From positions 1-64,000 of the forward strand of contig CAMNRM010000017.1 of NCBI GenBank assembly GCA_946553025.1: DNA of 64,000 nt. Reading direction: 5' to 3'. The notes under the pieces are model-generated. The model did no database searches. It had not been told where the DNA came from and saw only the letters and a list, made by a program, of their open reading frames with translations. The position numbers and the translations under genes are program-made. How positions within the stretch are numbered: position 1 is the stretch's first letter; every line of letters begins with the position of its first letter. The DNA comes from an uncultured Clostridium sp. GTDB taxonomy: Bacteria; Bacillota; Clostridia; Lachnospirales; Lachnospiraceae. Of this stretch, positions 1-64,000 are shown piece by piece.

Positions 1-28
1 AAAATTATTGTTCACAGCCGCAGGTTTT

Positions 29-55
29 ACAACATAATTTTTCTTATGTTGTAGA
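29..55 (+). repeat. Left inverted repeat of an invertible segment
   Basis: This is a 27-bp perfect inverted match to 267-293. The copy is itself a palindrome: ACAACATAA (29-37), a six-base asymmetric centre TTTTTC (38-43), then TTATGTTGT (44-52). Two inverted 9-bp arms around a 6-bp asymmetric core are the usual form of a tyrosine recombinase crossover site. The match ends at 28/294 and 56/266. Identity was read directly; the recombination role is inferred from the neighbouring recombinase gene. Confidence 0.85.
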
Positions 56-205
56 GAAAAGATGAAACAGCATAAAAACATTAAAAGTTTATTTCAACAT
101 GCGGATTTATTGAAAAATAAGCACACAAAAAAGACAGTGTAAGAATACAAACTTATCTGAACCGTAACCCTGTCATCTTATAGGTCTAATAATTGTAAAA
201 ATAAC

Positions 206-234
206 TTGCAAAAAATCAGGTTTTCCTGTATAGT
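206..234 (+). promoter_or_regulatory. Sigma-A promoter inside the invertible segment, pointing right
   Basis: TTGCAA (206-211), a 17-bp spacer, then TATAGT (229-234). In the orientation given it fires rightward, through the right repeat and antisense into the 3' end of the recombinase gene. After inversion it would fire leftward, out of the window. A weaker leftward candidate, TTGAAA (complement of 92-97), 17 bp, TATGCT (complement of 69-74), lies at the other end of the segment. Confidence 0.7.
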
Positions 235-266
235 ACATTTATGTATCTTCAACCACTGCTTCCTAA

Positions 267-293
267 TCTACAACATAAGAAAAATTATGTTGT
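267..293 (-). repeat. Right inverted repeat of an invertible segment
   Basis: This is the exact reverse complement of 29-55, so the asymmetric six-base cores point at each other. Crossover between the two sites would invert the 211 bp between them rather than delete them. It ends seven bases after... inside the first bases of the recombinase 3' end (the gene stops at 285), so inversion leaves the recombinase coding frame unchanged apart from bases that are identical in both sites. Confidence 0.83.
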
Positions 294-1142
294 CAGGATT
301 AGACGCATATGATTAAGCTGCCTCGCGTGCACTGTTCCGGTTTCAACAGTATAAATCCGGGTAGTATTGACACTGGAATGTCCTAAGATATCTGCCAGCC
401 GGGATAAGTCTTTTTTTAGCGAATAATACGTCCGCGCAAACAGATGACGCAGGTTGTGCGGAAATACTTTGCCAGGTGTTACTCCTGCACTTTCACAAAG
501 GGCTTTCATATCCCGCCAGATATTGGAGCGGTCAAGAGGTTTTCCTGTTCGTGTCACAAACACCGATCCACCGGTGTTTTTTTGTTTTTTCAGAAATTTT
601 TTTAAAAGCCTGCACAAATTTTCCGGAAGAAAAACTGTACGCCATTTCCCCTTATTACAAACCTGAGCACGTCCCCGCTGCACAGCCTCCGCGGTAATAA
701 ACGGCAGTTCGGATATCCGAATACCAGTGGCACAAATCGTCTGGAGAAGCAAAGCCAAACGTTCATTGCCCTGGTGCTGAGCAGCATTTACCAAACGAAC
801 ATATTCCGCACGGGTCAGTTCCCGGCTTTCATCGCAAAACAGAGGATGCTGTATCTTTAACAAACGTACAGACAGCCCCTGCCATCCCATAAACTGAAAA
901 AAACTGTTTGCTGCTGCCAGCATAGAATTAACGGTAGAAGGCGTATAGATAGTTACCAGATGTTCTTTCCATTCTATTAAACTTGATTTCGCCAGCGGCC
1001 TGCCATCCAGAAAAACAAATAAACAATTTAAATCGTGAATATATTTCTGGATGGTATTCCGGGCCCGCTCCTGCTCAAAGAGATAGTTTCTGTACTGTTC
1101 TATTTGCTTTGGAATAAATTTATAGTTTTTCTGCTTCTGCAT
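285..1142 (-). CDS. Tyrosine recombinase, probable DNA invertase
   Basis: Site-specific recombinase of 285 aa in the XerC/XerD-type integrase family, with an N-terminal SAM-like core-binding domain (about 10-90) and a C-terminal catalytic domain. All catalytic residues are visible: Arg142 in ATGIRISEL, a Lys at 164/166, His229 and Arg232 in HNLRH, His255 in GHSS, and the nucleophile Tyr264 in TRIYT. Length is typical of a simple recombinase with no phage arm-binding domain. An AGGAGG-like site precedes the ATG. The stop codon lies inside the right inverted repeat of the 29-293 segment, which is therefore its most likely substrate. It probably inverts that promoter segment; a general Xer role is less likely given the location. 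Confidence 0.9.
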   Translation of the reverse strand: MQKQKNYKFIPKQIEQYRNYLFEQERARNTIQKYIHDLNCLFVFLDGRPLAKSSLIEWKEHLVTIYTPSTVNSMLAAANSFFQFMGWQGLSVRLLKIQHPLFCDESRELTRAEYVRLVNAAQHQGNERLALLLQTICATGIRISELPFITAEAVQRGRAQVCNKGKWRTVFLPENLCRLLKKFLKKQKNTGGSVFVTRTGKPLDRSNIWRDMKALCESAGVTPGKVFPHNLRHLFARTYYSLKKDLSRLADILGHSSVNTTRIYTVETGTVHARQLNHMRLILTT

Positions 1143-1298
1143 GAAAATTCCTCCTGGTTTTTGATACCCTTATTGTACCAAGCCAGAAAAAATTTATTCC
1201 TGCCTTTCTCTATAGCTGCTAATATGAACAAATTTCTTATGTAAATGTCAATAACTGGTATTTGCCCAATACGAACCAAATCTAAAGCTTTCCGACAG

Positions 1299-4200
1299 TT
1301 ACCCCTTTCTCTTAAATTCCACATCTTTATGCGGATACCTTGCCTTAAACCATAACCATTCCTCATCGAACATCTTACAATTCCTACTTTTTTCCAAAAT
1401 CCCCCTCAGTTTTTCTCCGACATCAAGAATATTATCCACATCCTCACTGCAGATATCTCCATGGATAAGTCCAAAAACTATCGATAGTAATTCTTCCCTC
1501 TCTTTATTCTCATTCTCCTCTTCTGTGCTGTTCCTTTCTTTCTCCGATGCATAGCTATACCGATTCCAAAGCGCCCAGGAAATCTTCCCCTGAACTGTAC
1601 TCACCAGAGAAAGCACATATAAAACGAATGCATCCCTCTCCCAGCCTGCGCTTAAAAACAGCTCTGCACATTCTTTCAGCTTTTTGCCAAACCAATCTGC
1701 GTTTTCCCGTTTTTTCTCCTGCGTCTTCCTCTGCCCATCCTCTTGTGCATTCTCCCACGCTTTCCCTTCTGCAGCCTCCCCTCTGCTTTCCTTATCTTCA
1801 CTCCCCAGACATTCTTTTAGCGCCTTTCTGCAAAGTTCCCATCCTTTTTCCCGCGCCCTGTCCTTCTCCTGCAGATTTTGACAGCAGCGGATGTGTTCTA
1901 TCGCCGGATACCAGTAATCATCAAACCTTCCATAATCTTTTCGGCAATACTCCGGAGTAAGTACAGAAAACAGCCGCTGGTAGCAGAGGTCTTCCATCTT
2001 ATAATTATCCAGACTATGATAGTCCCACGCAGCCTCTTTCCAGAGTTCTATCTCCTCGCTTTCTTTCTTCCCCACAGCCTCACGTTCGGCCAGAAGAAAG
2101 TAATTGCATTTTCGTTTGACTTTTTCTGCCTCTTTCCCATCGAAGGCACGATATTCATAGAATCTTCCCAGGGTCTTATTCATCCGGTTGTACAGATATT
2201 CATCCTCCATCCCGCTTTCCTCGTAAATCATCCTGGCTCTTAAGGCATAATCCAGCATCCTTGCTTCATCCTTCGATATTCCATTCATCAGACATTCACT
2301 GTAGAGGATAAATGCCATCACCTGATATCGTTTAAAACTTACTATTTCTTCACCAATTCCCCCTTCATCAGAATTTTTTTCACAAGCTTCTCTCTCCTCA
2401 ATCTCTTTTTCGCAAATCTCCAGAATATAATCCAGAAACATCCCCGAAGTTTCCCCGTTATACCCTGTTTTCACTCTCTTCATACCGGCAAATGCCTCTT
2501 TTATCTTATCCTCTGCACTTTCCCGCCTATCTGCAAATGCAAGTAAAAACTCAGGAAAATCCTCCGAAAGCTCCTCCTGTTTTGAAATTCCTGAAAAGTA
2601 CTTTACGGCACAATCCCAATATCCCTGTTTCTTCTCTTCGTCCTCTTCAATCTTATACAGCCAGTAATATCCCAGGGTCAGCCACTGCAAATGATCTGCA
2701 CCAGCATTCCCCCCTTCTTCTCCTCGATACCTTTCTCCTTCCTCAAAAACAGGAAAAATTTCTCTCTCGTGAACATCAATCAGTTCCCTGCTGTACTTCC
2801 TGGCCTTTTCCGTCTGCTGCTCACTTATCAGCAAATAGATTAGCTGGCCGCTGACATAGCTGAAAAATCCAATATTTGTTTCTTCTGCCCATTTGTTTCC
2901 TTTATTTTCTTCTCCGCTTCCTTCCCCATCTTCAGCGCTTCCTTCCCTGTCTTCTCCCCCATTACCTTTTTCCATCTCCAGTACACGCACAAAACAGCTT
3001 ATTGCCTTTTCTTTCTCTCCCATCTCCCGGTAAAGACGGCCAATCTCATAAAGATTATCCTGTACACTGATTGCTTCCTCCCCTTTCACCCCCATTTCCT
3101 GGTGAATTTCCAGGGCCTTAGTATAATCTCCCTGCATTTCTGCAATTTCTGCCAGATCATCCAGGAAGATATCCGATACATGAAAAACCTTATCGTCCGT
3201 CCCCCGAAGTTCATTGATAAGTTTCTGATAATGCCAGGCTTGATCGGCATCGGCATAGTGTTCAGAGCGATACATTGCCGCGAAATCATTTTCACCGAAA
3301 AATCCCTGCATTTTTTTCAGAAGCTTTATTTTCTCTTCCTTTTCCATTTCTGCCAAAAGCAAAAACTCCTCGGCTTCCTTAAACAGCGCCACAGCCCTGT
3401 CCAGAATCCCGTCCATCGAAGAATTATCCTCCTCAATTCCCATAAAAACGGAACTGCTGGCTACCACCTCATCCAGTTCACAGCCCAGCTCCACACAGAA
3501 TTTCCCCAGATAATCCAGAGAACTGCTGCAGATTCCTGCAAAATAGCGGGCCTTGTCCGCCTGTTCCATAATTTCCTCTGCCTTCTGCGCCAGATACCCC
3601 TCTTCGCTGAAACCATCTCCTTCTTTCTCAACCTGCTCAAACCAGTCGTCATCAAAAGCTGCTGTTTCTATCTTTATCCGGCAGATTTTCTGCAAAAAAT
3701 CATTGGCCCGGGATTGATTTTCCTTATCGCTTCCTTTATCCAGATGATCTCCATACCCCAGAGATCTTCCCTTATCCAGCCCTTCTTCCAGGCAAATCCT
3801 CTCTGCGGTATCCAGATATTCCCTTTTTCTTTGAATATTTTGGCAGTAATTCACACACAGGCCCGCATAATCCAGGTTTTGTCCCTGTATCCTCTCCATA
3901 AAACCCGTTACCAACTGCCTGCGCACCATCGTTTCTGCATGGTTTGCCATGGTTCTGCAAATATAAACATTCATCCCCCGGACAATGTGCGGACAGTTTT
4001 CGGCTGTCGGCGCAAGATAACGGTAAACCAAATCCAGGATAATCTGATGGAGCGACAGTTTATCTTTTTCTTCATCATATTCCACCCAGCCGCGCTGTAT
4101 CAGCAGCTGCAGTTCTTCTCCTCCATGTTCCACCGGGCAGCAGGAAAGGAACATTTCCCGCGAAATACGCACATAGCCCAAAAGGGACAGACTGCGCATC

Positions 4201-5966
4201 AGCTCACCCTGTACTGCGGAAAACCCGGAAAGGTCAAACAGAGCCAGAAGATGGCGGTTCATGCTTTCCGCCCGAAGCTTCCTGTCTTTCCTGTGCTTTA
4301 TCCCGATTTCCTCTGTGCTGGTAATCCCTTCTTTCTGCATCAGTTTTTCCAGAAATTCTCCCGGATCGCCATCCGTTATCCGCAGATATTTGGCAATCAG
4401 CGTGATCGTCATGGTGTGCCGGTCAATCAGTTCGATTATTGATTTCACGGCTTCTTCGGACCTTTTATCTTCTATCTGCGGATGATAAAGCTTAAACAGT
4501 CCAAGCAGTTCCTCCATATCCTCCAGTTGATCCACCTCAAGCTGTTCATAGCCAAAATCCCGAAAATCTTCGCGGGAAGTTACTAAAAACGGACACGGAC
4601 AGGCAGCAAACAATTCTTCCAAATCCTCATCATAATCCACATCAAAATTATCTAAAATAATGAAATCTTCCGGACAGACCACTGTTTTAAGAATTTCCAG
4701 CTTCCTCTTAAAATAATCGTTATTGTCCTCGTTTTCTCCCTGTTCGATCTTATGAATCCGCAGTTCATTGCCGCACACCGTTTCGCGGATCGAAGTGTGA
4801 AAGGGCAGAAATACGATTTTTCGATACTTCCGTTGATTCATAAAAGCATAATACCTGGCCAGTTCGGTTTTTCCGATTCCGCCGATTCCCGATAAAAATA
4901 CGATCTGCTGTCCCTGAGAAAACAATTCCCCGATCCGTTCAAGTTCCCTCTCCCGCCCGATAAAGCCGGAAAAATGATAGGAAAAATGATGGAATAAAAA
5001 TACCCCCTCAATATCCGAAAGCCGGACTAATTCTTCCAGCGCAGAAATCACCTCATCTATGCACGGATAACGGCAGATTGCGGACAAAGCCACCGTCTTA
5101 TGCAAAAATACATCCAATGCGGCAAACAGTTCCGGTGAATAGCGTTCATCCCAAAACTTCTCCTGTAAATCCGACGGAAAATGATAAACCTTCCCCACAG
5201 TCCCATCCACCGCATCCGGCGTTCGGCCAAATAGTTTAAAAAACAGCACTGCTCCCAGAGAATAAATATCCGTCGCTTCCCCTATCTTTTTTTGCCTTCC
5301 CTGCACCAGTTCCGGCGCAGAAAATCCGTCCGAATAAGAAAACTTTTTCTTCCTTCCCCACCGCAGCTCTTCCTTTTCCGCCAGAGAATCAAAATCAAAC
5401 AGTTTTATCAATTCCCTGGTTTCCGGAAGCAGCAGGATGTTCTCCAGCTTAATATCCAGATGAAGAAATCCAATACTATGATATTTTTTGATTATCTTTG
5501 CCAAAGCCAGCATCCGGATAAATAAAGACTGCAGGTTTTCATCCGCGTCCTGCCGGTAATCCGCGCCCTCCGCCATATCCATCACCACATAGAGCGTACC
5601 ATAGCAGGAAAATAAATGCATCGCATCCACTGTAGAATTGATCAGCCCCAGCGTATGCTTAATTTCCACATTCTTCGCATAGGCTTCCCTGAATTTCTGC
5701 TGTGCCTCAAAAAACGCCTGTTCAAAAGATGGTTTCACACAAAGCCGGCCATCTTCTTCCCGTTTCAGTTCCAGATAATAAGGATAACATTCCTTCACCC
5801 GCACGATATGCCTGTGCCCCTCCAAATCTGCATACCATGCGCTGTACACAATACAGCTCCCTCCCCGCCCGATCTCTTCGATAATCGTATAGCTTGTCCG
5901 GAAAACGCCCTCTCCTTCCAGGATTAAAACACTCCCTCGGCCAAGCGCCCTGCGGCAATCCAGCAT
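1299..5966 (-). CDS. Ser/Thr protein kinase fused to NB-ARC-type STAND ATPase and helical repeats
   Basis: A 1555-aa protein with three parts. The N-terminal eukaryotic-like kinase domain (about 25-310) has a glycine loop at EIGRGGSC (31-38), a probable ATP-binding Lys58, the catalytic loop HLDIKLENI (169-177; Asp171, Asn176), DFD in place of DFG (191-193) and APE (217-219). A STAND ATPase follows (about 340-620): Walker A GIGGIGKT (360-367), Walker B IILDN (436-440) and a sensor-like TSRED (463-467). The remainder is helical, TPR-like and very Glu/Lys-rich. Kinase and STAND families are known for stress, immunity and regulated signalling; the target here is unknown. A clear AAGGAGG precedes the ATG. 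It is co-directional with the recombinase gene 156 bp downstream and divergent from the gene at 6179. Confidence 0.85.
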   Translation of the reverse strand: MLDCRRALGRGSVLILEGEGVFRTSYTIIEEIGRGGSCIVYSAWYADLEGHRHIVRVKECYPYYLELKREEDGRLCVKPSFEQAFFEAQQKFREAYAKNVEIKHTLGLINSTVDAMHLFSCYGTLYVVMDMAEGADYRQDADENLQSLFIRMLALAKIIKKYHSIGFLHLDIKLENILLLPETRELIKLFDFDSLAEKEELRWGRKKKFSYSDGFSAPELVQGRQKKIGEATDIYSLGAVLFFKLFGRTPDAVDGTVGKVYHFPSDLQEKFWDERYSPELFAALDVFLHKTVALSAICRYPCIDEVISALEELVRLSDIEGVFLFHHFSYHFSGFIGRERELERIGELFSQGQQIVFLSGIGGIGKTELARYYAFMNQRKYRKIVFLPFHTSIRETVCGNELRIHKIEQGENEDNNDYFKRKLEILKTVVCPEDFIILDNFDVDYDEDLEELFAACPCPFLVTSREDFRDFGYEQLEVDQLEDMEELLGLFKLYHPQIEDKRSEEAVKSIIELIDRHTMTITLIAKYLRITDGDPGEFLEKLMQKEGITSTEEIGIKHRKDRKLRAESMNRHLLALFDLSGFSAVQGELMRSLSLLGYVRISREMFLSCCPVEHGGEELQLLIQRGWVEYDEEKDKLSLHQIILDLVYRYLAPTAENCPHIVRGMNVYICRTMANHAETMVRRQLVTGFMERIQGQNLDYAGLCVNYCQNIQRKREYLDTAERICLEEGLDKGRSLGYGDHLDKGSDKENQSRANDFLQKICRIKIETAAFDDDWFEQVEKEGDGFSEEGYLAQKAEEIMEQADKARYFAGICSSSLDYLGKFCVELGCELDEVVASSSVFMGIEEDNSSMDGILDRAVALFKEAEEFLLLAEMEKEEKIKLLKKMQGFFGENDFAAMYRSEHYADADQAWHYQKLINELRGTDDKVFHVSDIFLDDLAEIAEMQGDYTKALEIHQEMGVKGEEAISVQDNLYEIGRLYREMGEKEKAISCFVRVLEMEKGNGGEDREGSAEDGEGSGEENKGNKWAEETNIGFFSYVSGQLIYLLISEQQTEKARKYSRELIDVHEREIFPVFEEGERYRGEEGGNAGADHLQWLTLGYYWLYKIEEDEEKKQGYWDCAVKYFSGISKQEELSEDFPEFLLAFADRRESAEDKIKEAFAGMKRVKTGYNGETSGMFLDYILEICEKEIEEREACEKNSDEGGIGEEIVSFKRYQVMAFILYSECLMNGISKDEARMLDYALRARMIYEESGMEDEYLYNRMNKTLGRFYEYRAFDGKEAEKVKRKCNYFLLAEREAVGKKESEEIELWKEAAWDYHSLDNYKMEDLCYQRLFSVLTPEYCRKDYGRFDDYWYPAIEHIRCCQNLQEKDRAREKGWELCRKALKECLGSEDKESRGEAAEGKAWENAQEDGQRKTQEKKRENADWFGKKLKECAELFLSAGWERDAFVLYVLSLVSTVQGKISWALWNRYSYASEKERNSTEEENENKEREELLSIVFGLIHGDICSEDVDNILDVGEKLRGILEKSRNCKMFDEEWLWFKARYPHKDVEFKRKG

Positions 5967-6178
5967 AACTTCCTCCTTAATTCTCCCCTGCAGATATATA
6001 TATTTCTTTAACCTTCCATCCCCTAATTATAACATTTCCGCGCAAAAAAGATCGAATTTTCTTTCTGCTTATAGTATAATAGTTACTGTTCCGTTACTGT
6101 GAACGTGTGAACAGTAACACTGTTCCCGCCACGGCCACTCAAAAACCACAAACCTGCAGTCTGCACAAGGAGGCTTTT
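5967..6178. promoter_or_regulatory. Divergent intergenic region with GTTACTGT palindrome
   Basis: This gap separates the kinase/STAND gene from the divergent gene at 6179. A TATAAT-like box lies at 6073-6078 on the plus strand, just before an inverted repeat GTTACTGT (6091-6098) ... ACAGTAAC (6109-6116). The same palindrome recurs in other intergenic regions of the window. No reliable -35 was identified. Confidence 0.4.
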
Positions 6179-7423
6179 ATGCACAGCCATTTTACCGAAA
6201 CCATCTCCGAAAGCATCTGGGATTCTGCTGCTGTCCTCACTCCCCAGGATGCTGTTTCTTTTTTAAATCATAAAGAAAATTTCCGTTCCTTCTCTCAGGG
6301 CCTTACGCAGCTTATCTGCAAATACGGCTATGAAAAAGATCCGGAAAATATCGAGGAAAAAACCGGCTTTGTCAGCAAAAAACTCTCTTCCTTTCCCAAT
6401 CCTCCGGTAAAGAGCACCATCAAAGACTGGTTTAGCGATAAACGCCGTCCGGTGCCAAACAGCACCAGCCGCACACACCTGTTTCACCTCTGCTTTGCCC
6501 TGTCGGTTTCCATGGAGGATGTGCAGTGGTTTTTCGGCCACGTTTATTTTGACCGCAGCTTTAACTGCCACACGAAAGAAGAAGCGGTTTATTACTATTG
6601 CATTTCCCGAAAGCTTCCCTATTCCCATGCTCAAACCCTGCTGGCTGCGGTGAATACCCTTCCCGAACCGCCGCAGACGCAAACCGCCAACAGATTTACC
6701 AGCGATATCCGAACGCGCCTGGATAACTGTGCAAACGATGATGAACTCCTTGCCTTTTTTGCGGATAACCTCTCGGTTTTTCGCCAATGGAATACCACTG
6801 CATTAAAATATATCCGCGAATATCTCTCTCATATCCAGGGAAAACCTTCCGATAAGGCTGTTCTGGAAGCCTATAAAGCTGGAAAACCTCTTTTTGCACA
6901 GGATGTCGAAAACTGCAGTTTAATTATCCGGGAATATCTTGCCGCATCAAATCAGGGGATTCGGCACAGTATTTCCCAGAAAAACATTGCCTCCATAGAT
7001 TTTATGCTGGATCAGATCCTTACAATAAATACCGGCCTTTCCCGGGAAACCCCGATTCCTGAGCTTGTCCGCCGCAACTTCCCCAGCAAAAAGATATTCT
7101 CCGATATCCTGAATAAAGCAGAAACCCTGACCTCCTATGGCGCCTTAAGAAAATGCCTGGTTTTGCTTCAGTTTTATGCTTTCTGGGTAATGCTCGTGCT
7201 GAAACCGGAAATGTACAGCACTCATCCGAATGAATGGTTTGATATTTACTGTGACGAAGCCAATGCGCTCTTAGCCGACTGCGGCTATGAAGAGCTGTTT
7301 GCCGGAAATCCCTATGACTGGCTTTTTCTGTGGTCTGCCACCACCAACGAACCATTAAAAACCCTGCGGGAGGTCATTGACAGCCTGTACAGCATGAAGG
7401 ATGAATCTGCCTTTCCGGATTAA
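6179..7423 (+). CDS. Conserved protein of unknown function, possible N-terminal helical DNA-binding region
   Basis: Not recognised as a named family. The start is placed at 6179 because AAGGAGG (6167-6173) precedes it; an upstream in-frame ATG at 6107 lies within the GTTACTGT palindrome and lacks such a site. That gives 414 aa, soluble, with no signal peptide or membrane segment. Residues about 60-130 contain a helical stretch (IKDWFSDKRR, then SRTHLFHLCFAL and MEDVQWFF) that resembles the spacing of an XRE-like helix-turn-helix, but this is weak. The rest is helical. It is divergent from the kinase/STAND gene and may belong to the same module. It ends just before a perfect 12-bp hairpin. Confidence 0.7.
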   Translation: MHSHFTETISESIWDSAAVLTPQDAVSFLNHKENFRSFSQGLTQLICKYGYEKDPENIEEKTGFVSKKLSSFPNPPVKSTIKDWFSDKRRPVPNSTSRTHLFHLCFALSVSMEDVQWFFGHVYFDRSFNCHTKEEAVYYYCISRKLPYSHAQTLLAAVNTLPEPPQTQTANRFTSDIRTRLDNCANDDELLAFFADNLSVFRQWNTTALKYIREYLSHIQGKPSDKAVLEAYKAGKPLFAQDVENCSLIIREYLAASNQGIRHSISQKNIASIDFMLDQILTINTGLSRETPIPELVRRNFPSKKIFSDILNKAETLTSYGALRKCLVLLQFYAFWVMLVLKPEMYSTHPNEWFDIYCDEANALLADCGYEELFAGNPYDWLFLWSATTNEPLKTLREVIDSLYSMKDESAFPD

Positions 7424-7442
7424 ATTCTAACAAAACCTATAA

Positions 7443-7475
7443 ACTGCCGGTTAAATGTTGTGATTAACCGGCAGT
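7443..7475 (+). terminator. Hairpin terminator after the gene ending at 7423
   Basis: Perfect 12-bp stem ACTGCCGGTTAA (7443-7454) / TTAACCGGCAGT (7464-7475) with a 9-base loop. The T tract after it is short and broken, so termination strength is uncertain. Confidence 0.6.
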
Positions 7476-7561
7476 CCTATTCGTGCAATATTCGCAGAAG
7501 GAAGATTTAGGGTTGCTCGAAACGTGTGAACAGCAACGATTTGGGCAGGGAAAAAACGTTC

Positions 7562-8500
7562 TCAAAACAAGTTCCTGACTGCTTCTTCATAATCTTTAAG
7601 GTTCTGCGCCTTTTTTATTTTTTTCACCGACTTTTCCCTGCCGCCGAAAGAAGCTGCCAGATAGCACCAGATTTCCTTCATTTTAAATAATACAACCCTT
7701 GGCCCGGATATATGCAGATAGGCCCTGCAATAGGCTTCATACAGGCGGTTATGAAATTCTTCAAGCTGTGCTTTGGATACGCCAAAAACGCCGTCTGGTG
7801 CGTTAAAGCACTGCAAAAGCCCGGGATTGGATACAATTCCCCGCCCCAACATTATGGCAGGAAGATCGGGGAACTGTTCCATAATTCTTTCTTTATCCTC
7901 TGTTCGGTAAATATCCCCGTTGTAGCACAGAGGATTCCTGCTTTTCTCATACGCATGGCGAAATGCCGGCAGATAAGGTGTATTTTTATAGCCGTCTTTC
8001 TGTATCCGGGGATGAATAATCAGTTCTTCCATCTTATACCGGTTATAAATTTCCAGTAATTGCTCAAATTCCTCCGGCTTTTCCTTCCCTATCCTTGTTT
8101 TTATGGAAATCTTCATCTCCAGCCGGGAGAAAATCTCGTAAAGGCAGGCATTTAGTTTTTCGGGAAATGCCAGAAAGCCGGAGCCTTTGCCCTTGGAAAC
8201 CACCGTCCCCGAAGGGCAGCCCAGGTTAAAGTTCACCTCACGATAGCCCATGGACTGCAATGTTTTTGCCGTGCGGATAAAGTCCTCCGAAGAATTGGTT
8301 AAAATCTGGGGAACAACATACATCCCCTCGTTATGTTCCGGGGCAAGATCCTGATACTCCCTCGGGCTTAATTTTCCGTCGGCATTCGGGGATAAAAAAG
8401 GGGTAAAATATTTATCCATCGCCGGAAAACACTGGTGGTATACGCTGCGGAATATATAACCGGTTATCCCTTCCATGGGTGCAAGATAATAATTCATCAC
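7562..8500 (-). CDS. dus: tRNA-dihydrouridine synthase
   Basis: FMN-dependent enzyme of 312 aa reducing uridines in tRNA D-loops to dihydrouridine. The N-terminus YYLAPMEGITG is the family's flavin/active-site start, and NFNLGCPSGTVVSKGKGSG contains the catalytic cysteine that protonates the uracil. A phosphate-binding ILGRG-type segment is visible as IMLGRGI. The Dus subclass was not resolved, so no A/B/C suffix is given. It is a single cytoplasmic gene read leftward, followed downstream by the convergent gene ending at 7423. Confidence 0.93.
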   Translation of the reverse strand: MMNYYLAPMEGITGYIFRSVYHQCFPAMDKYFTPFLSPNADGKLSPREYQDLAPEHNEGMYVVPQILTNSSEDFIRTAKTLQSMGYREVNFNLGCPSGTVVSKGKGSGFLAFPEKLNACLYEIFSRLEMKISIKTRIGKEKPEEFEQLLEIYNRYKMEELIIHPRIQKDGYKNTPYLPAFRHAYEKSRNPLCYNGDIYRTEDKERIMEQFPDLPAIMLGRGIVSNPGLLQCFNAPDGVFGVSKAQLEEFHNRLYEAYCRAYLHISGPRVVLFKMKEIWCYLAASFGGREKSVKKIKKAQNLKDYEEAVRNLF

Positions 8501-8515
8501 AATAACCTGCCTAAT

Positions 8516-8575
8516 CCCTTATTTATTCTTTGCATCTGTCTGCCATCCCTTATCTATTCTCTGCATCCGTCTGCC
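8516..8575. repeat. Imperfect 29-bp tandem duplication
   Basis: Two copies, 8516-8544 and 8547-8575, of a unit starting cccttat and ending gtctgcc, separated by two bases and differing at three positions. The second copy runs up to the stop codon of the hydrolase gene. No function is apparent. Confidence 0.7.
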
Positions 8576-9378
8576 TAAATCCTCTTCTCCACCCAGGAAA
8601 GCGCATCCCCAATCACTTCATCCCGGCAGTATTCGTTAAAAATCTCATGGAAGAGGTTCCCGTAAATCTTCATCTGCTTATCTTTTGATGCCGCGTGCTC
8701 AAAAAATGCATAGCTGTCCTTCACACTGACCAGCCCGTCCTTTTCTCCGTGAAGCATCAGCACCGGATAGGAAAATTCTTTTTCTTTCTCTGCAAACCAG
8801 TCCAGGCCCTGGCAGATGGCATAGCACAGCCCTGTAGTAAAGGTCTTTGTATTATAAGGATCTTTGCCGTACCAGTCCACAACTTCCGCCACGGAACAAA
8901 CACCGCTGCCCAGTTCGTTGGGAAGCTGGGTGTGCGGATCAAGGCCCTTGGGAACACCGGTAATCAGCCCCCCAAAGTCATGCGTCAATGCACCGCTGGT
9001 CACAATCCCTTTTAACTTCTTGTCCGGATACTTTGCCCCGTATAAGGCCACGGTAAACCCGCCCATGCTGTGTCCCATTAAAAATACCGGAATATCGGGA
9101 TTTTCGGCAATTGCCAGATCAACGACAACATTCGTATCGTCCAGCAGTTCATTAAAATCACCATAATACGTCCTCTCCCCTTCGGAACGCCCATGACCGC
9201 GGTGATCAAAGCGGTAGGTTGCTATCCCTGCCCGGTGGAAAATATCCGCCAGATAGTCATAACGCCCCTGATGCTCGCAAAGTCCATGGACAATCACCAG
9301 CGCCGCCTTTGGATTTTCAGGAACCTCCCGGTTTAAATACAGCTTCATGCCGTCAAACGATGAAATCATTTCTCCCAT
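8575..9378 (-). CDS. Alpha/beta hydrolase, monoacylglycerol lipase / lysophospholipase type
   Basis: A 267-aa cytoplasmic serine hydrolase of the Hydrolase_4 (serine aminopeptidase S33-like) family. Visible elements are the oxyanion-region motif VIVHGLCEH, the nucleophile elbow GHSMGG, an acidic residue in LHGEKDGLVS, and a C-terminal histidine in LFHEIFNE, which together form the triad. FDHRGHGRSEG is typical of monoglyceride-lipase-like proteins. Substrate is not determined by sequence; an acyl ester or lysophospholipid is the usual guess. A GGAGGG site precedes the ATG. The gene lies downstream of the 9491-9545 terminator copy and would originally have followed rpmF directly. Confidence 0.85.
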   Translation of the reverse strand: MGEMISSFDGMKLYLNREVPENPKAALVIVHGLCEHQGRYDYLADIFHRAGIATYRFDHRGHGRSEGERTYYGDFNELLDDTNVVVDLAIAENPDIPVFLMGHSMGGFTVALYGAKYPDKKLKGIVTSGALTHDFGGLITGVPKGLDPHTQLPNELGSGVCSVAEVVDWYGKDPYNTKTFTTGLCYAICQGLDWFAEKEKEFSYPVLMLHGEKDGLVSVKDSYAFFEHAASKDKQMKIYGNLFHEIFNEYCRDEVIGDALSWVEKRI

Positions 9379-9490
9379 GGTGTAACCCTCCTTATTTTTT
9401 TAATTGCTCAATAGTGATATCTTCAGTATACACGATTTTCTCTGGTTTTGCATCAGGAAATTTGAAACTGGTTTGCTTTTATACCAGAGT

Positions 9491-9545
9491 AAAGCCGAAT
9501 GATATAAAACAAAGGCTCCTGAGAAAGAATCCCTGAAGCCCTTGC
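9491..9545 (-). repeat. Second copy of the rpmF terminator region (left end of cassette)
   Basis: The first 33 bases (from AAAGCCGAATGATATAAAAC) match 11818-11850 exactly, then the hairpin loop diverges, and GAAGCCCTTGC matches again. The copy keeps a stem-loop followed by TTTGTTTTAT on the minus strand, so it should still terminate. It marks the left border of the three-gene cassette. Confidence 0.85.
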
Positions 9546-9607
9546 CTTTATAATGATAAGAAACTACCCTCATTAACATTATCAGTGACAGTCCATAATG
9601 CATACAA

Positions 9608-10423
9608 TTAACATTCTATGTATTTTAAATTTCCCGTCTTCATTTCCTCGATTTTGCCATTAAACATTTCATCAAACACTTGCTTACATGGTACCTTACA
9701 CATCCTTTTCTCCTTCGATGTGTCCTGTACCCGAAATGTTGTCTGATTCTTTCCCAGGCATTCATTCATATATGATTTGATATATGGTTCTGCATCCTCT
9801 CTCGTAAAGCCAGTCTCTTTTTGCAGTCTTATAAAAGATGATAATACGCTGATACATCTGGCACTGCCAATACTTACGATACCGCTTCTGGCATTTTTAT
9901 CATCTGAACAGAAAACATATATCCGTTCTCCAAACTTCATATTCAAAGTCTGCAGCAATACATATGTCTTTAGTTCCCCAAGATTTTGTCCCTCTCCAAT
10001 TGCATTGCAATCTGACTCTAATAATTTTAAAAATCCTTCCCTGCTCATCCATAAATCATCCAACTGTGATAATCCAACAAACTTTTCCTTGAAATATCCT
10101 TCACAATATGCATCACATGCAATCTGCAGCATTCTCACATAAGAGGCAATTGCCAATTCTCCATAGATTTTGGAAAGTTCATCCATAATTATCTCATCAT
10201 CATAAAGATTGATTGAATGATCTGTAACCTTCGCCTCAAGCCACTCCAGTGACCCTGTGCTATTATGACGTGCCAGTTCAACCAGAATCTGCTTATGACA
10301 ATAAAAAGTATAGTTGGGCATTGCCATAATCCGATCGATTAATTTGTTCTGAGCATCCTTGCGTATCAAATGCATTTTGGAAATAAAATCAGTATCTAAC
10401 AAGGCATATTTTTCATTTGCCAT
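9608..10423 (-). CDS. PIN-like domain protein, candidate nuclease effector
   Basis: A 271-aa protein starting at 10423 (AAGG seven bases before the ATG); an in-frame GTG two codons earlier is the alternative. The N-terminus YALLDTDFISK has the aspartate and beta-strand of PIN ribonuclease folds; an acidic residue in ILVELARH and the SDDKNAR segment near 190 fit the other metal-binding positions. PIN domains are Mg-dependent RNases, common as toxins. The gene is 19 bases downstream of an ImmA/IrrE-type gene and is the last of a three-gene minus-strand operon. Assignment rests on motif pattern only; the target is unknown. Confidence 0.65.
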   Translation of the reverse strand: MANEKYALLDTDFISKMHLIRKDAQNKLIDRIMAMPNYTFYCHKQILVELARHNSTGSLEWLEAKVTDHSINLYDDEIIMDELSKIYGELAIASYVRMLQIACDAYCEGYFKEKFVGLSQLDDLWMSREGFLKLLESDCNAIGEGQNLGELKTYVLLQTLNMKFGERIYVFCSDDKNARSGIVSIGSARCISVLSSFIRLQKETGFTREDAEPYIKSYMNECLGKNQTTFRVQDTSKEKRMCKVPCKQVFDEMFNGKIEEMKTGNLKYIEC

Positions 10424-10442
10424 ATACACACCTTAACCTTCT

Positions 10443-11255
10443 TTACAAAAATTCTTTCTGAATTTTTTCCAAAAACGCTTTATCGGACTCTTCTCTGCTT
10501 TCTCTAAGAAGTTCATGTTTACGATTAAAAGCCAGATTATCAAGCAAACTGCCATAGCGCAGTAAATGTCCTGTATTCTGCTGCCATTGCTCCGCTTTTC
10601 CGGTTAATGCTATTCTTAAAGAAATGTATTCAGAATCAACCTGCAGCAATTTATCTGCTTTTTCTTCTGTAATTATCCCACTCTCCGCCAATCGCAAAAT
10701 AACTGCTTTATATGGAAGAGCAAACAAATCCATCAGAATAAGCACATCATCAACATCTATATTCTCTTTAGAGAGTCCAAATATCTTAAACTGCTCCGTC
10801 AGGCTTATGTCCGGCATTAACAACAGACCAGCAAATGCATTTGCCTCCAAATCCTCTTGTGTAGCGGCAGCCTCATCAAAAGTTTGGGAATCTAATAAGG
10901 AACCATTTGTAATTGTATTTGTATTGATATCCTCCGCGTAACAATGAATATGATAAAGTTCATGTGCTGTCGCAAAAATTTGTTTACACAACGGAAGTTC
11001 TGCATTTATACACAAGAAAACGGTTCCCTTCTTTACGAATGTAAACGCCCAAAGCTTATCATCTTTAAATGGATACCTTAGAACCTCTAAAGACAGTTCC
11101 CTCTTTCTTGCGTAATTCAAAACAATACTAAACATGGAATCTCTAATAATTATGTTTCCACAATAGTTCACCGAAAACGCCTTAGATTGCCTGTTTATTA
11201 TCTCGAACTGTTTCTTTTGTTTTTTATATAAACTTTCCGCAAGAATATCACGCAT
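10443..11255 (-). CDS. ImmA/IrrE-family zinc metallopeptidase
   Basis: A 270-aa protein with the gluzincin-type motif HELYH near residue 108 and a downstream acidic ligand in LEANAFAGLLLMP, the arrangement of ImmA/IrrE (COG2856) proteins. Relatives cleave or regulate a partner XRE repressor, as ImmA does in ICEBs1. Here the ATG lies inside the 3' end of the XRE gene (8-base overlap), with GGAGG within that gene's last codons, so the two are translationally coupled. The likely role is to inactivate the XRE repressor or control the PIN protein encoded next. Confidence 0.85.
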   Translation of the reverse strand: MRDILAESLYKKQKKQFEIINRQSKAFSVNYCGNIIIRDSMFSIVLNYARKRELSLEVLRYPFKDDKLWAFTFVKKGTVFLCINAELPLCKQIFATAHELYHIHCYAEDINTNTITNGSLLDSQTFDEAAATQEDLEANAFAGLLLMPDISLTEQFKIFGLSKENIDVDDVLILMDLFALPYKAVILRLAESGIITEEKADKLLQVDSEYISLRIALTGKAEQWQQNTGHLLRYGSLLDNLAFNRKHELLRESREESDKAFLEKIQKEFL

Positions 11256-11622
11256 CCCATGCCTCCATCATCTTCTCGCCATTTTCCCTTACCCTACTAT
11301 GAAACAAAATCATATCAGAAAGTGTATCCGCAATTTTAAGTGTATTTCTTGCCTGTTCTGATTCCACTTTTCCCATAAATGCGTGCACGATATCCGTATC
11401 TATCGTATTTGCTTGCATTTTTGTCAGTTCTTCCATTTTAACACCCAGAAAGTCTGCTATCTGCTTCAGTTCTATGGCGTTAATCATTCTCCCGCCGCCC
11501 AGCATCTTACTAACCGTCTGCTTGTTTGTCTTTAATGCCTCCGCAAGTTCTATCTGCTTTTTATTCTGTCGTTTAAGAATCCCAAGAATATTTCCTGCAA
11601 TCACTGCATTCATATCAATCAT
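11248..11622 (-). CDS. XRE-family helix-turn-helix repressor
   Basis: A 124-aa protein starting at 11622 (AGAGG eight bases upstream); an in-frame GTG at 11631 is the alternative. The helix-turn-helix spans about residues 8-65, with QIELAEALKTNKQTVSKML as the recognition region. It is the first gene of the XRE-ImmA-PIN operon and probably represses its own promoter, which lies immediately upstream (11670-11698). The C-terminal 60 residues are helical and may bind the ImmA-type protease. Confidence 0.9.
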   Translation of the reverse strand: MIDMNAVIAGNILGILKRQNKKQIELAEALKTNKQTVSKMLGGGRMINAIELKQIADFLGVKMEELTKMQANTIDTDIVHAFMGKVESEQARNTLKIADTLSDMILFHSRVRENGEKMMEAWDA

Positions 11623-11669
11623 TCCATACACCTCTTTTCCTTCGGCAAAATACCTTCGGTTTCAATTCT

Positions 11670-11698
11670 AGTATATGCTGTCTTTTCATCTTAGTCAA
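11670..11698 (-). promoter_or_regulatory. Sigma-A promoter of the XRE-ImmA-PIN operon
   Basis: On the minus strand TTGACT (complement of 11693-11698), a 17-bp spacer, then TATACT (complement of 11670-11675), about 48 bases before the XRE start codon. The match to consensus is strong. Confidence 0.75.
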
Positions 11699-11817
11699 TA
11701 TTATCTTTACATATTTTATGCTATTATTTATAAGGTTTCTGTTTTAGTTACTTTTTATAAAATTTTATGGTGCAATTTTTTGGAAAGTCTTTAGAAAACC
11801 CCTAAAAAACTTTTCGG

Positions 11818-11872
11818 AAAGCCGAATGATATAAAACAAAGGCTCCTGAGGAAATACCCCAGAAGCCCTTGC
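11818..11872 (-). terminator. rpmF terminator (right border of cassette)
   Basis: On the minus strand a 13-bp stem with some wobble pairs (AGGGCTTCTGGGG with CCTCAGGAGCCTT), a five-base loop, then TTTGTTTTAT. It lies 36 bases after the rpmF stop codon. The first 33 bases are duplicated at 9491. Confidence 0.85.
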
Positions 11873-11908
11873 GTTCTAGCTTTTTTAATTTTAACAATTT
11901 TTCAAATC

Positions 11909-12091
11909 TTAGTCTTCAACCTTAACGATCTCACGCTTATTATAGCTTCCGCAAGCCTTACATACGCGGTGAGGCATCATCAAAGCACCGCACTTTGAGC
12001 ACTTTACCAGGTTTGGAGCGCTCATCTTCCAGTTGGCCCGGCGGCTATCTCTTCTTGCTTTGGAAGATTTATTCTTTGGACAGATAGACAT
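11909..12091 (-). CDS. rpmF: 50S ribosomal protein L32
   Basis: A 60-aa large-subunit protein. The N-terminus is shortened but recognisable (CPKNKSSKARRDSRRANWK), and the four-cysteine zinc ribbon is intact: CSKCGALMMPHRVCKAC. TAAGGAGG precedes the ATG. It follows the yceD gene by 59 bases, the widespread yceD-rpmF pair, and ends at a rho-independent terminator. Confidence 0.97.
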   Translation of the reverse strand: MSICPKNKSSKARRDSRRANWKMSAPNLVKCSKCGALMMPHRVCKACGSYNKREIVKVED

Positions 12092-12150
12092 GGTTTACAC
12101 CTCCTTATTCCAATCCACTCGCGGTAATCAATAACGGAAGAAGCAAACAA

Positions 12151-12684
12151 TTACGTGGATTGCATATTAAACTTCTTGTAAATATCCTGGATGGCTGCCA
12201 TCCGCGGGTCCTTTGGCTGGTTATCACAGTCACATTTCCCATGGTTTAAATTCCTGCCGCACTGACTGCAGATTCCCTTACAATCCTCCCGGCATAAAAC
12301 CTTCATCGGCAGGTTCACCATAAGCTCGGTCTGAACCAGTCGATCCACATCCAGAAAATAACCGCTTATATAGGGTTGTTCATCCAACGCTTCTACCCGT
12401 TCTTCCTCGCTCTGGCTCATATCCAGTTCTTCTTCTATCGACAGCACAAAGGGAACCCGTACAGGCTCCAGACAACGGTCACAGGGCATCAAAAGCGTTA
12501 GCTTTGCCGTCCCTTCTACCATCATCTTCTTATTCCCGGTATGCGTAATATTAAGCACCACCGGTTCCTTTTCTGCAATCTCATAAAGGCTGCTTGGCCC
12601 CTGAAACTGCTCCATCTCAAGACTTTGGGTATAGGTCTTCACTTTTCCCTGGCAGGAAAACAACTCCGATAAGTTAATCAGCAT
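12151..12684 (-). CDS. yceD: YceD family protein (DUF177)
   Basis: A 177-aa protein of the DUF177 family encoded upstream of rpmF, as in most bacteria. In E. coli and plants the family is linked to 23S rRNA accumulation. Visible features are CDRCLEPV in the centre and a C-terminal cysteine cluster (CREDCKGICSQCGRN) that may bind zinc. An AGGAG site precedes the ATG. It shares an operon with rpmF. Confidence 0.92.
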   Translation of the reverse strand: MLINLSELFSCQGKVKTYTQSLEMEQFQGPSSLYEIAEKEPVVLNITHTGNKKMMVEGTAKLTLLMPCDRCLEPVRVPFVLSIEEELDMSQSEEERVEALDEQPYISGYFLDVDRLVQTELMVNLPMKVLCREDCKGICSQCGRNLNHGKCDCDNQPKDPRMAAIQDIYKKFNMQST

Positions 12685-12838
12685 ATTAAATACTCCTAAT
12701 ACGCACCTTCAATATTATACATAGTCAGGCGGTGTTTGTCAACCAGATTTTTCATCTTCTGCCGGTTATTCTGCCGTTTTTGTTTCCATTCTTTCCGGTT
12801 CATCTGCGGCAGATAAAATATTCCTCTGCCAGCAAAAA

Positions 12839-14035
12839 TTATTCGGTCAGCCTCTTGGTTTCTCTTGCAATTGCCAGTTCTTCGTTCGTCGGAATCAGCA
12901 TCACCTTAACCTTGGAATCTGCGGCGGAAATCACGGCGTTCTTTCCTCTTACGTCATTTGCCTGATCGTCAATCTTAACGCCTAAGTAGCCCAGATAAGA
13001 GCAGATAGCCTTTCTGCTGGCCTTATCGTTCTCGCCCACGCCGGCGGTAAAGGCAATGGCATCCACGCCGTTCATCGCTGCGGTGTAAGCGCCGATGTAT
13101 TTTGCCACGCGGTAGATAAATGCTTCCAGGGCAACTTCTGCCAGATGATTTCCTTCTTTCTTTGCTGCTTCGATATCTCTGAAATCGCTGGAAACGCCGC
13201 CGCTCATGCCCAGAACACCGGACTTTTTATTTAAGATATTTAATACTTCATTGACATCCTTGCCCTCTTTGTTGCAGATAAACTGGATAACCGCCGGGTC
13301 CACATCACCGCTTCTTGTGCCCATAATCAGGCCCTCAAGAGGGGTTAATCCCATGGAAGTATCCACGCACTTGCCGCCGATGGATGCTGAGATGCTGGCA
13401 CCGTTGCCCAGATGACATACGATAACCTTCGCGTTTTTCGGGTCAAGGTTTCCGAAACGGATAGCTTCGCCGGATACGAACATATGGCTGGTTCCGTGGA
13501 AGCCGTAGCGGCGGATGCTGTACTTCTCATAATACTCGTGCGGGATGGCATACATATAAGCCTTCTCCGGCATCGCCATACCAAAACCGGTATCCCATAC
13601 AGCTACATTGGGCTTTCCTGGCATCGCCGCCTCGCAGGCTTCGATTCCCATAAGGTTTGCCGGGTTGTGCAGAGGTCCAAGGTCAAAGCACTCGCGGATA
13701 ACCTTCTTGACATCATCATTCACCACGATGGACTCGCTGTAGGTTCTTCCGCCGTGCAGTACGCGGTGTCCGACTGCGGAAATCTCATCCGTACTCTGAA
13801 TTACGCCGTGCTCCTTATCCTGAAGGGCGTCCATTACCATGTGGATTGCCACGGTATGATCGGACATCGGGCTTTCTACCTCATACTTATCCTTTCCCGT
13901 CGCCTGATGGGTGAGTTTTGAACCTTCAATACCGATTCTCTCACATAAACCCTTGGCAATTACGCTCTCGTCAGCCATATCGATTAACTGATACTTTAAG
14001 GAGGAGCTTCCGCAATTCAATACTAAAATTTTCAT
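12839..14035 (-). CDS. ackA: Acetate kinase
   Basis: A 398-aa cytoplasmic enzyme interconverting acetyl phosphate and acetate with ATP/ADP. Signatures are the N-terminal KILVLNCGSSSLKYQL, the family pattern VWDTGF, HLGNGASI and GTRSGD near the catalytic Arg. Length is normal. A clear AGGAGATT site precedes the ATG. It follows the pduL-type phosphotransacylase by 53 bases on the same strand, so the two probably form the acetyl-CoA to acetate branch of substrate-level ATP formation. Confidence 0.98.
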   Translation of the reverse strand: MKILVLNCGSSSLKYQLIDMADESVIAKGLCERIGIEGSKLTHQATGKDKYEVESPMSDHTVAIHMVMDALQDKEHGVIQSTDEISAVGHRVLHGGRTYSESIVVNDDVKKVIRECFDLGPLHNPANLMGIEACEAAMPGKPNVAVWDTGFGMAMPEKAYMYAIPHEYYEKYSIRRYGFHGTSHMFVSGEAIRFGNLDPKNAKVIVCHLGNGASISASIGGKCVDTSMGLTPLEGLIMGTRSGDVDPAVIQFICNKEGKDVNEVLNILNKKSGVLGMSGGVSSDFRDIEAAKKEGNHLAEVALEAFIYRVAKYIGAYTAAMNGVDAIAFTAGVGENDKASRKAICSYLGYLGVKIDDQANDVRGKNAVISAADSKVKVMLIPTNEELAIARETKRLTE

Positions 14036-14088
14036 CTTTATCCAATCTCCTTCGGTTTTTATGGTTTGATTTCCAAAATTTTCTTTTT

Positions 14089-14658
14089 TTATTTTACAAT
14101 CTCGCCGTACTCTTCTCTTCCGCAGCCCGCTGCATTGGACTCGTCGGTGTCAATATGCATCGCCAGAGCATAGCTGTCGCTTACACGGACAACAACATCG
14201 CCGAAAATCAGGCTTCTGCCGTTGGTATCCATCTTTACGTTTACAATCTCGCCGTTAGTTACGCCCAGTTTTTCTGCATCGGCAACGGTAGCATGGATGT
14301 GGCGCTTTGCAGCGATTACGCCCTCGGTCAGTTCTACTTCGCCAGCCGGGCCGACTAACTTACACGGAGCGCTTCCCGCGGTATCGCCGGACTCGCGAAC
14401 CGGTGCAGCCACGCCGATCGAACGGGCATCGGTTAAGGATAATTCAACCTGGGTAGCCTTGCGGCAGGGACCTAAGATCGATACGCCCTTTAATTCCTTC
14501 TTTGGGCCGACTACGGTTACTCTCTCTTCGCAGGCGAACTGTCCCGGCTGGGAAAGGTCTTTCTTCTTGGTCAGCTCATAGCCCTTGCCAAATAAGGTTT
14601 CCAGATCTTCCTTGGTTACATGTACGTGACGTGCAGAGGTTTCTACTAAAAATTTCAT
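14089..14658 (-). CDS. pduL: PduL-type phosphotransacylase
   Basis: A 189-aa enzyme transferring an acyl group between CoA and phosphate. The PduL fold is indicated by the histidine motifs RHVHV near the N-terminus, KRHIHA near 118 and AMHID near 165, which include zinc ligands. There is no N-terminal encapsulation peptide and no microcompartment gene nearby, so it is probably cytosolic and acts on acetyl-CoA with the adjacent AckA. It replaces the unrelated Pta. An AGGAG site precedes the ATG. Confidence 0.9.
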   Translation of the reverse strand: MKFLVETSARHVHVTKEDLETLFGKGYELTKKKDLSQPGQFACEERVTVVGPKKELKGVSILGPCRKATQVELSLTDARSIGVAAPVRESGDTAGSAPCKLVGPAGEVELTEGVIAAKRHIHATVADAEKLGVTNGEIVNVKMDTNGRSLIFGDVVVRVSDSYALAMHIDTDESNAAGCGREEYGEIVK

Positions 14659-14893
14659 AATGTTCTTCTCCTATCTTTTGATTAATATTTATTGCCATCT
14701 ATCTTTATATTTTAGGTGCTTTTGTTCTTTTTTTCAAGCCTTGACCACAAAGAAGTTTGCATTTTTTACAAAACAAGGCCGAAATAACCTCCGCCACCGC
14801 CCTTTACGGATTTCACATCCTCCGTTATAATAGAAAAAAGCAACAAAAGACCTTTTGATGCTTCGATGATTATCTGTTGAATGGAGAATTTTT

Positions 14894-16132
14894 ATGAATG
14901 TTGCCGGAATTATTGCCGAATATAATCCCTTTCACAACGGACACCTTTACCATCTGCAAAAAACAAAACAGCTTTCCGGAGCCGATTACCTGATTATTGT
15001 TCTCAGCGGAAATTTCGTTCAGCGCGGGGAACCTGCCATTTTTGACAAGTCCGTCCGAACCCGCATGGCTCTTTTATGCGGTGCCGACCTTGTTTTGGAA
15101 CTTCCTGCCCCCTTTGCCTGCGGAAGTGCCGAAGACTTTGCCATGGGTGCCGTTTCCCTTCTTCACCATCTCGGCGTAACCACCCATCTTTCTTTTGGCA
15201 GTGAGGATGGTGAGCAAACCATACAAAAAAAAGCCGCCCAAATCGCCCTTGCCGAACCGCCGGCCTATCGTGAAGCCTTAAAAAATGCATTAAGCCGGGG
15301 CCTTACCTACCCGCAGGCAAGAAGCATTGCCCTCTGCGCCGCCGGTTTAAACGAGGAAGAAACTGCCCTTATCGAAAAGCCGAATAACTTACTGGGCATG
15401 GAATACTGCAAGGCCCTGTATGCCTTAAAAAGCCCCATCCTCCCTGTTACGGTAAAGCGAAAGGGCTGCGGCTACCATGACCAGGAACTGGAAACGGAAA
15501 AATTTGCCTCTGCCTCCGCCCTTAGAAAAGCCATGGCCGAATTGACGGAGTTTTCTGAAAAACACGCCTGGCTGTCTGAACAGCTTCCACCGGTTTTGCG
15601 ATCATTTTATCGCCCTGAGTTTTGCTTTCCTCTTTACCCGGATGATTTTTCTTCGATGTTAAATTATCAGATTCTGCTCTCCCGCGGCAGGTTTTCCGAT
15701 TTTTCCGACTGCTCACCGGAACTGGCCAACCGGCTGGAAAAGCAGGCGTTAAGTCCTTTATCCTATACCGAGCGGATAACCTCTTTAAAAACCCGCCAGT
15801 ACACCTATACCCGCATCAGCCGTACCCTTATCCATCTTCTTTTAATGATTCACCGCGAAGAGATGGAGGCTTACCGGGACAATGGCTATTCCTCCTATGC
15901 CCGCATCCTTGGCTTTAACCAGAAGGCAGCGCCTCTCCTTCGCCTAATCAAAAAGCACACGGCCATCCCCCTGCTTTCCAAGGCCGCCGATGCCGAAAAA
16001 ATCCTGCCCGAAAAGGCAAAAAAACTCTGGCAGAAGGATATCTTCTGTTCCCAGGTCTATGCCGCCGGTTTCCAGCAGAAATACAAAAAAACGCCGCCGG
16101 ATGAATTCCGACGGCAGATCATTATCCAATAA
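14894..16132 (+). CDS. tmcAL: tRNA(Met) cytidine acetate ligase
   Basis: A 412-aa nucleotidyltransferase-fold enzyme. The start GIIAEYNPFHNGH carries the HxGH-like nucleotide-binding motif, followed by LSGNFVQRGEPA, both hallmarks of TmcAL (formerly YlbM). The family activates acetate with ATP and forms N4-acetylcytidine at the wobble position of elongator tRNA(Met). GGAG precedes the ATG. It is divergent from pduL-ackA, so an enzyme that consumes acetate sits next to the acetate-producing genes. Confidence 0.93.
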   Translation: MNVAGIIAEYNPFHNGHLYHLQKTKQLSGADYLIIVLSGNFVQRGEPAIFDKSVRTRMALLCGADLVLELPAPFACGSAEDFAMGAVSLLHHLGVTTHLSFGSEDGEQTIQKKAAQIALAEPPAYREALKNALSRGLTYPQARSIALCAAGLNEEETALIEKPNNLLGMEYCKALYALKSPILPVTVKRKGCGYHDQELETEKFASASALRKAMAELTEFSEKHAWLSEQLPPVLRSFYRPEFCFPLYPDDFSSMLNYQILLSRGRFSDFSDCSPELANRLEKQALSPLSYTERITSLKTRQYTYTRISRTLIHLLLMIHREEMEAYRDNGYSSYARILGFNQKAAPLLRLIKKHTAIPLLSKAADAEKILPEKAKKLWQKDIFCSQVYAAGFQQKYKKTPPDEFRRQIIIQ

Positions 16133-16156
16133 AGCATTTATGCTATTGTATAACGA

Positions 16157-16870
16157 TTATTTTCTCCTGCCGAGAACCCGCAGCAGATAGACAAATAAGT
16201 TAATAAAATCCAGATACAGTTCCAGAGCGGAAAAGATCGAAGCTTTTTCCAGCATCATGGTATTGTTCCCGTAGTAAGCATAGGCTTCCTTAATTTTATG
16301 GGTATCATAAGCCGTATAGCCTAAGAACAGGAAAATACCCAGGGTACATGCGATCATCTCAAACTGGCTTAAATTAATAAACATCGACAAAAGCCAGAAT
16401 GCGGCCAAGAAAATCAATCCGGCAGTCATAAACGGACGGATACGGCTGAAATCCAGGTTCATAAACCGTCCCATCAACGCCATCACACCAAAGAATAATG
16501 CCGTAGCGCCAAAAACCAAAATCATGGACATCAGATCAAAAATCAAAAAGTATACCGAAAATACCACGCCGTTTAACGCCGCATACAGGAAAAACATCGC
16601 CCGCGCCGTACCCACGCCGATTTTATGCACCCGTGCACTCATAAAGACAACCACACCGATTTCTGCAATAAACAGCAGATAAAACCAGTAAGGAATCACC
16701 GCAACCAGGGCAATCCATCCCGTGAAATAACCGGAAAAAGCAACCAGAAACGTCACCAAAAGCCCGGCAAACATCCATCCAAAGGTTTTTGCTGTATAGG
16801 TGCCCAAGCTTATCGACGGCGCATTCACCTGCTGTTCCTGTCCAAAAGAATTCATCCAATTCTCATTCAT
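16157..16870 (-). CDS. Bax inhibitor-1 / YccA family membrane protein
   Basis: A 237-aa protein with about seven transmembrane helices between residues 25 and 235 and the C-terminal signature LELYLDFINLFVYLLRVLG of the Bax inhibitor-1 family. Bacterial members are pH-sensitive calcium channels or FtsH-linked proteins; the role here is unknown. The start at 16870 is chosen because GGAGG lies eight bases before it; an ATG six bases upstream overlaps that site. It is convergent with tmcAL, with 24 bases between stop codons. Confidence 0.92.
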   Translation of the reverse strand: MNENWMNSFGQEQQVNAPSISLGTYTAKTFGWMFAGLLVTFLVAFSGYFTGWIALVAVIPYWFYLLFIAEIGVVVFMSARVHKIGVGTARAMFFLYAALNGVVFSVYFLIFDLMSMILVFGATALFFGVMALMGRFMNLDFSRIRPFMTAGLIFLAAFWLLSMFINLSQFEMIACTLGIFLFLGYTAYDTHKIKEAYAYYGNNTMMLEKASIFSALELYLDFINLFVYLLRVLGRRK

Positions 16871-16931
16871 AAACATGCCTCCTCATCTTTATTGCAATGC
16901 TTCTTTTTATTCTTTATGCTGCGGAATAATC

Positions 16932-17119
16932 GTTACTGTTTACATGGTTCACTGGAGCAATCATTCCGTGCATGATGAACCTGGTATCATTATAATACCG
17001 CCGGGGAAAGAAAGCAACTGAAATCAACGGAAATTGTTTCTAAAAATTTACATAAGTTATTGTTCACGTAGGTCTGCGCACTTGCTACGCTGACCATATG
17101 TTAAACTAGGCTAGTGAAC
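16932..17119. repeat. Intergenic GTTACTGTTCAC-type repeats
   Basis: GTTACTGTTTAC starts at 16932, and a second element begins GTTATTGTTCAC at 17056 and closes with GTGAACAA at 17112-17119, forming an interrupted inverted repeat of about 60 bp. No gene is seen between the BI-1 and methyltransferase genes. Confidence 0.55.
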
Positions 17120-17128
17120 AAAAAGCCA

Positions 17129-18400
17129 TCAAAAATCCAGCGATTCTGCCGCCTCTGAAAGTTCTGGCAAAAGAAGTTTGACCAGGGTTGGATTAACCGT
17201 CCAGAATTGCAGCAGTTCTTTAAGCTTTTCGGCGCTCCTTTCTTTCTGTTTCGGATTCTGCCCCTGATAAACGGCCCGGATTAAGATATTTTTCGGCGTG
17301 TGCTCCATATCGATAAACTCCAGAATCTGCGTCCGGTAGCCCATCTGCTCCAAAACCTCCGCACGCACGCCGTCCGTCAATAGCGCCGCCATCCGCTCTT
17401 TTAACAGACCGTACTGCAAAACAGGTTCCATAATTTTATTCTTCATCTGCCCATTCCACTCGTGCTGGCAGCAGGGGACGGAAAGAATAACCTTTGCCCC
17501 CCAGTTCACAGCTTTCGCCAGGGCATAATCCGTAGCGGTATCGCAGGCATGAAGGGTTACAACCATATCTGCCTTCTTTTCCCCCTCATAGGAAGCAATA
17601 TCACCGCAGCAGAAGGTCAGATGTTCAAACCCGTATTTTCTTCCAAGTTCACTGCAGTGTTTAATCACATCTTCCTTTAAATCCAGACCAATCACCCGGA
17701 TCGGATAGTTTTTCTGTTCCTTCAGATAATAGTACATGGCAAAGGTCAGATAGGATTTCCCGCATCCAAAATCAATAATAACATTCTCCCTGTCCTTAGA
17801 AAGCTGGGGCAGGATATCTTCGATAAATTCCAGGAAACGGTTAATCTGGCGGAATTTATCATATTTTGCCCGGATAACCTTCCCTTCCTTTGTCATTACC
17901 CCCAGATCCAGCAGAAAAGGCACCGGCGTTCCCTCTTCCAGCACATAGTGCTTTACCCGGTTGTGCATAAGTCTTTGTTGTTTCTCCTCACTGCTTCCTG
18001 CTTTTTGCTCGTTTTCCTGCACGGATTCTGCCCCTGCACGGATTTTTACGGCATTTCGTTTTCCTGTTTTTTTCTGTTTTATGGTTATTGTTTTCTTTTT
18101 TCCGACCAGAACCTGTGCCCATTCGCCGTCCGCGGTCAGTTCACACTGACGAAACGAATGATCCAAAAGCCCTGTAAGATAGGCTTTCCCTTCTTCCCTG
18201 GTCAGATTTTGATGAAATACCTGTTTCCCCCGAAATTCCTCTGCCTGAAATAAAACTTCCCCACGCAAAAAAACCGGACGGCATCTCACCTTCTGTATCT
18301 GCTCCCGATCCGTCGGATTCCCAAAGGAAATCCTTTCCAGACCATCGTGCAGAAAACGGTCAAATAACGCTTCCAGTTTTATTTTATCCTGATTATCCAT
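17129..18400 (-). CDS. SAM-dependent methyltransferase (Methyltransf_32-like)
   Basis: A 423-aa protein. The first 160 residues are poorly conserved in appearance. The central class I methyltransferase fold has the SAM-binding loop VIIDFGCGKSYLTF, the second strand VIGLDLKED, and a strongly marked VTLHACDTATDYAL followed by ILSVPCCQHEWN. That last pattern is shared with eukaryotic METTL25/RRNAD1-like proteins and their bacterial relatives, which are thought to act on RNA. Substrate here is unknown. AGGAGA precedes the ATG. Confidence 0.82.
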   Translation of the reverse strand: MDNQDKIKLEALFDRFLHDGLERISFGNPTDREQIQKVRCRPVFLRGEVLFQAEEFRGKQVFHQNLTREEGKAYLTGLLDHSFRQCELTADGEWAQVLVGKKKTITIKQKKTGKRNAVKIRAGAESVQENEQKAGSSEEKQQRLMHNRVKHYVLEEGTPVPFLLDLGVMTKEGKVIRAKYDKFRQINRFLEFIEDILPQLSKDRENVIIDFGCGKSYLTFAMYYYLKEQKNYPIRVIGLDLKEDVIKHCSELGRKYGFEHLTFCCGDIASYEGEKKADMVVTLHACDTATDYALAKAVNWGAKVILSVPCCQHEWNGQMKNKIMEPVLQYGLLKERMAALLTDGVRAEVLEQMGYRTQILEFIDMEHTPKNILIRAVYQGQNPKQKERSAEKLKELLQFWTVNPTLVKLLLPELSEAAESLDF

Positions 18401-18450
18401 AAGCTTTGTTCTCTCCTGCTCTCCCTGCCCGGCACAAAATTACACGACTT

Positions 18451-19080
18451 CTACACCCAGGCGCTGCGCAGAAGCTGGGGATAAGCCTGCAGATGGGCAT
18501 AATCATTAAACCTCTCCAGCGTAAATTCCTGGGTTCCCGGGCGGCTGAGAAGTTCGGTAATACTGCAGTTTTCCAGATCCTTTCCTAAAAGCCGCCATTT
18601 TGCCAGATCCATGTTCATATAATAGGCAACCATACTGCGGATCACCCCGCCGTGTGTAACAATCGCCACCCGCTCGTAACCCGTTTCCATAATTTCCCGG
18701 AAAACCGGAATCACCCGCCGCACGACGTCGCCTGCACATTCTCCTCCCGGATAGGCAAGGTCATATTCCATCTTCTCCATATCTTCCTGAACATCCGAAA
18801 AGCGCAGGGCAATCTCCTGCTCACTCAATCCTTCCATCTCGCCAAAAGAAATTTCCCGAAGTTCCGGATACAGGTAATGATTTACCCGCCAGTAATAATT
18901 TGCCGCCTGGGCTGTCTGGATGGCCCGCCTGGTTTCGCTGGAATAAACTACCTGAATTCCAGCCCCGGCCAGGCGCTGCCCCAAAAGAGAAGCCTGGCTG
19001 TAGCCTGCCTCGCTTAAATCCACGTCCAGGTTGCAGAGCTTGCTGGACTGCCGTCCGTGTCGAATTAAATATAATCTCAT
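18451..19080 (-). CDS. Histidine phosphatase family protein
   Basis: A 209-aa member of the phosphoglycerate mutase-like histidine phosphatases. The N-terminal LYLIRHGRQ holds the phosphorylated histidine; YSSETRRAIQTA, a Glu in GEMEGLSEQE and the C-terminal VTHGGVIR complete the active site. The start at 19080 is favoured by AAGGAG just upstream and avoids overlapping the next gene. It is in the same minus-strand group as the UPF0210 and ACT genes. Substrate is unknown. Confidence 0.9.
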   Translation of the reverse strand: MRLYLIRHGRQSSKLCNLDVDLSEAGYSQASLLGQRLAGAGIQVVYSSETRRAIQTAQAANYYWRVNHYLYPELREISFGEMEGLSEQEIALRFSDVQEDMEKMEYDLAYPGGECAGDVVRRVIPVFREIMETGYERVAIVTHGGVIRSMVAYYMNMDLAKWRLLGKDLENCSITELLSRPGTQEFTLERFNDYAHLQAYPQLLRSAWV

Positions 19081-19093
19081 CCTTCGGCACTCC

Positions 19094-20458
19094 TTAATTC
19101 TTAAAGCTGTGAATCGGCGCTGGAATCCGCCCTCCCCGGGTAACAAACCTTTCACAGGAAAACGAATTTATCGGCATAATCGGCGCATAGCCTAAAAGCC
19201 CGCCGAATTCCACGACTTCTCCGACCCCTTTGCCGATAACCGGAATAATCCGAACCGCCGTCGTCTTCTGGTTAATCATGCCGATGGCTGCCTCGTCCGC
19301 GATAATCCCGGCAATGGTCGTTTCCTTGGTATCCCCGGGAACGGCAATCATGTCCAGGCCCACCGAACATACACAGGTCATGGCTTCTAGCTTTTCTAAG
19401 GTAAGCGCCCCGGCATTTACGGCGTCAATCATCCCCTGATCCTCGCTGACCGGGATAAAGGCCCCGCTTAAACCGCCGACATAGGAGGATGCCATAACCC
19501 CGCCCTTTTTCACCTGATCATTTAACAGGGCAAGCGCTGCCGTCGTTCCCGGTGCCCCCACCCGCTCCAGACCGATTTCCTGCAGGATCTCAGCCACACT
19601 GTCGCCCACGGCCGGCGTAGGCGCAAGAGATAAGTCAATAATGCCAAAAGGAATATTCAGCCGCCGCGAAGCTTCCTGCGCCACAAGCTGCCCCACGCGG
19701 GTAATCTTAAAGGCCGTCTTCTTAATGGTTTCGCACAATACTTCAAAGTTTTCCCCGCGCACCTTTTCCAAGGCAACCTTTACCACGCCCGGGCCGCTGA
19801 CACCGACATTGATCACCGCGTCGGCCTCGGTCACGCCGTGGAATGCCCCGGCCATAAAAGGGTTATCGTCCGGTGCATTGCAGAACACCACCAGTTTGGC
19901 GCAGCCTAAAGAATCATCGTCCTTTGTCGCCTCGGCCGTCTGCTTTACCACCCGACCCATCAGATTTACGGCGTCCATATTTAAGCCGGTTTTTGTCGAA
20001 CCGACATTGACCGAACTGCAGACCCTCTCGGTATTTGCCATCGCTTCAGGTATGGATAAAATCAGATTTTTCTCCGCCTCGGTCATTCCCTTGCTGACCA
20101 GAGCGGAATAACCGCCGATAAAGTTCACGCCCACTTCCTTGGCTGCCCGGTCCAAAACCCCGGCAATCTGTGCAAAATCTTCGGGACTGTGACATGCCGC
20201 AGCCCCGACAAGCGCTATCGGCGTCACCGAAATCCGCTTATTGACAATGGGAATCCCAAAGTCATTCTCTATCGCCTTTCCCGTAGCTACCAAATCCCTG
20301 GCCACGGAAGTAATTTTTTCATAAATGTTTTTCTTTAAGCTTTCCAAATCTGAACTTATGCAGCTTAACAGGCTGATTCCCAGGGTAATCGTGCGCACAT
20401 CCAGGTTTTCATGCTCGATCATGTTGTTGGTTTCATTCACTTCATAGATATTAATCAT
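19094..20458 (-). CDS. UPF0210 / DUF711 (PFL-like) protein
   Basis: A 454-aa protein of the UPF0210 (DUF711) family, whose structures resemble the pyruvate formate-lyase barrel although no glycyl radical motif is present. Typical segments are [14 protein letters not shown] near the start and [17 protein letters not shown]-like patterns (here [18 protein letters not shown]). Biochemical role is unknown. It is encoded directly after an ACT-domain gene (UPF0237), a pairing conserved widely in Firmicutes, which suggests amino-acid-responsive control. Confidence 0.93.
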
Positions 20459-20500
20459 ATTCGCCCTGCCTTCTTTTCGACCTTTTCGTTACCGCCATCC

Positions 20501-20773
20501 TTATATACGATGCATACTGGTAAAAATCTCTTCTCTCTGGCACTTGATCATTACCCCGATTTCTTCACCAATCTTACCCAAATCTCTGGATAACTCCTCA
20601 AATGGCCGGGCAGAATTCGTCATATCCACAATCATCATCATATTAAAATAATCCTGTACAATCGTCTGGGAAATATCCAGGATATTCACATGCTTGTCCG
20701 CGAGATATGTACAAACCCGGGCAATAATCCCCACGGTGTCCTTGCCTACCACCGTAATAATCAATTTATTCAT
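20501..20773 (-). CDS. ACT domain protein, UPF0237
   Basis: A 90-aa protein made of a single ACT domain; the start NKLIITVVGKDTVGIIARV is typical. ACT domains bind amino acids or similar small ligands. It lies 42 bases upstream of the UPF0210 gene and is probably its partner. AAGGAGATT precedes the ATG. Confidence 0.94.
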   Translation of the reverse strand: MNKLIITVVGKDTVGIIARVCTYLADKHVNILDISQTIVQDYFNMMMIVDMTNSARPFEELSRDLGKIGEEIGVMIKCQREEIFTSMHRI

Positions 20774-20874
20774 AAAAATCTCCTTCTTCCTGCTCTTTTT
20801 GTTTTATTCCAACAGTAAAATTATTTCATTCAAACGGGAAATAACGTTCCAATGAACTTCGTTTCTTTACGGTT

Positions 20875-21672
20875 TTACACCGTCACAATTTCGGAGAGCG
20901 AATCCCTGCCGGCTACAGCGATGGAAAAATCCTTCGCCTGGTAAGCGGTTTCGCCCTGGGTAATCTCCAAGCACACCGTTTCGTAAGCCAGCTCTGCAAA
21001 ATTATTCTTCTCACTCAGATGGCCCAGCAGAATCTTCTTTAAATGATCATGGAGGATGCAGTTTAAAAGTCTTCCGCAGTTTTCATTGGACAGATGACCG
21101 TGATCGCCTAAAATCCTCTGTTTCAGCCGGTAAGGATAGGGTCCTGTTTCCAGCATACGCACATCGTGATTCGCCTCTAAAAGCAGGGCATCCAGCCCCT
21201 GAAGATGATCGATAACATACTGATCATAATGTCCCAAATCCGTCGCCACAGCAACCGACTTTTTCCCGTGCTGCACCCGGTAAGCCACAGGGTTAGCCGC
21301 ATCGTGGTCGATGCGAAACGGACGGATCTGCAGATCGCCAAAGCAAAAATCCACATCCGGAAGAATGGGCCGCAGAAGTTCCTTCGGATACTCCCCTAGA
21401 GAAGCCTTGCCTGCGATCTCTTCCAGTGTTTCCTTCGTTCCGTAAATGGGAATCGGATACTTCCTTGCCAAAATTCCCAGTCCCTGGATATGGTCTGCAT
21501 GTTCATGGGTGATAAACACGCCGTCCAGTTCGCTTCCCTTAACGCCGATTTCATTTAATCCCTTTTCAATTCGCTTATTGCTGATTCCCGCATCAATTAA
21601 AATATGGGTATTATCCGAACCGATATAAATACAATTCCCGCTGCTGCCGCTTGCGATACTGACAAATCTCAT
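20875..21672 (-). CDS. MBL-fold metallohydrolase, YycJ/WalJ type
   Basis: A 265-aa metallo-beta-lactamase-fold protein. The start at 21672 gives the conserved N-terminus MRFVSIASGSSGNCIYI. Metal ligands are visible in THEHADHIQG and in the later HDAANP and GHLSNENC segments. Members such as YycJ are predicted exonucleases or cell-wall/DNA-repair related enzymes, usually encoded with the WalRK system, which is not present here. Function is therefore only broadly assigned. Confidence 0.88.
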   Translation of the reverse strand: MRFVSIASGSSGNCIYIGSDNTHILIDAGISNKRIEKGLNEIGVKGSELDGVFITHEHADHIQGLGILARKYPIPIYGTKETLEEIAGKASLGEYPKELLRPILPDVDFCFGDLQIRPFRIDHDAANPVAYRVQHGKKSVAVATDLGHYDQYVIDHLQGLDALLLEANHDVRMLETGPYPYRLKQRILGDHGHLSNENCGRLLNCILHDHLKKILLGHLSEKNNFAELAYETVCLEITQGETAYQAKDFSIAVAGRDSLSEIVTV

Positions 21673-21841
21673 AACAATGCCTGTTCCTTCTCTGTTTCCG
21701 TTTCTGTTCACCTGTGTACGGATTTATATAAACAATAACCCGCTTCCTCTGCTAACAGGTTTTTCGCCCACCATTGTAATATAAAATCGGAAAGGATTCA
21801 ATAGAAAAATTACTTTTCCTTTGCTTTTTCCTTCGCTTTCC

Positions 21842-22459
21842 CTAAAAAACACCGGCATTTCGCTCTGCCTGGGCCGCCTGATAGACCGCACTTGCTTCCC
21901 TCTCCGTTTTTTCCCAGTTTCCGTCATTGACAATTACCCTGTGACTGAGCCGGCGAAACTCTTCATCCGTCCGCTGGTTTGCAAGAATCGACCTGCATTT
22001 TTCCCTGCTGTAGCCCCTGCTTTCCATCAGACGCTCTATCCGAATCTCCTCCGGCGTATAGACATACCAGATCTCATCTAAAAAAGTAAGAGAGGCTTCA
22101 TCAAAAAGCGCCGACTCCACAACCATAACCTCATACTTCTTTGCTTCTTCGGCAGAAAGAAGTTCCTGCTTCACCGTTTCCCACACCAGAGGATGCGTAA
22201 TCTTATCAATCGTCTTTTTTGCCTGTTCATCCTGAAAGATCAGCCGGGCAAGCGCCGGGCGGTCAATCCTTCCCTCCCGGTCCAAAAAGGATGTTCCCAG
22301 CTCCTTAGTCACACGGATATAGGCTTTTTCCCCGGGTTCCATCAACTGGTGCGCCACCTCATCCGTGCGGATAATCCCGGCTCCCCACGTCTTTTCCATC
22401 CAGGAAAGAATCCTGCTTTTTCCTGCCCCGACACCGCCGGTCAGTCCTGCCTTTAACAT
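21842..22459 (-). CDS. coaE: Dephospho-CoA kinase
   Basis: A 205-aa enzyme phosphorylating the 3'-hydroxyl of dephospho-CoA, the final step of CoA synthesis. The P-loop GLTGGVGAGKS is at the N-terminus, followed by IRTDEVAHQL, the family Asp, and VVESALFDE. The start at 22459 has an AGAGGGG site; the frame stays open upstream but would overlap the mpg gene. It lies between polA-mpg and yycJ, and polA-coaE is a common pairing in Gram-positives. Confidence 0.95.
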   Translation of the reverse strand: MLKAGLTGGVGAGKSRILSWMEKTWGAGIIRTDEVAHQLMEPGEKAYIRVTKELGTSFLDREGRIDRPALARLIFQDEQAKKTIDKITHPLVWETVKQELLSAEEAKKYEVMVVESALFDEASLTFLDEIWYVYTPEEIRIERLMESRGYSREKCRSILANQRTDEEFRRLSHRVIVNDGNWEKTEREASAVYQAAQAERNAGVF

Positions 22460-22497
22460 CCTTTTCACCCCTCTGTGCCCGTTTATGCTGCGGCCTG

Positions 22498-23010
22498 TCA
22501 CTCGCGGCAAGCCTTAAACCTCCACAGCCTTTCCTGATCTTCTCTGCTGGCATAGCCAATCCCCACGCGGGTATCCGTCACGATCTTTACCGGCGTCCCG
22601 TCATCCTCCACCCATAACTCGGTCTGTTTAAAAACCGAAGTATTGTTGAAATGTCCGTCCACCGCCAGTTTTTTAGTCAGCTTTCCCGGCCCGTCGGCTT
22701 CCTCACAGGCCCGGATCAAAACGGCCTGCGGCTGCTCCTTCTCCCCGGTAACAAAATTTAAAAGCCAGTGCATTCCATAGCAGAGATAAACATAGATCCG
22801 CCCTGCCTCCTGATAAAGCACTTCCGTCCGCTTCGTCCGTCCCTTATGGGCATGGCAGGCGGTATCGGCTTCCCCGCGATAGGCTTCCGTTTCCGAAATC
22901 CGCAGCCGGATCTGCTGCCCGTCCTTAAACTGCCGAACCAAAACCTTTCCCACCAGCGCCGGGGCAACCTCAAGACAGTCCCTCTGAAAAAACTCTTCCA
23001 CCAAACGCAT
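22498..23010 (-). CDS. mpg: DNA-3-methyladenine glycosylase (AAG/Mpg family)
   Basis: A 170-aa base-excision repair glycosylase removing alkylated purines. The family pattern ETEAYRGEADTACHAHKGRT includes the catalytic Glu/Tyr region, and IYVYLCYGMHWLLNFV the DNA-intercalating neighbourhood. GGAGG five bases upstream supports the start at 23010 rather than an earlier ATG. It lies between polA and coaE on the same strand. Confidence 0.93.
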   Translation of the reverse strand: MRLVEEFFQRDCLEVAPALVGKVLVRQFKDGQQIRLRISETEAYRGEADTACHAHKGRTKRTEVLYQEAGRIYVYLCYGMHWLLNFVTGEKEQPQAVLIRACEEADGPGKLTKKLAVDGHFNNTSVFKQTELWVEDDGTPVKIVTDTRVGIGYASREDQERLWRFKACRE

Positions 23011-23073
23011 TCTATCCTCCATTCTGCAGACGATTAAACATACAATCTGACATGCCTTTATTCTGTGCACGCT

Positions 23074-23361
23074 TCACCGTACATCCTGCCCGTAATGTTT
23101 TTCATATTCCTCATTCAGCCATGCAATTCCTGCCTGAATTCCTTCCTCGTCAAAAGAGGTATCCACAGACTGCTTTAATTCCTCTGCTGTAGCTTCAAAC
23201 CCGTAGGGCTCCGGCCAGTGAAACACCCGAAGGACGGTTTTTTCTTCCTCTCCCTCCACCACCTGAGCCTTGGTCATCTTAAACCGCATACCCAGGTAGC
23301 TTCCGGTAAAGCTTTCTTTTTTTAAATAATTCACCGGCATAAATCCGCTTCGTTCCAGCAT
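23074..23361 (-). CDS. Small conserved-looking protein of unknown function
   Basis: A 95-aa soluble acidic protein. The start may be at 23361 or the ATG at 23340; neither has a strong ribosome binding site. No motif was recognised. It lies between polA and mpg with short spacing on the same strand and has the codon bias of its neighbours, so it is probably real and co-transcribed. Confidence 0.65.
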   Translation of the reverse strand: MLERSGFMPVNYLKKESFTGSYLGMRFKMTKAQVVEGEEEKTVLRVFHWPEPYGFEATAEELKQSVDTSFDEEGIQAGIAWLNEEYEKHYGQDVR

Positions 23362-23469
23362 ATCCTAATCCAACCTTATCCGCCGTTACTGTTTCTGTGC
23401 GTTTACAGAAATGATCCGACCACTTTGCTCTATAAACATCGATATCCATACACAGTCTTTTTACGGCAT

Positions 23470-26223
23470 TTATTTTGCAGCAAACCAGGAATCCCCTTCC
23501 TGTGCTTCCACCTCCAGCGCCACCTTTAGCTGCGAGGCATGTTTCATCTTATCCTCTAAAATCTTTTTTACTTCCTCTGCCTCTTCCTTCCACGCTTCAA
23601 TCAGCAGTTCGTCATGCACCTGCAGGACGATGCGGGAGCGCAGTTTTTTCCTTCGCAGTTCCTGATCTACACCAATCATGGCAATTTTCATAATATCCGC
23701 CGCCGTTCCCTGGATGGGTGAATTCATTGCCACCCGCTCGCCAAAGGAACGCTGCTTAAAGTTATCCGATTTCATCTCCGGCACAGGGCGGCGTCTTCCA
23801 TAGAGTGTGGTTACATAGCCCAGTTCCTTCCCTTCCCTTACCAGCCGTTCCAGATACTCCTTCACGCCCGGATAGGTTTCAAAATACTTGTCAATATATT
23901 CCTGGGCCTCCTTTTTCGAGATACTTAAGCCCTCACCCAGACCAAAAGCACTGATTCCATAGACGATACCGAAATTGACGGCCTTGGCATTTCTTCGCTG
24001 TAAGGAAGTGACCTCCTGCAGCGGAACATGGAATACCTCCGAAGCCGTTATGGCATGAATATCCTGGGCCGAACCGTAAGCCTTAATTAAACGTTCATCT
24101 TCGGACAGGGAAGCTAAAATCCGCAGTTCAATCTGGGAATAATCCGCGTCAATAAATACAAAACCCTCCTCCGGCACAAATACCTTGCGGATCTCCCGGC
24201 CAAGTTCCATACGCACCGGGATATTCTGAAGGTTTGGTTCGGTGCTGCTGATCCGTCCGGTCGCCGTAATCGTCTGGTTAAACTTTCCGTGAATCCGTTC
24301 ATCCGGCCCGATAAATGCAGACAAGCCCTCGGCATAGGTGGAGTTTAATTTCGTCAATTGGCGGTAATCCAGGATTTTCTGCACAACCGGAACATCCACA
24401 GCCAGCTTTTCCAAAACATCCGCCGCTGTCGAATAGCCGGTTTTGGTTTTCTTTCCGCCCTGAAGCTGCATCTTCTCAAAAAGCACCTCGCCAAGCTGTT
24501 TAGGTGAATTGATATTAAATACCTGACCGCATTCCTCGTGAATCTGTTTTTCAAGTGCCGAAATCTGCACCTTTAATTTATCCCCGTACTCTTTTAAAAC
24601 CTCGCGCTTAACCTTAACCCCTGCCTGTTCCATATGGAAAAGACTGTAAATCAGAGGCATCTCAATATCCAGGAAAAGATCCCACATTCCTGTTTTTTTC
24701 AGCTTTTCTTCCAGCACCGGAGCAGCAAGAGAAGCCACGCACGCCTGGTAGCAGGCGCATTGTTCAGCCTTTTCATCGCCTTCCAAAAGTCCCGTACCCA
24801 CAGAAAGCTTTCCCAGAAGATCCTTTTGCGCAGGCAGGCTGATTCCCAGATAATCTCCGGACAGATCCTGATACTGGTAGCTGTCCTTTAAGGGGTTTAA
24901 AAGATAAGCGGCTACACCGGCGTCAAATACCGCAGCGCCATAGTCAAAATCCGTAAACGGCAGGCTCTCTTTTAATTCCGGCACCCACACGCGGCCTGGC
25001 TGTGCCTGGTGAACAATCCGGCAAAAACTCTCCTGCAGCCATTCTCCGGAAATTTCCTTACTGGCCTTTATACACACGGATTCTTCCTTTCCTAAGGAAA
25101 TGGCCAGCCCGGTTACGGTAAGCCCCCTCGTTTCCTCTTCATCCTTCTGCCCCAATCCCAGTTCATTTCCGTCACCAAAGGAAAAGGAAATCTGCTCTTC
25201 CTCCACCTTTTTCTGTGCAGCAAAAATCTGCATCCCGACAAAGGAACGACTCTCCTTATCCGCAGCCAGGACAGAGGCACGTTTCACCCAGTTTTCAGCA
25301 GTTTTCTTTTTATCCGTCACCGTAAAATGTTCCTCCAGGCGGATGTTTTCGGACGCCTCTGCCGCAAAGCGGTTTAAGAAGGATTTAAAATCCAGATCCT
25401 TAATGATCTGAAAAGCTTCCTGGGTATAAAGATTTCCCAGTTTTGCATCCTGAAGGGAAAAACTAATCCCGCAGCTGGTGCAAATCGTTACCAGCTTCCT
25501 GCAAAACTGTGCTGTATCATAGTGTTCTCCCAAAGCCTTTTTTGCACGGGGCGGTTTAATCTCTTCCAGGTGGGCATAGGCATTCTCAATGCTGTGATAG
25601 GCGGCAATAATCGCCGTCGCCGTCTTCTGGCCGATGGAGGGCACTCCGGGGATATTGTCCGAGGAATCCCCCATCAATGCCTTTACCTCGATAAATTCTT
25701 CCGGGGTAACGCCGTACTCCTGCTTAACATCTTCCGGATAATAATTAAAAATCTCCGTCACCCCTTTGCTGGTTTTGGGAATGCGGATTTTAATTTTCTT
25801 ATCGGCAAGCTGCAATAAATCCCGATCTCCGGAAATAACCACCACATCTTCTCCCTTTTCCTGGGTTTGCTTGGCCACGGTTCCTAAGATATCATCGGCC
25901 TCAAAGCCTGCCATCGTTAAAATCGGGATTTCCATGGAAGTTAAAACCTTCTTAATTAAATCCACCTGCTCAAAAAGTTCCGGCGGCATAGGATTTCGAT
26001 TGGCCTTATACTCCTTATACATCTGATGGCGGAAGGTTGGTTCCCCCAGATCAAAGGCTATGGCAAGGTAATCCGGTTTTTCTTCATCCAAAAGCCTGAA
26101 CATAATATTTAAAAAGCCAAAGACTGCATTGGTGTGCAGTCCTTCTGCATTGGTTAAGTCCGGCACCCCGTAATAGGCGCGGTGCAGGATACTGTGTCCG
26201 TCAATTAACATTAATTTTCCCAT
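23470..26223 (-). CDS. polA: DNA polymerase I
   Basis: A 917-aa repair and Okazaki-fragment polymerase. The N-terminal 5'-nuclease domain starts LMLIDGHSILHRAYYG and has GFEADDILGT and GDSSDNIPGV. The middle 3'-exonuclease-like domain lacks the DEDD acidic residues, as in many Firmicutes, so proofreading is probably absent. The polymerase domain shows motif A DYSQIELRILA, the O-helix RRNAKAVNFGIVYG and motif C VHDELLIE. The start at 26223 follows GGAGAA. The zf-HC2 gene is 42 bases upstream. Confidence 0.97.
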   Translation of the reverse strand: MGKLMLIDGHSILHRAYYGVPDLTNAEGLHTNAVFGFLNIMFRLLDEEKPDYLAIAFDLGEPTFRHQMYKEYKANRNPMPPELFEQVDLIKKVLTSMEIPILTMAGFEADDILGTVAKQTQEKGEDVVVISGDRDLLQLADKKIKIRIPKTSKGVTEIFNYYPEDVKQEYGVTPEEFIEVKALMGDSSDNIPGVPSIGQKTATAIIAAYHSIENAYAHLEEIKPPRAKKALGEHYDTAQFCRKLVTICTSCGISFSLQDAKLGNLYTQEAFQIIKDLDFKSFLNRFAAEASENIRLEEHFTVTDKKKTAENWVKRASVLAADKESRSFVGMQIFAAQKKVEEEQISFSFGDGNELGLGQKDEEETRGLTVTGLAISLGKEESVCIKASKEISGEWLQESFCRIVHQAQPGRVWVPELKESLPFTDFDYGAAVFDAGVAAYLLNPLKDSYQYQDLSGDYLGISLPAQKDLLGKLSVGTGLLEGDEKAEQCACYQACVASLAAPVLEEKLKKTGMWDLFLDIEMPLIYSLFHMEQAGVKVKREVLKEYGDKLKVQISALEKQIHEECGQVFNINSPKQLGEVLFEKMQLQGGKKTKTGYSTAADVLEKLAVDVPVVQKILDYRQLTKLNSTYAEGLSAFIGPDERIHGKFNQTITATGRISSTEPNLQNIPVRMELGREIRKVFVPEEGFVFIDADYSQIELRILASLSEDERLIKAYGSAQDIHAITASEVFHVPLQEVTSLQRRNAKAVNFGIVYGISAFGLGEGLSISKKEAQEYIDKYFETYPGVKEYLERLVREGKELGYVTTLYGRRRPVPEMKSDNFKQRSFGERVAMNSPIQGTAADIMKIAMIGVDQELRRKKLRSRIVLQVHDELLIEAWKEEAEEVKKILEDKMKHASQLKVALEVEAQEGDSWFAAK

Positions 26224-26265
26224 AGTGTTCTCCATTCTGCTACATGTTTTCCAGCACAAACCATA

Positions 26266-26601
26266 CTATCCCAGCCATATCCGAAGCTGAAGAAGAAACG
26301 TCGATAAAAGTCCCATCCCTGCCAGCGTATTTACCGCATAACAGGCAATTTTTATCGTCCGCACAAAATGAACTCTGCGGTAAGACAGATCCAGTGCTTC
26401 CTCCATCTCCTGCTTCATATTAAAACTGCCGCTTCCCTCATCCAGCTGCCTCAGCCCCAGAGAAACCATAAAATAAATTTCCAGTTCCTCCTGACATGCC
26501 GGGCAGGTTTCCACATGCTCCAAAAACTCCTCCAGTTCCCTGTCGGTAAGTTCATCCTGGATGTAGGGCATTACCAGCCTCTGTGCTTCCTGGCAATTCA
26601 T
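26266..26601 (-). CDS. Zinc-finger (zf-HC2) single-pass membrane protein, anti-sigma-like
   Basis: A 111-aa protein with the HC2 zinc-binding pattern: Cys3 in MNCQEAQ and HVETCPACQEE near 29-38, preceded by a DELTDRELEEFLEH helix. A hydrophobic segment lies at about residues 82-106. This layout is typical of anti-sigma factors, but no ECF sigma gene is adjacent, so its partner is unknown. It is just upstream of polA. Confidence 0.82.
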   Translation of the reverse strand: MNCQEAQRLVMPYIQDELTDRELEEFLEHVETCPACQEELEIYFMVSLGLRQLDEGSGSFNMKQEMEEALDLSYRRVHFVRTIKIACYAVNTLAGMGLLSTFLLQLRIWLG

Positions 26602-26659
26602 CCGCCTTCCCCCTTATTCTTCCCTCATTTCGTTATCTGCAGTATGCTGTAGATTTACC

Positions 26660-26685
26660 GTTACTGTGAATCGGTGAACAGTAAC
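26660..26685. repeat. GTTACTGT / ACAGTAAC inverted repeat
   Basis: GTTACTGT (26660-26667), ten bases, then ACAGTAAC (26678-26685), upstream of the zf-HC2 gene. It belongs to the dispersed palindrome family also seen at 6091, 44605, 49352 and 49596. Confidence 0.65.
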
Positions 26686-26728
26686 CTATTTACTCCCTCT
26701 ATCATACACCAAAAAAACAAAACGAACA

Positions 26729-26759
26729 AGAAAAAAGGAATAACCTTATCGATTATTCC
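26729..26759 (-). terminator. Terminator of the chemoreceptor operon
   Basis: Minus-strand stem GGAATAA / TTATTCC (complements of 26753-26759 and 26737-26743) with a nine-base loop, followed by TTTTTTCTTG. It lies 39 bases after the last chemoreceptor gene. Confidence 0.8.
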
Positions 26760-26797
26760 TCGTTTCCTGCGAAATTACGCATTATTTCTCTAAGTCA

Positions 26798-28597
26798 TCA
26801 ATATTTATCGGAACCGCCGTAATAGTAATCTTCACCTGCGGTATCCGGCTCCTGGTGGTAGCTTGCGCCGCCTCTTGGGGCAGAAGCCATGTGTCCGCTG
26901 GAATTGGCCAGTTTAAAGCGGCTTACCAGACTCTTCATCAGCTGTGCCTGGCTGGAAAGTTCTTCACTGGCAGCAGCACTCTGCTGAGCCGTCGCGGAGT
27001 TTGTCTGGATAACGCTGGAAATCTGGTCGATACCCAGGGTAATCTGCGAAATCGCTGCCGACTGCTCCCTGCTGGCTACGGAAATCTTATCCACAAGCGT
27101 TGTAACGTCTTTTGCACCTTCTACGGCATGAACCAGGGATTTTGCGGTATCTGCGGCAATCTGTGTGCCTTCCTGTACGGCCTGAATAGAGTTTTCAATC
27201 AGTACCGCTGTATTCTTGGAAGCCTCTGCACTCTTGCTGGCTAAGTTTCTTACCTCATCGGCAACTACGGCAAAGCCCTTGCCTGCGGTACCTGCCCTTG
27301 CTGCCTCTACTGCGGCATTAAGTGCCAGGATATTCGTCTGGAAGGCAATATCTTCAATGGTCTTAATAATCTTTCCGATTTCATTAGAACAGCTGCTGAT
27401 ATTCTCCATCGCCTTGATCATATCCTGCATCTTGGCGTTGCTTAAGTTCATCTCCTGACCAACCTCGCCGACCTTATCATTGGCATTCACGGCATTATCG
27501 GCATTATCCTTAATCTGATTGGAAATCTCGGCAATGGTTGCTGCCAGTTCTTCAATCGAGCTTGCCTGCTCGGTAGCGCCCTGGGAAAGCGCCTGTGCAC
27601 CGGAGGAAACCTGCTCGGAACTGTTGGAAACCTGCTCGGAACTGTCGCTGATCTGTCCCATCGCATCATTTAACTGCTTTGCAATCGCTCTAAAAGAGAT
27701 TAAAAGCTGATGGAAACTGCCGATGTATTCCTGTTCGCACTGGGAATCCACCGTAAAATCGCCGGAAGCCATCTTTGCCAGGAACTGATTTTCATCGTCA
27801 ATAATCGCCTGAAGCTTGCGGATTAACATTCTGAACTGCTCGGAAAGCACACCGATCTCATCCTTGGACTGATAGGAAATATCCACATCCAGACGACCGT
27901 TTGCCATCTCGATAGCGGCCTTCTCCAGTTCAGTTACCGGCATACGGATGCTGCGGATAATCGTCATGGAGAAGAAAATACCGATAATAAAGACTACAAC
28001 CATCACTACCGCCTGGCAGATAATGGCACCGCGGTAAGTTTCGTTGCTTTCATTATAAGCATCTTTGCTTCCCTGGGTATTGAAGCTGCTCATTGCATTT
28101 AAGTTCGTCAGTACCGTATTATAGGCATTGCTTCCTTCATCACTGCTTAAAAGGGCTTCTGCCTCTTCCTTCTGATTATTCTTTACCAGGCTTACCAGCT
28201 GACTGTCCACATTCTTATACGCTGACCAGGAAGCCTGCAATGCCTCATAAAGCTTTCTTCCTTCGGGGGTGGATACATAGCCGCCGTAAGTAGTAATGGA
28301 AGCGTCCATCGTTGCAATCGCCTGGTTAAGGCTGCTTGCATGTTTCTCGGCTACCTGCTGTGTTGCGGCATTAATATAGGATTCTTCGTACAGCCGCACG
28401 TTTGAAATATCCGTATTCATCTGTTCGGCAACGCCAAGACTTGGCATCCACTTTTCTGCGATAATAACCGTCTGAGAATTTAAACTTCCCATAAGCAGAA
28501 TAGAAATAAGCCCAATCGCACACATACCTACCAGTGCAACCCCTACCAGAATATATAGTTTTGCACCTATCTTTAAATTTTTAATCCGCTGACCCAT
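26798..28597 (-). CDS. Methyl-accepting chemotaxis protein
   Basis: A 599-aa transmembrane chemoreceptor. TM1 is about residues 12-34, an extracellular helical-bundle sensor about 35-190, TM2 about 192-212, then HAMP and a long signalling domain with the tip [19 protein letters not shown] that binds CheA and CheW. The ligand is unknown. The C-terminus has a flexible tail ending YYYGGSDKY, shared with the receptor at 30364. GGAGAATT precedes the ATG. It is the third gene of the three-receptor operon. Confidence 0.95.
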
Positions 28598-28666
28598 AGT
28601 AATTCTCCTTAAATCTTTTTTCTGTCCTGATTTTTTCTATCGTTTTTCTGCCGTCCGGCAGTTATC

Positions 28667-30325
28667 TCATCCATTCTTTAAGCGGAACTTTCCAATTAAG
28701 CTCTTAAGCACCTGCGCCTGACCGGCAAGCTGCTGGCTGGCGGCTGCACTTTCTTCGGAAGTCGCTGAGTTGGACTGAATAACGGTGGAAATCTGGTAAA
28801 TACTATCTTTAATATGGTTAATCGCTGCCTCCTGCTCAATCGAAGCGGCAGAAATCATCTTAATATGCTCGGTAACCTTCCCGGCTCCCTCGACAACCGT
28901 TCCTAAGGATTCCTGTGTCAGCTCGGTAAGCTGTGAACCATTATCCACAACATGAAGCGTCTTTTCGATCAGCTCGGTCGTGTTCTTCGCCGCGTCCGCA
29001 CTCTTAGCTGCAAGGTTGCGCACTTCATCGGCAACTACGGCAAAGCCCTTGCCTGCGGTTCCTGCCCTTGCCGCCTCAACCGCCGCATTTAAGGCAAGAA
29101 TATTCGTCTGGAAGGCAATATCCTCAATGGTCTTGATAATGTGCTGAATTTCCCCGGAACACTCGCTGATCTGCTGCATCGCATCCGCCATCTTCTGCAT
29201 CTGGTCGCTGCAGATGGAAATTTTCTCGCCGACATTATCTGCTTCCTTCGTGGTAATCGAAGCACTCTTGGTATTTTCGTTAATCTGTTCAGTAACCTGT
29301 TCAATCATCTGCAGCAGGTTATCCACCTCAGAAGCCTGCTCGGTAGCGCCCTGGGCCAGGCTCTGCGCACCCACAGCCACCTGGTTTGCACCGGAATCCA
29401 CCTGACTGGAAGAAGAATGAATCTGTTCCATCGTCTGGCAGAACTGCTCGCTGATGGTTTCAATGGATTTTTGAATCTGTACAAAATCACCGATGTAGGA
29501 AATCGCACTCTCCTTGCCCAGGTTTCCGGCTGCAATTTCGTCCAGAACCATGGAAATATCGGAAATATAGAGTTTCAGATTCTTTACCGAGGTATTCAGA
29601 CTGTCGGCAAGAACACCGATTTCATTGCTGCTGTTTACATCGATATGGAAATCCAGTTTGCCCTCGGACAGGCTGCGGCTGGACTCGGTAATCGTCTGAA
29701 GCGGCTGGATAATCTTGCTCATCACATAAAGGACGAGCAGAATGCAGACAATCAGGGTAATCCCTATAGAAATAAGGCTGATCACCTCCGTACTTGTCAC
29801 TGCGCTTAAGAGCCCGCTTTGATTATCCTTCACCTGTTCTTCGGTAATCACAGCCACCTTATCCAGGATAGAAACCAGATGATCGACATTAACCTTGGTA
29901 TCCTCCAGATAAAGCCGGTTGGCCTCTTCGGGATTTGTCTTGTTCATATCCAGGATAATCTGCGCCGATTCATGAATCGCCTGATGGATAGGCTTCATCT
30001 CCTCGATTAACTGAAGAATCTCTGGATTTTCAATGGTGGAAAGATCGGACTCATAAAACCACTTGCCCAGAACACAGCCCTTATAGTCCTTGCTTCCGGT
30101 AAACTCCGTGTTCATCGCTACTGCCGAACATAAATTTTCCACCCAGCCGTAATGCGCTTTCTGTGCAGTTAAAACCAGCGAATGAATCTCCGTGGACTGT
30201 TCGGTTGACTTGCTGTAGCCTCTGACCTTGCTCATTCCGCTGACCGTTACAATCCCGCTGATAATCACCACGATGAAAATAAGGGCAATACGTATGGTAA
30301 CTTCCTGTTTAATTGTATGCTTCAT
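28667..30325 (-). CDS. Methyl-accepting chemotaxis protein with CZB-like extracellular domain
   Basis: A 552-aa chemoreceptor. Between TM1 (about 10-30) and TM2 (about 183-205) lies a CZB-like zinc-binding domain: His58, the Cys84 motif CVLGKWF (84-90), and His114/His118 in [11 protein letters not shown] domains in chemoreceptors and cyclases bind zinc and can sense hypochlorous acid or zinc level. The placement outside the membrane is inferred from the two flanking helices. HAMP and a canonical signalling domain follow. Unlike its two neighbours it lacks the GGSDKY tail and ends at GKFRLKNG. Confidence 0.92.
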
Positions 30326-30363
30326 GATGCTCTCCTTAATATTACCTTGATTTTTAATCCGCT

Positions 30364-32145
30364 TTAATACTTATCACTGCCCCCGTAATAAAATTCTTCC
30401 CCACCGGATGCTGCCGGGGAAGGCGAAGCGGATGGAGCCGGCGTATAGCCCGAAGAACTTCCGCCCAATAATTTGAACCGTTTTACCAAATCCTTTAAGA
30501 TCTGCGCCTGGCTGGACAATTCCTCGCTGGCGGCTGCACTTTCCTGGGCCGTCGCGGAATTGGTCTGCACCACGCTGGAAATCTGGTCGATTCCCACGGT
30601 AATCTGCGTAATCGCCTCTGCCTGTTCCTGGGAAGCCCTGGCGATGGAATCCATCATGCCTGCCGCTTCCTGCACACCGGTCATCACACTCTCTAAGGAT
30701 TTCGCGGTTTCGTCGGCAATCTTCTTGCCGTTTTCTACGGCATGAAGGGAATTTTCAATTAATACGGCAGTGTTCTTTGAAGCATCCGCACTCTTGCTGG
30801 CAAGGTTTCTTACCTCATCTGCCACTACGGCAAATCCCTTTCCGGCTGCTCCGGCCCTTGCGGCCTCAACAGCAGCATTCAAAGCAAGAATATTCGTCTG
30901 GAAAGCGATATCTTCAATGGTCTTGATAATCTTTCCGATTTCACCGGAGGATGCGTTAATCTCCGACATCGCACCTAGCATATCGTGCATTCTGCGGTTG
31001 CTCTCCCCTGCCTCTGCGCCCACTTCCATGGACTTTTTGCTGGCTTCCTGCGCACCGGCAGCATTGCGGTTAATATTATTTGAAATCTCACTGATGGACG
31101 CTGCAAGTTCTTCCACCGAAGAAGCCTGCTCGGTAGCACCCTGGGAAAGCGCCTGCGCACCGGAGGATACCTGGTCGGAACCGGAGGAAACCTGATCGGC
31201 AGACTGATTTAAGGTAAGTAAAGTGCTGCTTAAGCTGTCACGAATCTGCTTCATCGATACGAAAATCTTCTGGTAATCGCCGATGTAGAGATCCTTTGCC
31301 AGAGAAGTAACCGTAAAGTCCCCGCTCGCCATGGCGCTGAGCACGTGCTCGATATCACGGATAATGCTTCCCACACTGGTGGTCATCACATGCATGTTAT
31401 GTGCCATATCGCCAAATTCATCCTGTGAATCGTACTGCACTTCCACGGAAAGGTTTCCCTTGACTACTTCCTTCATAGCATCCTCGATGGTCTTTACCGG
31501 GACTAAAATATTCCTGGTCAGGTCCACGGCAATCAGACAGGTAAAGAGGAAGGCAACCGCCGCAATCGCAATCGATAAGCCAAGCAGAATGCTCTGCATC
31601 CTCATCGAGGACTGATAGGCTTCCTCGCTCTCTTTCTCTATCGCTGAAAACGCACGTTCAAGGATGGCTGTATATTCTTCCACCTGGGGGTTATACTGAT
31701 TAAAAATCATCTCAAGCGCCTGCGCTTTTCCTTCTGCCGTTCCCAAAGAAGCATATTCCACAATCTGCTTGCGGACAGATGAATTCGCTGACCGCTTGTT
31801 CTCAAATTCTTTAAGCAGCGATGTATCACCCTCATAGTTGCTGTAGATCCACTGCAGGTTTGCGTCAATGCTCGACATGCAGGCATCAACATTCTTCATC
31901 TTTTGCGCGGTTTCCTGGGCATCTGAGGAAGTAACACCCAGCATCAGTTCCTTTAACGCGCCCTGGAGATTAAGGCGGATCTGATCAATCTGGGTAACCG
32001 CCCCGTACTCTTCCGTATAAAACTGGTGATAGCTTGTTTTCGCTTTGGATATTCCAATACCGGCTGCAATTACTGAAACTAAAAACAACACCAGGATACT
32101 TCCAAACGAAACAATAAACTTTTTACCGACCTTAAAGTTCTTCAT
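30364..32145 (-). CDS. Methyl-accepting chemotaxis protein
   Basis: A 593-aa chemoreceptor with TM1 about 10-32, a four-helix-bundle type sensor to about 185, TM2 about 187-210, HAMP and the signalling tip [19 protein letters not shown]. The C-terminus has a Ser/Pro/Ala-rich linker and ends FYYGGSDKY, as in the receptor at 26798. AAGGAGG precedes the ATG. First gene of the receptor operon, divergent from cheA across a 281-bp gap. Confidence 0.95.
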
Positions 32146-32426
32146 TTGCCGTTCCTCCTTGAACTGAACCGCCCGGGATAGCGGGCTGTCCTCTTTAATT
32201 ATTAATTCTGGTCTTTAAATCCAATATCCTCTTAAGTATGTCGGCATATATTTTAAATTTATAACCCGTAAAAAGAAATTTTTCGTTATTTTCCCCTTTT
32301 TTTTCAAAGATAAAGGAAAAATACGTTCTTTGCCCTTATGCTGCAATAATTTTTGCCGATATACATATAAGTGTGTTATGGTCTATTATCATGCGATATA
32401 TCAAAAGAGATAGGTGGTGTAATGGA
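32146..32426. promoter_or_regulatory. Divergent promoter region between receptor operon and che operon
   Basis: A 281-bp AT-rich gap. It has a GCCGATAT on the plus strand at about 32354-32361 and a GCCGACAT on the minus strand at about 32239-32246, each close to the sigma-28 (SigD/FliA) -10 consensus GCCGATAA. Neither has a convincing TAAA box at the expected 15-base spacing, so flagellar-sigma control is only suggested. A GGTGG site precedes the cheA start. Confidence 0.3.
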
Positions 32427-34556
32427 ATGGATAACGGTATGGAAAGTATGCTTGACACATACCTCTTTGAAACAAACTCCCTTTTAGACAACCTGGATGA
32501 GATGCTGATGAAGGATGAAAAATTAGGTGATTTTTCTCCCGATGATGTTAATGAAATCTTCCGCATCATGCATACGATTAAAGGTTCCTCTGCCATGATG
32601 GAATTCGGGTCCCTTTCCAGCATCGCGCATCATATAGAAGATTTGTTCTTCTATATCCGCGATAAAGGAATTGACTCTCTCGACCCGCAGCACAAGAAGG
32701 AACTTTTTAACCTGATGTTCCGTTCAGAAGACTGCCTGCGCGGAGAAGTCGAAAAGGTTGAAAACGGGCAGCCCTTAGAAACCGATCTGGATGCTTTTGT
32801 TGCCGAAATCAACAACTTCCTGAAAAAAATCAGCGGTGCAGAAGAAGAACCTCCGGCCAAGGCTCCCGCTCCCAAGGAAGAGGCAAAGGAATCGGGCGGC
32901 GCTGCCGAAACATCATCAGCCCTTCCTGACAACCTCCCGGACGACAAGTCAGCTACCTGTTTTATCCATATTTTTCTGGATGAAGGCATTGGGATGGAAA
33001 ACCTCCGGGCATTTATGATTGTCAATGCCTTAAAAGAATGTGATCTGGATTTCCGCTATTATCCGGAAAACATGGAAAGCAACCCGGACACCTGTTCTTC
33101 GATCATTGAAAACGGCTTTTTCATGGCTTTTGAATCCATGGATGTCGCATCGAAGGCCAGCGATCTTTTACGGACGCAGGGTCATATTCGCTCCTACGAG
33201 CTGGTAGAGATTCAGGAAGAAGAACCTGTGGCAGAAACACCTGCTCCGGCTCCGGAAGCCCAGGTTTCGGCAGAAGCTGCTGCCCCTTCACCCCAGGAAC
33301 AGGCAAAGCCCGCGCAAAAGCAAAAGGCTCCTGCCAAACAGTCCCAGGGAACTCCGGTAAAGCAAAATTTAATCAGCGTAAGCCTGATGAAGTTAGACAG
33401 CCTGCAAAACCTCGTGGGCGAGATTGTTATCACCGAATCCATGGTAACTTCCTCACCCGAATTAAATCAGTTAAGCCGTGATGCCTACGATAACTTTATG
33501 AAGTCTGCCCGTCAGCTGCGCAAACTGACCGACGATCTGCAGGATATTTCCATGTCCCTGCGCATGGTTCCCATCTCCGGTGTATTCCAGAAGATGAGCC
33601 GAATCGTGCGTGATATGCGTCAGAAACTGGGAAAAGATGTAAAACTTACCTTAATCGGCGAGGATACCGAAGTTGATAAGACCATCGTGGACAGTATTCA
33701 GGACCCGATTATGCACATGGTTCGTAATGCCATGGATCACGGGATTGAAGATACTTCGGACGAACGTATTCAGGCAGGGAAAAGCGCACAGGGTGAAATC
33801 ATCCTTTCGGCTTCCCACACCAGCAGCGAAGTGGTTATCTCCATTTCTGATGACGGCAAGGGCATGAATCCCGAAAAGCTTCTGGCTAAAGCAAGGGATA
33901 AGGGACTTCTCACCAAGCCTGAGAATCAGTACTCCAGAAAAGAAGCCCTGGGCCTGGTAATGCTTCCCGGGTTTTCCACGAACCAGACCGTTACCGAATT
34001 TTCCGGCCGTGGCGTGGGTATGGACGTTGTAAAAAAGAATGTGGAATCCGTGGGCGGAACCGTTTCTCTCTCCAGTGAAGAAGGAAAGGGAACGACCTTT
34101 ACGATGACCATTCCTCTTACCCTGGCCATTATGGACGGCATGAAAGTAACCGTAGGAAAATCCATCTTTACGATTGCGATTGCCAATATCCGCCAGTCCT
34201 TTAAGATTACGCCGGAAGAAGTTCTGCGCGATGAAAACGGCTGCGAGATTGTTGAGCGGATGGGAAGCTTCTATCCGGTTATCCGTCTGCACCAGTTCTA
34301 TAATATAGAAACCGAAGTCACTAACCTTGCGGACGGAATCCTTCTCTGGGTAGAAACCAGCGACCGTTCCTTCTGTCTGTTTGTTGATGAGCTTCTTGGC
34401 GAACAGCAGGTCGTTGTCAAGCCGCTTCCTGCATTCTTAAATTACTTTAACCTTAAAGATTTTGGTATTTCCGGCTGTACGATTTTAGGCGATGGAAATA
34501 TCAGCATTATTCTGGACATCCAAAGCCTTCACGGTGCGGCTTTAGAAAATATCTAG
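32427..34556 (+). CDS. cheA: Chemotaxis histidine kinase CheA
   Basis: A 709-aa cytoplasmic kinase. P1 holds the phosphorylated His49 in IMHTIKGSSAM; a P2-like segment and a Pro/Ala/Glu-rich linker follow (about 130-315); P3 dimerisation about 325-390; P4 ATPase with RNAMDHGIED, DDGKGM and GRGVGMDVV; and the C-terminal P5 CheW-like domain. The start at 32427 is chosen for its GGTGG site; the frame extends upstream without one. First gene of cheA-W-R-B. Confidence 0.97.
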   Translation: MDNGMESMLDTYLFETNSLLDNLDEMLMKDEKLGDFSPDDVNEIFRIMHTIKGSSAMMEFGSLSSIAHHIEDLFFYIRDKGIDSLDPQHKKELFNLMFRSEDCLRGEVEKVENGQPLETDLDAFVAEINNFLKKISGAEEEPPAKAPAPKEEAKESGGAAETSSALPDNLPDDKSATCFIHIFLDEGIGMENLRAFMIVNALKECDLDFRYYPENMESNPDTCSSIIENGFFMAFESMDVASKASDLLRTQGHIRSYELVEIQEEEPVAETPAPAPEAQVSAEAAAPSPQEQAKPAQKQKAPAKQSQGTPVKQNLISVSLMKLDSLQNLVGEIVITESMVTSSPELNQLSRDAYDNFMKSARQLRKLTDDLQDISMSLRMVPISGVFQKMSRIVRDMRQKLGKDVKLTLIGEDTEVDKTIVDSIQDPIMHMVRNAMDHGIEDTSDERIQAGKSAQGEIILSASHTSSEVVISISDDGKGMNPEKLLAKARDKGLLTKPENQYSRKEALGLVMLPGFSTNQTVTEFSGRGVGMDVVKKNVESVGGTVSLSSEEGKGTTFTMTIPLTLAIMDGMKVTVGKSIFTIAIANIRQSFKITPEEVLRDENGCEIVERMGSFYPVIRLHQFYNIETEVTNLADGILLWVETSDRSFCLFVDELLGEQQVVVKPLPAFLNYFNLKDFGISGCTILGDGNISIILDIQSLHGAALENI

Positions 34557-34569
34557 AAGGGAGGAATTT

Positions 34570-35055
34570 ATGATGTCTGAACAAATTACTACACAGGACA
34601 CGGTGGAAACCAATCCCTTAAATATTGAAGAAAGTTCGTCGGTCGAGCGCTGCCTCACCTTTGAATCCGGGGATCTTGTTCTGTATATCAGTACAAAACA
34701 TGTTATTGAAATTATTAACAACCATACCATCACTACCCTCCCGCTGATGCCGCCCTACATTAAAGGCGTTATCAACCTCCGGGGACAGATTCTTCCGGTG
34801 GTGGATATCGAACACCGTATGGGGAAGGAAAGCATGGATTCTTCGGAAAAAACCTGTATTATCGTTCTCGAGATTGACTCGGTTGCCTTAGGAATTATCG
34901 TAGATTCCGTGCGTCAGGTTATTGATATTGATTTAAAACAGGTTCGTCCTATTCCGCTTAAGCGCCAGCAAAAGCTTTTGGACGGCATGGTAACCATGGA
35001 CGACGGCAGCGTCTTCATGTCGATCGACTGCCAGGCTCTGGCTACTCCAGAATAA
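34570..35055 (+). CDS. cheW: Chemotaxis coupling protein CheW
   Basis: A 161-aa adaptor linking receptors to CheA. Typical CheW patterns are LYISTKHVIEIINN, LPLMPPYIKGVINLRGQILPV and DSVRQVIDI. GGGAGG precedes adjacent ATG codons (34570 and 34573). It lies 13 bases after cheA. Confidence 0.97.
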   Translation: MMSEQITTQDTVETNPLNIEESSSVERCLTFESGDLVLYISTKHVIEIINNHTITTLPLMPPYIKGVINLRGQILPVVDIEHRMGKESMDSSEKTCIIVLEIDSVALGIIVDSVRQVIDIDLKQVRPIPLKRQQKLLDGMVTMDDGSVFMSIDCQALATPE

Positions 35056-35071
35056 ACACGGAGGGGATTCG

Positions 35072-35887
35072 ATGCTTACCTTAACCGATCAGGACTTTCA
35101 TCGTCTTTATACGTATATTCAAAAAAACTATGGTATCGACTTAAGCAAGAAAAAGCAGCTGATTGCCAGCCGCCTTTCCAATACCCTGTCTTCCCAGGGC
35201 TTTGACAATTTTTCTTCTTATGTAGATGAGATTTTATCCGGCCGTGATCCCGATATGGTCACGGCCATGCTGAATAAGCTGACCACGAACTATACTTATT
35301 TTCTTCGGGAAGAAGCCCATTTTAAGTATTTTATGGAGGTAATTCTTCCCGATCTGGAAAAGAAACACGCCAGGGATAAGGTACTTTCCATCTGGAGTGC
35401 AGGCTGTTCTTCCGGTGAAGAACCTTATACGATTTCCATGTACTTAAAGGAATATTTTGGTGCCAAGGCATCGCAGTGGGATACAAGAATTCTGGCTACG
35501 GATATTTCCAGAAAGATTCTGACCACGGCAGTTGCCGCAAATTACAGCAGTGAAAGCGTATCCACACTTCCAGCTTCATGGCAGCAGAGATATTTTGTCA
35601 AATCAGGGAATGGCTACACAGTAACCCCAGCCCTTAAACAAAATGTTATTTTTAAGACATTTAATTTAATGGACCCCATTACCTTTAAGAAAAAATTTGA
35701 TTTAATCTTCTGCCGTAATGTTATGATTTACTTTGATCAGGCAACGAAAGATGCTCTTGTGCGGCGCTTCTACAATGCTACGGTTCCCGGCGGCCATCTC
35801 TTTATCGGACATTCGGAAGGGCTGACAAAAGCAACCTGCCCCTATGAGTACGTCCAGCCGGCGATTTACCGCAAAACAGCAAAGTAA
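35072..35887 (+). CDS. cheR: Chemotaxis protein methyltransferase CheR
   Basis: A 271-aa SAM-dependent enzyme methylating receptor glutamates. An N-terminal helical domain (1-75) is followed by the methyltransferase fold with the SAM loop WSAGCSSGEEPYTI and the signature FDLIFCRNVMIYFD. It lies 16 bases after cheW, with GGAGG upstream of the ATG. Confidence 0.97.
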   Translation: MLTLTDQDFHRLYTYIQKNYGIDLSKKKQLIASRLSNTLSSQGFDNFSSYVDEILSGRDPDMVTAMLNKLTTNYTYFLREEAHFKYFMEVILPDLEKKHARDKVLSIWSAGCSSGEEPYTISMYLKEYFGAKASQWDTRILATDISRKILTTAVAANYSSESVSTLPASWQQRYFVKSGNGYTVTPALKQNVIFKTFNLMDPITFKKKFDLIFCRNVMIYFDQATKDALVRRFYNATVPGGHLFIGHSEGLTKATCPYEYVQPAIYRKTAK

Positions 35888-35911
35888 AGCAAGAGAAAGA
35901 AGGTTTATTTC

Positions 35912-37018
35912 ATGCAGCAGAAAATTCGTTTAATGATTGTTGATGATTCTCTTCTGTTTCGCAGCTGGTTAATGCAGAATTTAGGTGCAGACCCCCGTTT
36001 TGAGATTGTCGGCTATGCCATTAATGCAAAGGATGCAGAGAGTAAATTGGCGTTGTTAAAACCGGATATTATGACGCTGGATATTGAGATGCCGGGAATG
36101 AGCGGGCTGGAATTCTTAAAAAAGGTTCTGCCCTCTCACCCGGTTCCTGTTATTTTAGTGTCTTCTCTAAATATGCGGGTATTTGACGCCCTTGCTGCCG
36201 GTGCTATCGATTTTGTGCGAAAACCGGATATGGATATGGCAGGGGGGAAGGAAGCTTTTCTGACAACCCTGAAAGCCAAGCTTTCCATTGGTGCCAATGC
36301 ACGGGTGCGCTTAGCTCCCGCTAACCGGCCCGCGCCTTCCACGCATAATACAACCGCCGGAAATCTCTTTACCGTAAAAGCCCAGTCCCTTGCAGGCCAT
36401 TCTTCCTCATCTTCTTTTCGGGGAAATATGACTTCGCCAAGTTCCAGCATCGATGTTATTGCCATCGGTGCATCTACGGGAGGAACCGAAGCCATTCTGG
36501 AAGTAGTGCGCCAGTTTCCGGCAAGAATGCCCGGCATCGTCATTACCCAGCACATGCCGCCGGGATTTACAGCGATGTATGCGGAGCGTTTAAACCGACT
36601 TTGCAAACTGGAGGTAAAAGAAGCTGAACATGGCGATAAGATCCTTCCCGGACGCATACTCTTAGCCCCCGGCGGGCTGCAGATGCGGGTTGTCCGGCTG
36701 GGAAGCGGCTATTCGGTTAGCTGTACCGATGAAGATAAGGTCAGCGGACACCGGCCTTCCGTCGATGTGCTCTTCACTTCGGTAGCTGCCAATGTTAAAA
36801 ACCGGGCCATCGGTGTTATCCTCACCGGCATGGGTGCCGACGGCGCAGCCGGAATGCTTCGTATGCGCAAATCCGGAGCTTATACCATCGGCCAGGACAG
36901 AGAAACCTGCGTGGTTTACGGAATGCCTATGGAAGCTTATAAGATTGGTGCCGTGTGCCAGCAGGCAGCATTGAGCACGATACCGCAGGTGGTTATGGCA
37001 CAGCTGGCAAAAGGATGA
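35912..37018 (+). CDS. cheB: Chemotaxis protein-glutamate methylesterase CheB
   Basis: A 368-aa protein with an N-terminal receiver domain (phospho-acceptor Asp57 in MTLDIEMPGMSG, Lys in VRKP), a Ser/Thr-rich linker (about 140-185) and the C-terminal methylesterase. Catalytic Ser is in IGASTGGTEA, His in TQHMPPGF and Asp in GMGADGAAGM. It removes methyl groups from receptors, opposing CheR. Last gene of the cheAWRB set; cheY, cheC and cheD are not in the window. Confidence 0.97.
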   Translation: MQQKIRLMIVDDSLLFRSWLMQNLGADPRFEIVGYAINAKDAESKLALLKPDIMTLDIEMPGMSGLEFLKKVLPSHPVPVILVSSLNMRVFDALAAGAIDFVRKPDMDMAGGKEAFLTTLKAKLSIGANARVRLAPANRPAPSTHNTTAGNLFTVKAQSLAGHSSSSSFRGNMTSPSSSIDVIAIGASTGGTEAILEVVRQFPARMPGIVITQHMPPGFTAMYAERLNRLCKLEVKEAEHGDKILPGRILLAPGGLQMRVVRLGSGYSVSCTDEDKVSGHRPSVDVLFTSVAANVKNRAIGVILTGMGADGAAGMLRMRKSGAYTIGQDRETCVVYGMPMEAYKIGAVCQQAALSTIPQVVMAQLAKG

Positions 37019-37119
37019 TTTTTTAAACCTTATCGAATAAGAAAAAGGCAGAATCAAAAGCAGATATAAAGAGAAATGATAATACGAAATAATGATAAAG
37101 AGAAGGGATTGACACAGAC

Positions 37120-37983
37120 ATGGCCAGAAAAACTGCACAGCCCAAAAACAGTACGGCAGAAAAGCTGCTTATGGGTGGAATTGCAATCATGGCGATGGCA
37201 ATTATTGTCAGTCTTTTTTCTTATTTTAAACCCTTTTCCTGGGCGGATGTAAAAAGCAGCGCCTCTGCCATCGTCCACGATATCCAGGAATGGCAGAAAG
37301 AACGCAGAGAAAAACAGGCAGGGCCTATGGACGACGCCCTTGCCGAAAAAGAAACGATTCCCCATATTACTCTGGCAGCCGATATGGGAGATACCTCAAA
37401 TCTTACGGCAGAGCCTGTCTTTCCGGATCAGGACTCGATTTACTCCTGCTTTTTAGATACGGCACTGGGTGCCATGCTTTATTATAACCAGGGCGATTTG
37501 CGCTGGAAAACCTACCTCTACGGCGGAACCGATCCGATGAGCCGATACGGATGCGGTCCCACCTGTGTTGCCATGATTATTAACAGTTTTGGCAATACAG
37601 GGGTCACTCCGGTAGAGATGGCGGACTGGGCTGCCCAAAATGGCTGCTTTGCCCGCAGCGGCGGCTCCTATCACTGTCTGATCCAGGACAGTCTGTCGGC
37701 ATTCGGACTTCAAGTGGAAAGCGTTACCGATCGGACGGCAGAAAATGCCGCCGAACTTTTACAGTCCGGACACATCCTGGTTGCCCTGATGGGCAAAGGA
37801 AGCCTGACCAACAACGGGCATTTTATTATTATCGCCCAGCTCAAGGAAAATGGAAATGTCTATATCGCCGATCCCGCAAACTATGAAAACAGCACAAAAG
37901 AATGGGATCTGCAGCTTCTTATGGACGAATTAAAACAGGTCTATGACTACGGCGGGCCTTTATGGGCGGTTTCTGCAGATTAA
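37120..37983 (+). CDS. Membrane-anchored C39-like cysteine peptidase
   Basis: A 287-aa protein with a single N-terminal membrane segment (about 12-33), a charged linker and an extracellular C39-type papain-like domain (about 115-285). The nucleophile region is YGCGPTCVAMIINSFG; the histidine is in NNGHFIII and the acidic residue in ADPAN. Such Peptidase_C39_2 proteins hydrolyse peptides, but substrate is unknown. AGAAGGG precedes the ATG. It follows cheB by 101 bases and its stop codon overlaps that of the convergent glycosyltransferase gene by four bases. Confidence 0.82.
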   Translation: MARKTAQPKNSTAEKLLMGGIAIMAMAIIVSLFSYFKPFSWADVKSSASAIVHDIQEWQKERREKQAGPMDDALAEKETIPHITLAADMGDTSNLTAEPVFPDQDSIYSCFLDTALGAMLYYNQGDLRWKTYLYGGTDPMSRYGCGPTCVAMIINSFGNTGVTPVEMADWAAQNGCFARSGGSYHCLIQDSLSAFGLQVESVTDRTAENAAELLQSGHILVALMGKGSLTNNGHFIIIAQLKENGNVYIADPANYENSTKEWDLQLLMDELKQVYDYGGPLWAVSAD

Positions 37984-40487
37984 TCTTTGTTCAATGCCCG
38001 GTCAATCTGCGCCAGTTCCTCCGGTGAAAACAGACGGCGGATAACCTCCACCAGTTCCGGATAACCAGCGTCAGTCGCTGCCCGAAGAACAAACATCCTG
38101 TCCTTCAGGGAAGAAAAATCATAAAAGGATTTCCCCAAAAGCTCAGCCACCTGCCCGGCCCCGGATTTTGCCTGTGCACGGCTTAGCATATCCTGGTGAA
38201 AAGCAGAAATCAGCAGGACGGCCGTAGTCATCAGATAGGGATTCTCCTTTAAAAGCGCAGTCGCAAGCTTTACACAGTCCTGCAAATTTCCCTGGTTATA
38301 ACAGCACATCGCAAGCAGCTCATAAATATCCATAGCCTTTGCTGCCACAAGGGAGGAACGCGATACCGTTCCATAAGTTTCCACGGTAGCCAATGCTTTT
38401 TTCAGGTAATTTTCTCCTTCTGAAAAATTCCCGTGCACGGCAAAGTATTTCCCTACAACGTAAGAAAAATCACCTTCTTCCGGCCAGGTTGCATCCGCCC
38501 ACCGGTAAAAATCCAAAATTTCTTTTTCTTTCTTCCCCGGAAGGACACATAAAAGTTCCAAAAGCCTAAATACACAGCCCGAAGTCGTGCCGTCGTACTC
38601 CCCCCTTACATGCTTTGGCATAGAAGCAACCGCTTTTCGATAGGCATCCTCCGCCAAATCCCATTCTTCAAAAGACTCATATTCATTTCCCAGATACCCC
38701 AGAAGTTCATAGTCCCCGGGATGCTCTTCCAGTTCCATCTGAAGCAGACGGATATTTCTTCGGTCGCTCCGCTTCTTCTCGCTGGCCGCTTCACCATAAC
38801 CGGTATGAAAAATTGCCAAATCCCCCGAAGCATCCCAATAACAAAGCCTGCGCTGCCCTTTTTCTTCTTCCACGGCAAGGTACTCATGAATTCTGCGGTG
38901 GTAGCGCAGATTAGGCAGGTTGCGGAAAATACGAATCTGAGAATCTACAGAAAGAACTTCCCCGTTATCCTTTAACTGAACCCATCCCGTCAAAACAGCC
39001 TCCTGTGATCCAATCTCTCCCAGAAGTTTTTTAAGTTTCTTTGCGTCCTCCCCGGAAAAATACTCATCGGCATCCAAAAAAGCAATCCACTCGCCGCCGG
39101 CCTTACTTATCGCAAAGTTTTTCGCCGCCGCAAAATCATCGATCCAGGAAAAAGAATACACCTTGGCACCCATCTTTTTTGCCAGTTCCACGGTTTTATC
39201 GGTTGAACCGGTATCAACGACAATCTGCTCATCCACAATCCCCCGGCCCCAGGAAAGCGCCTGGACAATATTTTTCTCTTCGTTTTTTACAATCATGCAC
39301 TGGGAAATACCTGTCCGTGCTTCGTCCTGGACTTGTCCTTTACATTCCTGCCGTGCCTGAGTTATCGCTTCTCCTGCGCCTTCCTGCTGCGGCTGGGTTA
39401 TCACTTCTCCTGCACTTTCCTGCTGCGGCTGGGCCTGCGGATAATCCCTGCAATTTAAACGGCACAAAGCTAAAAGTTCATCAATCTTTGCCCGGTTTGC
39501 AGAAATCTTGGAACAGCACTGGCGGTTTTGTGCATGTTCCTGCTTATGCAAAGCCCGAAGAAGATATTCTTCCGCTTCCCCAAAGCGCTGGTGTCCGGCG
39601 TAATAATTCCCCATAAGATAATCATAATCGCCCTCCTGCGGCCAGCCTGCGGATACCTTCCTGTAAAGCTCCAACAGTTCACCTTCCCCGGTATCCGCAA
39701 GAACGCATAAAAGTTCCAGAAGCCGCACGGGAAAGCCGGAGGTTTCCAGATCATACTTTCCATGCATCGTTTCCGGTGTCAGGGCAATCACCTTCTGATA
39801 AGCTTCTTTTGCTTTTTCCCACTCTCCTGCCGCAATATACTCATTCCCCAGATAGCCGTACATTACGTATTCATCGGGATTTTCCTCAATTTCTTTTAAA
39901 ATCAGCCTTAAATTTCGTTCATTACTCTTCTTCTCCTGCATCTGTTTTGGTGCATATCCGGTATGAAAGATAGATAAATCCTTCGAGGCATCCCAAATCC
40001 GCAGATTCCGCCCGTCCGCTGCCGCCAGATGTTCGTGGATTTTCCTGGTATAGCGAATATCCGACTGGTTGCGGAATATCCGGATCTGGGTATCCATGGC
40101 GATAATCTTTCCCTCATCGTTGAAATGAACCCACCTGGTTTCCACACCGTCACAGGCATGAGGATGAAGCTTTTGCAAAAGCAGCAGAAGTTCTCCGGCA
40201 TCCTCCTCCTGAAAATACTCGTCGGCATCCAAAAAAGCAATCCAACTGCAGCGGGCCTTGCTGATGGCAAAGTTTTTTGCTGCAGAAAAATCATCAATCC
40301 AGGGAAATGAATAAACCTTTGCCCCAAGTTCCCGGGCTATTTCCACCGTTCGATCCGTTGAGCCTGTATCCACGACAATCTGTTCCGCCACGATCCCCTT
40401 TCCCCAGGAAAGTGCCCGTTCAATATTCTTTTCTTCATTTTTTACAATCATGCACTGCGAAATCTTCGCCCTGCCTGTCTTATTCAA
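37980..40487 (-). CDS. Tandem double glycosyltransferase family 2 / TPR protein
   Basis: An 835-aa protein with an internal duplication. Each half has a GT2 GT-A domain (about 8-180 and 390-560) with ISQCMIVKNEEKNI, VVDTGSTD and the metal-binding FLDADEYF, followed by TPR-like helical repeats. This single-domain-plus-TPR layout is shared with flagellin glycosyltransferases and SunS-type peptide S-glycosyltransferases. A Gln-rich linker with repeated units (about 350-385) joins the halves. The start is a TTG (40485-40487) with GGAGG eight to nine bases upstream; no ATG is suitably placed. Donor and acceptor are unknown. Confidence 0.87.
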   Translation of the reverse strand: MNKTGRAKISQCMIVKNEEKNIERALSWGKGIVAEQIVVDTGSTDRTVEIARELGAKVYSFPWIDDFSAAKNFAISKARCSWIAFLDADEYFQEEDAGELLLLLQKLHPHACDGVETRWVHFNDEGKIIAMDTQIRIFRNQSDIRYTRKIHEHLAAADGRNLRIWDASKDLSIFHTGYAPKQMQEKKSNERNLRLILKEIEENPDEYVMYGYLGNEYIAAGEWEKAKEAYQKVIALTPETMHGKYDLETSGFPVRLLELLCVLADTGEGELLELYRKVSAGWPQEGDYDYLMGNYYAGHQRFGEAEEYLLRALHKQEHAQNRQCCSKISANRAKIDELLALCRLNCRDYPQAQPQQESAGEVITQPQQEGAGEAITQARQECKGQVQDEARTGISQCMIVKNEEKNIVQALSWGRGIVDEQIVVDTGSTDKTVELAKKMGAKVYSFSWIDDFAAAKNFAISKAGGEWIAFLDADEYFSGEDAKKLKKLLGEIGSQEAVLTGWVQLKDNGEVLSVDSQIRIFRNLPNLRYHRRIHEYLAVEEEKGQRRLCYWDASGDLAIFHTGYGEAASEKKRSDRRNIRLLQMELEEHPGDYELLGYLGNEYESFEEWDLAEDAYRKAVASMPKHVRGEYDGTTSGCVFRLLELLCVLPGKKEKEILDFYRWADATWPEEGDFSYVVGKYFAVHGNFSEGENYLKKALATVETYGTVSRSSLVAAKAMDIYELLAMCCYNQGNLQDCVKLATALLKENPYLMTTAVLLISAFHQDMLSRAQAKSGAGQVAELLGKSFYDFSSLKDRMFVLRAATDAGYPELVEVIRRLFSPEELAQIDRALNKD

Positions 40488-40504
40488 TGCCTGCTCCTCC
40501 TCTT

Positions 40505-41863
40505 TTACCCATTCTGACTCTTTCCCAGTCCCCGATCGATCTGTTCAAGTTCTTCCGGAGAAAATAAGCCGCGGATAACCTCCACGAATTCTGCCCACCC
40601 GGTTTCCATCGCTGCCCGCAGGATGAACATCCTGTCCTTCAATGAAGAAAACTGGTAAAACGACTGGCCCAAAAGCACGGCAACCTCCTCAGCCGCTTCT
40701 TTTTCTCTCCCATGACTCATCCCGTCCCGGTAAAAGGCCAGCAGAAACAGCCTGGCAATCGTCATCAGATAAGGATTTTCCCGCAGTATCGCCGCCCCGT
40801 ATTTTACACAGTCCGCATGGTTTCCATTATTCAGACAGCACATCATCAGAAGTTCATAGGTGTGCATAATCTTTGCCGAAAGTTTGGAAGAATACTGCGC
40901 GTTTCCATACTTATCCAGTTTCTCCAGTGCCAGCTTCAGATAACGCTCTCCTTCCCAAAAATTCCCCCGCCCTGCATAGTAATCGCCCAGGAGATATTCA
41001 TAGTCCGCCTCTTTTGGCCAGCCAAACGAAGCCTGACGGTAGAGTTCCAAAATTTTTGCTTCATGATTTCCCGAACGAGCGGTTAAAATACTTAAAAGAC
41101 GGGAAAAAACACCGGAAGTAAGCACGCTGTACTCTCCGATCAGCGCCTCCGGAATCAGGGAAATAGCCTTCCGGTAAGCTTCCTCCGCCAAATCCCACTC
41201 GCCAAATGATAGGTATTCGTTCCCCAGGTAAGCCTGCATCTGGTAATTCTTCGGATTTTCTTTTAACTCCTCCTGAATTAAAAGCAGGTTCCTTCTGCTT
41301 GCCTTTTTCTTATCATCGGCCTCTTCGCCGTAGCCCGTATGAAAAATAGAGAGCACCTCGGTCGCCTCAAAAGCATTCAGACCGCGCCCGTCGTCATAGG
41401 AAAGTGTTTCATGAATCCGCCCATGATAGCGCAGCTTCGGGCTGTTTCGGAAAATTCTTATCTGCGAATCCACCTGCATAATCGTCCCGTTATCATAAAG
41501 ATGAATCCAGGCTGTCATAACGGCATCAGTTGATGAAGGGGAAAGCTCTGCCAATAACTCTGCAAGCTTCTTCCCGTCTTCTTCCAAAAAATATTCATCG
41601 GCATCCAGAAAAGCAATCCATGGATACTGTGCCTTTTCAATCGCAAAATTCTTTGCCGCCGCAAAATCATTCACCCAGGTAAAATGGTAAACCTTTGCGC
41701 CAAGACGCCTGGCAATCTCCACCGTCTTATCCGTAGACCCCGTATCCACAACAATCTGCTCCGCCACAACCCCCTTCCCCCAGGTCAGCGCCCGTTCAAT
41801 ATTCTTTTCTTCATTTTTTACAATCATACACTGGGAAATCTTTCCGCAATCTTTTTGTCCCAA
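40505..41863 (-). CDS. Glycosyltransferase family 2 / TPR protein
   Basis: A 452-aa protein homologous to each half of its downstream neighbour: GT2 domain (about 8-180) with CMIVKNEEKNIERALTW, VVDTGSTDKT and FLDADEYF, then TPR repeats to the end. The start is TTG at 41863 with GGAGG seven bases upstream. It is second of three co-directional GT genes, separated from them by 17 and 28 bases, so an operon. Likely a protein-glycosylating enzyme; target not determined. Confidence 0.88.
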   Translation of the reverse strand: MGQKDCGKISQCMIVKNEEKNIERALTWGKGVVAEQIVVDTGSTDKTVEIARRLGAKVYHFTWVNDFAAAKNFAIEKAQYPWIAFLDADEYFLEEDGKKLAELLAELSPSSTDAVMTAWIHLYDNGTIMQVDSQIRIFRNSPKLRYHGRIHETLSYDDGRGLNAFEATEVLSIFHTGYGEEADDKKKASRRNLLLIQEELKENPKNYQMQAYLGNEYLSFGEWDLAEEAYRKAISLIPEALIGEYSVLTSGVFSRLLSILTARSGNHEAKILELYRQASFGWPKEADYEYLLGDYYAGRGNFWEGERYLKLALEKLDKYGNAQYSSKLSAKIMHTYELLMMCCLNNGNHADCVKYGAAILRENPYLMTIARLFLLAFYRDGMSHGREKEAAEEVAVLLGQSFYQFSSLKDRMFILRAAMETGWAEFVEVIRGLFSPEELEQIDRGLGKSQNG

Positions 41864-41891
41864 AATTTAACCTCCTCCATAAACCGTAATT

Positions 41892-43244
41892 CTAAAGCCC
41901 CAACTGCCTCTGCTCTTCCGGTGAAAAAAACCGGTCAAGCAAAAATACGGAAAAATCCTTTCCCACAGCCTTCTCTGCTGTCTTGATTAAAAACAATTTA
42001 TTTTTCAGCAGGGTAAGATCATAGATTTTTGAAAGAACTTCCAAAACGGCCTGTTTTTGTGCATCACTGTTCGCCTGCACATCACCTTCCGGCAGCAGAA
42101 CTTTAAAAAACCAGTACAGAACTTCCATGCCATAAGGATTGTATTTTAAATAATTTACAGCATAAGATATACACTTTTCCAGTTGTCCCGACTTATAACA
42201 GCAGTGCACTAAAAGCTCATAGGCATCCAGTACATTTACCGCCAGCAGCATCGCTTTATTATAGCATCCATAGGTATTTAACTTGTCCAGAGCTTTTTCC
42301 AGATGTTCCTGCGCTTTTGCCGTTTCATTCTTTACCGCATAAAAACGCCCCAGGAGATAGTCAAAATCCGGCTCCTTGGGTAAAAGCAGCACAGCCTTCG
42401 CATAGGTTTTTGTTATCTCCTTGAAACAGACTTCATCTCCCATCAATTCCTCTTTCTCCATCAAAAGACGCAGAAATTCGGTAAATGTTACTGCCGTTCT
42501 CTGATCGTAATCTTCAATCAAGGAAGGCATGTTCTGAATCGAGCGGCGATACCAGGCTTCAGCCGTTTCCTTCTCACCGTCGGCCAGAAAATCATCTCCC
42601 ATATAGCCCATGATCTCATAATCATCCGGACTTTCCTCTAACTCTGCCAGAAGCAGTTTTCGATTTCTTCCGTTCTTTTCCTTGCCCTCCAGCGCTTTTT
42701 TCTGATAGCCCGTGTGGAAAATCGAAAGTTCGCTGGTCGCATCGCCGATGCGAAGTTTTCTCCCCGAAACCGACTCCAGCTGTTCATGAATACGCCGGCG
42801 GTAGCGGATATCCGGATCATTGCGGAAAAAACGTATCTGTGTTCCGGATGAAAAAACCTGCCCCTCGTCATTAAGGTTCTGTATCCCTGTAGAAAGTGCA
42901 TCAAAACGTTTTTCTTCCAATTCCGGCAATACTTTCTGTATCTTTCTCACGTCTTCCTGCGTCATATATTCATCGGCATCCAGCAGGGCAATCCAGTCCC
43001 CTTTAGCCTGACTTATCGCATAATTCTTCGCGGCAGCAAAATTATCCGTCCATTCATAAGTAAATACCTTTGCCCCAAGCTCCTCAGCAATCGCCACCGT
43101 GCGATCCGAAGAACCCGTATCCACCACAATCTGCTCCCACATCATTTCCTTCCCCCAGGACAATGCCTGCCGGATATTTTTTTCTTCATTCTTTACAATC
43201 ATACACTGCGAAACTTTTAATGACCTTGTTTTCTTCAAACACAT
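41892..43244 (-). CDS. Glycosyltransferase family 2 / TPR protein
   Basis: A 450-aa protein, first of the glycosyltransferase operon. The GT2 domain shows CMIVKNEEKNIRQALSW, VVDTGSSDRT and LLDADEYM; the C-terminal half is TPR-like. AAAGGAGG abuts the annotated ATG with no gap, so translation may begin at the TTG two codons later (43238), in keeping with the TTG starts of the other two genes. It is the most divergent of the four GT domains in this group. Confidence 0.87.
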   Translation of the reverse strand: MCLKKTRSLKVSQCMIVKNEEKNIRQALSWGKEMMWEQIVVDTGSSDRTVAIAEELGAKVFTYEWTDNFAAAKNYAISQAKGDWIALLDADEYMTQEDVRKIQKVLPELEEKRFDALSTGIQNLNDEGQVFSSGTQIRFFRNDPDIRYRRRIHEQLESVSGRKLRIGDATSELSIFHTGYQKKALEGKEKNGRNRKLLLAELEESPDDYEIMGYMGDDFLADGEKETAEAWYRRSIQNMPSLIEDYDQRTAVTFTEFLRLLMEKEELMGDEVCFKEITKTYAKAVLLLPKEPDFDYLLGRFYAVKNETAKAQEHLEKALDKLNTYGCYNKAMLLAVNVLDAYELLVHCCYKSGQLEKCISYAVNYLKYNPYGMEVLYWFFKVLLPEGDVQANSDAQKQAVLEVLSKIYDLTLLKNKLFLIKTAEKAVGKDFSVFLLDRFFSPEEQRQLGL

Positions 43245-43614
43245 CCTCCTTTCTGGAGTTTTTTCTTAAAAATCCCATCGTCGAAGGCGATTTTCATGAA
43301 TTTTTGCCCGTTGCTGTAAACCTATAAATAATAACATTCCTTCCGCTTCTTATTGTACCGTTTTTGCAGGAATAAAGCAAGATAAATCCATTTATCATTT
43401 TTCAAAATCTGGAAATGTGAAAATCCATGGTAAACTAATCATAGCAGTTGGCGATGCCTTACGTATTCTTAATTCCTTTTTTTCATCACTTTTAATTTCC
43501 TGGAAGTTACACTAAACCTTTTAAAATAAAGTTTTTTGGATTTATACATACAAAAAAGGAATAAACTTTTAAGTGTCTATTCCTCTCAACATTACTTAAC
43601 CAATTTTTTTGTTT
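43245..43614. other. Intergenic region without genes
   Basis: A 370-bp AT-rich stretch. It should hold the promoter of the glycosyltransferase operon, though no single clear promoter was chosen. On the minus strand at 43552-43583 there is a GGAATA / TATTCC stem followed by TTTTTTGTATG, fitting a terminator for the Rpn gene. Nothing else was seen. Confidence 0.5.
43552..43583 (-). terminator. Terminator of the Rpn gene
   Basis: Stem GGAATA (complement of 43578-43583) / TATTCC (complement of 43558-43563), 14-base loop, then TTTTTTG. It lies 32 bases after the Rpn stop codon. Confidence 0.65.
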
Positions 43615-44496
43615 TTACTTATTAGTTCCAACTTTAATCTCTTTTATTTCTTCAAGCGATAATATAGGCACACAATCAGCAATATCTTCAAGTGTCATTT
43701 TACCTTTTTTTATCATTCTTTCTGCTGTTTCTCTTGCACTCTTTCTTGCTCTTTTCTCTGCTCTTTCTTCTGCTTCCTCTGCTGCTTCACGTCTTTCACT
43801 TCTAATGTACATTTTCATAATTTCTTCTTCATCAAATAAACTCATCATAATCGTCACAACCTCCTTTTCTCTTTCAGCCAGATATTCTCTCAAAATATTT
43901 CTGTTTTTACAAATATAAATAGTTTCATTAACTGCCTCTTTTGTTAATCCATACTTGTCTGTCTGCTCATTAAATACTTTACAGAAAATAATATACTGAT
44001 TAATAATATCATCCTTATCTGTTTCATAGATGACTTTTGCTTTTATTTCGACATCAATATCTGCACTCTCAAAAAATTCCTCTGATAATGATATGACATC
44101 TGGTTTTTTACCTTTATTTCCTACATAAATAATATAAAGTTCAGGTTTAGGTATTTTTACCTTCTTACTCTTATATAAGTTTTGACTTGTTTTCTGGAAA
44201 TACTCGTGATAACTTTGTGCCAGATAAAGTAAAATTCTAACTAAGATATTTACTGACCACGTTGACTGAGCCTCTATTAAAATCATTAATTTATCATCAT
44301 TTACAATAAAGCCCAAATCATTATATAAACTGTCAGTCAGCACATTCTTTATTGTTACATCAGTTAAAGAATCTTCTGTTGCTGTTGTGTCTTCTGGATG
44401 AAGTGTTTGATATAGTTTTAATAAATAGCTTTTATTTTGAAACAAATCAACAAACACACTGTTCTTTGCAGTATGATTTATCTTAATTTCTTCCAT
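43615..44496 (-). CDS. Rpn family recombination-promoting nuclease / PD-(D/E)XK transposase-like
   Basis: A 293-aa protein of the Rpn/PDDEXK transposase-like family. Typical segments are FVDLFQNKSYLLKLYQTLHP at the start, VNDDKLMILIEAQSTWS with the nuclease acidic/Gln residues, and LYIIYVGNKG. The C-terminal tail is rich in Glu/Arg/Ala repeats. E. coli Rpn proteins are calcium-stimulated DNases that promote RecA-independent recombination; many homologues are multicopy accessory genes. The start at 44496 is preferred over the TTG three codons upstream. Base composition is more AT-rich than the neighbours, suggesting transfer. Confidence 0.88.
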   Translation of the reverse strand: MEEIKINHTAKNSVFVDLFQNKSYLLKLYQTLHPEDTTATEDSLTDVTIKNVLTDSLYNDLGFIVNDDKLMILIEAQSTWSVNILVRILLYLAQSYHEYFQKTSQNLYKSKKVKIPKPELYIIYVGNKGKKPDVISLSEEFFESADIDVEIKAKVIYETDKDDIINQYIIFCKVFNEQTDKYGLTKEAVNETIYICKNRNILREYLAEREKEVVTIMMSLFDEEEIMKMYIRSERREAAEEAEERAEKRARKSARETAERMIKKGKMTLEDIADCVPILSLEEIKEIKVGTNK

Positions 44497-44604
44497 TACT
44501 ACCAATCCCTTTTTCTATTTGTTCTTTGCAACATCATTGTAGCATATTTTTTGTCTGTTTTCAAGTCCAAGTTATAATTATCTTTATCTTACAGTATAAT
44601 AAAG

Positions 44605-44616
44605 GTTACTGTTCAC
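44605..44616 (+). repeat. GTTACTGTTCAC element
   Basis: A single half of the dispersed GTTACTGTTCAC palindrome family, between the Rpn gene and the AraC remnant. No matching GTGAACAGTAAC arm was seen near it. Confidence 0.5.
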
Positions 44617-44650
44617 ACCGCTATTCTGAAAAATGCTGAAATTTATTTTT

Positions 44651-44875
44651 TTATTTTGTGTATAAGTAAATATAATGTGTATTTTCACAGTCAATCACAT
44701 AGACGATTTCCAGTTCTTCGTGCCAGTGCGTCATTAAATTCTCTTTATCAATCTCTGATGCCCGCAAATTTTGAATCAGAAATTCCTCCCCTGGCTGATA
44801 ATGAAATTGTTCATGCTTTGCCCATATTCCCTCCATCCGTTCCTTTTCCTCCTCTGCAATGTCGCCAGAAAGCAC
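44651..44875 (-). pseudogene. Remnant of an AraC-type regulator (N-terminal cupin part)
   Basis: A 74-aa open frame whose HEQFHYQPGEEFLIQNLRAS and MTHWHEELEIVYVI match the start of the cupin sensor domain of AraC/XylS regulators. It stops after the first strands and has no helix-turn-helix domains, so it is a truncated remnant. It sits downstream of fsa on the same strand, and may once have regulated the adjacent genes. Confidence 0.7.
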
Positions 44876-45044
44876 GAAATCGCCCCAGCCAGTTCACTCG
44901 TTATCTATTTTCCGCTTCCTCTAAAATATCCGCTTTTTCTGATGATTCATGCCCTCTCCTTCCATACACAAAAAAGTCCCCCTCTTACTGCTGTATATCT
45001 ACCCCTCTGCATAATTATCACTGCCGCTCTGTCTGTTTTCCCTC

Positions 45045-45725
45045 TTACAGATTCGCCATCGTCCTGCCTTCGCCGCATAACCCTTCAAAATCTTTGACAA
45101 ATGCAGCTACTGCGGCATCGATAGCGACATTCTTTACAAACGCTTCGATGACATCCGGCGACACGGTAGAAGCACCAATGCCGTATGCACAAAGTTCCAG
45201 TACCTGCTGGGAATTCTTAAAGCTTGCCGCTAAAATCTGCGTTTTATAGCCATTGCTGTTAAAAATATCCTGAATCTCCTTGGCAACCTCGATTCCGTTA
45301 AAGCCCATATTGTCAATCCGGTTAATGTATGGAGCAACATAATCCGCACCGGATTTTGCCGCCAGATACGCCTGCATCGGGGTATAAATCACAGTAGCCG
45401 TAACATTCCCGCCCTCAGCCTTTAATATCTGCATCGCTTTAAATCCTTCCGGAATAGCAGGAATCTTGACATAAGTATTTTTTCCAAGTTCAGCCTGAAT
45501 CCTGTGGGCGTCCTCAATCATACCTTCTGTCGTACCAGCTACAGCCTGCACATGGAGATCCGCCTCTTTTCCGATAAATTCACGGATTTCCTTTAAGACC
45601 TCAAACGGCGCACGTCCGCTCTTGGCCAGAATGGTAGGATTTGTGGTAACACCGTCAATCGGATAATACTTGTAAATAGTTTTAATCAAATCCATGTGTG
45701 CATCATCAATTAATAATCTCATCAT
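45045..45725 (-). CDS. fsa: Fructose-6-phosphate aldolase / transaldolase-like protein
   Basis: A class I aldolase of about 226 aa in the FSA/TalC family. The Schiff-base lysine is in TYVKIPAI; other family segments are GVTTNPTILAKSG, VTATVIYTPMQAYLAAKSGA and YINRIDNMG. The start is one of two adjacent ATG codons (45725/45722) after AGAGAGGG; a longer frame upstream runs through a 12-bp tandem repeat and is not credible. It lies 76 bases downstream of the glycyl radical enzyme gene, the same order as E. coli ybiW-fsaA. Confidence 0.93.
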   Translation of the reverse strand: MMRLLIDDAHMDLIKTIYKYYPIDGVTTNPTILAKSGRAPFEVLKEIREFIGKEADLHVQAVAGTTEGMIEDAHRIQAELGKNTYVKIPAIPEGFKAMQILKAEGGNVTATVIYTPMQAYLAAKSGADYVAPYINRIDNMGFNGIEVAKEIQDIFNSNGYKTQILAASFKNSQQVLELCAYGIGASTVSPDVIEAFVKNVAIDAAVAAFVKDFEGLCGEGRTMANL

Positions 45726-45734
45726 TATTCCCTC

Positions 45735-45785
45735 TCTTTTTTCATTTCTTTTTTCATTTCTTTTTTCATTAATTTTTTCTCGTTT
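45735..45785. repeat. 12-bp tandem repeat between gre and fsa
   Basis: About three tandem copies of a TTTCATTTCTTT-type unit, the last one imperfect, fill most of the 76-bp gap before fsa. On the coding strand it is an AAAGAAATGAAA repeat just upstream of the ribosome binding site. Confidence 0.7.
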
Positions 45786-45801
45786 TTTTCTAACGTCCCC
45801 A

Positions 45802-48213
45802 TTACAGCGTCTGCTCGGTACGCCCGATAATATCATCCTGGGTGGCCTTAGAGAGCACATTAAAGAATGCGGAATATCCGGCAACACGAACAATCAGATC
45901 CTTATGGTCTTCCGGGTGTGCCTGTGCATCCAGAAGAGTTTCTTTTGAAACCACATTATATTGCACATGATAGCCGTCAAGGCGGTCAAAGAACGTGCGG
46001 ATAATCATTTCCAGCTTTTCCTTATTCTCCTCTTTCGAGAGCAGCTGCGGCGTTACTTTCTGGTTCAGCAGCACGCCGCCGGTAATCTCATGGGTCGGAA
46101 GCTTGGATACGGACTTAAATACCGCTGTGGGGCCGCTTTTATCCATAGCATGGGACGGGGAGCAGCCTTCTGCCAGGGGCTGGCGTGCGTGCCGTCCGTC
46201 CGGGGTTGCCATCGTTCCCATACCCTGGCCTACATTGGCGGAAATACTGGAAGTGCCTGCATAGCGGATACCGCCGACAGGCCCTCTGCCGTACCTGGTG
46301 TTGGGGTATTTTTTCATCTCGTCAATATAGGCATTATACACATCAACCACAAGCTGATCGACATAATCGTCATCATTGCCGTACTTGGGGGCATCGTTAA
46401 TCAGCATATGGCGGATCTTCTGGTTCTGTGGGCTGGTAAAGTCGTCCTTTAATGCATCCATCAGCTGATCCTGGCTAATCTTCCTCTCCTCATAAACCAG
46501 TTTCTTAATCGCAGCAAGGCTGTCCGCCATATTGGCAATGCCCACCTGCAGGCCGGAGATAAAGTCATAGACAGCACCGCCCTCTTTCAGCGTCTTTCCC
46601 CGTCCGATGCAGTCCTGGGTCAGTGCGGAACACAGGATATCCGGGCATTCCCGCTCAATCGCCAGGTCAATGGCATTTTCCACAATCACACTCATCCTGG
46701 TCAGTTCCCGCATTGTCTTTTCGATAGCCGCTTCCAGCTCTTCATACGTCTTGAAATCCTGGAAATTGCCATAGCCTTTCACAAACCGTTTGCCGGAAGT
46801 AGGGTCAATGCCGTTATTCATGGTAATTAACAGAACTCTTGGGAAATTCAGGTAGCTCATGCCCGTGCAGCGGTAGCCCCATTTGCCCGGTACAGCGGTT
46901 TCCACACAGCCGATAGCCGAATAATTGTAAGCATCCTCTTCCTTAACGCCTTTTTCAATGAACGAAGGAATAATAACTTCATCGGAGTTAAACGCCGGCA
47001 TGCCGGTGCCAAGCTTCATAACTTCGATCGCCTCATCCATAAATTCCTTGGACATTCCCTTAAAATAACGGACGGTCAGGTTCGGCTGGGGAAGCCTAGT
47101 CTGGGCAACGGAGCGCAGTACCAGGAAAGACATCTCATTTACCGCATCCTTTTTGTCGGTGGTCTGCCCGCCCACGGTCACGTTCTGGTACATAGGGCTT
47201 CCCGCGCTGCTTAAGGTATGCGTCTGGCTTCTTACTTTATTAATAGTCAGGGTCTTAATCCAGAGGTTTGTCAGCACTTCCACCGCCTGCTCCGGGGTAA
47301 TCGTCCCTTTTTCACGGTCGCTCTTGTAATAAGGATAAATATACTGGTCAAAACGCCCATAGGATAAGGAGTGCCCATTGGATTCAATCTGGAGAATCAA
47401 CTGAATAAACCAGGTCGCCTGCACCGCCTCGCGGAAGGTTTCCGCTGGTTCATAGGGAACTTTATCACAGATTCTTGCAATCTCAAGCAGTTCTTCTTTC
47501 CGTTTACTTTCTGCGGTTTCTGCCATTTCCCTGGCCAGCACAGCATAGCGGTGGGCAAAGGTTTTCACTGCGTCGATGACAATCAGAACTGCTTTATAGA
47601 AACAGTTTTTATCAATATTTTCAGGAACACATAAATCCAATTCCGATTTAATAGCTTTTACCCTCTCCTCATAGCCTTTCAGCCCCGTTTTCAGCATCGT
47701 CGGATAATCCACGGCCAGATGTGCATCCCCGGAATTCAGCTTTCCTTCCATGCCGAAAAATCCGGTTTCCATAAATACATCAACCTCTTCCGGCAAAAGA
47801 GCACCGCCCCTTGCTCTCAGGTTATTATTCTCCCAGAAGGGAGCGATGGAGCGCAGCTTTTCTTTCGTTTCTTCGGTAATATAGAACACATCTCCGTCAC
47901 GCTTCTCAAAAAAATCCAGTTCGTTAATCACAAATTCCAGGGTGTACTCCGGGAAAATCGGCGCATCCTTATTGGAAGCAGCCTGATTCCCTACGATAAG
48001 GGTTTCCTCTTCAATGTAAATGGACATCTTTTCCAAAATATTTTTAAGCATCAGTGCACGTTTTACAACTGCTGGCTGATTTTTATGCTTCTGGTAAGCT
48101 TCCGTTACAAGCATCGCACGTTCAGCACAGATATAAGGTTTTTTATTTAACACATCTTCTCTGAACTTTTCCATCCTCGGCGTAAGATCGCCAAAATGTT
48201 CCACGTTTTTCAT
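45802..48213 (-). CDS. Glycyl radical enzyme, PflD/YbiW-like
   Basis: An 803-aa glycyl radical enzyme. The radical glycine is Gly779 in VRVAGYSAFF near the C-terminus; the active site has a single cysteine, Cys436, in AIGCVETA with Glu438, the GCVE pattern of dehydratase/eliminase-type members rather than the paired cysteines of true pyruvate formate-lyase. The activase is encoded divergently and an Fsa aldolase directly downstream. That set matches the PflD/YbiW type, which I recall as opening anhydro-hexitol 6-phosphates to 1-deoxyfructose 6-phosphate; assignment to this substrate is inference. AAGGAGG precedes the ATG. Confidence 0.92.
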   Translation of the reverse strand: MKNVEHFGDLTPRMEKFREDVLNKKPYICAERAMLVTEAYQKHKNQPAVVKRALMLKNILEKMSIYIEEETLIVGNQAASNKDAPIFPEYTLEFVINELDFFEKRDGDVFYITEETKEKLRSIAPFWENNNLRARGGALLPEEVDVFMETGFFGMEGKLNSGDAHLAVDYPTMLKTGLKGYEERVKAIKSELDLCVPENIDKNCFYKAVLIVIDAVKTFAHRYAVLAREMAETAESKRKEELLEIARICDKVPYEPAETFREAVQATWFIQLILQIESNGHSLSYGRFDQYIYPYYKSDREKGTITPEQAVEVLTNLWIKTLTINKVRSQTHTLSSAGSPMYQNVTVGGQTTDKKDAVNEMSFLVLRSVAQTRLPQPNLTVRYFKGMSKEFMDEAIEVMKLGTGMPAFNSDEVIIPSFIEKGVKEEDAYNYSAIGCVETAVPGKWGYRCTGMSYLNFPRVLLITMNNGIDPTSGKRFVKGYGNFQDFKTYEELEAAIEKTMRELTRMSVIVENAIDLAIERECPDILCSALTQDCIGRGKTLKEGGAVYDFISGLQVGIANMADSLAAIKKLVYEERKISQDQLMDALKDDFTSPQNQKIRHMLINDAPKYGNDDDYVDQLVVDVYNAYIDEMKKYPNTRYGRGPVGGIRYAGTSSISANVGQGMGTMATPDGRHARQPLAEGCSPSHAMDKSGPTAVFKSVSKLPTHEITGGVLLNQKVTPQLLSKEENKEKLEMIIRTFFDRLDGYHVQYNVVSKETLLDAQAHPEDHKDLIVRVAGYSAFFNVLSKATQDDIIGRTEQTL

Positions 48214-48267
48214 AGAGTGCCTCCTTGATTTGCGTTTGAAAATTATTTGTATTTCGTTTATAGATTT

Positions 48268-48296
48268 ACTATAACACGCCTTACATATAAATGCAA
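48268..48296 (-). promoter_or_regulatory. Promoter of the glycyl radical enzyme operon
   Basis: On the minus strand TTGCAT (complement of 48291-48296), 17 bp, TATAGT (complement of 48268-48273), giving a leader of about 50 bases before the start codon. Confidence 0.75.
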
Positions 48297-48344
48297 TAGT
48301 TTTTTCGTAAAAAAATAAAATATTTATGTTCGTAATATTTTTTA

Positions 48345-48384
48345 TTTACATTTATTCTTCTATATGATATACTGTTTACGTAAA
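48345..48384 (+). promoter_or_regulatory. Promoter and palindrome upstream of the activase gene
   Basis: TTTACA (48345-48350), 17 bp, TATACT (48368-48373), followed by the 10-bp palindrome TTTACGTAAA (48375-48384) at the expected transcription start. The palindrome is a candidate operator. Confidence 0.6.
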
Positions 48385-48447
48385 TTAACCACGCAGCGTT
48401 TGATAACACTGCCGATTCAACCATATCAATAAAGGAGAGTACACGCT

Positions 48448-49344
48448 ATGCGAAAAGGTACCATATTTAATATTCAAAAATTCAGCACCAATGACGGCCC
48501 CGGTGTCCGCACTACTGTTTTCTTCAAAGGATGTCCCTTAAAATGCCTATGGTGTGCAAACCCGGAGTCCCAATCCACAGCCGTCCAGATCCTCTATGAT
48601 GAAAGCCGCTGTACCCGCTGCCAAACCTGTGTACAGACCTGTCCTGAAAAAGCAGTTTCCTTATCCGATAACCGTATTTCCATCCATTCCGGCAAATACA
48701 GCAAATGCCTGCAGTGTGTGCATGGCTGTCCCTCCGATGCTTTAAGTTATGAAGGGGAAGCAAAGACCGTACAGGAAATTGTAGATGTCTGTCTGCAGGA
48801 TAAGGATTTTTATGAAACCTCCGGCGGCGGCGTCACCATATCCGGCGGTGAGGGAATGTCCCAGCCGGAATTTTTAGAGGAACTTGTCCTTACGCTTAAA
48901 CAGCATAAGATTCATCTGGCCATTGAAACGACTGGATATGCAAAGCCGGAAGTTTTTCAGAAACTTGCTCCTTTGTTCGACCTTTTGCTGTTCGATGTCA
49001 AGCATTACGACAGCACACGTCACAGGGAAGGAACCCATGTCCGCAATGAATCAATTATCGAAAATCTGAAATGGGCAATTTCCGAAGGAATCGAGGTTCT
49101 GCCCCGTATCCCGGTTATTCCCGGCTTTAATGCATCTTTGGAGGATGCCTTAGGAATGGCTGCCCTTCTTCAACAAGTTGGGGCATCACGGGTACAGCTT
49201 CTTCCTTTCCACCAGTTTGGAGAGAACAAATATCACAAACTCTGCCAGGAATACGCTTACGAAAATGTGGCTGCACTGCATGAAAATGACCTTACCGGCT
49301 ATCAGCAGATATTTCTGGAGCATGGCATAGATGCTTTCTTCTAA
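48448..49344 (+). CDS. Glycyl radical enzyme activase
   Basis: A 298-aa radical SAM enzyme. The SAM cluster cysteines are in FKGCPLKCLWCANPES (CxxxCxxC), followed by an insertion with two further cluster motifs, CTRCQTCVQTC and CLQCVHGC, as in PflC/YbiY and glycerol dehydratase activases. SGGGVTISGGE is the SAM-binding GGE region. It installs the glycyl radical on the divergently encoded enzyme. AAAGGAG precedes the ATG. It ends near the TTACTGTT / AACAGTAA hairpin at 49352. Confidence 0.95.
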   Translation: MRKGTIFNIQKFSTNDGPGVRTTVFFKGCPLKCLWCANPESQSTAVQILYDESRCTRCQTCVQTCPEKAVSLSDNRISIHSGKYSKCLQCVHGCPSDALSYEGEAKTVQEIVDVCLQDKDFYETSGGGVTISGGEGMSQPEFLEELVLTLKQHKIHLAIETTGYAKPEVFQKLAPLFDLLLFDVKHYDSTRHREGTHVRNESIIENLKWAISEGIEVLPRIPVIPGFNASLEDALGMAALLQQVGASRVQLLPFHQFGENKYHKLCQEYAYENVAALHENDLTGYQQIFLEHGIDAFF

Positions 49345-49351
49345 AGTTTTA

Positions 49352-49375
49352 TTACTGTTCATATATTAACAGTAA
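49352..49375 (+). repeat. TTACTGTT / AACAGTAA hairpin after the activase gene
   Basis: Eight-base inverted repeat with an eight-base gap, followed by AAAAAAG. It is a member of the dispersed GTTACTGTTCAC family and may assist termination. Confidence 0.55.
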
Positions 49376-49530
49376 AAAAGTTTCATTTGTAAGTCTTTCT
49401 CTTGCAAACTTTGTGTCAAAAAGGTATTTAAAAGTTATGCATAAAAATATATTGCTGATAGAAAAACCGTTCTGCCATGACGGTTTATATAAAAGAAATG
49501 AAATAACAATGGCTTTTTCCCTCTTTGAAT

Positions 49531-49582
49531 AAAGAAACCGATGGCTCTGACTAAGGATAGTCTATACCATCGGTTTCTTTTG
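49531..49582. terminator. Bidirectional terminator
   Basis: Perfect 14-bp stem AAAGAAACCGATGG (49531-49544) / CCATCGGTTTCTTT (49567-49580), with a partly paired 22-base loop. It should work for the activase side and for leftward transcription from the accessory region. Confidence 0.8.
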
Positions 49583-49609
49583 ATCAAGCTAACAAGTGAA
49601 CAGTAACAT

Positions 49610-49751
49610 CATTCTGCCTAGAAATACAAACTATTCTATTATCATAAATTTCCAAACTGCTCATCCTATTTCATTCTCAAAAAATCCCCATCACTCTCCC
49701 ACCCCAATAAATCACTCCAAGCACCCAGCTCGCCAACACCCCATACAAGAT
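49610..49751 (-). repeat. spoVAC 3'-end copy 5 (leftmost, truncated)
   Basis: Matches the start of the 199-bp unit at 60238-60436 (begins CATTCTGCCT) with scattered mismatches, and stops at CCATACAAGAT. It keeps the reverse complement of the last codons of spoVAC (CCAATAAATCACTCCAAGC region). The overlap with copy 4 covers about 65 bp. Confidence 0.85.
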
Positions 49752-49849
49752 TTAATTCTATTTTCTCGTACCAGTGGCGCGAATTTTTTAATTTTTCATG
49801 CTGTCAAATACCCATCAAATAAAACCTTACACCCAATATGGAACATATT
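49752..49849 (-). pseudogene. Remnant of the AlbA_2/ATPase gene tail and its terminator
   Basis: This stretch matches the downstream flank of the gene at 56248: the ttttctcg-acc-gtggcgcga terminator-like segment, then catgctgtcaaatacccatc, then the last codons (YVPYW plus stop in reverse complement). It abuts the Doc stop codon. The 56248 flank has an extra 65 bp between two copies of caaatacccatcaaataaaa, which is missing here. Confidence 0.75.
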
Positions 49850-50182
49850 TTAATCCTCATGTTCTTTAATCCATGCAAGTATCTTATCATATCCAAGACT
49901 CCCATTTGCCGTTCCCAATCCCAATTCAATCAATTCTTTTTGGGAAAAATTTAGTTTTATATCATTTAAATTTAATGTTAACAACATTGCAAGTACACCA
50001 ATCCTTTTATTTCCATCTAAAAAAGAATGATTTTTTACCAATGAATACATCAAACGTGCTGCTTTTTCTTCAATCGACGGATAAACTTCTATCCTATCAA
50101 AACTACTCAAAATATTAAATACCGCAGACTCTAACAAAGCCCTGTCCCTAATACCATTTAATCCACCTGTCTTTTGTATCAA
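49850..50182 (-). CDS. Doc-type toxin (Fic fold) without a normal start codon
   Basis: Homologous frame of a death-on-curing (Doc) protein, a kinase-like Fic-fold toxin that inactivates EF-Tu in the P1 prototype. The active site NHSFLDGNKRIG is intact, as is GGLNGIRDRALLESA. The listed start is a TTG. The homologous frame continues upstream to 50224 (encoding ILTVEEIIEAHNR before the TTG) but contains no ATG, GTG or TTG and is preceded by an in-frame TAG. No Phd-like antitoxin gene is present. It probably is a relic, or is translated weakly. Confidence 0.75.
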   Translation of the reverse strand: MIQKTGGLNGIRDRALLESAVFNILSSFDRIEVYPSIEEKAARLMYSLVKNHSFLDGNKRIGVLAMLLTLNLNDIKLNFSQKELIELGLGTANGSLGYDKILAWIKEHED

Positions 50183-50284
50183 TCTGTTATGAGCTTCTAT
50201 AATCTCTTCAACTGTCAGTATGATCTATTTTAAATTACATCTCCAAATTACACCTTTCCTATCTCATCTTTATTCATCATCCCT

Positions 50285-50353
50285 CCAATAAATCACTCCA
50301 AGCACCCAGCTTGCCAGCACCCCATACAAGATCACCGGCCCCGCAATCGTAAG
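50285..50353 (-). repeat. spoVAC 3'-end copy 4 (partial)
   Basis: About 69 bp matching the TIAGPVILYGVLASWVLGVIYW codons of spoVAC in reverse complement, beginning CCAATAAATCACTCC. Flanks differ from the full copies on both sides. It lies 11 bp after the polyol operon terminator and upstream of Doc. Confidence 0.82.
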
Positions 50354-50363
50354 TTTCAGAATA

Positions 50364-50397
50364 AAACAGGGCACCATGCAACTTGGCAGCCCTGTTT
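50364..50397 (-). terminator. Terminator of the polyol operon
   Basis: Stem AAACAGGGC (50364-50372) / GCCCTGTTT (50389-50397), 16-base loop. On the minus strand it is followed by TATTC, a weak T run. It is 12 bases after the sugar kinase stop codon. Confidence 0.65.
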
Positions 50398-50408
50398 CAT
50401 TCATTATA

Positions 50409-51935
50409 CTATTTCTTATATTTGGAAAGTTCCCCAAACACCCCTTCCAAAGCAAAATACGCCTTGTTAAAGATTTTGATGAGGCTTTCATAGACAGGCA
50501 CATTTCCGGCAATCGGACGATGTATTTCTTCAATATTCAAAAACTTGTCAATCACATCAAAACTGTCAAATACACCGACGCCGACGCCTGCCGTGATCGC
50601 CGCTTCCATGGACGTTGCCTCATCCAGATAATTGGGTTTTTGTATCTCTATGTTGTAAACATCTGACAGAATCTGCCGCCATGTCCTGCTCTTGGCACCC
50701 CCTCCAATTACAACAAGCTGTTCAACCGGAATTCCCTGCCCGCGAAAGGTATCCAGTACAATTCTCAGGTTCATGGCAACCCCTTCCATGAGTGCCCGTA
50801 TAAAATCCCCTTTTCCGTGCTCCATTTTTATGCCCAGAAAGCTTCCTTTGGCATCCGGATTCCATCTCGGGCTGCGTTCTCCAACCAGATAAGGAAGGAA
50901 AATCAATCCGTTGCTCCCCGGAGCTGACTCTGCAAGCCGTGCCTCAAGCAGCTCATAATAATCCTGATCCGTCTGTCTGGCCTCCATCTGTTCTTCCCCG
51001 CAGAAGGTTTTTGTGAACCAGGAATAAGAACCGCCGCCACTCTGCATGGTTCCGGTTGGCAGCACATATCCGGGTACGATATGTGCCCACGTAAATGTTT
51101 TCATCTCCTTATCGTAAACCGGGGACTTGCTGGTGACAGAAATCCAGGATGAAGTTCCCATGCAGCTATGCGCAATCCCCTCCTTCACACAGCCGGTTCC
51201 GACTGCCGCACACACACCATCTCCGCCGCCGCATACAACTGGCGTACCTGCTTTCAATCCGGTCAAGCATGCCGCCTCTTCAGTCACGGCCCCGGCGATA
51301 TCCGTGGACTTCATGATGACAGGCAGTTTCTCCTGATCGATTCCCATAATATCAATCAGACGCTCAGACCATGTAAGTGTATTCAAATCCATCAGGCAGG
51401 TAGAGGAGGCATCGGTCGGTTCTGTCACAAATACCCCGGTCAGCTTGCAGATAATATAATCCTTGGCATTCAGCATTTTGTATGTGTCACGGTAAACGTC
51501 CGGTTCATGTTTTTTAACCCACATGAATTTCTGTCCTCCGTAAGACGGGCTGATCCGGTGTCCAGTAATCCGGTAAAACTCCTCCTGCGAGATCCTGTTT
51601 TTAATCTCGGCCTCTTCTTCTGTTGAACGCATATCCGCCCAGATCATGGCATTGCGCAATGGCCTGGATTGGCTGTCCACACATACGCAGCCCATCATCT
51701 GCCCGCTGAAAGAGATTCCCGCCACTTCACTCCCATCAATGCCATCCATAAGTTTCCTTGTTGTTTCACAAACGGCTTTCCACCAATCCTCCGGGTCCTG
51801 CTCTACCCAGTTGTTGTTGGAATAATACGTCTGGTAATGGTATATCTCACTTTTTATCAACTGTCCTTCTGTAGAAAAAAGCACAGCCTTGTTACCTGAC
51901 GTTCCCAGATCATGTGCAATCAGATACTTCCCCAT
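50409..51935 (-). CDS. FGGY-family sugar kinase, xylulokinase-like
   Basis: A 508-aa FGGY carbohydrate kinase. The N-terminal phosphate loop is IAHDLGTSGNKAVL; other segments are SGQMMGCVCVD, NAMIWADMRS (substrate-binding Asp/Arg), and the second-domain GVAMNLRIVLD and VIGGGAKSRTWRQIL. Closest in type to xylulokinase, but the exact keto-sugar cannot be read. Last gene of the minus-strand deoC operon, 10 bases after the dehydrogenase. AGGAG precedes the ATG. Confidence 0.9.
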   Translation of the reverse strand: MGKYLIAHDLGTSGNKAVLFSTEGQLIKSEIYHYQTYYSNNNWVEQDPEDWWKAVCETTRKLMDGIDGSEVAGISFSGQMMGCVCVDSQSRPLRNAMIWADMRSTEEEAEIKNRISQEEFYRITGHRISPSYGGQKFMWVKKHEPDVYRDTYKMLNAKDYIICKLTGVFVTEPTDASSTCLMDLNTLTWSERLIDIMGIDQEKLPVIMKSTDIAGAVTEEAACLTGLKAGTPVVCGGGDGVCAAVGTGCVKEGIAHSCMGTSSWISVTSKSPVYDKEMKTFTWAHIVPGYVLPTGTMQSGGGSYSWFTKTFCGEEQMEARQTDQDYYELLEARLAESAPGSNGLIFLPYLVGERSPRWNPDAKGSFLGIKMEHGKGDFIRALMEGVAMNLRIVLDTFRGQGIPVEQLVVIGGGAKSRTWRQILSDVYNIEIQKPNYLDEATSMEAAITAGVGVGVFDSFDVIDKFLNIEEIHRPIAGNVPVYESLIKIFNKAYFALEGVFGELSKYKK

Positions 51936-51945
51936 AGAAATTCTC

Positions 51946-52974
51946 CTAATTCATCTTAATAATGATTTTTTTCATCCCAAACGGTTTTTCTTCCACAATC
52001 TTAAATGCTTCCGTCACATGTTCAAAATCAATCACATGAGAAATAAAGTCATTCGGATCTAAAACCCCCTGCTCAATCCAGCTGCAGATCTGACGATGAG
52101 CTTCCCCCTCCAATACCTTGCTTGGCCAGTTGGAGAATTTCAGATTCCAGTTATACGGTGCCTTTGACCAGTCAATCTCCGTATTTAACACAGGAGAAAT
52201 CCCATACACATCGATATTCCCGTCATATGCAATCATCTCCATCGCCTTGTTGATGAAACTGTTGAGCCCAACCGCATCCAATGCGTGGTCAACACCTTCC
52301 GGACAGATTTCACGGGTCTTTTTTATGATGTCATCCGTGCCGTTTACGATATAATCCGCCCCCATTGCCCTGGCCTCCTCCAGCTTCTCTGGCACGATAT
52401 CACAGGCAATCACTGGCCCCATCCCCATAAGCTTGGCAAACTTTACGAAGCTTAAGCCTACCGGCCCCATACCATTGATAAACACGCTCTGATTTGCCCG
52501 GAAACCGAAGGTCAGTGCCTCACTTAACACTTCCCGGAACGTGATGATCATCGCAGAAGAAACCGGGTCAAAATGAGGTGGGAGAACTCTCTGGGCATAG
52601 TCACACTCATCCGGCTGCAGTCCATCGGCCAGCTTTGCCTTGTAATCAGCCACGATGTTATAATCGGAATAGGTTCCCCACCCGCTATAGTAGCCTTCCG
52701 GTGCCGCACCGATAAATGGCAGCGTAACCAAATCCCCCACATGAAAGGATGTAACCTTACTCCCAAGTTCTACAACCCTGCCGATTCCCTCATGCCCCAG
52801 TAAAGCCGGGTATGTATCAAAGCCCTTCAGCTTTCCATGGATAATCTTCATATCCGTACCATTGCAGACCCCACAGCTCTCCACCTTCACAAGTGCTTCG
52901 TAATCGCCGTATTTCGGCATGGGAACCTCTACCAACTCCAGCTTCTGATTACTGTAAACCGCTAAACTCTTCAT
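51946..52974 (-). CDS. Zinc-dependent medium-chain alcohol dehydrogenase
   Basis: A 342-aa MDR-family dehydrogenase. Catalytic zinc ligands are in VESCGVCNGTDMK and LLGHEGIG, and the nucleotide-binding GMGPVGLSFVKFAK has a Rossmann GxGxxG-like loop. The four-cysteine structural zinc lobe is missing: that region is APEGYYSGWG. The start at 52974 follows GGAGGAAAATCAT. In an operon with a sugar kinase, a likely role is oxidation of a polyol to a ketose. Confidence 0.9.
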   Translation of the reverse strand: MKSLAVYSNQKLELVEVPMPKYGDYEALVKVESCGVCNGTDMKIIHGKLKGFDTYPALLGHEGIGRVVELGSKVTSFHVGDLVTLPFIGAAPEGYYSGWGTYSDYNIVADYKAKLADGLQPDECDYAQRVLPPHFDPVSSAMIITFREVLSEALTFGFRANQSVFINGMGPVGLSFVKFAKLMGMGPVIACDIVPEKLEEARAMGADYIVNGTDDIIKKTREICPEGVDHALDAVGLNSFINKAMEMIAYDGNIDVYGISPVLNTEIDWSKAPYNWNLKFSNWPSKVLEGEAHRQICSWIEQGVLDPNDFISHVIDFEHVTEAFKIVEEKPFGMKKIIIKMN

Positions 52975-53013
52975 ATGATTTTCCTCCAATAATTATATTA
53001 CATGATTATGATA

Positions 53014-53349
53014 TTAAAGCAATGCTAAAACAACACCTGCCAAAGAACCTCCTGCAACCGCAGTAACAATTCCCAAAAAGGATTGCCGGTTCAATGCCTT
53101 ATTGGCAATATCCGCAAATAAAAACGCACATCCGATCGCAAATCCCTGATCTACCCACACATTACTTCCTGTCTGCTGTATCATTCCCACAAAATGATTC
53201 AACACCCAAAATGTCCCGACCAAAAACCCGGCACATACCAGCCCGCCTGCCGGTCCCGGTCCAAACCCATCCACAAGCTTTCCCCATGTGAATTTTCCGA
53301 TAAAACCAAAAGCAAACGCCCCTACAAACGATGTTATCACCCAATCCAT
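53014..53349 (-). CDS. Small membrane protein, putative polyol transporter subunit
   Basis: A 111-aa hydrophobic protein with about three or four membrane helices and Gly-rich turns (GFGPGPAGG, WVDQGFAIG). It shares WVDQG and overall layout with the adjacent 115-aa protein. The pair recalls a Listeria family annotated as putative glycerol transporter subunits; that link is from memory and weak. The start at 53349 is preferred over a GTG at 53358. Confidence 0.65.
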   Translation of the reverse strand: MDWVITSFVGAFAFGFIGKFTWGKLVDGFGPGPAGGLVCAGFLVGTFWVLNHFVGMIQQTGSNVWVDQGFAIGCAFLFADIANKALNRQSFLGIVTAVAGGSLAGVVLALL

Positions 53350-53371
53350 ACCTATCACAATCTCCTTTTCC

Positions 53372-53719
53372 TTAACACTGTGTTTTTAGCTTGTCAATCT
53401 TATCTGCCAGAATTCCGCCGACCGCGCCGCCTGCAATCACAACCAGTAACAGCGGCATCGCTTCTATGCCCGCACCCGCACCGTCTAAAACCAGCCCTTT
53501 TACAAAACCGGCGGCTCCAAGCGCAAGCCCCTGGTCAACCCAGGCCCCATCCTGTGCAATCAGCCCACAGGAATGATTCATGAACCATGTGGGAAATACG
53601 ATTACCAGCGCTGCCAGCCATCCGCCGATCACCCCATGGTTGCTGGAAAATGCGCTCCATGCTCCCATGATCACCAGCCCGACGATAAACGACCCTATAA
53701 ATGTCCCGACTCGTTTCAT
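53372..53719 (-). CDS. Small membrane protein, putative polyol transporter subunit
   Basis: A 115-aa protein with about three or four membrane helices, WVDQGLALGAAGF and a Gly-rich end. It pairs with the 111-aa neighbour 22 bases downstream, forming a two-subunit small membrane complex. It lies directly after deoC. GAGGAGG precedes the ATG. Substrate cannot be determined by sequence. Confidence 0.65.
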   Translation of the reverse strand: MKRVGTFIGSFIVGLVIMGAWSAFSSNHGVIGGWLAALVIVFPTWFMNHSCGLIAQDGAWVDQGLALGAAGFVKGLVLDGAGAGIEAMPLLLVVIAGGAVGGILADKIDKLKTQC

Positions 53720-53722
53720 ATC

Positions 53723-54421
53723 CTATTCTCCTCCTCTCTGTTCGATTTTCTCCCCCAACTCTTCCAGTATCTTAATGGAAGAAGATGTCCCGATCCGTTC
53801 CGCACCGGCCTCAATCATGGCAAGTGCTGTCTGCAGATCCCTGACGCCTCCGGATGCCTTCACTTTTATGGCATCTCCTACCATTCTTTTCATAAGCACA
53901 ACATCCTCAACCGTCGCCCCGGAACGTCCGAAACCTGTGGAAGTCTTAATAAAATCTGGCTTCACCTCCAACGCAATCCCACACAGGACTTTTTTCTCCT
54001 CTTCGGTTAGATAACAGTTTTCAAAAATCACCTTGCTGATGACCTGATTCTCCCGGCAGACTGCAACAATCTGCTCCATCTCCGCCTTGATATACGCATA
54101 ATCCTTATCTTTCAGCTTTCCGATATTTATGACATAATCAATTTCATCAGCACCATTCTGAATCGCATCCTTTGTTTCAAAAACTTTCGTTTCCAGCGTT
54201 GTCTGTCCCAGCGGAAAACCGATAGCCGCCCCGACATGAACCTTCGTGTCTTTCAAAAGTTCTTTGCAGTAACTGGTCTGGGCAGAATTAATCGCCACCA
54301 TCTTAAATCCATACGCGGCACACTGCCTGCAGGCCTCCGCCAGTTCCTCCTTGCTGGCATCCGCTTTTAGAAGCGTATGGTCAAACATACCTGCCAATTG
54401 CTCTCTTGTTATTGTTCTCAT
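53723..54421 (-). CDS. deoC: Deoxyribose-phosphate aldolase (DeoC family)
   Basis: A 232-aa class I aldolase. The Schiff-base lysine is in PDFIKTSTGFG, the second lysine in IKVKASGGVR; DHTLLKADAS is the typical N-terminal start. Canonical DeoC cleaves 2-deoxyribose 5-phosphate, but this one is first gene of an operon with a dehydrogenase and FGGY kinase and no nucleoside enzymes, so a different aldol substrate is possible. GGAGGAAAG precedes the ATG, and it is divergent from the GntR gene. Confidence 0.9.
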   Translation of the reverse strand: MRTITREQLAGMFDHTLLKADASKEELAEACRQCAAYGFKMVAINSAQTSYCKELLKDTKVHVGAAIGFPLGQTTLETKVFETKDAIQNGADEIDYVINIGKLKDKDYAYIKAEMEQIVAVCRENQVISKVIFENCYLTEEEKKVLCGIALEVKPDFIKTSTGFGRSGATVEDVVLMKRMVGDAIKVKASGGVRDLQTALAMIEAGAERIGTSSSIKILEELGEKIEQRGGE

Positions 54422-54437
54422 TCATTCTTTCCTCCTT

Positions 54438-54473
54438 ATGTTTTAATGTCTTAATGTAATTACATTAAAACAT
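54438..54473. promoter_or_regulatory. Probable GntR operator
   Basis: Nested perfect palindromes: outer arms ATGTTTTAATGT (54438-54449) and ACATTAAAACAT (54462-54473), inner TTAATGTAATTACATTAA (54451-54468). It is 17 bases upstream of deoC, and the plus-strand promoter for gntR lies beyond it, so it is well placed to control the operon. Confidence 0.75.
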
Positions 54474-54543
54474 ATTATGAGGAAATAATCAATATGAAAA
54501 AGTACACAAATTTATTTGGTTTTTTTGTGCACTTTTTCTATAA

Positions 54544-54572
54544 TTGACATTTAACTATTTTTATTAGATAAT
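54544..54572 (+). promoter_or_regulatory. Promoter of the gntR gene
   Basis: TTGACA (54544-54549), 17-bp spacer, GATAAT (54567-54572). The start codon is 28 bases downstream of the -10. Confidence 0.7.
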
Positions 54573-54599
54573 AATAGCAATAAACGTAAGGAGAATACC

Positions 54600-55361
54600 A
54601 TGAATCCTATATATCAGACCATAGTGCTTGAAAGAAAAATCCCCATCCCCTTATATTACCAGTTAAAACAATTCATGATTGAACATATCAATAACGATTC
54701 GCTGAAAGAAGGGGAGATGGTCCCCCCGGAAGAAGAGCTCTGCAATCTTTTGAATGTTTCCCGCCCGACGATTCGTCAGGCCTTCTCTGAACTGGCTGTG
54801 GAAGGATACCTTGACAGGATTAAGGCAAAGGGAACCTTTATCACAAAACCTAAAATCAGCGGTGACTTTTTCCAAAAGATTGTCAGCTTTAATGAGGAGT
54901 TCCGTAAAAAAGGGATGACCCCCTCGACAAAGGTTCTGGAGCACAGCAAGGTTTCCCCCTATACCGAAGTATTGACAAAACTGAATCTAAATAAGGATGA
55001 TAAGACCATTTATTTAGAACGGCTCAGGCTTGCAGACAATAAGCAGATTGTATATGTGAAGACCTACCTTCCTTATACCAGATTTAAAAATCTGCTGACG
55101 ACGAATTTAGAAGATCTATCTCTTTACCAGGTACTGAACGATCAATATCATGTATCCGCGAAAAAGGTGACCCGCAATATCTCCACCACGCTGCCGGATG
55201 ATAGGACTGCCGAGATTCTGGATGTTGAGAAACAGACCCCCCTGTTATTTGTCACCACATTGGCATATGATGAAAACCTGATTCCTTTTGAGTATTCTTT
55301 TGCCTATTACCGCAGCGACCGGTATTCCCTGCAGATTGATTTATACAAGGACATTCCATAG
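54600..55361 (+). CDS. GntR-family regulator with UTRA domain
   Basis: A 253-aa repressor. The winged helix lies at about 15-85 (PEEELCNLLNVSRPTIRQAF), and the rest is a UTRA ligand-binding domain (LERLRLADNKQIVYVKTYLP; FAYYRSDRYSLQID). HutC/TreR-type members respond to a phosphorylated sugar or amine. Divergent from deoC, with the 54438-54473 palindrome between, so it most likely controls the polyol operon. AAGGAGA precedes the ATG. Confidence 0.92.
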   Translation: MNPIYQTIVLERKIPIPLYYQLKQFMIEHINNDSLKEGEMVPPEEELCNLLNVSRPTIRQAFSELAVEGYLDRIKAKGTFITKPKISGDFFQKIVSFNEEFRKKGMTPSTKVLEHSKVSPYTEVLTKLNLNKDDKTIYLERLRLADNKQIVYVKTYLPYTRFKNLLTTNLEDLSLYQVLNDQYHVSAKKVTRNISTTLPDDRTAEILDVEKQTPLLFVTTLAYDENLIPFEYSFAYYRSDRYSLQIDLYKDIP

Positions 55362-55401
55362 CTTGTAGAGTGCAGTGTGCAGCAGTCTGATTGAAGCGGT
55401 C

Positions 55402-55456
55402 TGACCAAAAAATCCTATGTCAGGACACTCTGCCTGTCATAGGATTTTTTCTGGTC
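55402..55456 (+). terminator. Terminator of the gntR gene
   Basis: Long hairpin TGACCAaaaaatcc... pairing with ...ggattttttcTGGTCA; an 18-bp central stem with one mismatch, loop ACACTCTG, and a T6 run on both sides, so it may work in both directions. It lies 41 bases after the stop codon. Confidence 0.8.
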
Positions 55457-55629
55457 AACGGTGGGGATCTTACTTTTTTTCCAATTCTTCTCTGTTTCAA
55501 TTACTATTATCTATTACTTTCCTAATCCCCATCCACACAGTCCAATCAGTAAGAGATGCTCTGTAAAATCAGAAGCCCTTTTATTTCTGCTCCGTCTAAC
55601 TGCCTCTTTATACTTTTTATGCATCATGC

Positions 55630-55764
55630 CTATTGCCTGACTGCGGGGACAGCCATATAAAACCCTTTTCCAAAATCTTTCCTTCCTTTCCCCTGATTTA
55701 TATCAATTTTCTCAATGACGGCGATTGTCCCATGATATAAGACCTCTTTAATATTCGGATACAT
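55630..55764 (-). pseudogene. DUF3990 remnant (N-terminal part only)
   Basis: A 45-aa frame starting at 55764 after GGAGGTGG. VLYHGTIAVIEKIDINQGKGRKDFGKGFYMA is split in the text here as VLYHGT and KDFGKGFYM, which match the start of DUF3990, an ADP-ribosyltransferase-like family. It stops after about a quarter of the domain, so it is a fragment. It overlaps the tail of a DUF3791-like frame upstream. Confidence 0.7.
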
Positions 55765-55799
55765 ATTGATCCACCTCCTCCACCATTTCCACTTCTGTC
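55748..55799 (-). pseudogene. DUF3791-like 3' remnant
   Basis: In another frame the reverse complement encodes EMVEEVDQYVSEY then stop (55748-55750), the usual end of the DUF3791 partner that precedes DUF3990. Its upstream part is missing: the frame runs straight into spoVAC 3'-end copy 3 at 55800. Confidence 0.55.
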
Positions 55800-55998
55800 C
55801 ATTCTGCCTCGAAATACAAACGATTCTATTATCATAAATTTCCAAACTGCCCATCCTATTTCATTCTCAAAAAATCCCCATCACTCTCCCACCCCAATAA
55901 ATCACTCCAAGCACCCAGCTCGCCAGCACCCCATAAAGTATCACCGGCCCCGCAATCGTAAAAATCTTACACCCAATTCCAAACACCTGTCCCTCCGC
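55800..55998 (-). repeat. spoVAC 3'-end copy 3
   Basis: A 199-bp direct copy of 60238-60436, with only a few differences. In reverse complement it encodes the last 40 or so residues of SpoVAC, from AEGQVFGIG to VMGIF, plus stop and 60 bp of flank. Homology with copy 2 continues to about 56055 (tgtcaagttagg...). Confidence 0.9.
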
Positions 55999-56247
55999 TA
56001 GTGTCAAGTTAGGGCAAAACTTTTTCTTTGGATTTGGCGATTTCAACAACTTTTAAATGATTATTTTGTGTAAAATCACGAAATCATTTTAATTTTTAAT
56101 TTAATTTTCTCGCACCTGTGGCGCGAGTTTTTTAATTTTTCATGCTGTCAAATACCCATCAAATAAAAAAAACACTAGAAATGCCTATAAATATTGAAGT
56201 TTTACAATTTCTATATGAAATCTATCAAATACCCATCAAATAAAACC
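55999..56247. other. Flank between copy 3 and the AlbA_2/ATPase gene
   Basis: First about 56 bp shared with the flank of copy 2 (58155-58210). Then a ctcgcacctgtggcgcgag hairpin with T6 on the plus strand at about 56114-56138, then two direct copies of caaatacccatcaaataaaa (around 56152 and 56225). The hairpin and repeats recur at 49757-49830. No coding frame. Confidence 0.6.
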
Positions 56248-57711
56248 TTAGGCCCAATATGGAACATATCTTCTCATTTTTAATGATACATTCTCATCAG
56301 CTAATTTAATGAACCCTGCTTTCATTGTATCTTTTATAATTCTTGACACAATTGACATATTTTTTTCATCAACACCAAACCTCTCCCTCAACACAGCATT
56401 AGCTACAGAAATCTCATTTACATAACAATAACAAGTCGCTAGATAACAGGTACGTATTTTATCCTCTTTCGTCCATTCATTCAGATGCGCATACCAATAT
56501 AATTTTGTTCTGGCAAAATTATCTCCGGTTTCAACTTTAGGAGCTGGTATCTTTAACGCACTCATCCCCTCTTCCATGCGATCAAATCCACTGCCCCGTT
56601 CCTCGCAAATATGAATAATTCTCAAAAAGGACGCCATAGCCTCATTTCTGGAATGAGGAGCCGTATCAATAATTCGATTCACATCCACCAACAAATATCC
56701 CGGATTAGATGCCTCAATCCTGGTATCAAAAATTTCCATCATTGGTCCGGCTCCACGCATTGTCAGATCCTGATGGATAATCATATTTCCAAGCATCTCT
56801 CGAACCGCTTTTTCTGGAAACATCCTGTGTATCTTACGAAGTCCAATCTGAATCTCTTCCTCCTGCGGAATAAGGGTATCTATATATCTGCAAATTTCAT
56901 CAAAACAAAGCGCATATCCCTGTGTAAAGACCTGTTCACGAATTGCATTTGTCCTGCCTGTTCCTTTATACTGAATCACCCGAACTGCTTTTCTTTTTAA
57001 ATGAGAAAATTTGTTCAAGTCCTTCGCAAACAGCAATGCCCCCATGTTAGTAATCGCATATTGTCCGTTATCTATCTCACGGATAAATTCCTCATCCTTC
57101 ATGTTATGCATCATACTGCTTCGATTACTGGGTAATGGAAGTTTCATTAAGGTATAATAGGCAGCACAATCCAGTAATTGTGTCACTTCTTCCTCTGTTA
57201 CATTCTCTATAGCAGTTCGCATTTCATATGGTGTCGTTTCAAATGACTGCCATAATGCCCGTTCTTTTTCAGGAAAATCTTTTAATTTTTTCTTATAAGA
57301 ACCAATCCTTATATATTCCTCTCCCGCAAATGCCGTAGGTTTAACCGAAGCCATGGGAATCTCCAGAATAACTACCTTTTTATCCTTCACATCTGCTTCA
57401 ATAAATTGGATATTTAATCTGGGATTACTTAATCCTACAAGCCAATTTTTCAATTCTTGATTGCCTTTTTTAGACGTTCCAGGACAAAAATCTGTTCCTG
57501 AAATCTCATGTGTTGCATCATCAATTCCCCATAAGAGATATCCTTTTTCTCTTCGTTCCAGAGCGGCAGAATTACTTATGGCAGAAATATATTCTCCTAT
57601 CATCTGAGGATCTGTATTATTACTTTTATATTCCAACCATTCTGTTTCTACTGGCATCCTTCTCAACCGTTCTATCAGGCTAATATAATAATCTTGCTGT
57701 CCTGTAATCAT
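56248..57711 (-). CDS. AlbA_2 / HATPase domain protein (Schlafen-like, COG2865)
   Basis: A 487-aa protein with an N-terminal AlbA_2 domain (about 10-135; ETEWLEYKSNNTDP, YLLWGIDDATHEISGTDF) and a GHKL-type ATP-binding domain (about 290-400; VREMLGNMIIHQDLTMRG, CEERGSGFDRM). The C-terminus has a helical DNA-binding-like region. Such proteins are widespread accessory genes, often described as transcriptional regulators or defence-linked; function is unproven. It lies alone between two spoVAC 3'-end copies. The ATG has a poorly spaced GGAG. Confidence 0.82.
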   Translation of the reverse strand: MITGQQDYYISLIERLRRMPVETEWLEYKSNNTDPQMIGEYISAISNSAALERREKGYLLWGIDDATHEISGTDFCPGTSKKGNQELKNWLVGLSNPRLNIQFIEADVKDKKVVILEIPMASVKPTAFAGEEYIRIGSYKKKLKDFPEKERALWQSFETTPYEMRTAIENVTEEEVTQLLDCAAYYTLMKLPLPSNRSSMMHNMKDEEFIREIDNGQYAITNMGALLFAKDLNKFSHLKRKAVRVIQYKGTGRTNAIREQVFTQGYALCFDEICRYIDTLIPQEEEIQIGLRKIHRMFPEKAVREMLGNMIIHQDLTMRGAGPMMEIFDTRIEASNPGYLLVDVNRIIDTAPHSRNEAMASFLRIIHICEERGSGFDRMEEGMSALKIPAPKVETGDNFARTKLYWYAHLNEWTKEDKIRTCYLATCYCYVNEISVANAVLRERFGVDEKNMSIVSRIIKDTMKAGFIKLADENVSLKMRRYVPYWA

Positions 57712-57846
57712 TTTATACTATCAACTCCATTCATATTTTTCGGTAACTTTCCCCGCCAGACACATAAAAAATATTATATCATATAAATTTATTTCACATA
57801 TAACGCTTGTATTTTCATATGTTCCTATCGATCCTTTTTCTTTTTT

Positions 57847-58154
57847 TATTTATTCCTCCAGATATATTTTTCAAATAATTATACTACCCTTCTCTATTAT
57901 AATCGAAAACGATTAAAAGTACAACAAAAAGCAGAATAATAAAAGTTCTTCCTATCATTCTGCCTCGAAATACAAACGATTCTATTATCATAAATTTCCA
58001 AACTGCCCATCCTATTTCATTCTCAAAAAATCCCCATCACTCTCCCACCCCAATAAATCACTCCAAGCACCCAGCTCGCCAGCACCCCATAAAGTATCAC
58101 TGGCCCCGCAATCGTAAATATCTTACACCCAATCCCGAACACCTGTCCCTCCGC
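57847..58154 (-). repeat. spoVAC 3'-end copy 2 with extended flank
   Basis: The 199-bp unit at 57956-58154 plus 109 bp on its left, matching 60128-60436 over about 308 bp with only a few mismatches. The left part includes the reverse complement of the ribosome binding site that serves the antitoxin at 60126, but the antitoxin itself is absent here. This is direct evidence of duplication of the spoVAC-to-antitoxin junction. Confidence 0.92.
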
Positions 58155-58406
58155 TCGTGTCAAGTTAGGACAAAACTTTTTCTTTGAATTTGGCGTTTTC
58201 AACAATTTTCAAGAGATTTTGCTGTGAAAATTTTCCAATATAACAAATATTATCCATTTCCATAATCACTATACAATGCATAGAAGCGAACTGTCACTTC
58301 TCTATCACGTAATAACTTTACTTTTGCATGTCTTAACGAAGCATACTAAGGGTATACTCTTCCCATATAAGATATCAAAGTTTTCATACAAGTGCATCCC
58401 TTACTA
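58155..58406. other. Flank between copy 2 and the truncated ATPase frame
   Basis: Starts with the tgtcaagttagg segment shared with copy 3, then AT-rich unique sequence. No gene seen. Confidence 0.5.
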
Positions 58407-59054
58407 TCATTTTTTCAATCGGTATATTCTATTTCGGTTGGAGCCCAACACTTCAATATCATTCATCTCACAATGGATAACCCTGGTTCTTGCCAAGCTT
58501 AAACCAAGCAATTCTGCAACATCCTTCGTCTTCGCCATTTCATGTTTTTGCAAATGTAACCTGATTTTTTCCATATTTTTGTCAGTTTTATTTGCTTTCT
58601 TTTTGTCGCTTGTTTTTATCGCTTGTTTTTTATCGCTTGTTTTTATCGCTTGTTTTTTTACAAATTTCAATATTAACGAGGTTCTGTCCGGTTCAAAACT
58701 TTCTTCTATTACAGGTTCTTCCCAGCCCTCGTCCTCCCATACATTAAAAATATTGGGCACCCCGCTTCCTGCATGCTCGCCAATATCTATCAAATTAAAC
58801 ATTTTCATCAGACTCTTATTCCTTGGATCAGATCTTCCACCTTTTCGCATCTGTTCCTTTCCCAATCTGATGTATCCAGGATTTTCCAATATCAGCCTAT
58901 CTTCCTGTTTAATTATGGTAACACCAAATTTTCCATAAAAATCTGTATTGATAATGCAATTTGCCAAGGCTTCCCGCAACGCCCTGTGAACCGGTGTATC
59001 ATCAATACGAAAACCACCCTCCATCTTAAATGGCACTTTAATATCTTTAATCAT
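58407..59054 (-). pseudogene. Truncated HATPase/AlbA_2-family protein (C-terminal part)
   Basis: A 215-aa frame beginning within the GHKL ATPase domain (VHRALREALANCIINTDFYG, GEHAGSGVPNIF) and ending in a winged-helix-like KTKDVAELLGLSLARTRVI. The N-terminal AlbA_2 part is missing; the frame is open upstream for about 25 codons with no start, then a stop. A DKKQAIKTS repeat lies at about 140. It is a different subfamily from the full-length protein at 56248. Confidence 0.75.
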
Positions 59055-59385
59055 TTTAACTATTTGTCGGATTCTTTTAAAATTTTTATACCATCACTCT
59101 TCTGTCCTATATATACATTTTAAAACTTTTGCTTATGCAAATGAACTTATTCTACTACAAACAACGAAACATTTAAGACAGTCTTAATTCCAACTTATTA
59201 CATAAAATACAAAACAGGCCCTACACTTCCAATCATCAAAAAAGCGGGCTAATGAATTTTCACACCCATCATCCTGCTCATAAAGCCAATTAACAATTTA
59301 AGATATCTTTTCAATTTTAACCACATTCAGTAAGAAATCCCACACTTCTAAAGTAACAGGATCAGGTCACTACATCACATTTCCT
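59055..59385. other. Gene-free stretch between truncated ATPase and zeta-type gene
   Basis: About 330 bp, AT-rich. Apart from the upstream open extension of the truncated ATPase frame, no gene, strong hairpin or repeat was seen. Confidence 0.5.
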
Positions 59386-59946
59386 TCAACTTTTCATCCA
59401 TATTTGATACCATTCAGGAAGGTTTTTAGATAACCTTATTATCTCTCCATCTTTATATATTGCAAATCTTCTAAATTCTATTGTATTATCATATAATGCT
59501 ACAAGATCACACATTTTAATCACTTTTTTCAAATTTCTTAAACTTTCTACATATCTTCTTTCTACATCTTCGTCAGATATTCCATGTCCCCCCATTTTTA
59601 CTCTCCCAGCAATTCGTTCTTTTGCAATTTCTGGAGAATTTACTCCAACATAATGCATTTCTATTGCATATCCAACATTTCTTGCTCGTTCAATTGTCTT
59701 TAATACCAAATGACCACACAATGTTGTTTCTTGATTAAAGGTAACACCTTTAAGAATATAGGTATTTAAACATTTTACTGCTATTTTTCCTGCTTTTATC
59801 ACATCCGAAGTGTTTCGCCAATCTCCAAATCCGCGAAGTATTTCATCTGTATTAATTCTTAACATATCATCTTTATATCGAGTAGTCCTGTACAAAGTAG
59901 ACTTCCCTGCGCCATTTACTCCAGCGTATAAAATATATCGTTTCAT
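59386..59946 (-). CDS. Zeta-toxin family protein
   Basis: A 186-aa P-loop kinase of the zeta toxin family. Walker A is AGVNGAGKSTLYRT; the catalytic/substrate Asp and Glu are in RINTDEILRGFG; ETTLCGHLVL and a C-terminal RHRGISDEDVERRY-like region (here HGISDEDVERRY) are typical. Zeta toxins phosphorylate UDP-N-acetylglucosamine or related sugars. Its ATG follows directly after the TAA of a 59-aa frame, so the two are coupled. Confidence 0.87.
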   Translation of the reverse strand: MKRYILYAGVNGAGKSTLYRTTRYKDDMLRINTDEILRGFGDWRNTSDVIKAGKIAVKCLNTYILKGVTFNQETTLCGHLVLKTIERARNVGYAIEMHYVGVNSPEIAKERIAGRVKMGGHGISDEDVERRYVESLRNLKKVIKMCDLVALYDNTIEFRRFAIYKDGEIIRLSKNLPEWYQIWMKS

Positions 59947-60126
59947 TTAAAACTCCTTATTCGCAATTACTTTTTTTTGCTTTTTCTGTAATATAAAATC
60001 ACTAATCATAGCAAAAAAATCACTCTCTTCTTCTGTTTCTGCACTTAATACCAATTCCATCGTTTCTTCTATATCCATATTTTTACATGTATCATACAAT
60101 TTTTTTACTATTTCAATATAAGACAT
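59947..60126 (-). CDS. Probable 59-aa antitoxin for the zeta-type toxin
   Basis: An ATG at 60126 with TAGGAGG 8-10 bases upstream opens a 59-aa acidic protein (MSYIEIVKKLYDTCKNMDIE start, ANKEF end). The stop codon TAA is followed at once by the toxin's ATG. Small acidic partner immediately before a zeta kinase is the usual order of antitoxin and toxin. It shows no similarity to epsilon by eye. The ribosome binding site is duplicated at 57847-57859 without the gene. Confidence 0.75.
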   Translation of the reverse strand: MSYIEIVKKLYDTCKNMDIEETMELVLSAETEEESDFFAMISDFILQKKQKKVIANKEF

Positions 60127-60237
60127 CTATTTATTCCTCCTAGATATATTTTTCAAACAACTATACTATCCTTCTCTATTATAATCGAAAACGATTAAAA
60201 GTACAACAAAAAGCAGAATAATAAAAGTTCTTCCTAT

Positions 60238-60436
60238 CATTCTGCCTCGAAATACAAACGATTCTATTATCATAAATTTCCAAACTGCCCATCCTATTTC
60301 ATTCTCAAAAAATCCCCATCACTCTCCCACCCCAATAAATCACTCCAAGCACCCAGCTCGCCAGCACCCCATAAAGTATCACCGGCCCCGCAATCGTAAA
60401 GATCTTACACCCAATCCCAAATACCTGTCCCTCCGC
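60238..60436 (-). repeat. spoVAC 3'-end copy 1 (in the intact gene)
   Basis: The reference 199-bp unit, comprising the last 44 codons of spoVAC, its stop (60305-60307) and 67 bp of 3' flank. Copies lie at 57956, 55800, 50285 (partial) and 49610 (partial), all in the same orientation. Confidence 0.9.
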
Positions 60437-60760
60437 CTTATACTCAATCGCCGGCGAAACCACCGAATTGGCAAATCCGGTAATCGGCACCAATGCCCCT
60501 GCGCCGCCCCATTTTACAATCTTGGGATACCAGTTAAACCCCGTTGCCAGTATGCTTGCCCCAATTAAAATTATTAATGTCCATGCCGAAGCCGCTTCTT
60601 TTTCCAGTCCTAAACTCCCGGTCAGTCCATTGGTTATCAACTGCGCTGCCGTACAAATCACCCCTCCGGTTATAAACGCCTTCCCCATATCTGCCCAGAC
60701 ATTATTCACTGGTGTTATTTCTTTAACATACGCATTATACGCATCTTTATTAATTTCCAT
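60305..60760 (-). CDS. spoVAC: Stage V sporulation protein AC
   Basis: A 151-aa membrane protein of the SpoVA complex, which imports dipicolinic acid into the forespore and releases it on germination. Length matches the family; YVKEITPVNNVWADMGKAFITGG near the start and LYGVLASWVLGVIYWG at the end are typical, with about four to five membrane helices. A GAGGAG site precedes the ATG. spoVAD does not follow; instead the accessory array begins at once. Confidence 0.95.
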   Translation of the reverse strand: MEINKDAYNAYVKEITPVNNVWADMGKAFITGGVICTAAQLITNGLTGSLGLEKEAASAWTLIILIGASILATGFNWYPKIVKWGGAGALVPITGFANSVVSPAIEYKAEGQVFGIGCKIFTIAGPVILYGVLASWVLGVIYWGGRVMGIF

Positions 60761-60803
60761 CGGTAATTCTCCTCTCTGCCTGTTTCTGTCCCATTCCTTT
60801 CTT

Positions 60804-60858
60804 CCTCATTCAGCCTTTTTCTCATTCAGCCTTCTTCCTCATTCAGCCTTTTTCTCTA
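60804..60858. repeat. Tandem repeat between spoVAB and spoVAC
   Basis: About three copies of a CTCATTCAGCCTT unit (spacing 17-19 bp) in the 150-bp gap. No function is apparent. Confidence 0.65.
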
Positions 60859-60910
60859 TTTCATCTATCCTCTTCATCCTTCCTCCATCCACCCCCGCAT
60901 TTTCCATCCC

Positions 60911-61354
60911 TCATCCTCCCCCAATTCCGTACCGGAAAAACGCCAGCGAGCCGCATAGTTTTCCCACAGCCACGGCAAGGATGATATACTGCAGTCCAAC
61001 CGCCAGATGAATTCTTCGAGTCACCACCGGGAGGGCGTTTAAGGTTTCGGCTAATGACATTACCAGACATCCGACAAATATCCCCGCCGCCAGGCCAAAC
61101 ACCCCAAAAAGCATATTTCCTATCATCACTCCTACCGGAAGTGCAAATTCATATAAATCCACGATATTCCCAAGAATTCCTCCGGCAATAATGCAGGTTT
61201 CAAAAAGCATAATCTTCCCCTTCGTTCCGGTTTTTCCAATCAGGCGGGGAAATACACCGATAATCGCCAGAAAAGCAAAGATTCCCGCGGCAATTATTCC
61301 CCCGGCAGCCAGTCCGAAAAAGCCCAGAAACCAAAGTTTTCCGTTAAGTAACAT
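60911..61354 (-). CDS. spoVAB: Stage V sporulation protein AB
   Basis: A 147-aa integral membrane protein with about four helices, GIVGVFPRLIGKT-like GVFPRLIGKTGT and ETCIIAGGILGN segments matching SpoVAB. Its ATG is inside the last codons of spoVAA (11-base overlap) with AAGGAGG in front, so the two are coupled. Part of the SpoVA dipicolinate channel. Confidence 0.9.
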   Translation of the reverse strand: MLLNGKLWFLGFFGLAAGGIIAAGIFAFLAIIGVFPRLIGKTGTKGKIMLFETCIIAGGILGNIVDLYEFALPVGVMIGNMLFGVFGLAAGIFVGCLVMSLAETLNALPVVTRRIHLAVGLQYIILAVAVGKLCGSLAFFRYGIGGG

Positions 61355-62051
61355 CGACCTCCTTCTCCTTTCTGCCGTTATTCTGAATCAAAGTCTTGCA
61401 AATATCGTCCTCGTAAGTCCGCATCTCAACCTCCAGCGGCGTGGGATCTTCGGTCAGCTTCCACTTCATAAAGTGATTAAAAAAGACCAGTATCCCCAGA
61501 GAAAGCCCGATGGAATACGACGCCTCCAATATGGTAAACCCATCTGACTCCTTCCCCATCACCAGCCAGTAAAGTTCATGAAAAAGTGCAGGCACGTCCA
61601 CATCATTGTTAAAGGTCATAATGGCAAACGCCGCCCCGCAAAAGCTGATAATACAGACAAATATGGTCTTTATCCACTGCCAGACCTTGCGGGAGGGCTG
61701 CGGCGGCCGATAATCAATAATATAATCCGTTTCCCCCAGATTATCTACCTGTGCTTTGGGATCGATCTGATTAATTTTCTCAATAATCTCCAGCACATCC
61801 CCGATATACCGCTTTTCCCGCTTTTCATGGATAACTTTTAAGGTCAGACTATTGCACTTGGCTAAAAGCACCGCATCCTGACAGGAAACCTTGGCAATAT
61901 CTTTTAATTTTACTTTTTCCGTCTGCACCTCACTGATTTGATTCAGCTTCAGATACACCTGCTTATTGCTTTTGCTGCTCCCGCTTGCGTTTTGCGTACT
62001 GACATCCCCGCTGTCCCCGCCGCCATCCTGCCTTTCCTTCTCTTCATTCAT
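61344..62051 (-). CDS. spoVAA: Stage V sporulation protein AA
   Basis: A 235-aa protein with an extended N-terminal soluble region (about 1-125) and two membrane helices (about 128-150 and 172-192), matching SpoVAA. The start at 62051 (MNEEKERQ) follows GGAGG by 11 bases; a TTG at 62069 is the other option. The SpoVA complex functions in dipicolinate transport in the forespore. Confidence 0.88.
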   Translation of the reverse strand: MNEEKERQDGGGDSGDVSTQNASGSSKSNKQVYLKLNQISEVQTEKVKLKDIAKVSCQDAVLLAKCNSLTLKVIHEKREKRYIGDVLEIIEKINQIDPKAQVDNLGETDYIIDYRPPQPSRKVWQWIKTIFVCIISFCGAAFAIMTFNNDVDVPALFHELYWLVMGKESDGFTILEASYSIGLSLGILVFFNHFMKWKLTEDPTPLEVEMRTYEDDICKTLIQNNGRKEKEVDVT

Positions 62052-62056
62052 TTTCT

Positions 62057-62215
62057 TCAGCACCTCCAATGCATTTGTCCAAATAGGTTTACCAGCGTAC
62101 CGCCATCCATAGCACTCTTAGGAATCCCAAAGAGCATCACCCAAATGACAATGCCGGCAACCAGCATACACAGTAAAAATAAAACCACACCAAAAAGAAA
62201 TTTCAGGGAATCCAT
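62057..62215 (-). CDS. 52-aa single-pass membrane protein between sigF and spoVAA
   Basis: Starts at 62215 with AGAAGG upstream, one membrane helix (FLFGVVLFLLCMLVAGIVIW), and ends five bases before the spoVAA start. Not recognised; the position between sigF and spoVAA and a good ribosome binding site suggest a real operon gene made in the forespore. Confidence 0.55.
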   Translation of the reverse strand: MDSLKFLFGVVLFLLCMLVAGIVIWVMLFGIPKSAMDGGTLVNLFGQMHWRC

Positions 62216-62345
62216 CGCACACACCTTCTTAGAAAAATTTGCTCTGGCCTGCCTTAACCTCAGCCTTCTGCACACCCAGGCCCGGGCTTAAACCTCTGCC
62301 AAGCCTTGTTGATTTCCTTTCCAGTATCTCCGATTCCCTGAAATT

Positions 62346-63062
62346 CTATACGATTTTTTCCCGCATTGATTTTAAAATTTTCTTTTCCAGACGCGATACC
62401 TGAACCTGGGAGATGTTCAGTTCTTTGGCTACTTCACTCTGTGTCTGGTTTTTAAAATACCTTCGGATAATAATTTCCCTATCCCTCTCCCCCAGTTCTT
62501 CCACCAGTGCTTTTAACACCATGGAATTTAAAAGCCTTTCCTGTGCTTCGTTCTCTTCCGGAATCCGCTCCAGCAAGGTCATCCCCTGTTCATCCCCATA
62601 GCTTGCCGGACGATATAGGGATTCAATTTCTGCCACGGCTTCCATCGATGCCGCCACCTGCTCTCTGCTGGCCTCCACCGCTTCTGCCACCTCGTCGAGT
62701 GTCGGCTCCCGGCCCAGACTTTTGCTTAATTCCTGCCTGGCTCCGTTCACCCGGATTCCCAGTTCTTTTAAAGAGCGGCTGACCTTAATCATCCCGTCAT
62801 CCCGAAGAAAGCGCTTAATTTCCCCGCAAATCATCGGAACGGCATAGGTGGAAAACTTTACACCCAAACTTAAATCAAAATGATCCACCGCCTTCATCAG
62901 TCCGATGGAGCCGATTTGAAATAAGTCTTCCATTTCATGGCCTCGTCCCTCAAATCTGCGGACAATGCTCCAGATAAGTCCCATATTTTCTACCACCAGT
63001 CTGTCCCTGGCCGTTTTATCTCCTTGGTGCGCCATTGAAATCAGATGCATGGTTTCGTCCAC
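62346..63062 (-). CDS. sigF: Sporulation sigma factor F
   Basis: A 238-aa sigma-70 family factor, the first forespore-specific sigma. Region 2 has DLFQIGSIGLMKAVDHFD and FSTYAVPMICGEIKRFLRD; region 4 has QTQSEVAKELNISQVQVSRLEK. Three bases after the spoIIAB stop, in the conserved spoIIA order. SpoIIAB holds it inactive until asymmetric septation. Confidence 0.97.
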   Translation of the reverse strand: MDETMHLISMAHQGDKTARDRLVVENMGLIWSIVRRFEGRGHEMEDLFQIGSIGLMKAVDHFDLSLGVKFSTYAVPMICGEIKRFLRDDGMIKVSRSLKELGIRVNGARQELSKSLGREPTLDEVAEAVEASREQVAASMEAVAEIESLYRPASYGDEQGMTLLERIPEENEAQERLLNSMVLKALVEELGERDREIIIRRYFKNQTQSEVAKELNISQVQVSRLEKKILKSMREKIV

Positions 63063-63065
63063 AGG

Positions 63066-63524
63066 TTACCCTCCTATCCGCTTTTTCATTCGGACCAAGG
63101 TTCCTTTTCCCGGCTGGGATTCGACTTCCAGTTGATCCATAAAAGCTTCCATAAAAGAAAAGCCCATGCCGGATCTTTCACCGCTCGGATCGGAAGTGTA
63201 CATGGGTTCCATGGCTTTTTTTAAATTATCAATGCCGATTCCCAGGTCTTTAACCACCACCGTAAGTTCATTTCCTTCAATCTTTCCTTCTATGTAAATA
63301 ATGCCCTTTTTTTGCCCGTAACCGTGGATAACGGCATTGGTCACGGCTTCGGAAACCGCGGTTTTCACATCATCGACTTCTTCTAAGGTAGGGTTCATCC
63401 GGCTCATAAACACGGCAACCACCACCCGGGCAAACTCTTCATTGCGGGAAATGCTGTCCATTTCCAGCGCCATCCGATCCTCAATTCTTTCGCCTTCTTC
63501 TCTTCTTTCTTCTCTATCCATCAT
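63066..63524 (-). CDS. spoIIAB: Anti-sigma F factor SpoIIAB
   Basis: A 153-aa GHKL serine kinase that binds SigF and phosphorylates SpoIIAA. ATP-binding motifs: EAVTNAVIHGYG (N box), KDLGIGIDNL and GERSGMGFSFMEAF. The start (63524 or 63521) overlaps nothing; the frame upstream runs through spoIIAA. Second gene of the spoIIA operon. Confidence 0.96.
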   Translation of the reverse strand: MMDREERREEGERIEDRMALEMDSISRNEEFARVVVAVFMSRMNPTLEEVDDVKTAVSEAVTNAVIHGYGQKKGIIYIEGKIEGNELTVVVKDLGIGIDNLKKAMEPMYTSDPSGERSGMGFSFMEAFMDQLEVESQPGKGTLVRMKKRIGG

Positions 63525-63546
63525 CCTGTTTTTCTTCCTTTCCAGA

Positions 63547-63894
63547 CTACCGGGCCAGAGCCAGAGCAGCCTCCTTGGTTTCAAAAGAGGGCACCAATCT
63601 GGCCAGCCCCCCGACATTTAAAATCCGGTGAACCTGAGCGCCGGCACCGTAAAGGGCCACGCTTCCTCCGCTTCCTGCCATCTGCTTATAACGGTTGAGC
63701 AGCACGCCTATTCCCGAAGAATCCATAAATTCTGTCTGACTGAAATCAAAAACAATCCGGCTGATATAGTTTTCTGCCAGAAGCAGATCGGTTTCATAGC
63801 GGAGATTCCGGCAATTATGGTGATCCAGTTCCCTGGGAAGATGAATCACCAGCGTATTCCCCTTCGCCTCATAAGAAAATGTATTTTGTTCCAT
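63547..63894 (-). CDS. spoIIAA: Anti-anti-sigma factor SpoIIAA
   Basis: A 115-aa STAS-domain protein. The phosphorylated serine is in FMDSSGIGVLL. Dephosphorylated SpoIIAA displaces SigF from SpoIIAB. First gene of the operon, 22 bases before spoIIAB; AAAGGGG precedes the ATG. Confidence 0.96.
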   Translation of the reverse strand: MEQNTFSYEAKGNTLVIHLPRELDHHNCRNLRYETDLLLAENYISRIVFDFSQTEFMDSSGIGVLLNRYKQMAGSGGSVALYGAGAQVHRILNVGGLARLVPSFETKEAALALAR

Positions 63895-63917
63895 AAAATA
63901 ACCCCTTTCCGCAAAAA

Positions 63918-63956
63918 AAGAACACCAAAAAACCTGTTCTTCTCTTTGGTGTTCAT
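63918..63956. terminator. Hairpin terminator in front of spoIIAA
   Basis: Perfect 10-bp stem GAACACCAAA (63920-63929) / TTTGGTGTTC (63945-63954), with T-rich runs on both sides: TTCTTTTTTTGC on the minus strand and CATTCTTTTTTC on the plus strand. It ends only 24 bases before the spoIIAA start codon, leaving little room for a promoter between. Confidence 0.7.
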
Positions 63957-64000
63957 TCTTTTTTCTATTCCTTTATCATTATTTTCTTTTTATTTTACTT

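Follow-up and report, generated by a model that had tools for sequence, protein, structure and literature searches.

A 265-base segment at the left end of the 64,000-nucleotide stretch of DNA analysed here (the window, from an uncultured Clostridium sp.) lies beside its own recombinase gene and very probably flips, switching the neighbouring adhesin operon on and off; other clostridia have related switches. The reading of the locus as an invertible promoter (phase switch) beside its tyrosine recombinase, made in the initial annotation, is supported by the target operon, by relatives of the locus and by a branch in the assembly graph, and is the best reading of it, with the ON orientation and the change in expression as the parts that we infer.

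Inverted repeat, crossover sites and recombinase

The initial annotation had described a perfect 27-bp inverted repeat of 9-6-9 form enclosing 211 bp, which a repeat search over window positions 1-3000 confirmed. The two 27-nt arms are complementary at 27/27 positions (100%) with a spacing of 211 nt, as in an inverton, where inverted repeats bound a short segment (Table 1). No rival inverted repeat was found in window 1-3000, the runners-up being one of 27 nt at 74% and one of 15 nt at 93%. Each arm contains ACAACATAA-6-TTATGTTGT, and the exact core ACATAA-6-TTATGT is confined to the switch locus in its own genome. The recombinase gene lies beside the right repeat as annotated; however, its stop codon (285-287) falls inside the repeat, so the gene overlaps the repeat and does not merely adjoin it. 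The same site form was found in the relatives, in many of which the first site overlaps the recombinase end (relative position -6).

The Phage_integrase match of the recombinase (PF00589) scores 94.4 bits against a curated cut-off of 27.1. The catalytic residues R142, K166, H229, R232, H255 and Y264 are all present, each conserved in 89 or 90 of the 90 aligned family rows (alignment without L042, L047, L051, L071, L072, L074-L076, L078 and L079, and without Hungatella copies that have a stop or are ≤260 aa long). The sequence is similar to the solved chains 4a8e and XerD 1a0p. It is the single family member in its genome, the next best protein being 28% identical, and a DNA search of window 1-1200 against 60 relatives gave partial recombinase matches in five. 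A serine invertase was rejected, as the domains are those of a tyrosine recombinase. The protein also falls outside FimB/FimE (NCBIfam scores of 24.8 against a cut-off of 221 and 24.7 against 222) and outside XerC/XerD (equivalog scores of 102.6 against 335.15 and 110.4 against 329.6). Just upstream of the recombinase gene, positions 1299-5966 (- strand) encode a 1555-aa protein with matches to a kinase domain, AAA_16 and TPR.

Table 1. Coordinates of the switch and its target operon (window positions unless contig C27 or L006 is named)
Feature	Position	Strand	Description
Left inverted repeat, crossover site	29-55	+	arm 29-37, spacer 38-43, arm 44-52, plus 3 bp
Invertible segment	56-266	no strand	211 bp, 29% G+C
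Terminator-like element	127-174	-	GACAG/CTGTC stem (174-170 with 137-133), then T6
Predicted sigma-A promoter TTGCAA-17-TATAGT	206-234	+	aligned -35/-10 pair in 8 other group rows
Right inverted repeat, crossover site	267-293	-	arm 270-278, spacer 279-284, arm 285-293
Tyrosine recombinase, XerC/D-like	285-1142	-	285 aa; Phage_integrase 8.5e-27, SAM-like N domain 8.5e-9
Adhesin	C27:58534-62664	-	ATG 83 nt from contig end
Hemerythrin-response regulator	C27:57170-58537 (L006:11171-12538)	-	hemerythrin and response-regulator domains

Target operon

The genome consists of 126 contigs. Contig C17 begins with the window, whose positions 1-55 recur as the terminal bases of contig C27 (62692-62746). 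The target operon, said by the annotation to lie outside the window, was thereby found on C27, left of position 1, and the surface gene expected there proved to be a co-directional LPXTG-like adhesin. This protein has 1390 aa in the listed frame, or 1376 aa if counted from the ATG downstream of an AGGAG Shine-Dalgarno sequence. Its matches to SpaA (45.2 bits, cut-off 23.1), Collagen_bind (37.6, cut-off 27.5) and the isopeptide-domain model TIGR04226 (39.7, cut-off 30) are those of a Cna/SpaA-type surface protein. By eye, the N-terminus shows a hydrophobic start after MKRWITNH, and the C-terminus an FPKTG sorting-like end with a hydrophobic stretch and a basic tail. The gene of the hemerythrin-response regulator overlaps the adhesin end by 4 nt, and the gene order on one strand is recombinase, invertible segment, adhesin, hemerythrin-regulator. 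Placed directly after the adhesin, the hemerythrin-response regulator might sense oxygen or iron and be controlled by the same switch.

Paired sites and reversed segments in relatives

When one genome per species was scanned, 66 related loci were obtained, in which genes were called as longest open frames. Together with our own these make 67, of which 10 with <350 bp downstream were excluded, leaving 57 testable. The region just past the recombinase was searched for two 24-bp dyad sites in inverted orientation whose 6-bp spacers are identical. Such pairs with 6/6 spacer identity were present in 52/57 testable loci (our own included), against 0/359 control places, obtained by the same search at 7 shifted positions. 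The five loci with no site pair are L021 (an N run downstream), L030, L047, L070 and L079 (25% identity). Because this first search had used the spacer, it was repeated with the arms alone; a site on both sides was then found in 43 non-redundant loci, and the spacers were identical at 6/6 positions in 42 of them. The exception, L028, has an earlier-found pair with divergent arms. Between loci the spacers vary, with 30 kinds in 46 loci and identity in 31 of 1035 pairs.

Homologous segments in reversed orientation were found for L053/L055 (99.2% over 237 bp), for L046/L076, two Anaerotruncus colihominis strains (87.9%), and for L026/L028 (77%); two weaker reversed pairs are L038/L043 and L054/L078. 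The other homologous pairs are same-oriented, including the whole Oscillibacter-like group with our own locus. The annotation's expectation that related genomes would show the segment reversed is thus borne out in some relatives, whereas the nearest, the Oscillibacter-like ones, all have one orientation. In L053/L055 the inner half-sites (TTATGTATT, TTATGTTGT) are swapped along with the segment, but the outer half of site 1 is unmoved, and therefore the crossover lies between the arms; at the far end of L055 a third site complicates the picture. L024 and L025 differ in a 41-bp unit between two sites, which has moved to the opposite end and been flipped; two inversions involving three sites would account for this.

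More than two sites were found in 10/52 loci. Three crossover sites are present in L014, L024, L025, L035, L036, L039, L041, L055, L061 and L076. Given such three-site switches and the moved unit in L024/L025, more than two states are possible.

Promoter, hairpin and direction

The sequence TTGCAA (206-211)-17-TATAGT (229-234) exists on the + strand as annotated. Its description as a strong promoter is unsupported by the window sequence alone, because promoter-like sites in window 1-1400 are at chance level (4, against 3.6 expected from shuffles). The best consensus match in window 1-1400 (10/12) is another + strand site at 11-38. On the - strand, TTGAAA-17-TATGCT at 97-69 equals TTGCAA-17-TATAGT in consensus match (9/12), and a further 9-of-12 site lies at 32-4 with its -35 partly within the left repeat.

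These - strand sites would suit a reversed logic, in which the assembled orientation is ON through TTGAAA-17-TATGCT, or the adhesin is transcribed independently of orientation from the site at the left repeat. The former site, equal in consensus, is slightly higher in the weight matrix (11.2, against 10.5 for TTGCAA-17-TATAGT in the opposite direction), and the latter might drive the adhesin whatever the orientation. Against this stands the alignment of our segment with 8 Oscillibacter-like segments, which represent about four independent lineages. All of them conserve a -35/-10 pair with the same location, direction and 17-bp spacing, as TTGCAA/TATAGT in the window and elsewhere as TTGTCA, TTGTAA or TTGCCA with TATAAT or TATGAT, whereas the site at 97-69 is not visible in this own-group alignment. 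In addition, among 46 non-redundant segments the promoters face the recombinase more than the cargo (24 against 5, with 17 ambiguous, our own among them, at a 3-unit score margin). The reversed logic is thus unlikely, although it is the most probable of the alternative readings considered.

As the scores at our own locus are ambiguous, the direction assigned to its promoter rests on homology. The annotated placement of the promoter antisense to the recombinase 3' end accordingly agrees with the homologues, while the matrix on our own segment slightly favours the opposite direction. After inversion, the -10 of the predicted promoter would lie at 88-93 on the - strand, towards the adhesin.

Across the 46 segments the best promoter score is 11.6 versus 8.4 in shuffled sequences (p=4e-12), and 25/46 are individually at p<=0.05. 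The best local hairpin is -15.1 versus -11.4 kcal/mol in shuffles and beats all 20 shuffles in 17/46 segments. The near copies L015, L017-L020 and L044 were left out of this promoter and hairpin analysis and of the per-locus matrix scoring. Strong local hairpins are thus a trend of the family, and the terminator-like stem of our own segment is weak. In the assembled orientation, this hairpin could block read-through from the recombinase into the adhesin.

Assembly evidence for both orientations

Both ends of 40 contigs (80 ends) were compared for shared terminal stretches. Three contig-contig overlaps were found, C27/C17 included, each of exactly 55 bases, as is typical of a de Bruijn graph built with k=55. 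Terminal stretches of 51-55 bases are common to other contig-end pairs. The C27/C17 overlap is made up of 28 bases unique in the genome and the whole 27-bp repeat. The two contigs break exactly on the inner edge of the repeat, which places the branch point of the graph at the segment's first base. This implies indirectly that reads of both orientations were present for this genome. No SSU rRNA match was found in the assembly, so the genome may well be a metagenome bin, in which case the two orientations might stem from different cells or strains.

Contigs of 4/66 relatives (L023, L060, L066, L075) stop at, or one base past, the first 24-bp site, and 6 further relatives' contigs end ≤150 bp from the recombinase with no fit to the first site. 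Runs of N were found inside 5/34 Hungatella segments. Judged from these contig ends and N runs, assemblies seem to tend to break at these switches.

The single orientation in all own-group loci compared is what would be expected of a locked, formerly invertible promoter, with sites intact and a recombinase that is silent or inactive. The 27/27 identity of the repeats and the intact catalytic residues argue against it, as does the branching of the graph at the edge of the repeat, and we regard a locked promoter as very unlikely.

Cargo genes and probable transfer between families

Fifty proteins from 33 relatives' loci were scanned for domains. The surface proteins among the cargo carry SpaA/Cna_B, SLH, LRR_5-dockerin and camelysin domains; the signalling proteins include chemoreceptors, CheW, GGDEF/EAL, PilZ, a hybrid histidine kinase and Hpt; Tad-type pilus parts and Wzz were also found. 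At the threshold used, ten of the 50 were without a match. In some loci the nearest gene that runs in the same direction is far off or metabolic (L041, L045, L067; L046). The cargo of the Oscillibacter-like group comprises response-regulator-GGDEF, PilZ, adhesin and sortase (L016).

The recombinase could also be the integrase of a degenerate mobile element, its repeats being remnants of attachment sites with no switch. It has the Phage_integrase domain, a ParB_N gene and a serine recombinase lie downstream in L038, and L040 has a gene of similar sequence start. Such a remnant is hardly credible in view of the matched-spacer pairs kept in 52/57 loci, the segments seen reversed, and the surface, chemotaxis and signalling genes that come next in many loci. 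An excisive element was rejected, as the sites are inverted and would therefore give inversion, not excision.

The recombinase and adhesin at our locus resemble proteins of another bacterial family. The adhesins of L016, L022, L025 and L044 are 58-62% identical to our own over about 1050 residues. The adhesin frame is short or interrupted in the near relatives L015, L017, L018 and L019, and long in L016, L022, L025 and L044. The recombinase is 75% identical to that of Oscillibacter sp. 1-3 and 74% to that of strain 1xD42-67, and at best 61% to Hungatella hathewayi and 65% to [Clostridium] asparagiforme. A recombinase tree (built without L017, L018, L020, L044, L074-L076, L078, L079, L051 and L071) places the window within an Oscillibacter-type clade (SH-aLRT 96, quick method). 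The rpoB of our genome is 89% identical to that of H. hathewayi, 88% to [Clostridium] aerotolerans and 87% to [C.] asparagiforme, and 65% to strain 1xD42-67 and 64% to Oscillibacter sp. 1-3 (the latter over 1041 residues). Because recombinase and adhesin resemble Oscillospiraceae proteins while rpoB is nearest to Hungatella and its kin, the two genes probably moved between families together, judging from these sequence identities.

Switch arrays in Hungatella hathewayi

Within the bacterial family of our organism, a member of the recombinase family at E<=1e-60 was found in 19/120 sampled genomes (our own included). The own-family genomes G063 and G080 have 9 and 6 recombinase-family copies, and H. 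hathewayi WAL-18680 (G156, L222-L257) has 36 matches at E<=1e-60. A site pair follows 34/36 of these recombinases (control 0/288), with 21 different spacers; no pair was found at L256, and L249 has one site, then N. Several of the loci lie 11-18 kb apart in arrays, and many head paralogous operons. A signal-peptidase-like gene is common to 28/36 loci (2 scanned, 2 matched), a giant protein family of up to 3786 aa occurs in 29/36 (GLUG motif in one of three scanned), and two families of small secreted-looking proteins occur in 28 and 23 of the 36. The exact promoter TTGCAA-16-TATAAT is present in 31/34 segments, in 30 of which it faces the recombinase and in one (L252) the cargo. The recombinase match of L252, the sole locus with the common promoter facing the cargo, has an internal stop.

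Among 29 array loci (analysed without L225, L243, L252, L254 and L257), between-locus identity is 0.99 for the outer arm, 0.61 for the spacer and 0.74 for the stretch before the site. When pairs were binned by the similarity of the surrounding segment, the spacers were less similar than the segments, at 0.65 versus 0.73 (0.7-0.8 bin, 172 pairs) and 0.57 versus 0.67 (0.6-0.7 bin, 107 pairs). Diversifying selection on the Hungatella spacers is not shown by these values, as some close pairs have equal spacers.

We tentatively suggest, as an idea somewhat short of even confidence, that the family is a portable 'barcoded' switch cassette, in which the arms are shared and each copy has a private 6-bp spacer, so that many switches could coexist with little cross-recombination. 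The cassette would consist of the recombinase gene, a site overlapping its stop codon and a promoter-terminator segment, with the spacer identical within a pair and often different between copies. H. hathewayi WAL-18680 would be the extreme of this arrangement, with 34 switches, 21 spacers and 30/31 common promoters OFF. A promoter in the OFF state, running antisense into the recombinase gene, might latch OFF.

Proposed switching mechanism

Based on the site anatomy, the operon and the relatives, we propose the following switch. The tyrosine recombinase would act at the two 24-bp sites (arms ACAACATAA/TTATGTTGT) flanking the 211-bp segment, and strand exchange within the identical 6-bp spacers would flip the segment. 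The segment is predicted to carry one promoter, probably TTGCAA-17-TATAGT, with the terminator-like hairpin behind it. In the OFF state, as assembled, the promoter would point right and run antisense to the 3' end of the recombinase gene, with the hairpin possibly shielding the adhesin from read-through. In the ON state, upon inversion, the promoter would face left, with about 110 nt separating it from the adhesin start codon downstream, and would serve the LPXTG-like SpaA/collagen-binding-type adhesin together with the overlapping hemerythrin-response regulator. We consider this full account likely, namely a self-contained phase-variation switch, including a promoter direction in which the assembled orientation is OFF and the inverted one ON for the adhesin operon.

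The locus offers a concrete and testable on/off switch of an adhesin in a clostridial genome, linked to a family whose parts (arms, spacer, promoter, hairpin and recombinase) can be read from the sequence. The family provides natural sets of inversion sites that share their arms and differ in the 6-bp spacer. Such sets bear on the question of how dozens of switches can share a bacterial genome without recombining with one another, and might be used in synthetic memory circuits. The locus also suggests that an adhesin has moved between bacterial families along with its own switch.

Comparison with known systems

In E. coli fimS, the tyrosine recombinases FimB and FimE act at short inverted repeats and invert a promoter whose target is an adhesin. 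The present switch would work alike; its enzyme is a 285-aa XerC/D-like protein with an N-terminal SAM-like domain, far below the FimB/E cut-offs. It is similar to XerC and XerD over nearly the whole length and has the same catalytic residues, but it scores below their equivalog cut-offs, and XerC/XerD act at the chromosomal dif site whereas our recombinase has local inverted sites. RecV acts from elsewhere in the C. difficile genome, whereas in the present family the recombinase lies in cis at each switch, overlapping or abutting the site.

The available parts of the reports on C. difficile RecV and related switches describe systems that are likewise clostridial and inverted by a tyrosine recombinase (PMC5903667, PMC9286219, PMC2784873), with targets including surface proteins, chemoreceptors and c-di-GMP enzymes (PMC5903667, PMC9286219, PMC2784873). 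In the part of PMC5903667 available, clostridial inversion sites lie near chemotaxis and signalling genes, and RecV is needed for several C. difficile switches. Among the literature matches listed, no title or abstract start concerns an LPXTG-like target, the spacer rule or the Hungatella array, which is not a claim of absence from print.

The closest published counterpart comes from the hCom2 gut community (Microbiome 2025, PMC11892184), whose main text, as far as available, contains none of the words LPXTG, sortase, Hungatella and hathewayi. The accessible part of that paper describes inverton group 139 with invertase group 35. Group 139 comprises 33 invertons, 32 of them of class Clostridia, 'nearly all' near a tyrosine-type recombinase of one group, and their change of orientation was seen in reads; from two coordinate sets given there, repeat lengths of 25 and 13 bp and intervening lengths of 206 and 228 bp can be derived (PMC11892184). 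Our switch fits this group in size, class and recombinase adjacency, and its family is possibly the published group 139/invertase group 35, as far as the available part of PMC11892184 describes it.
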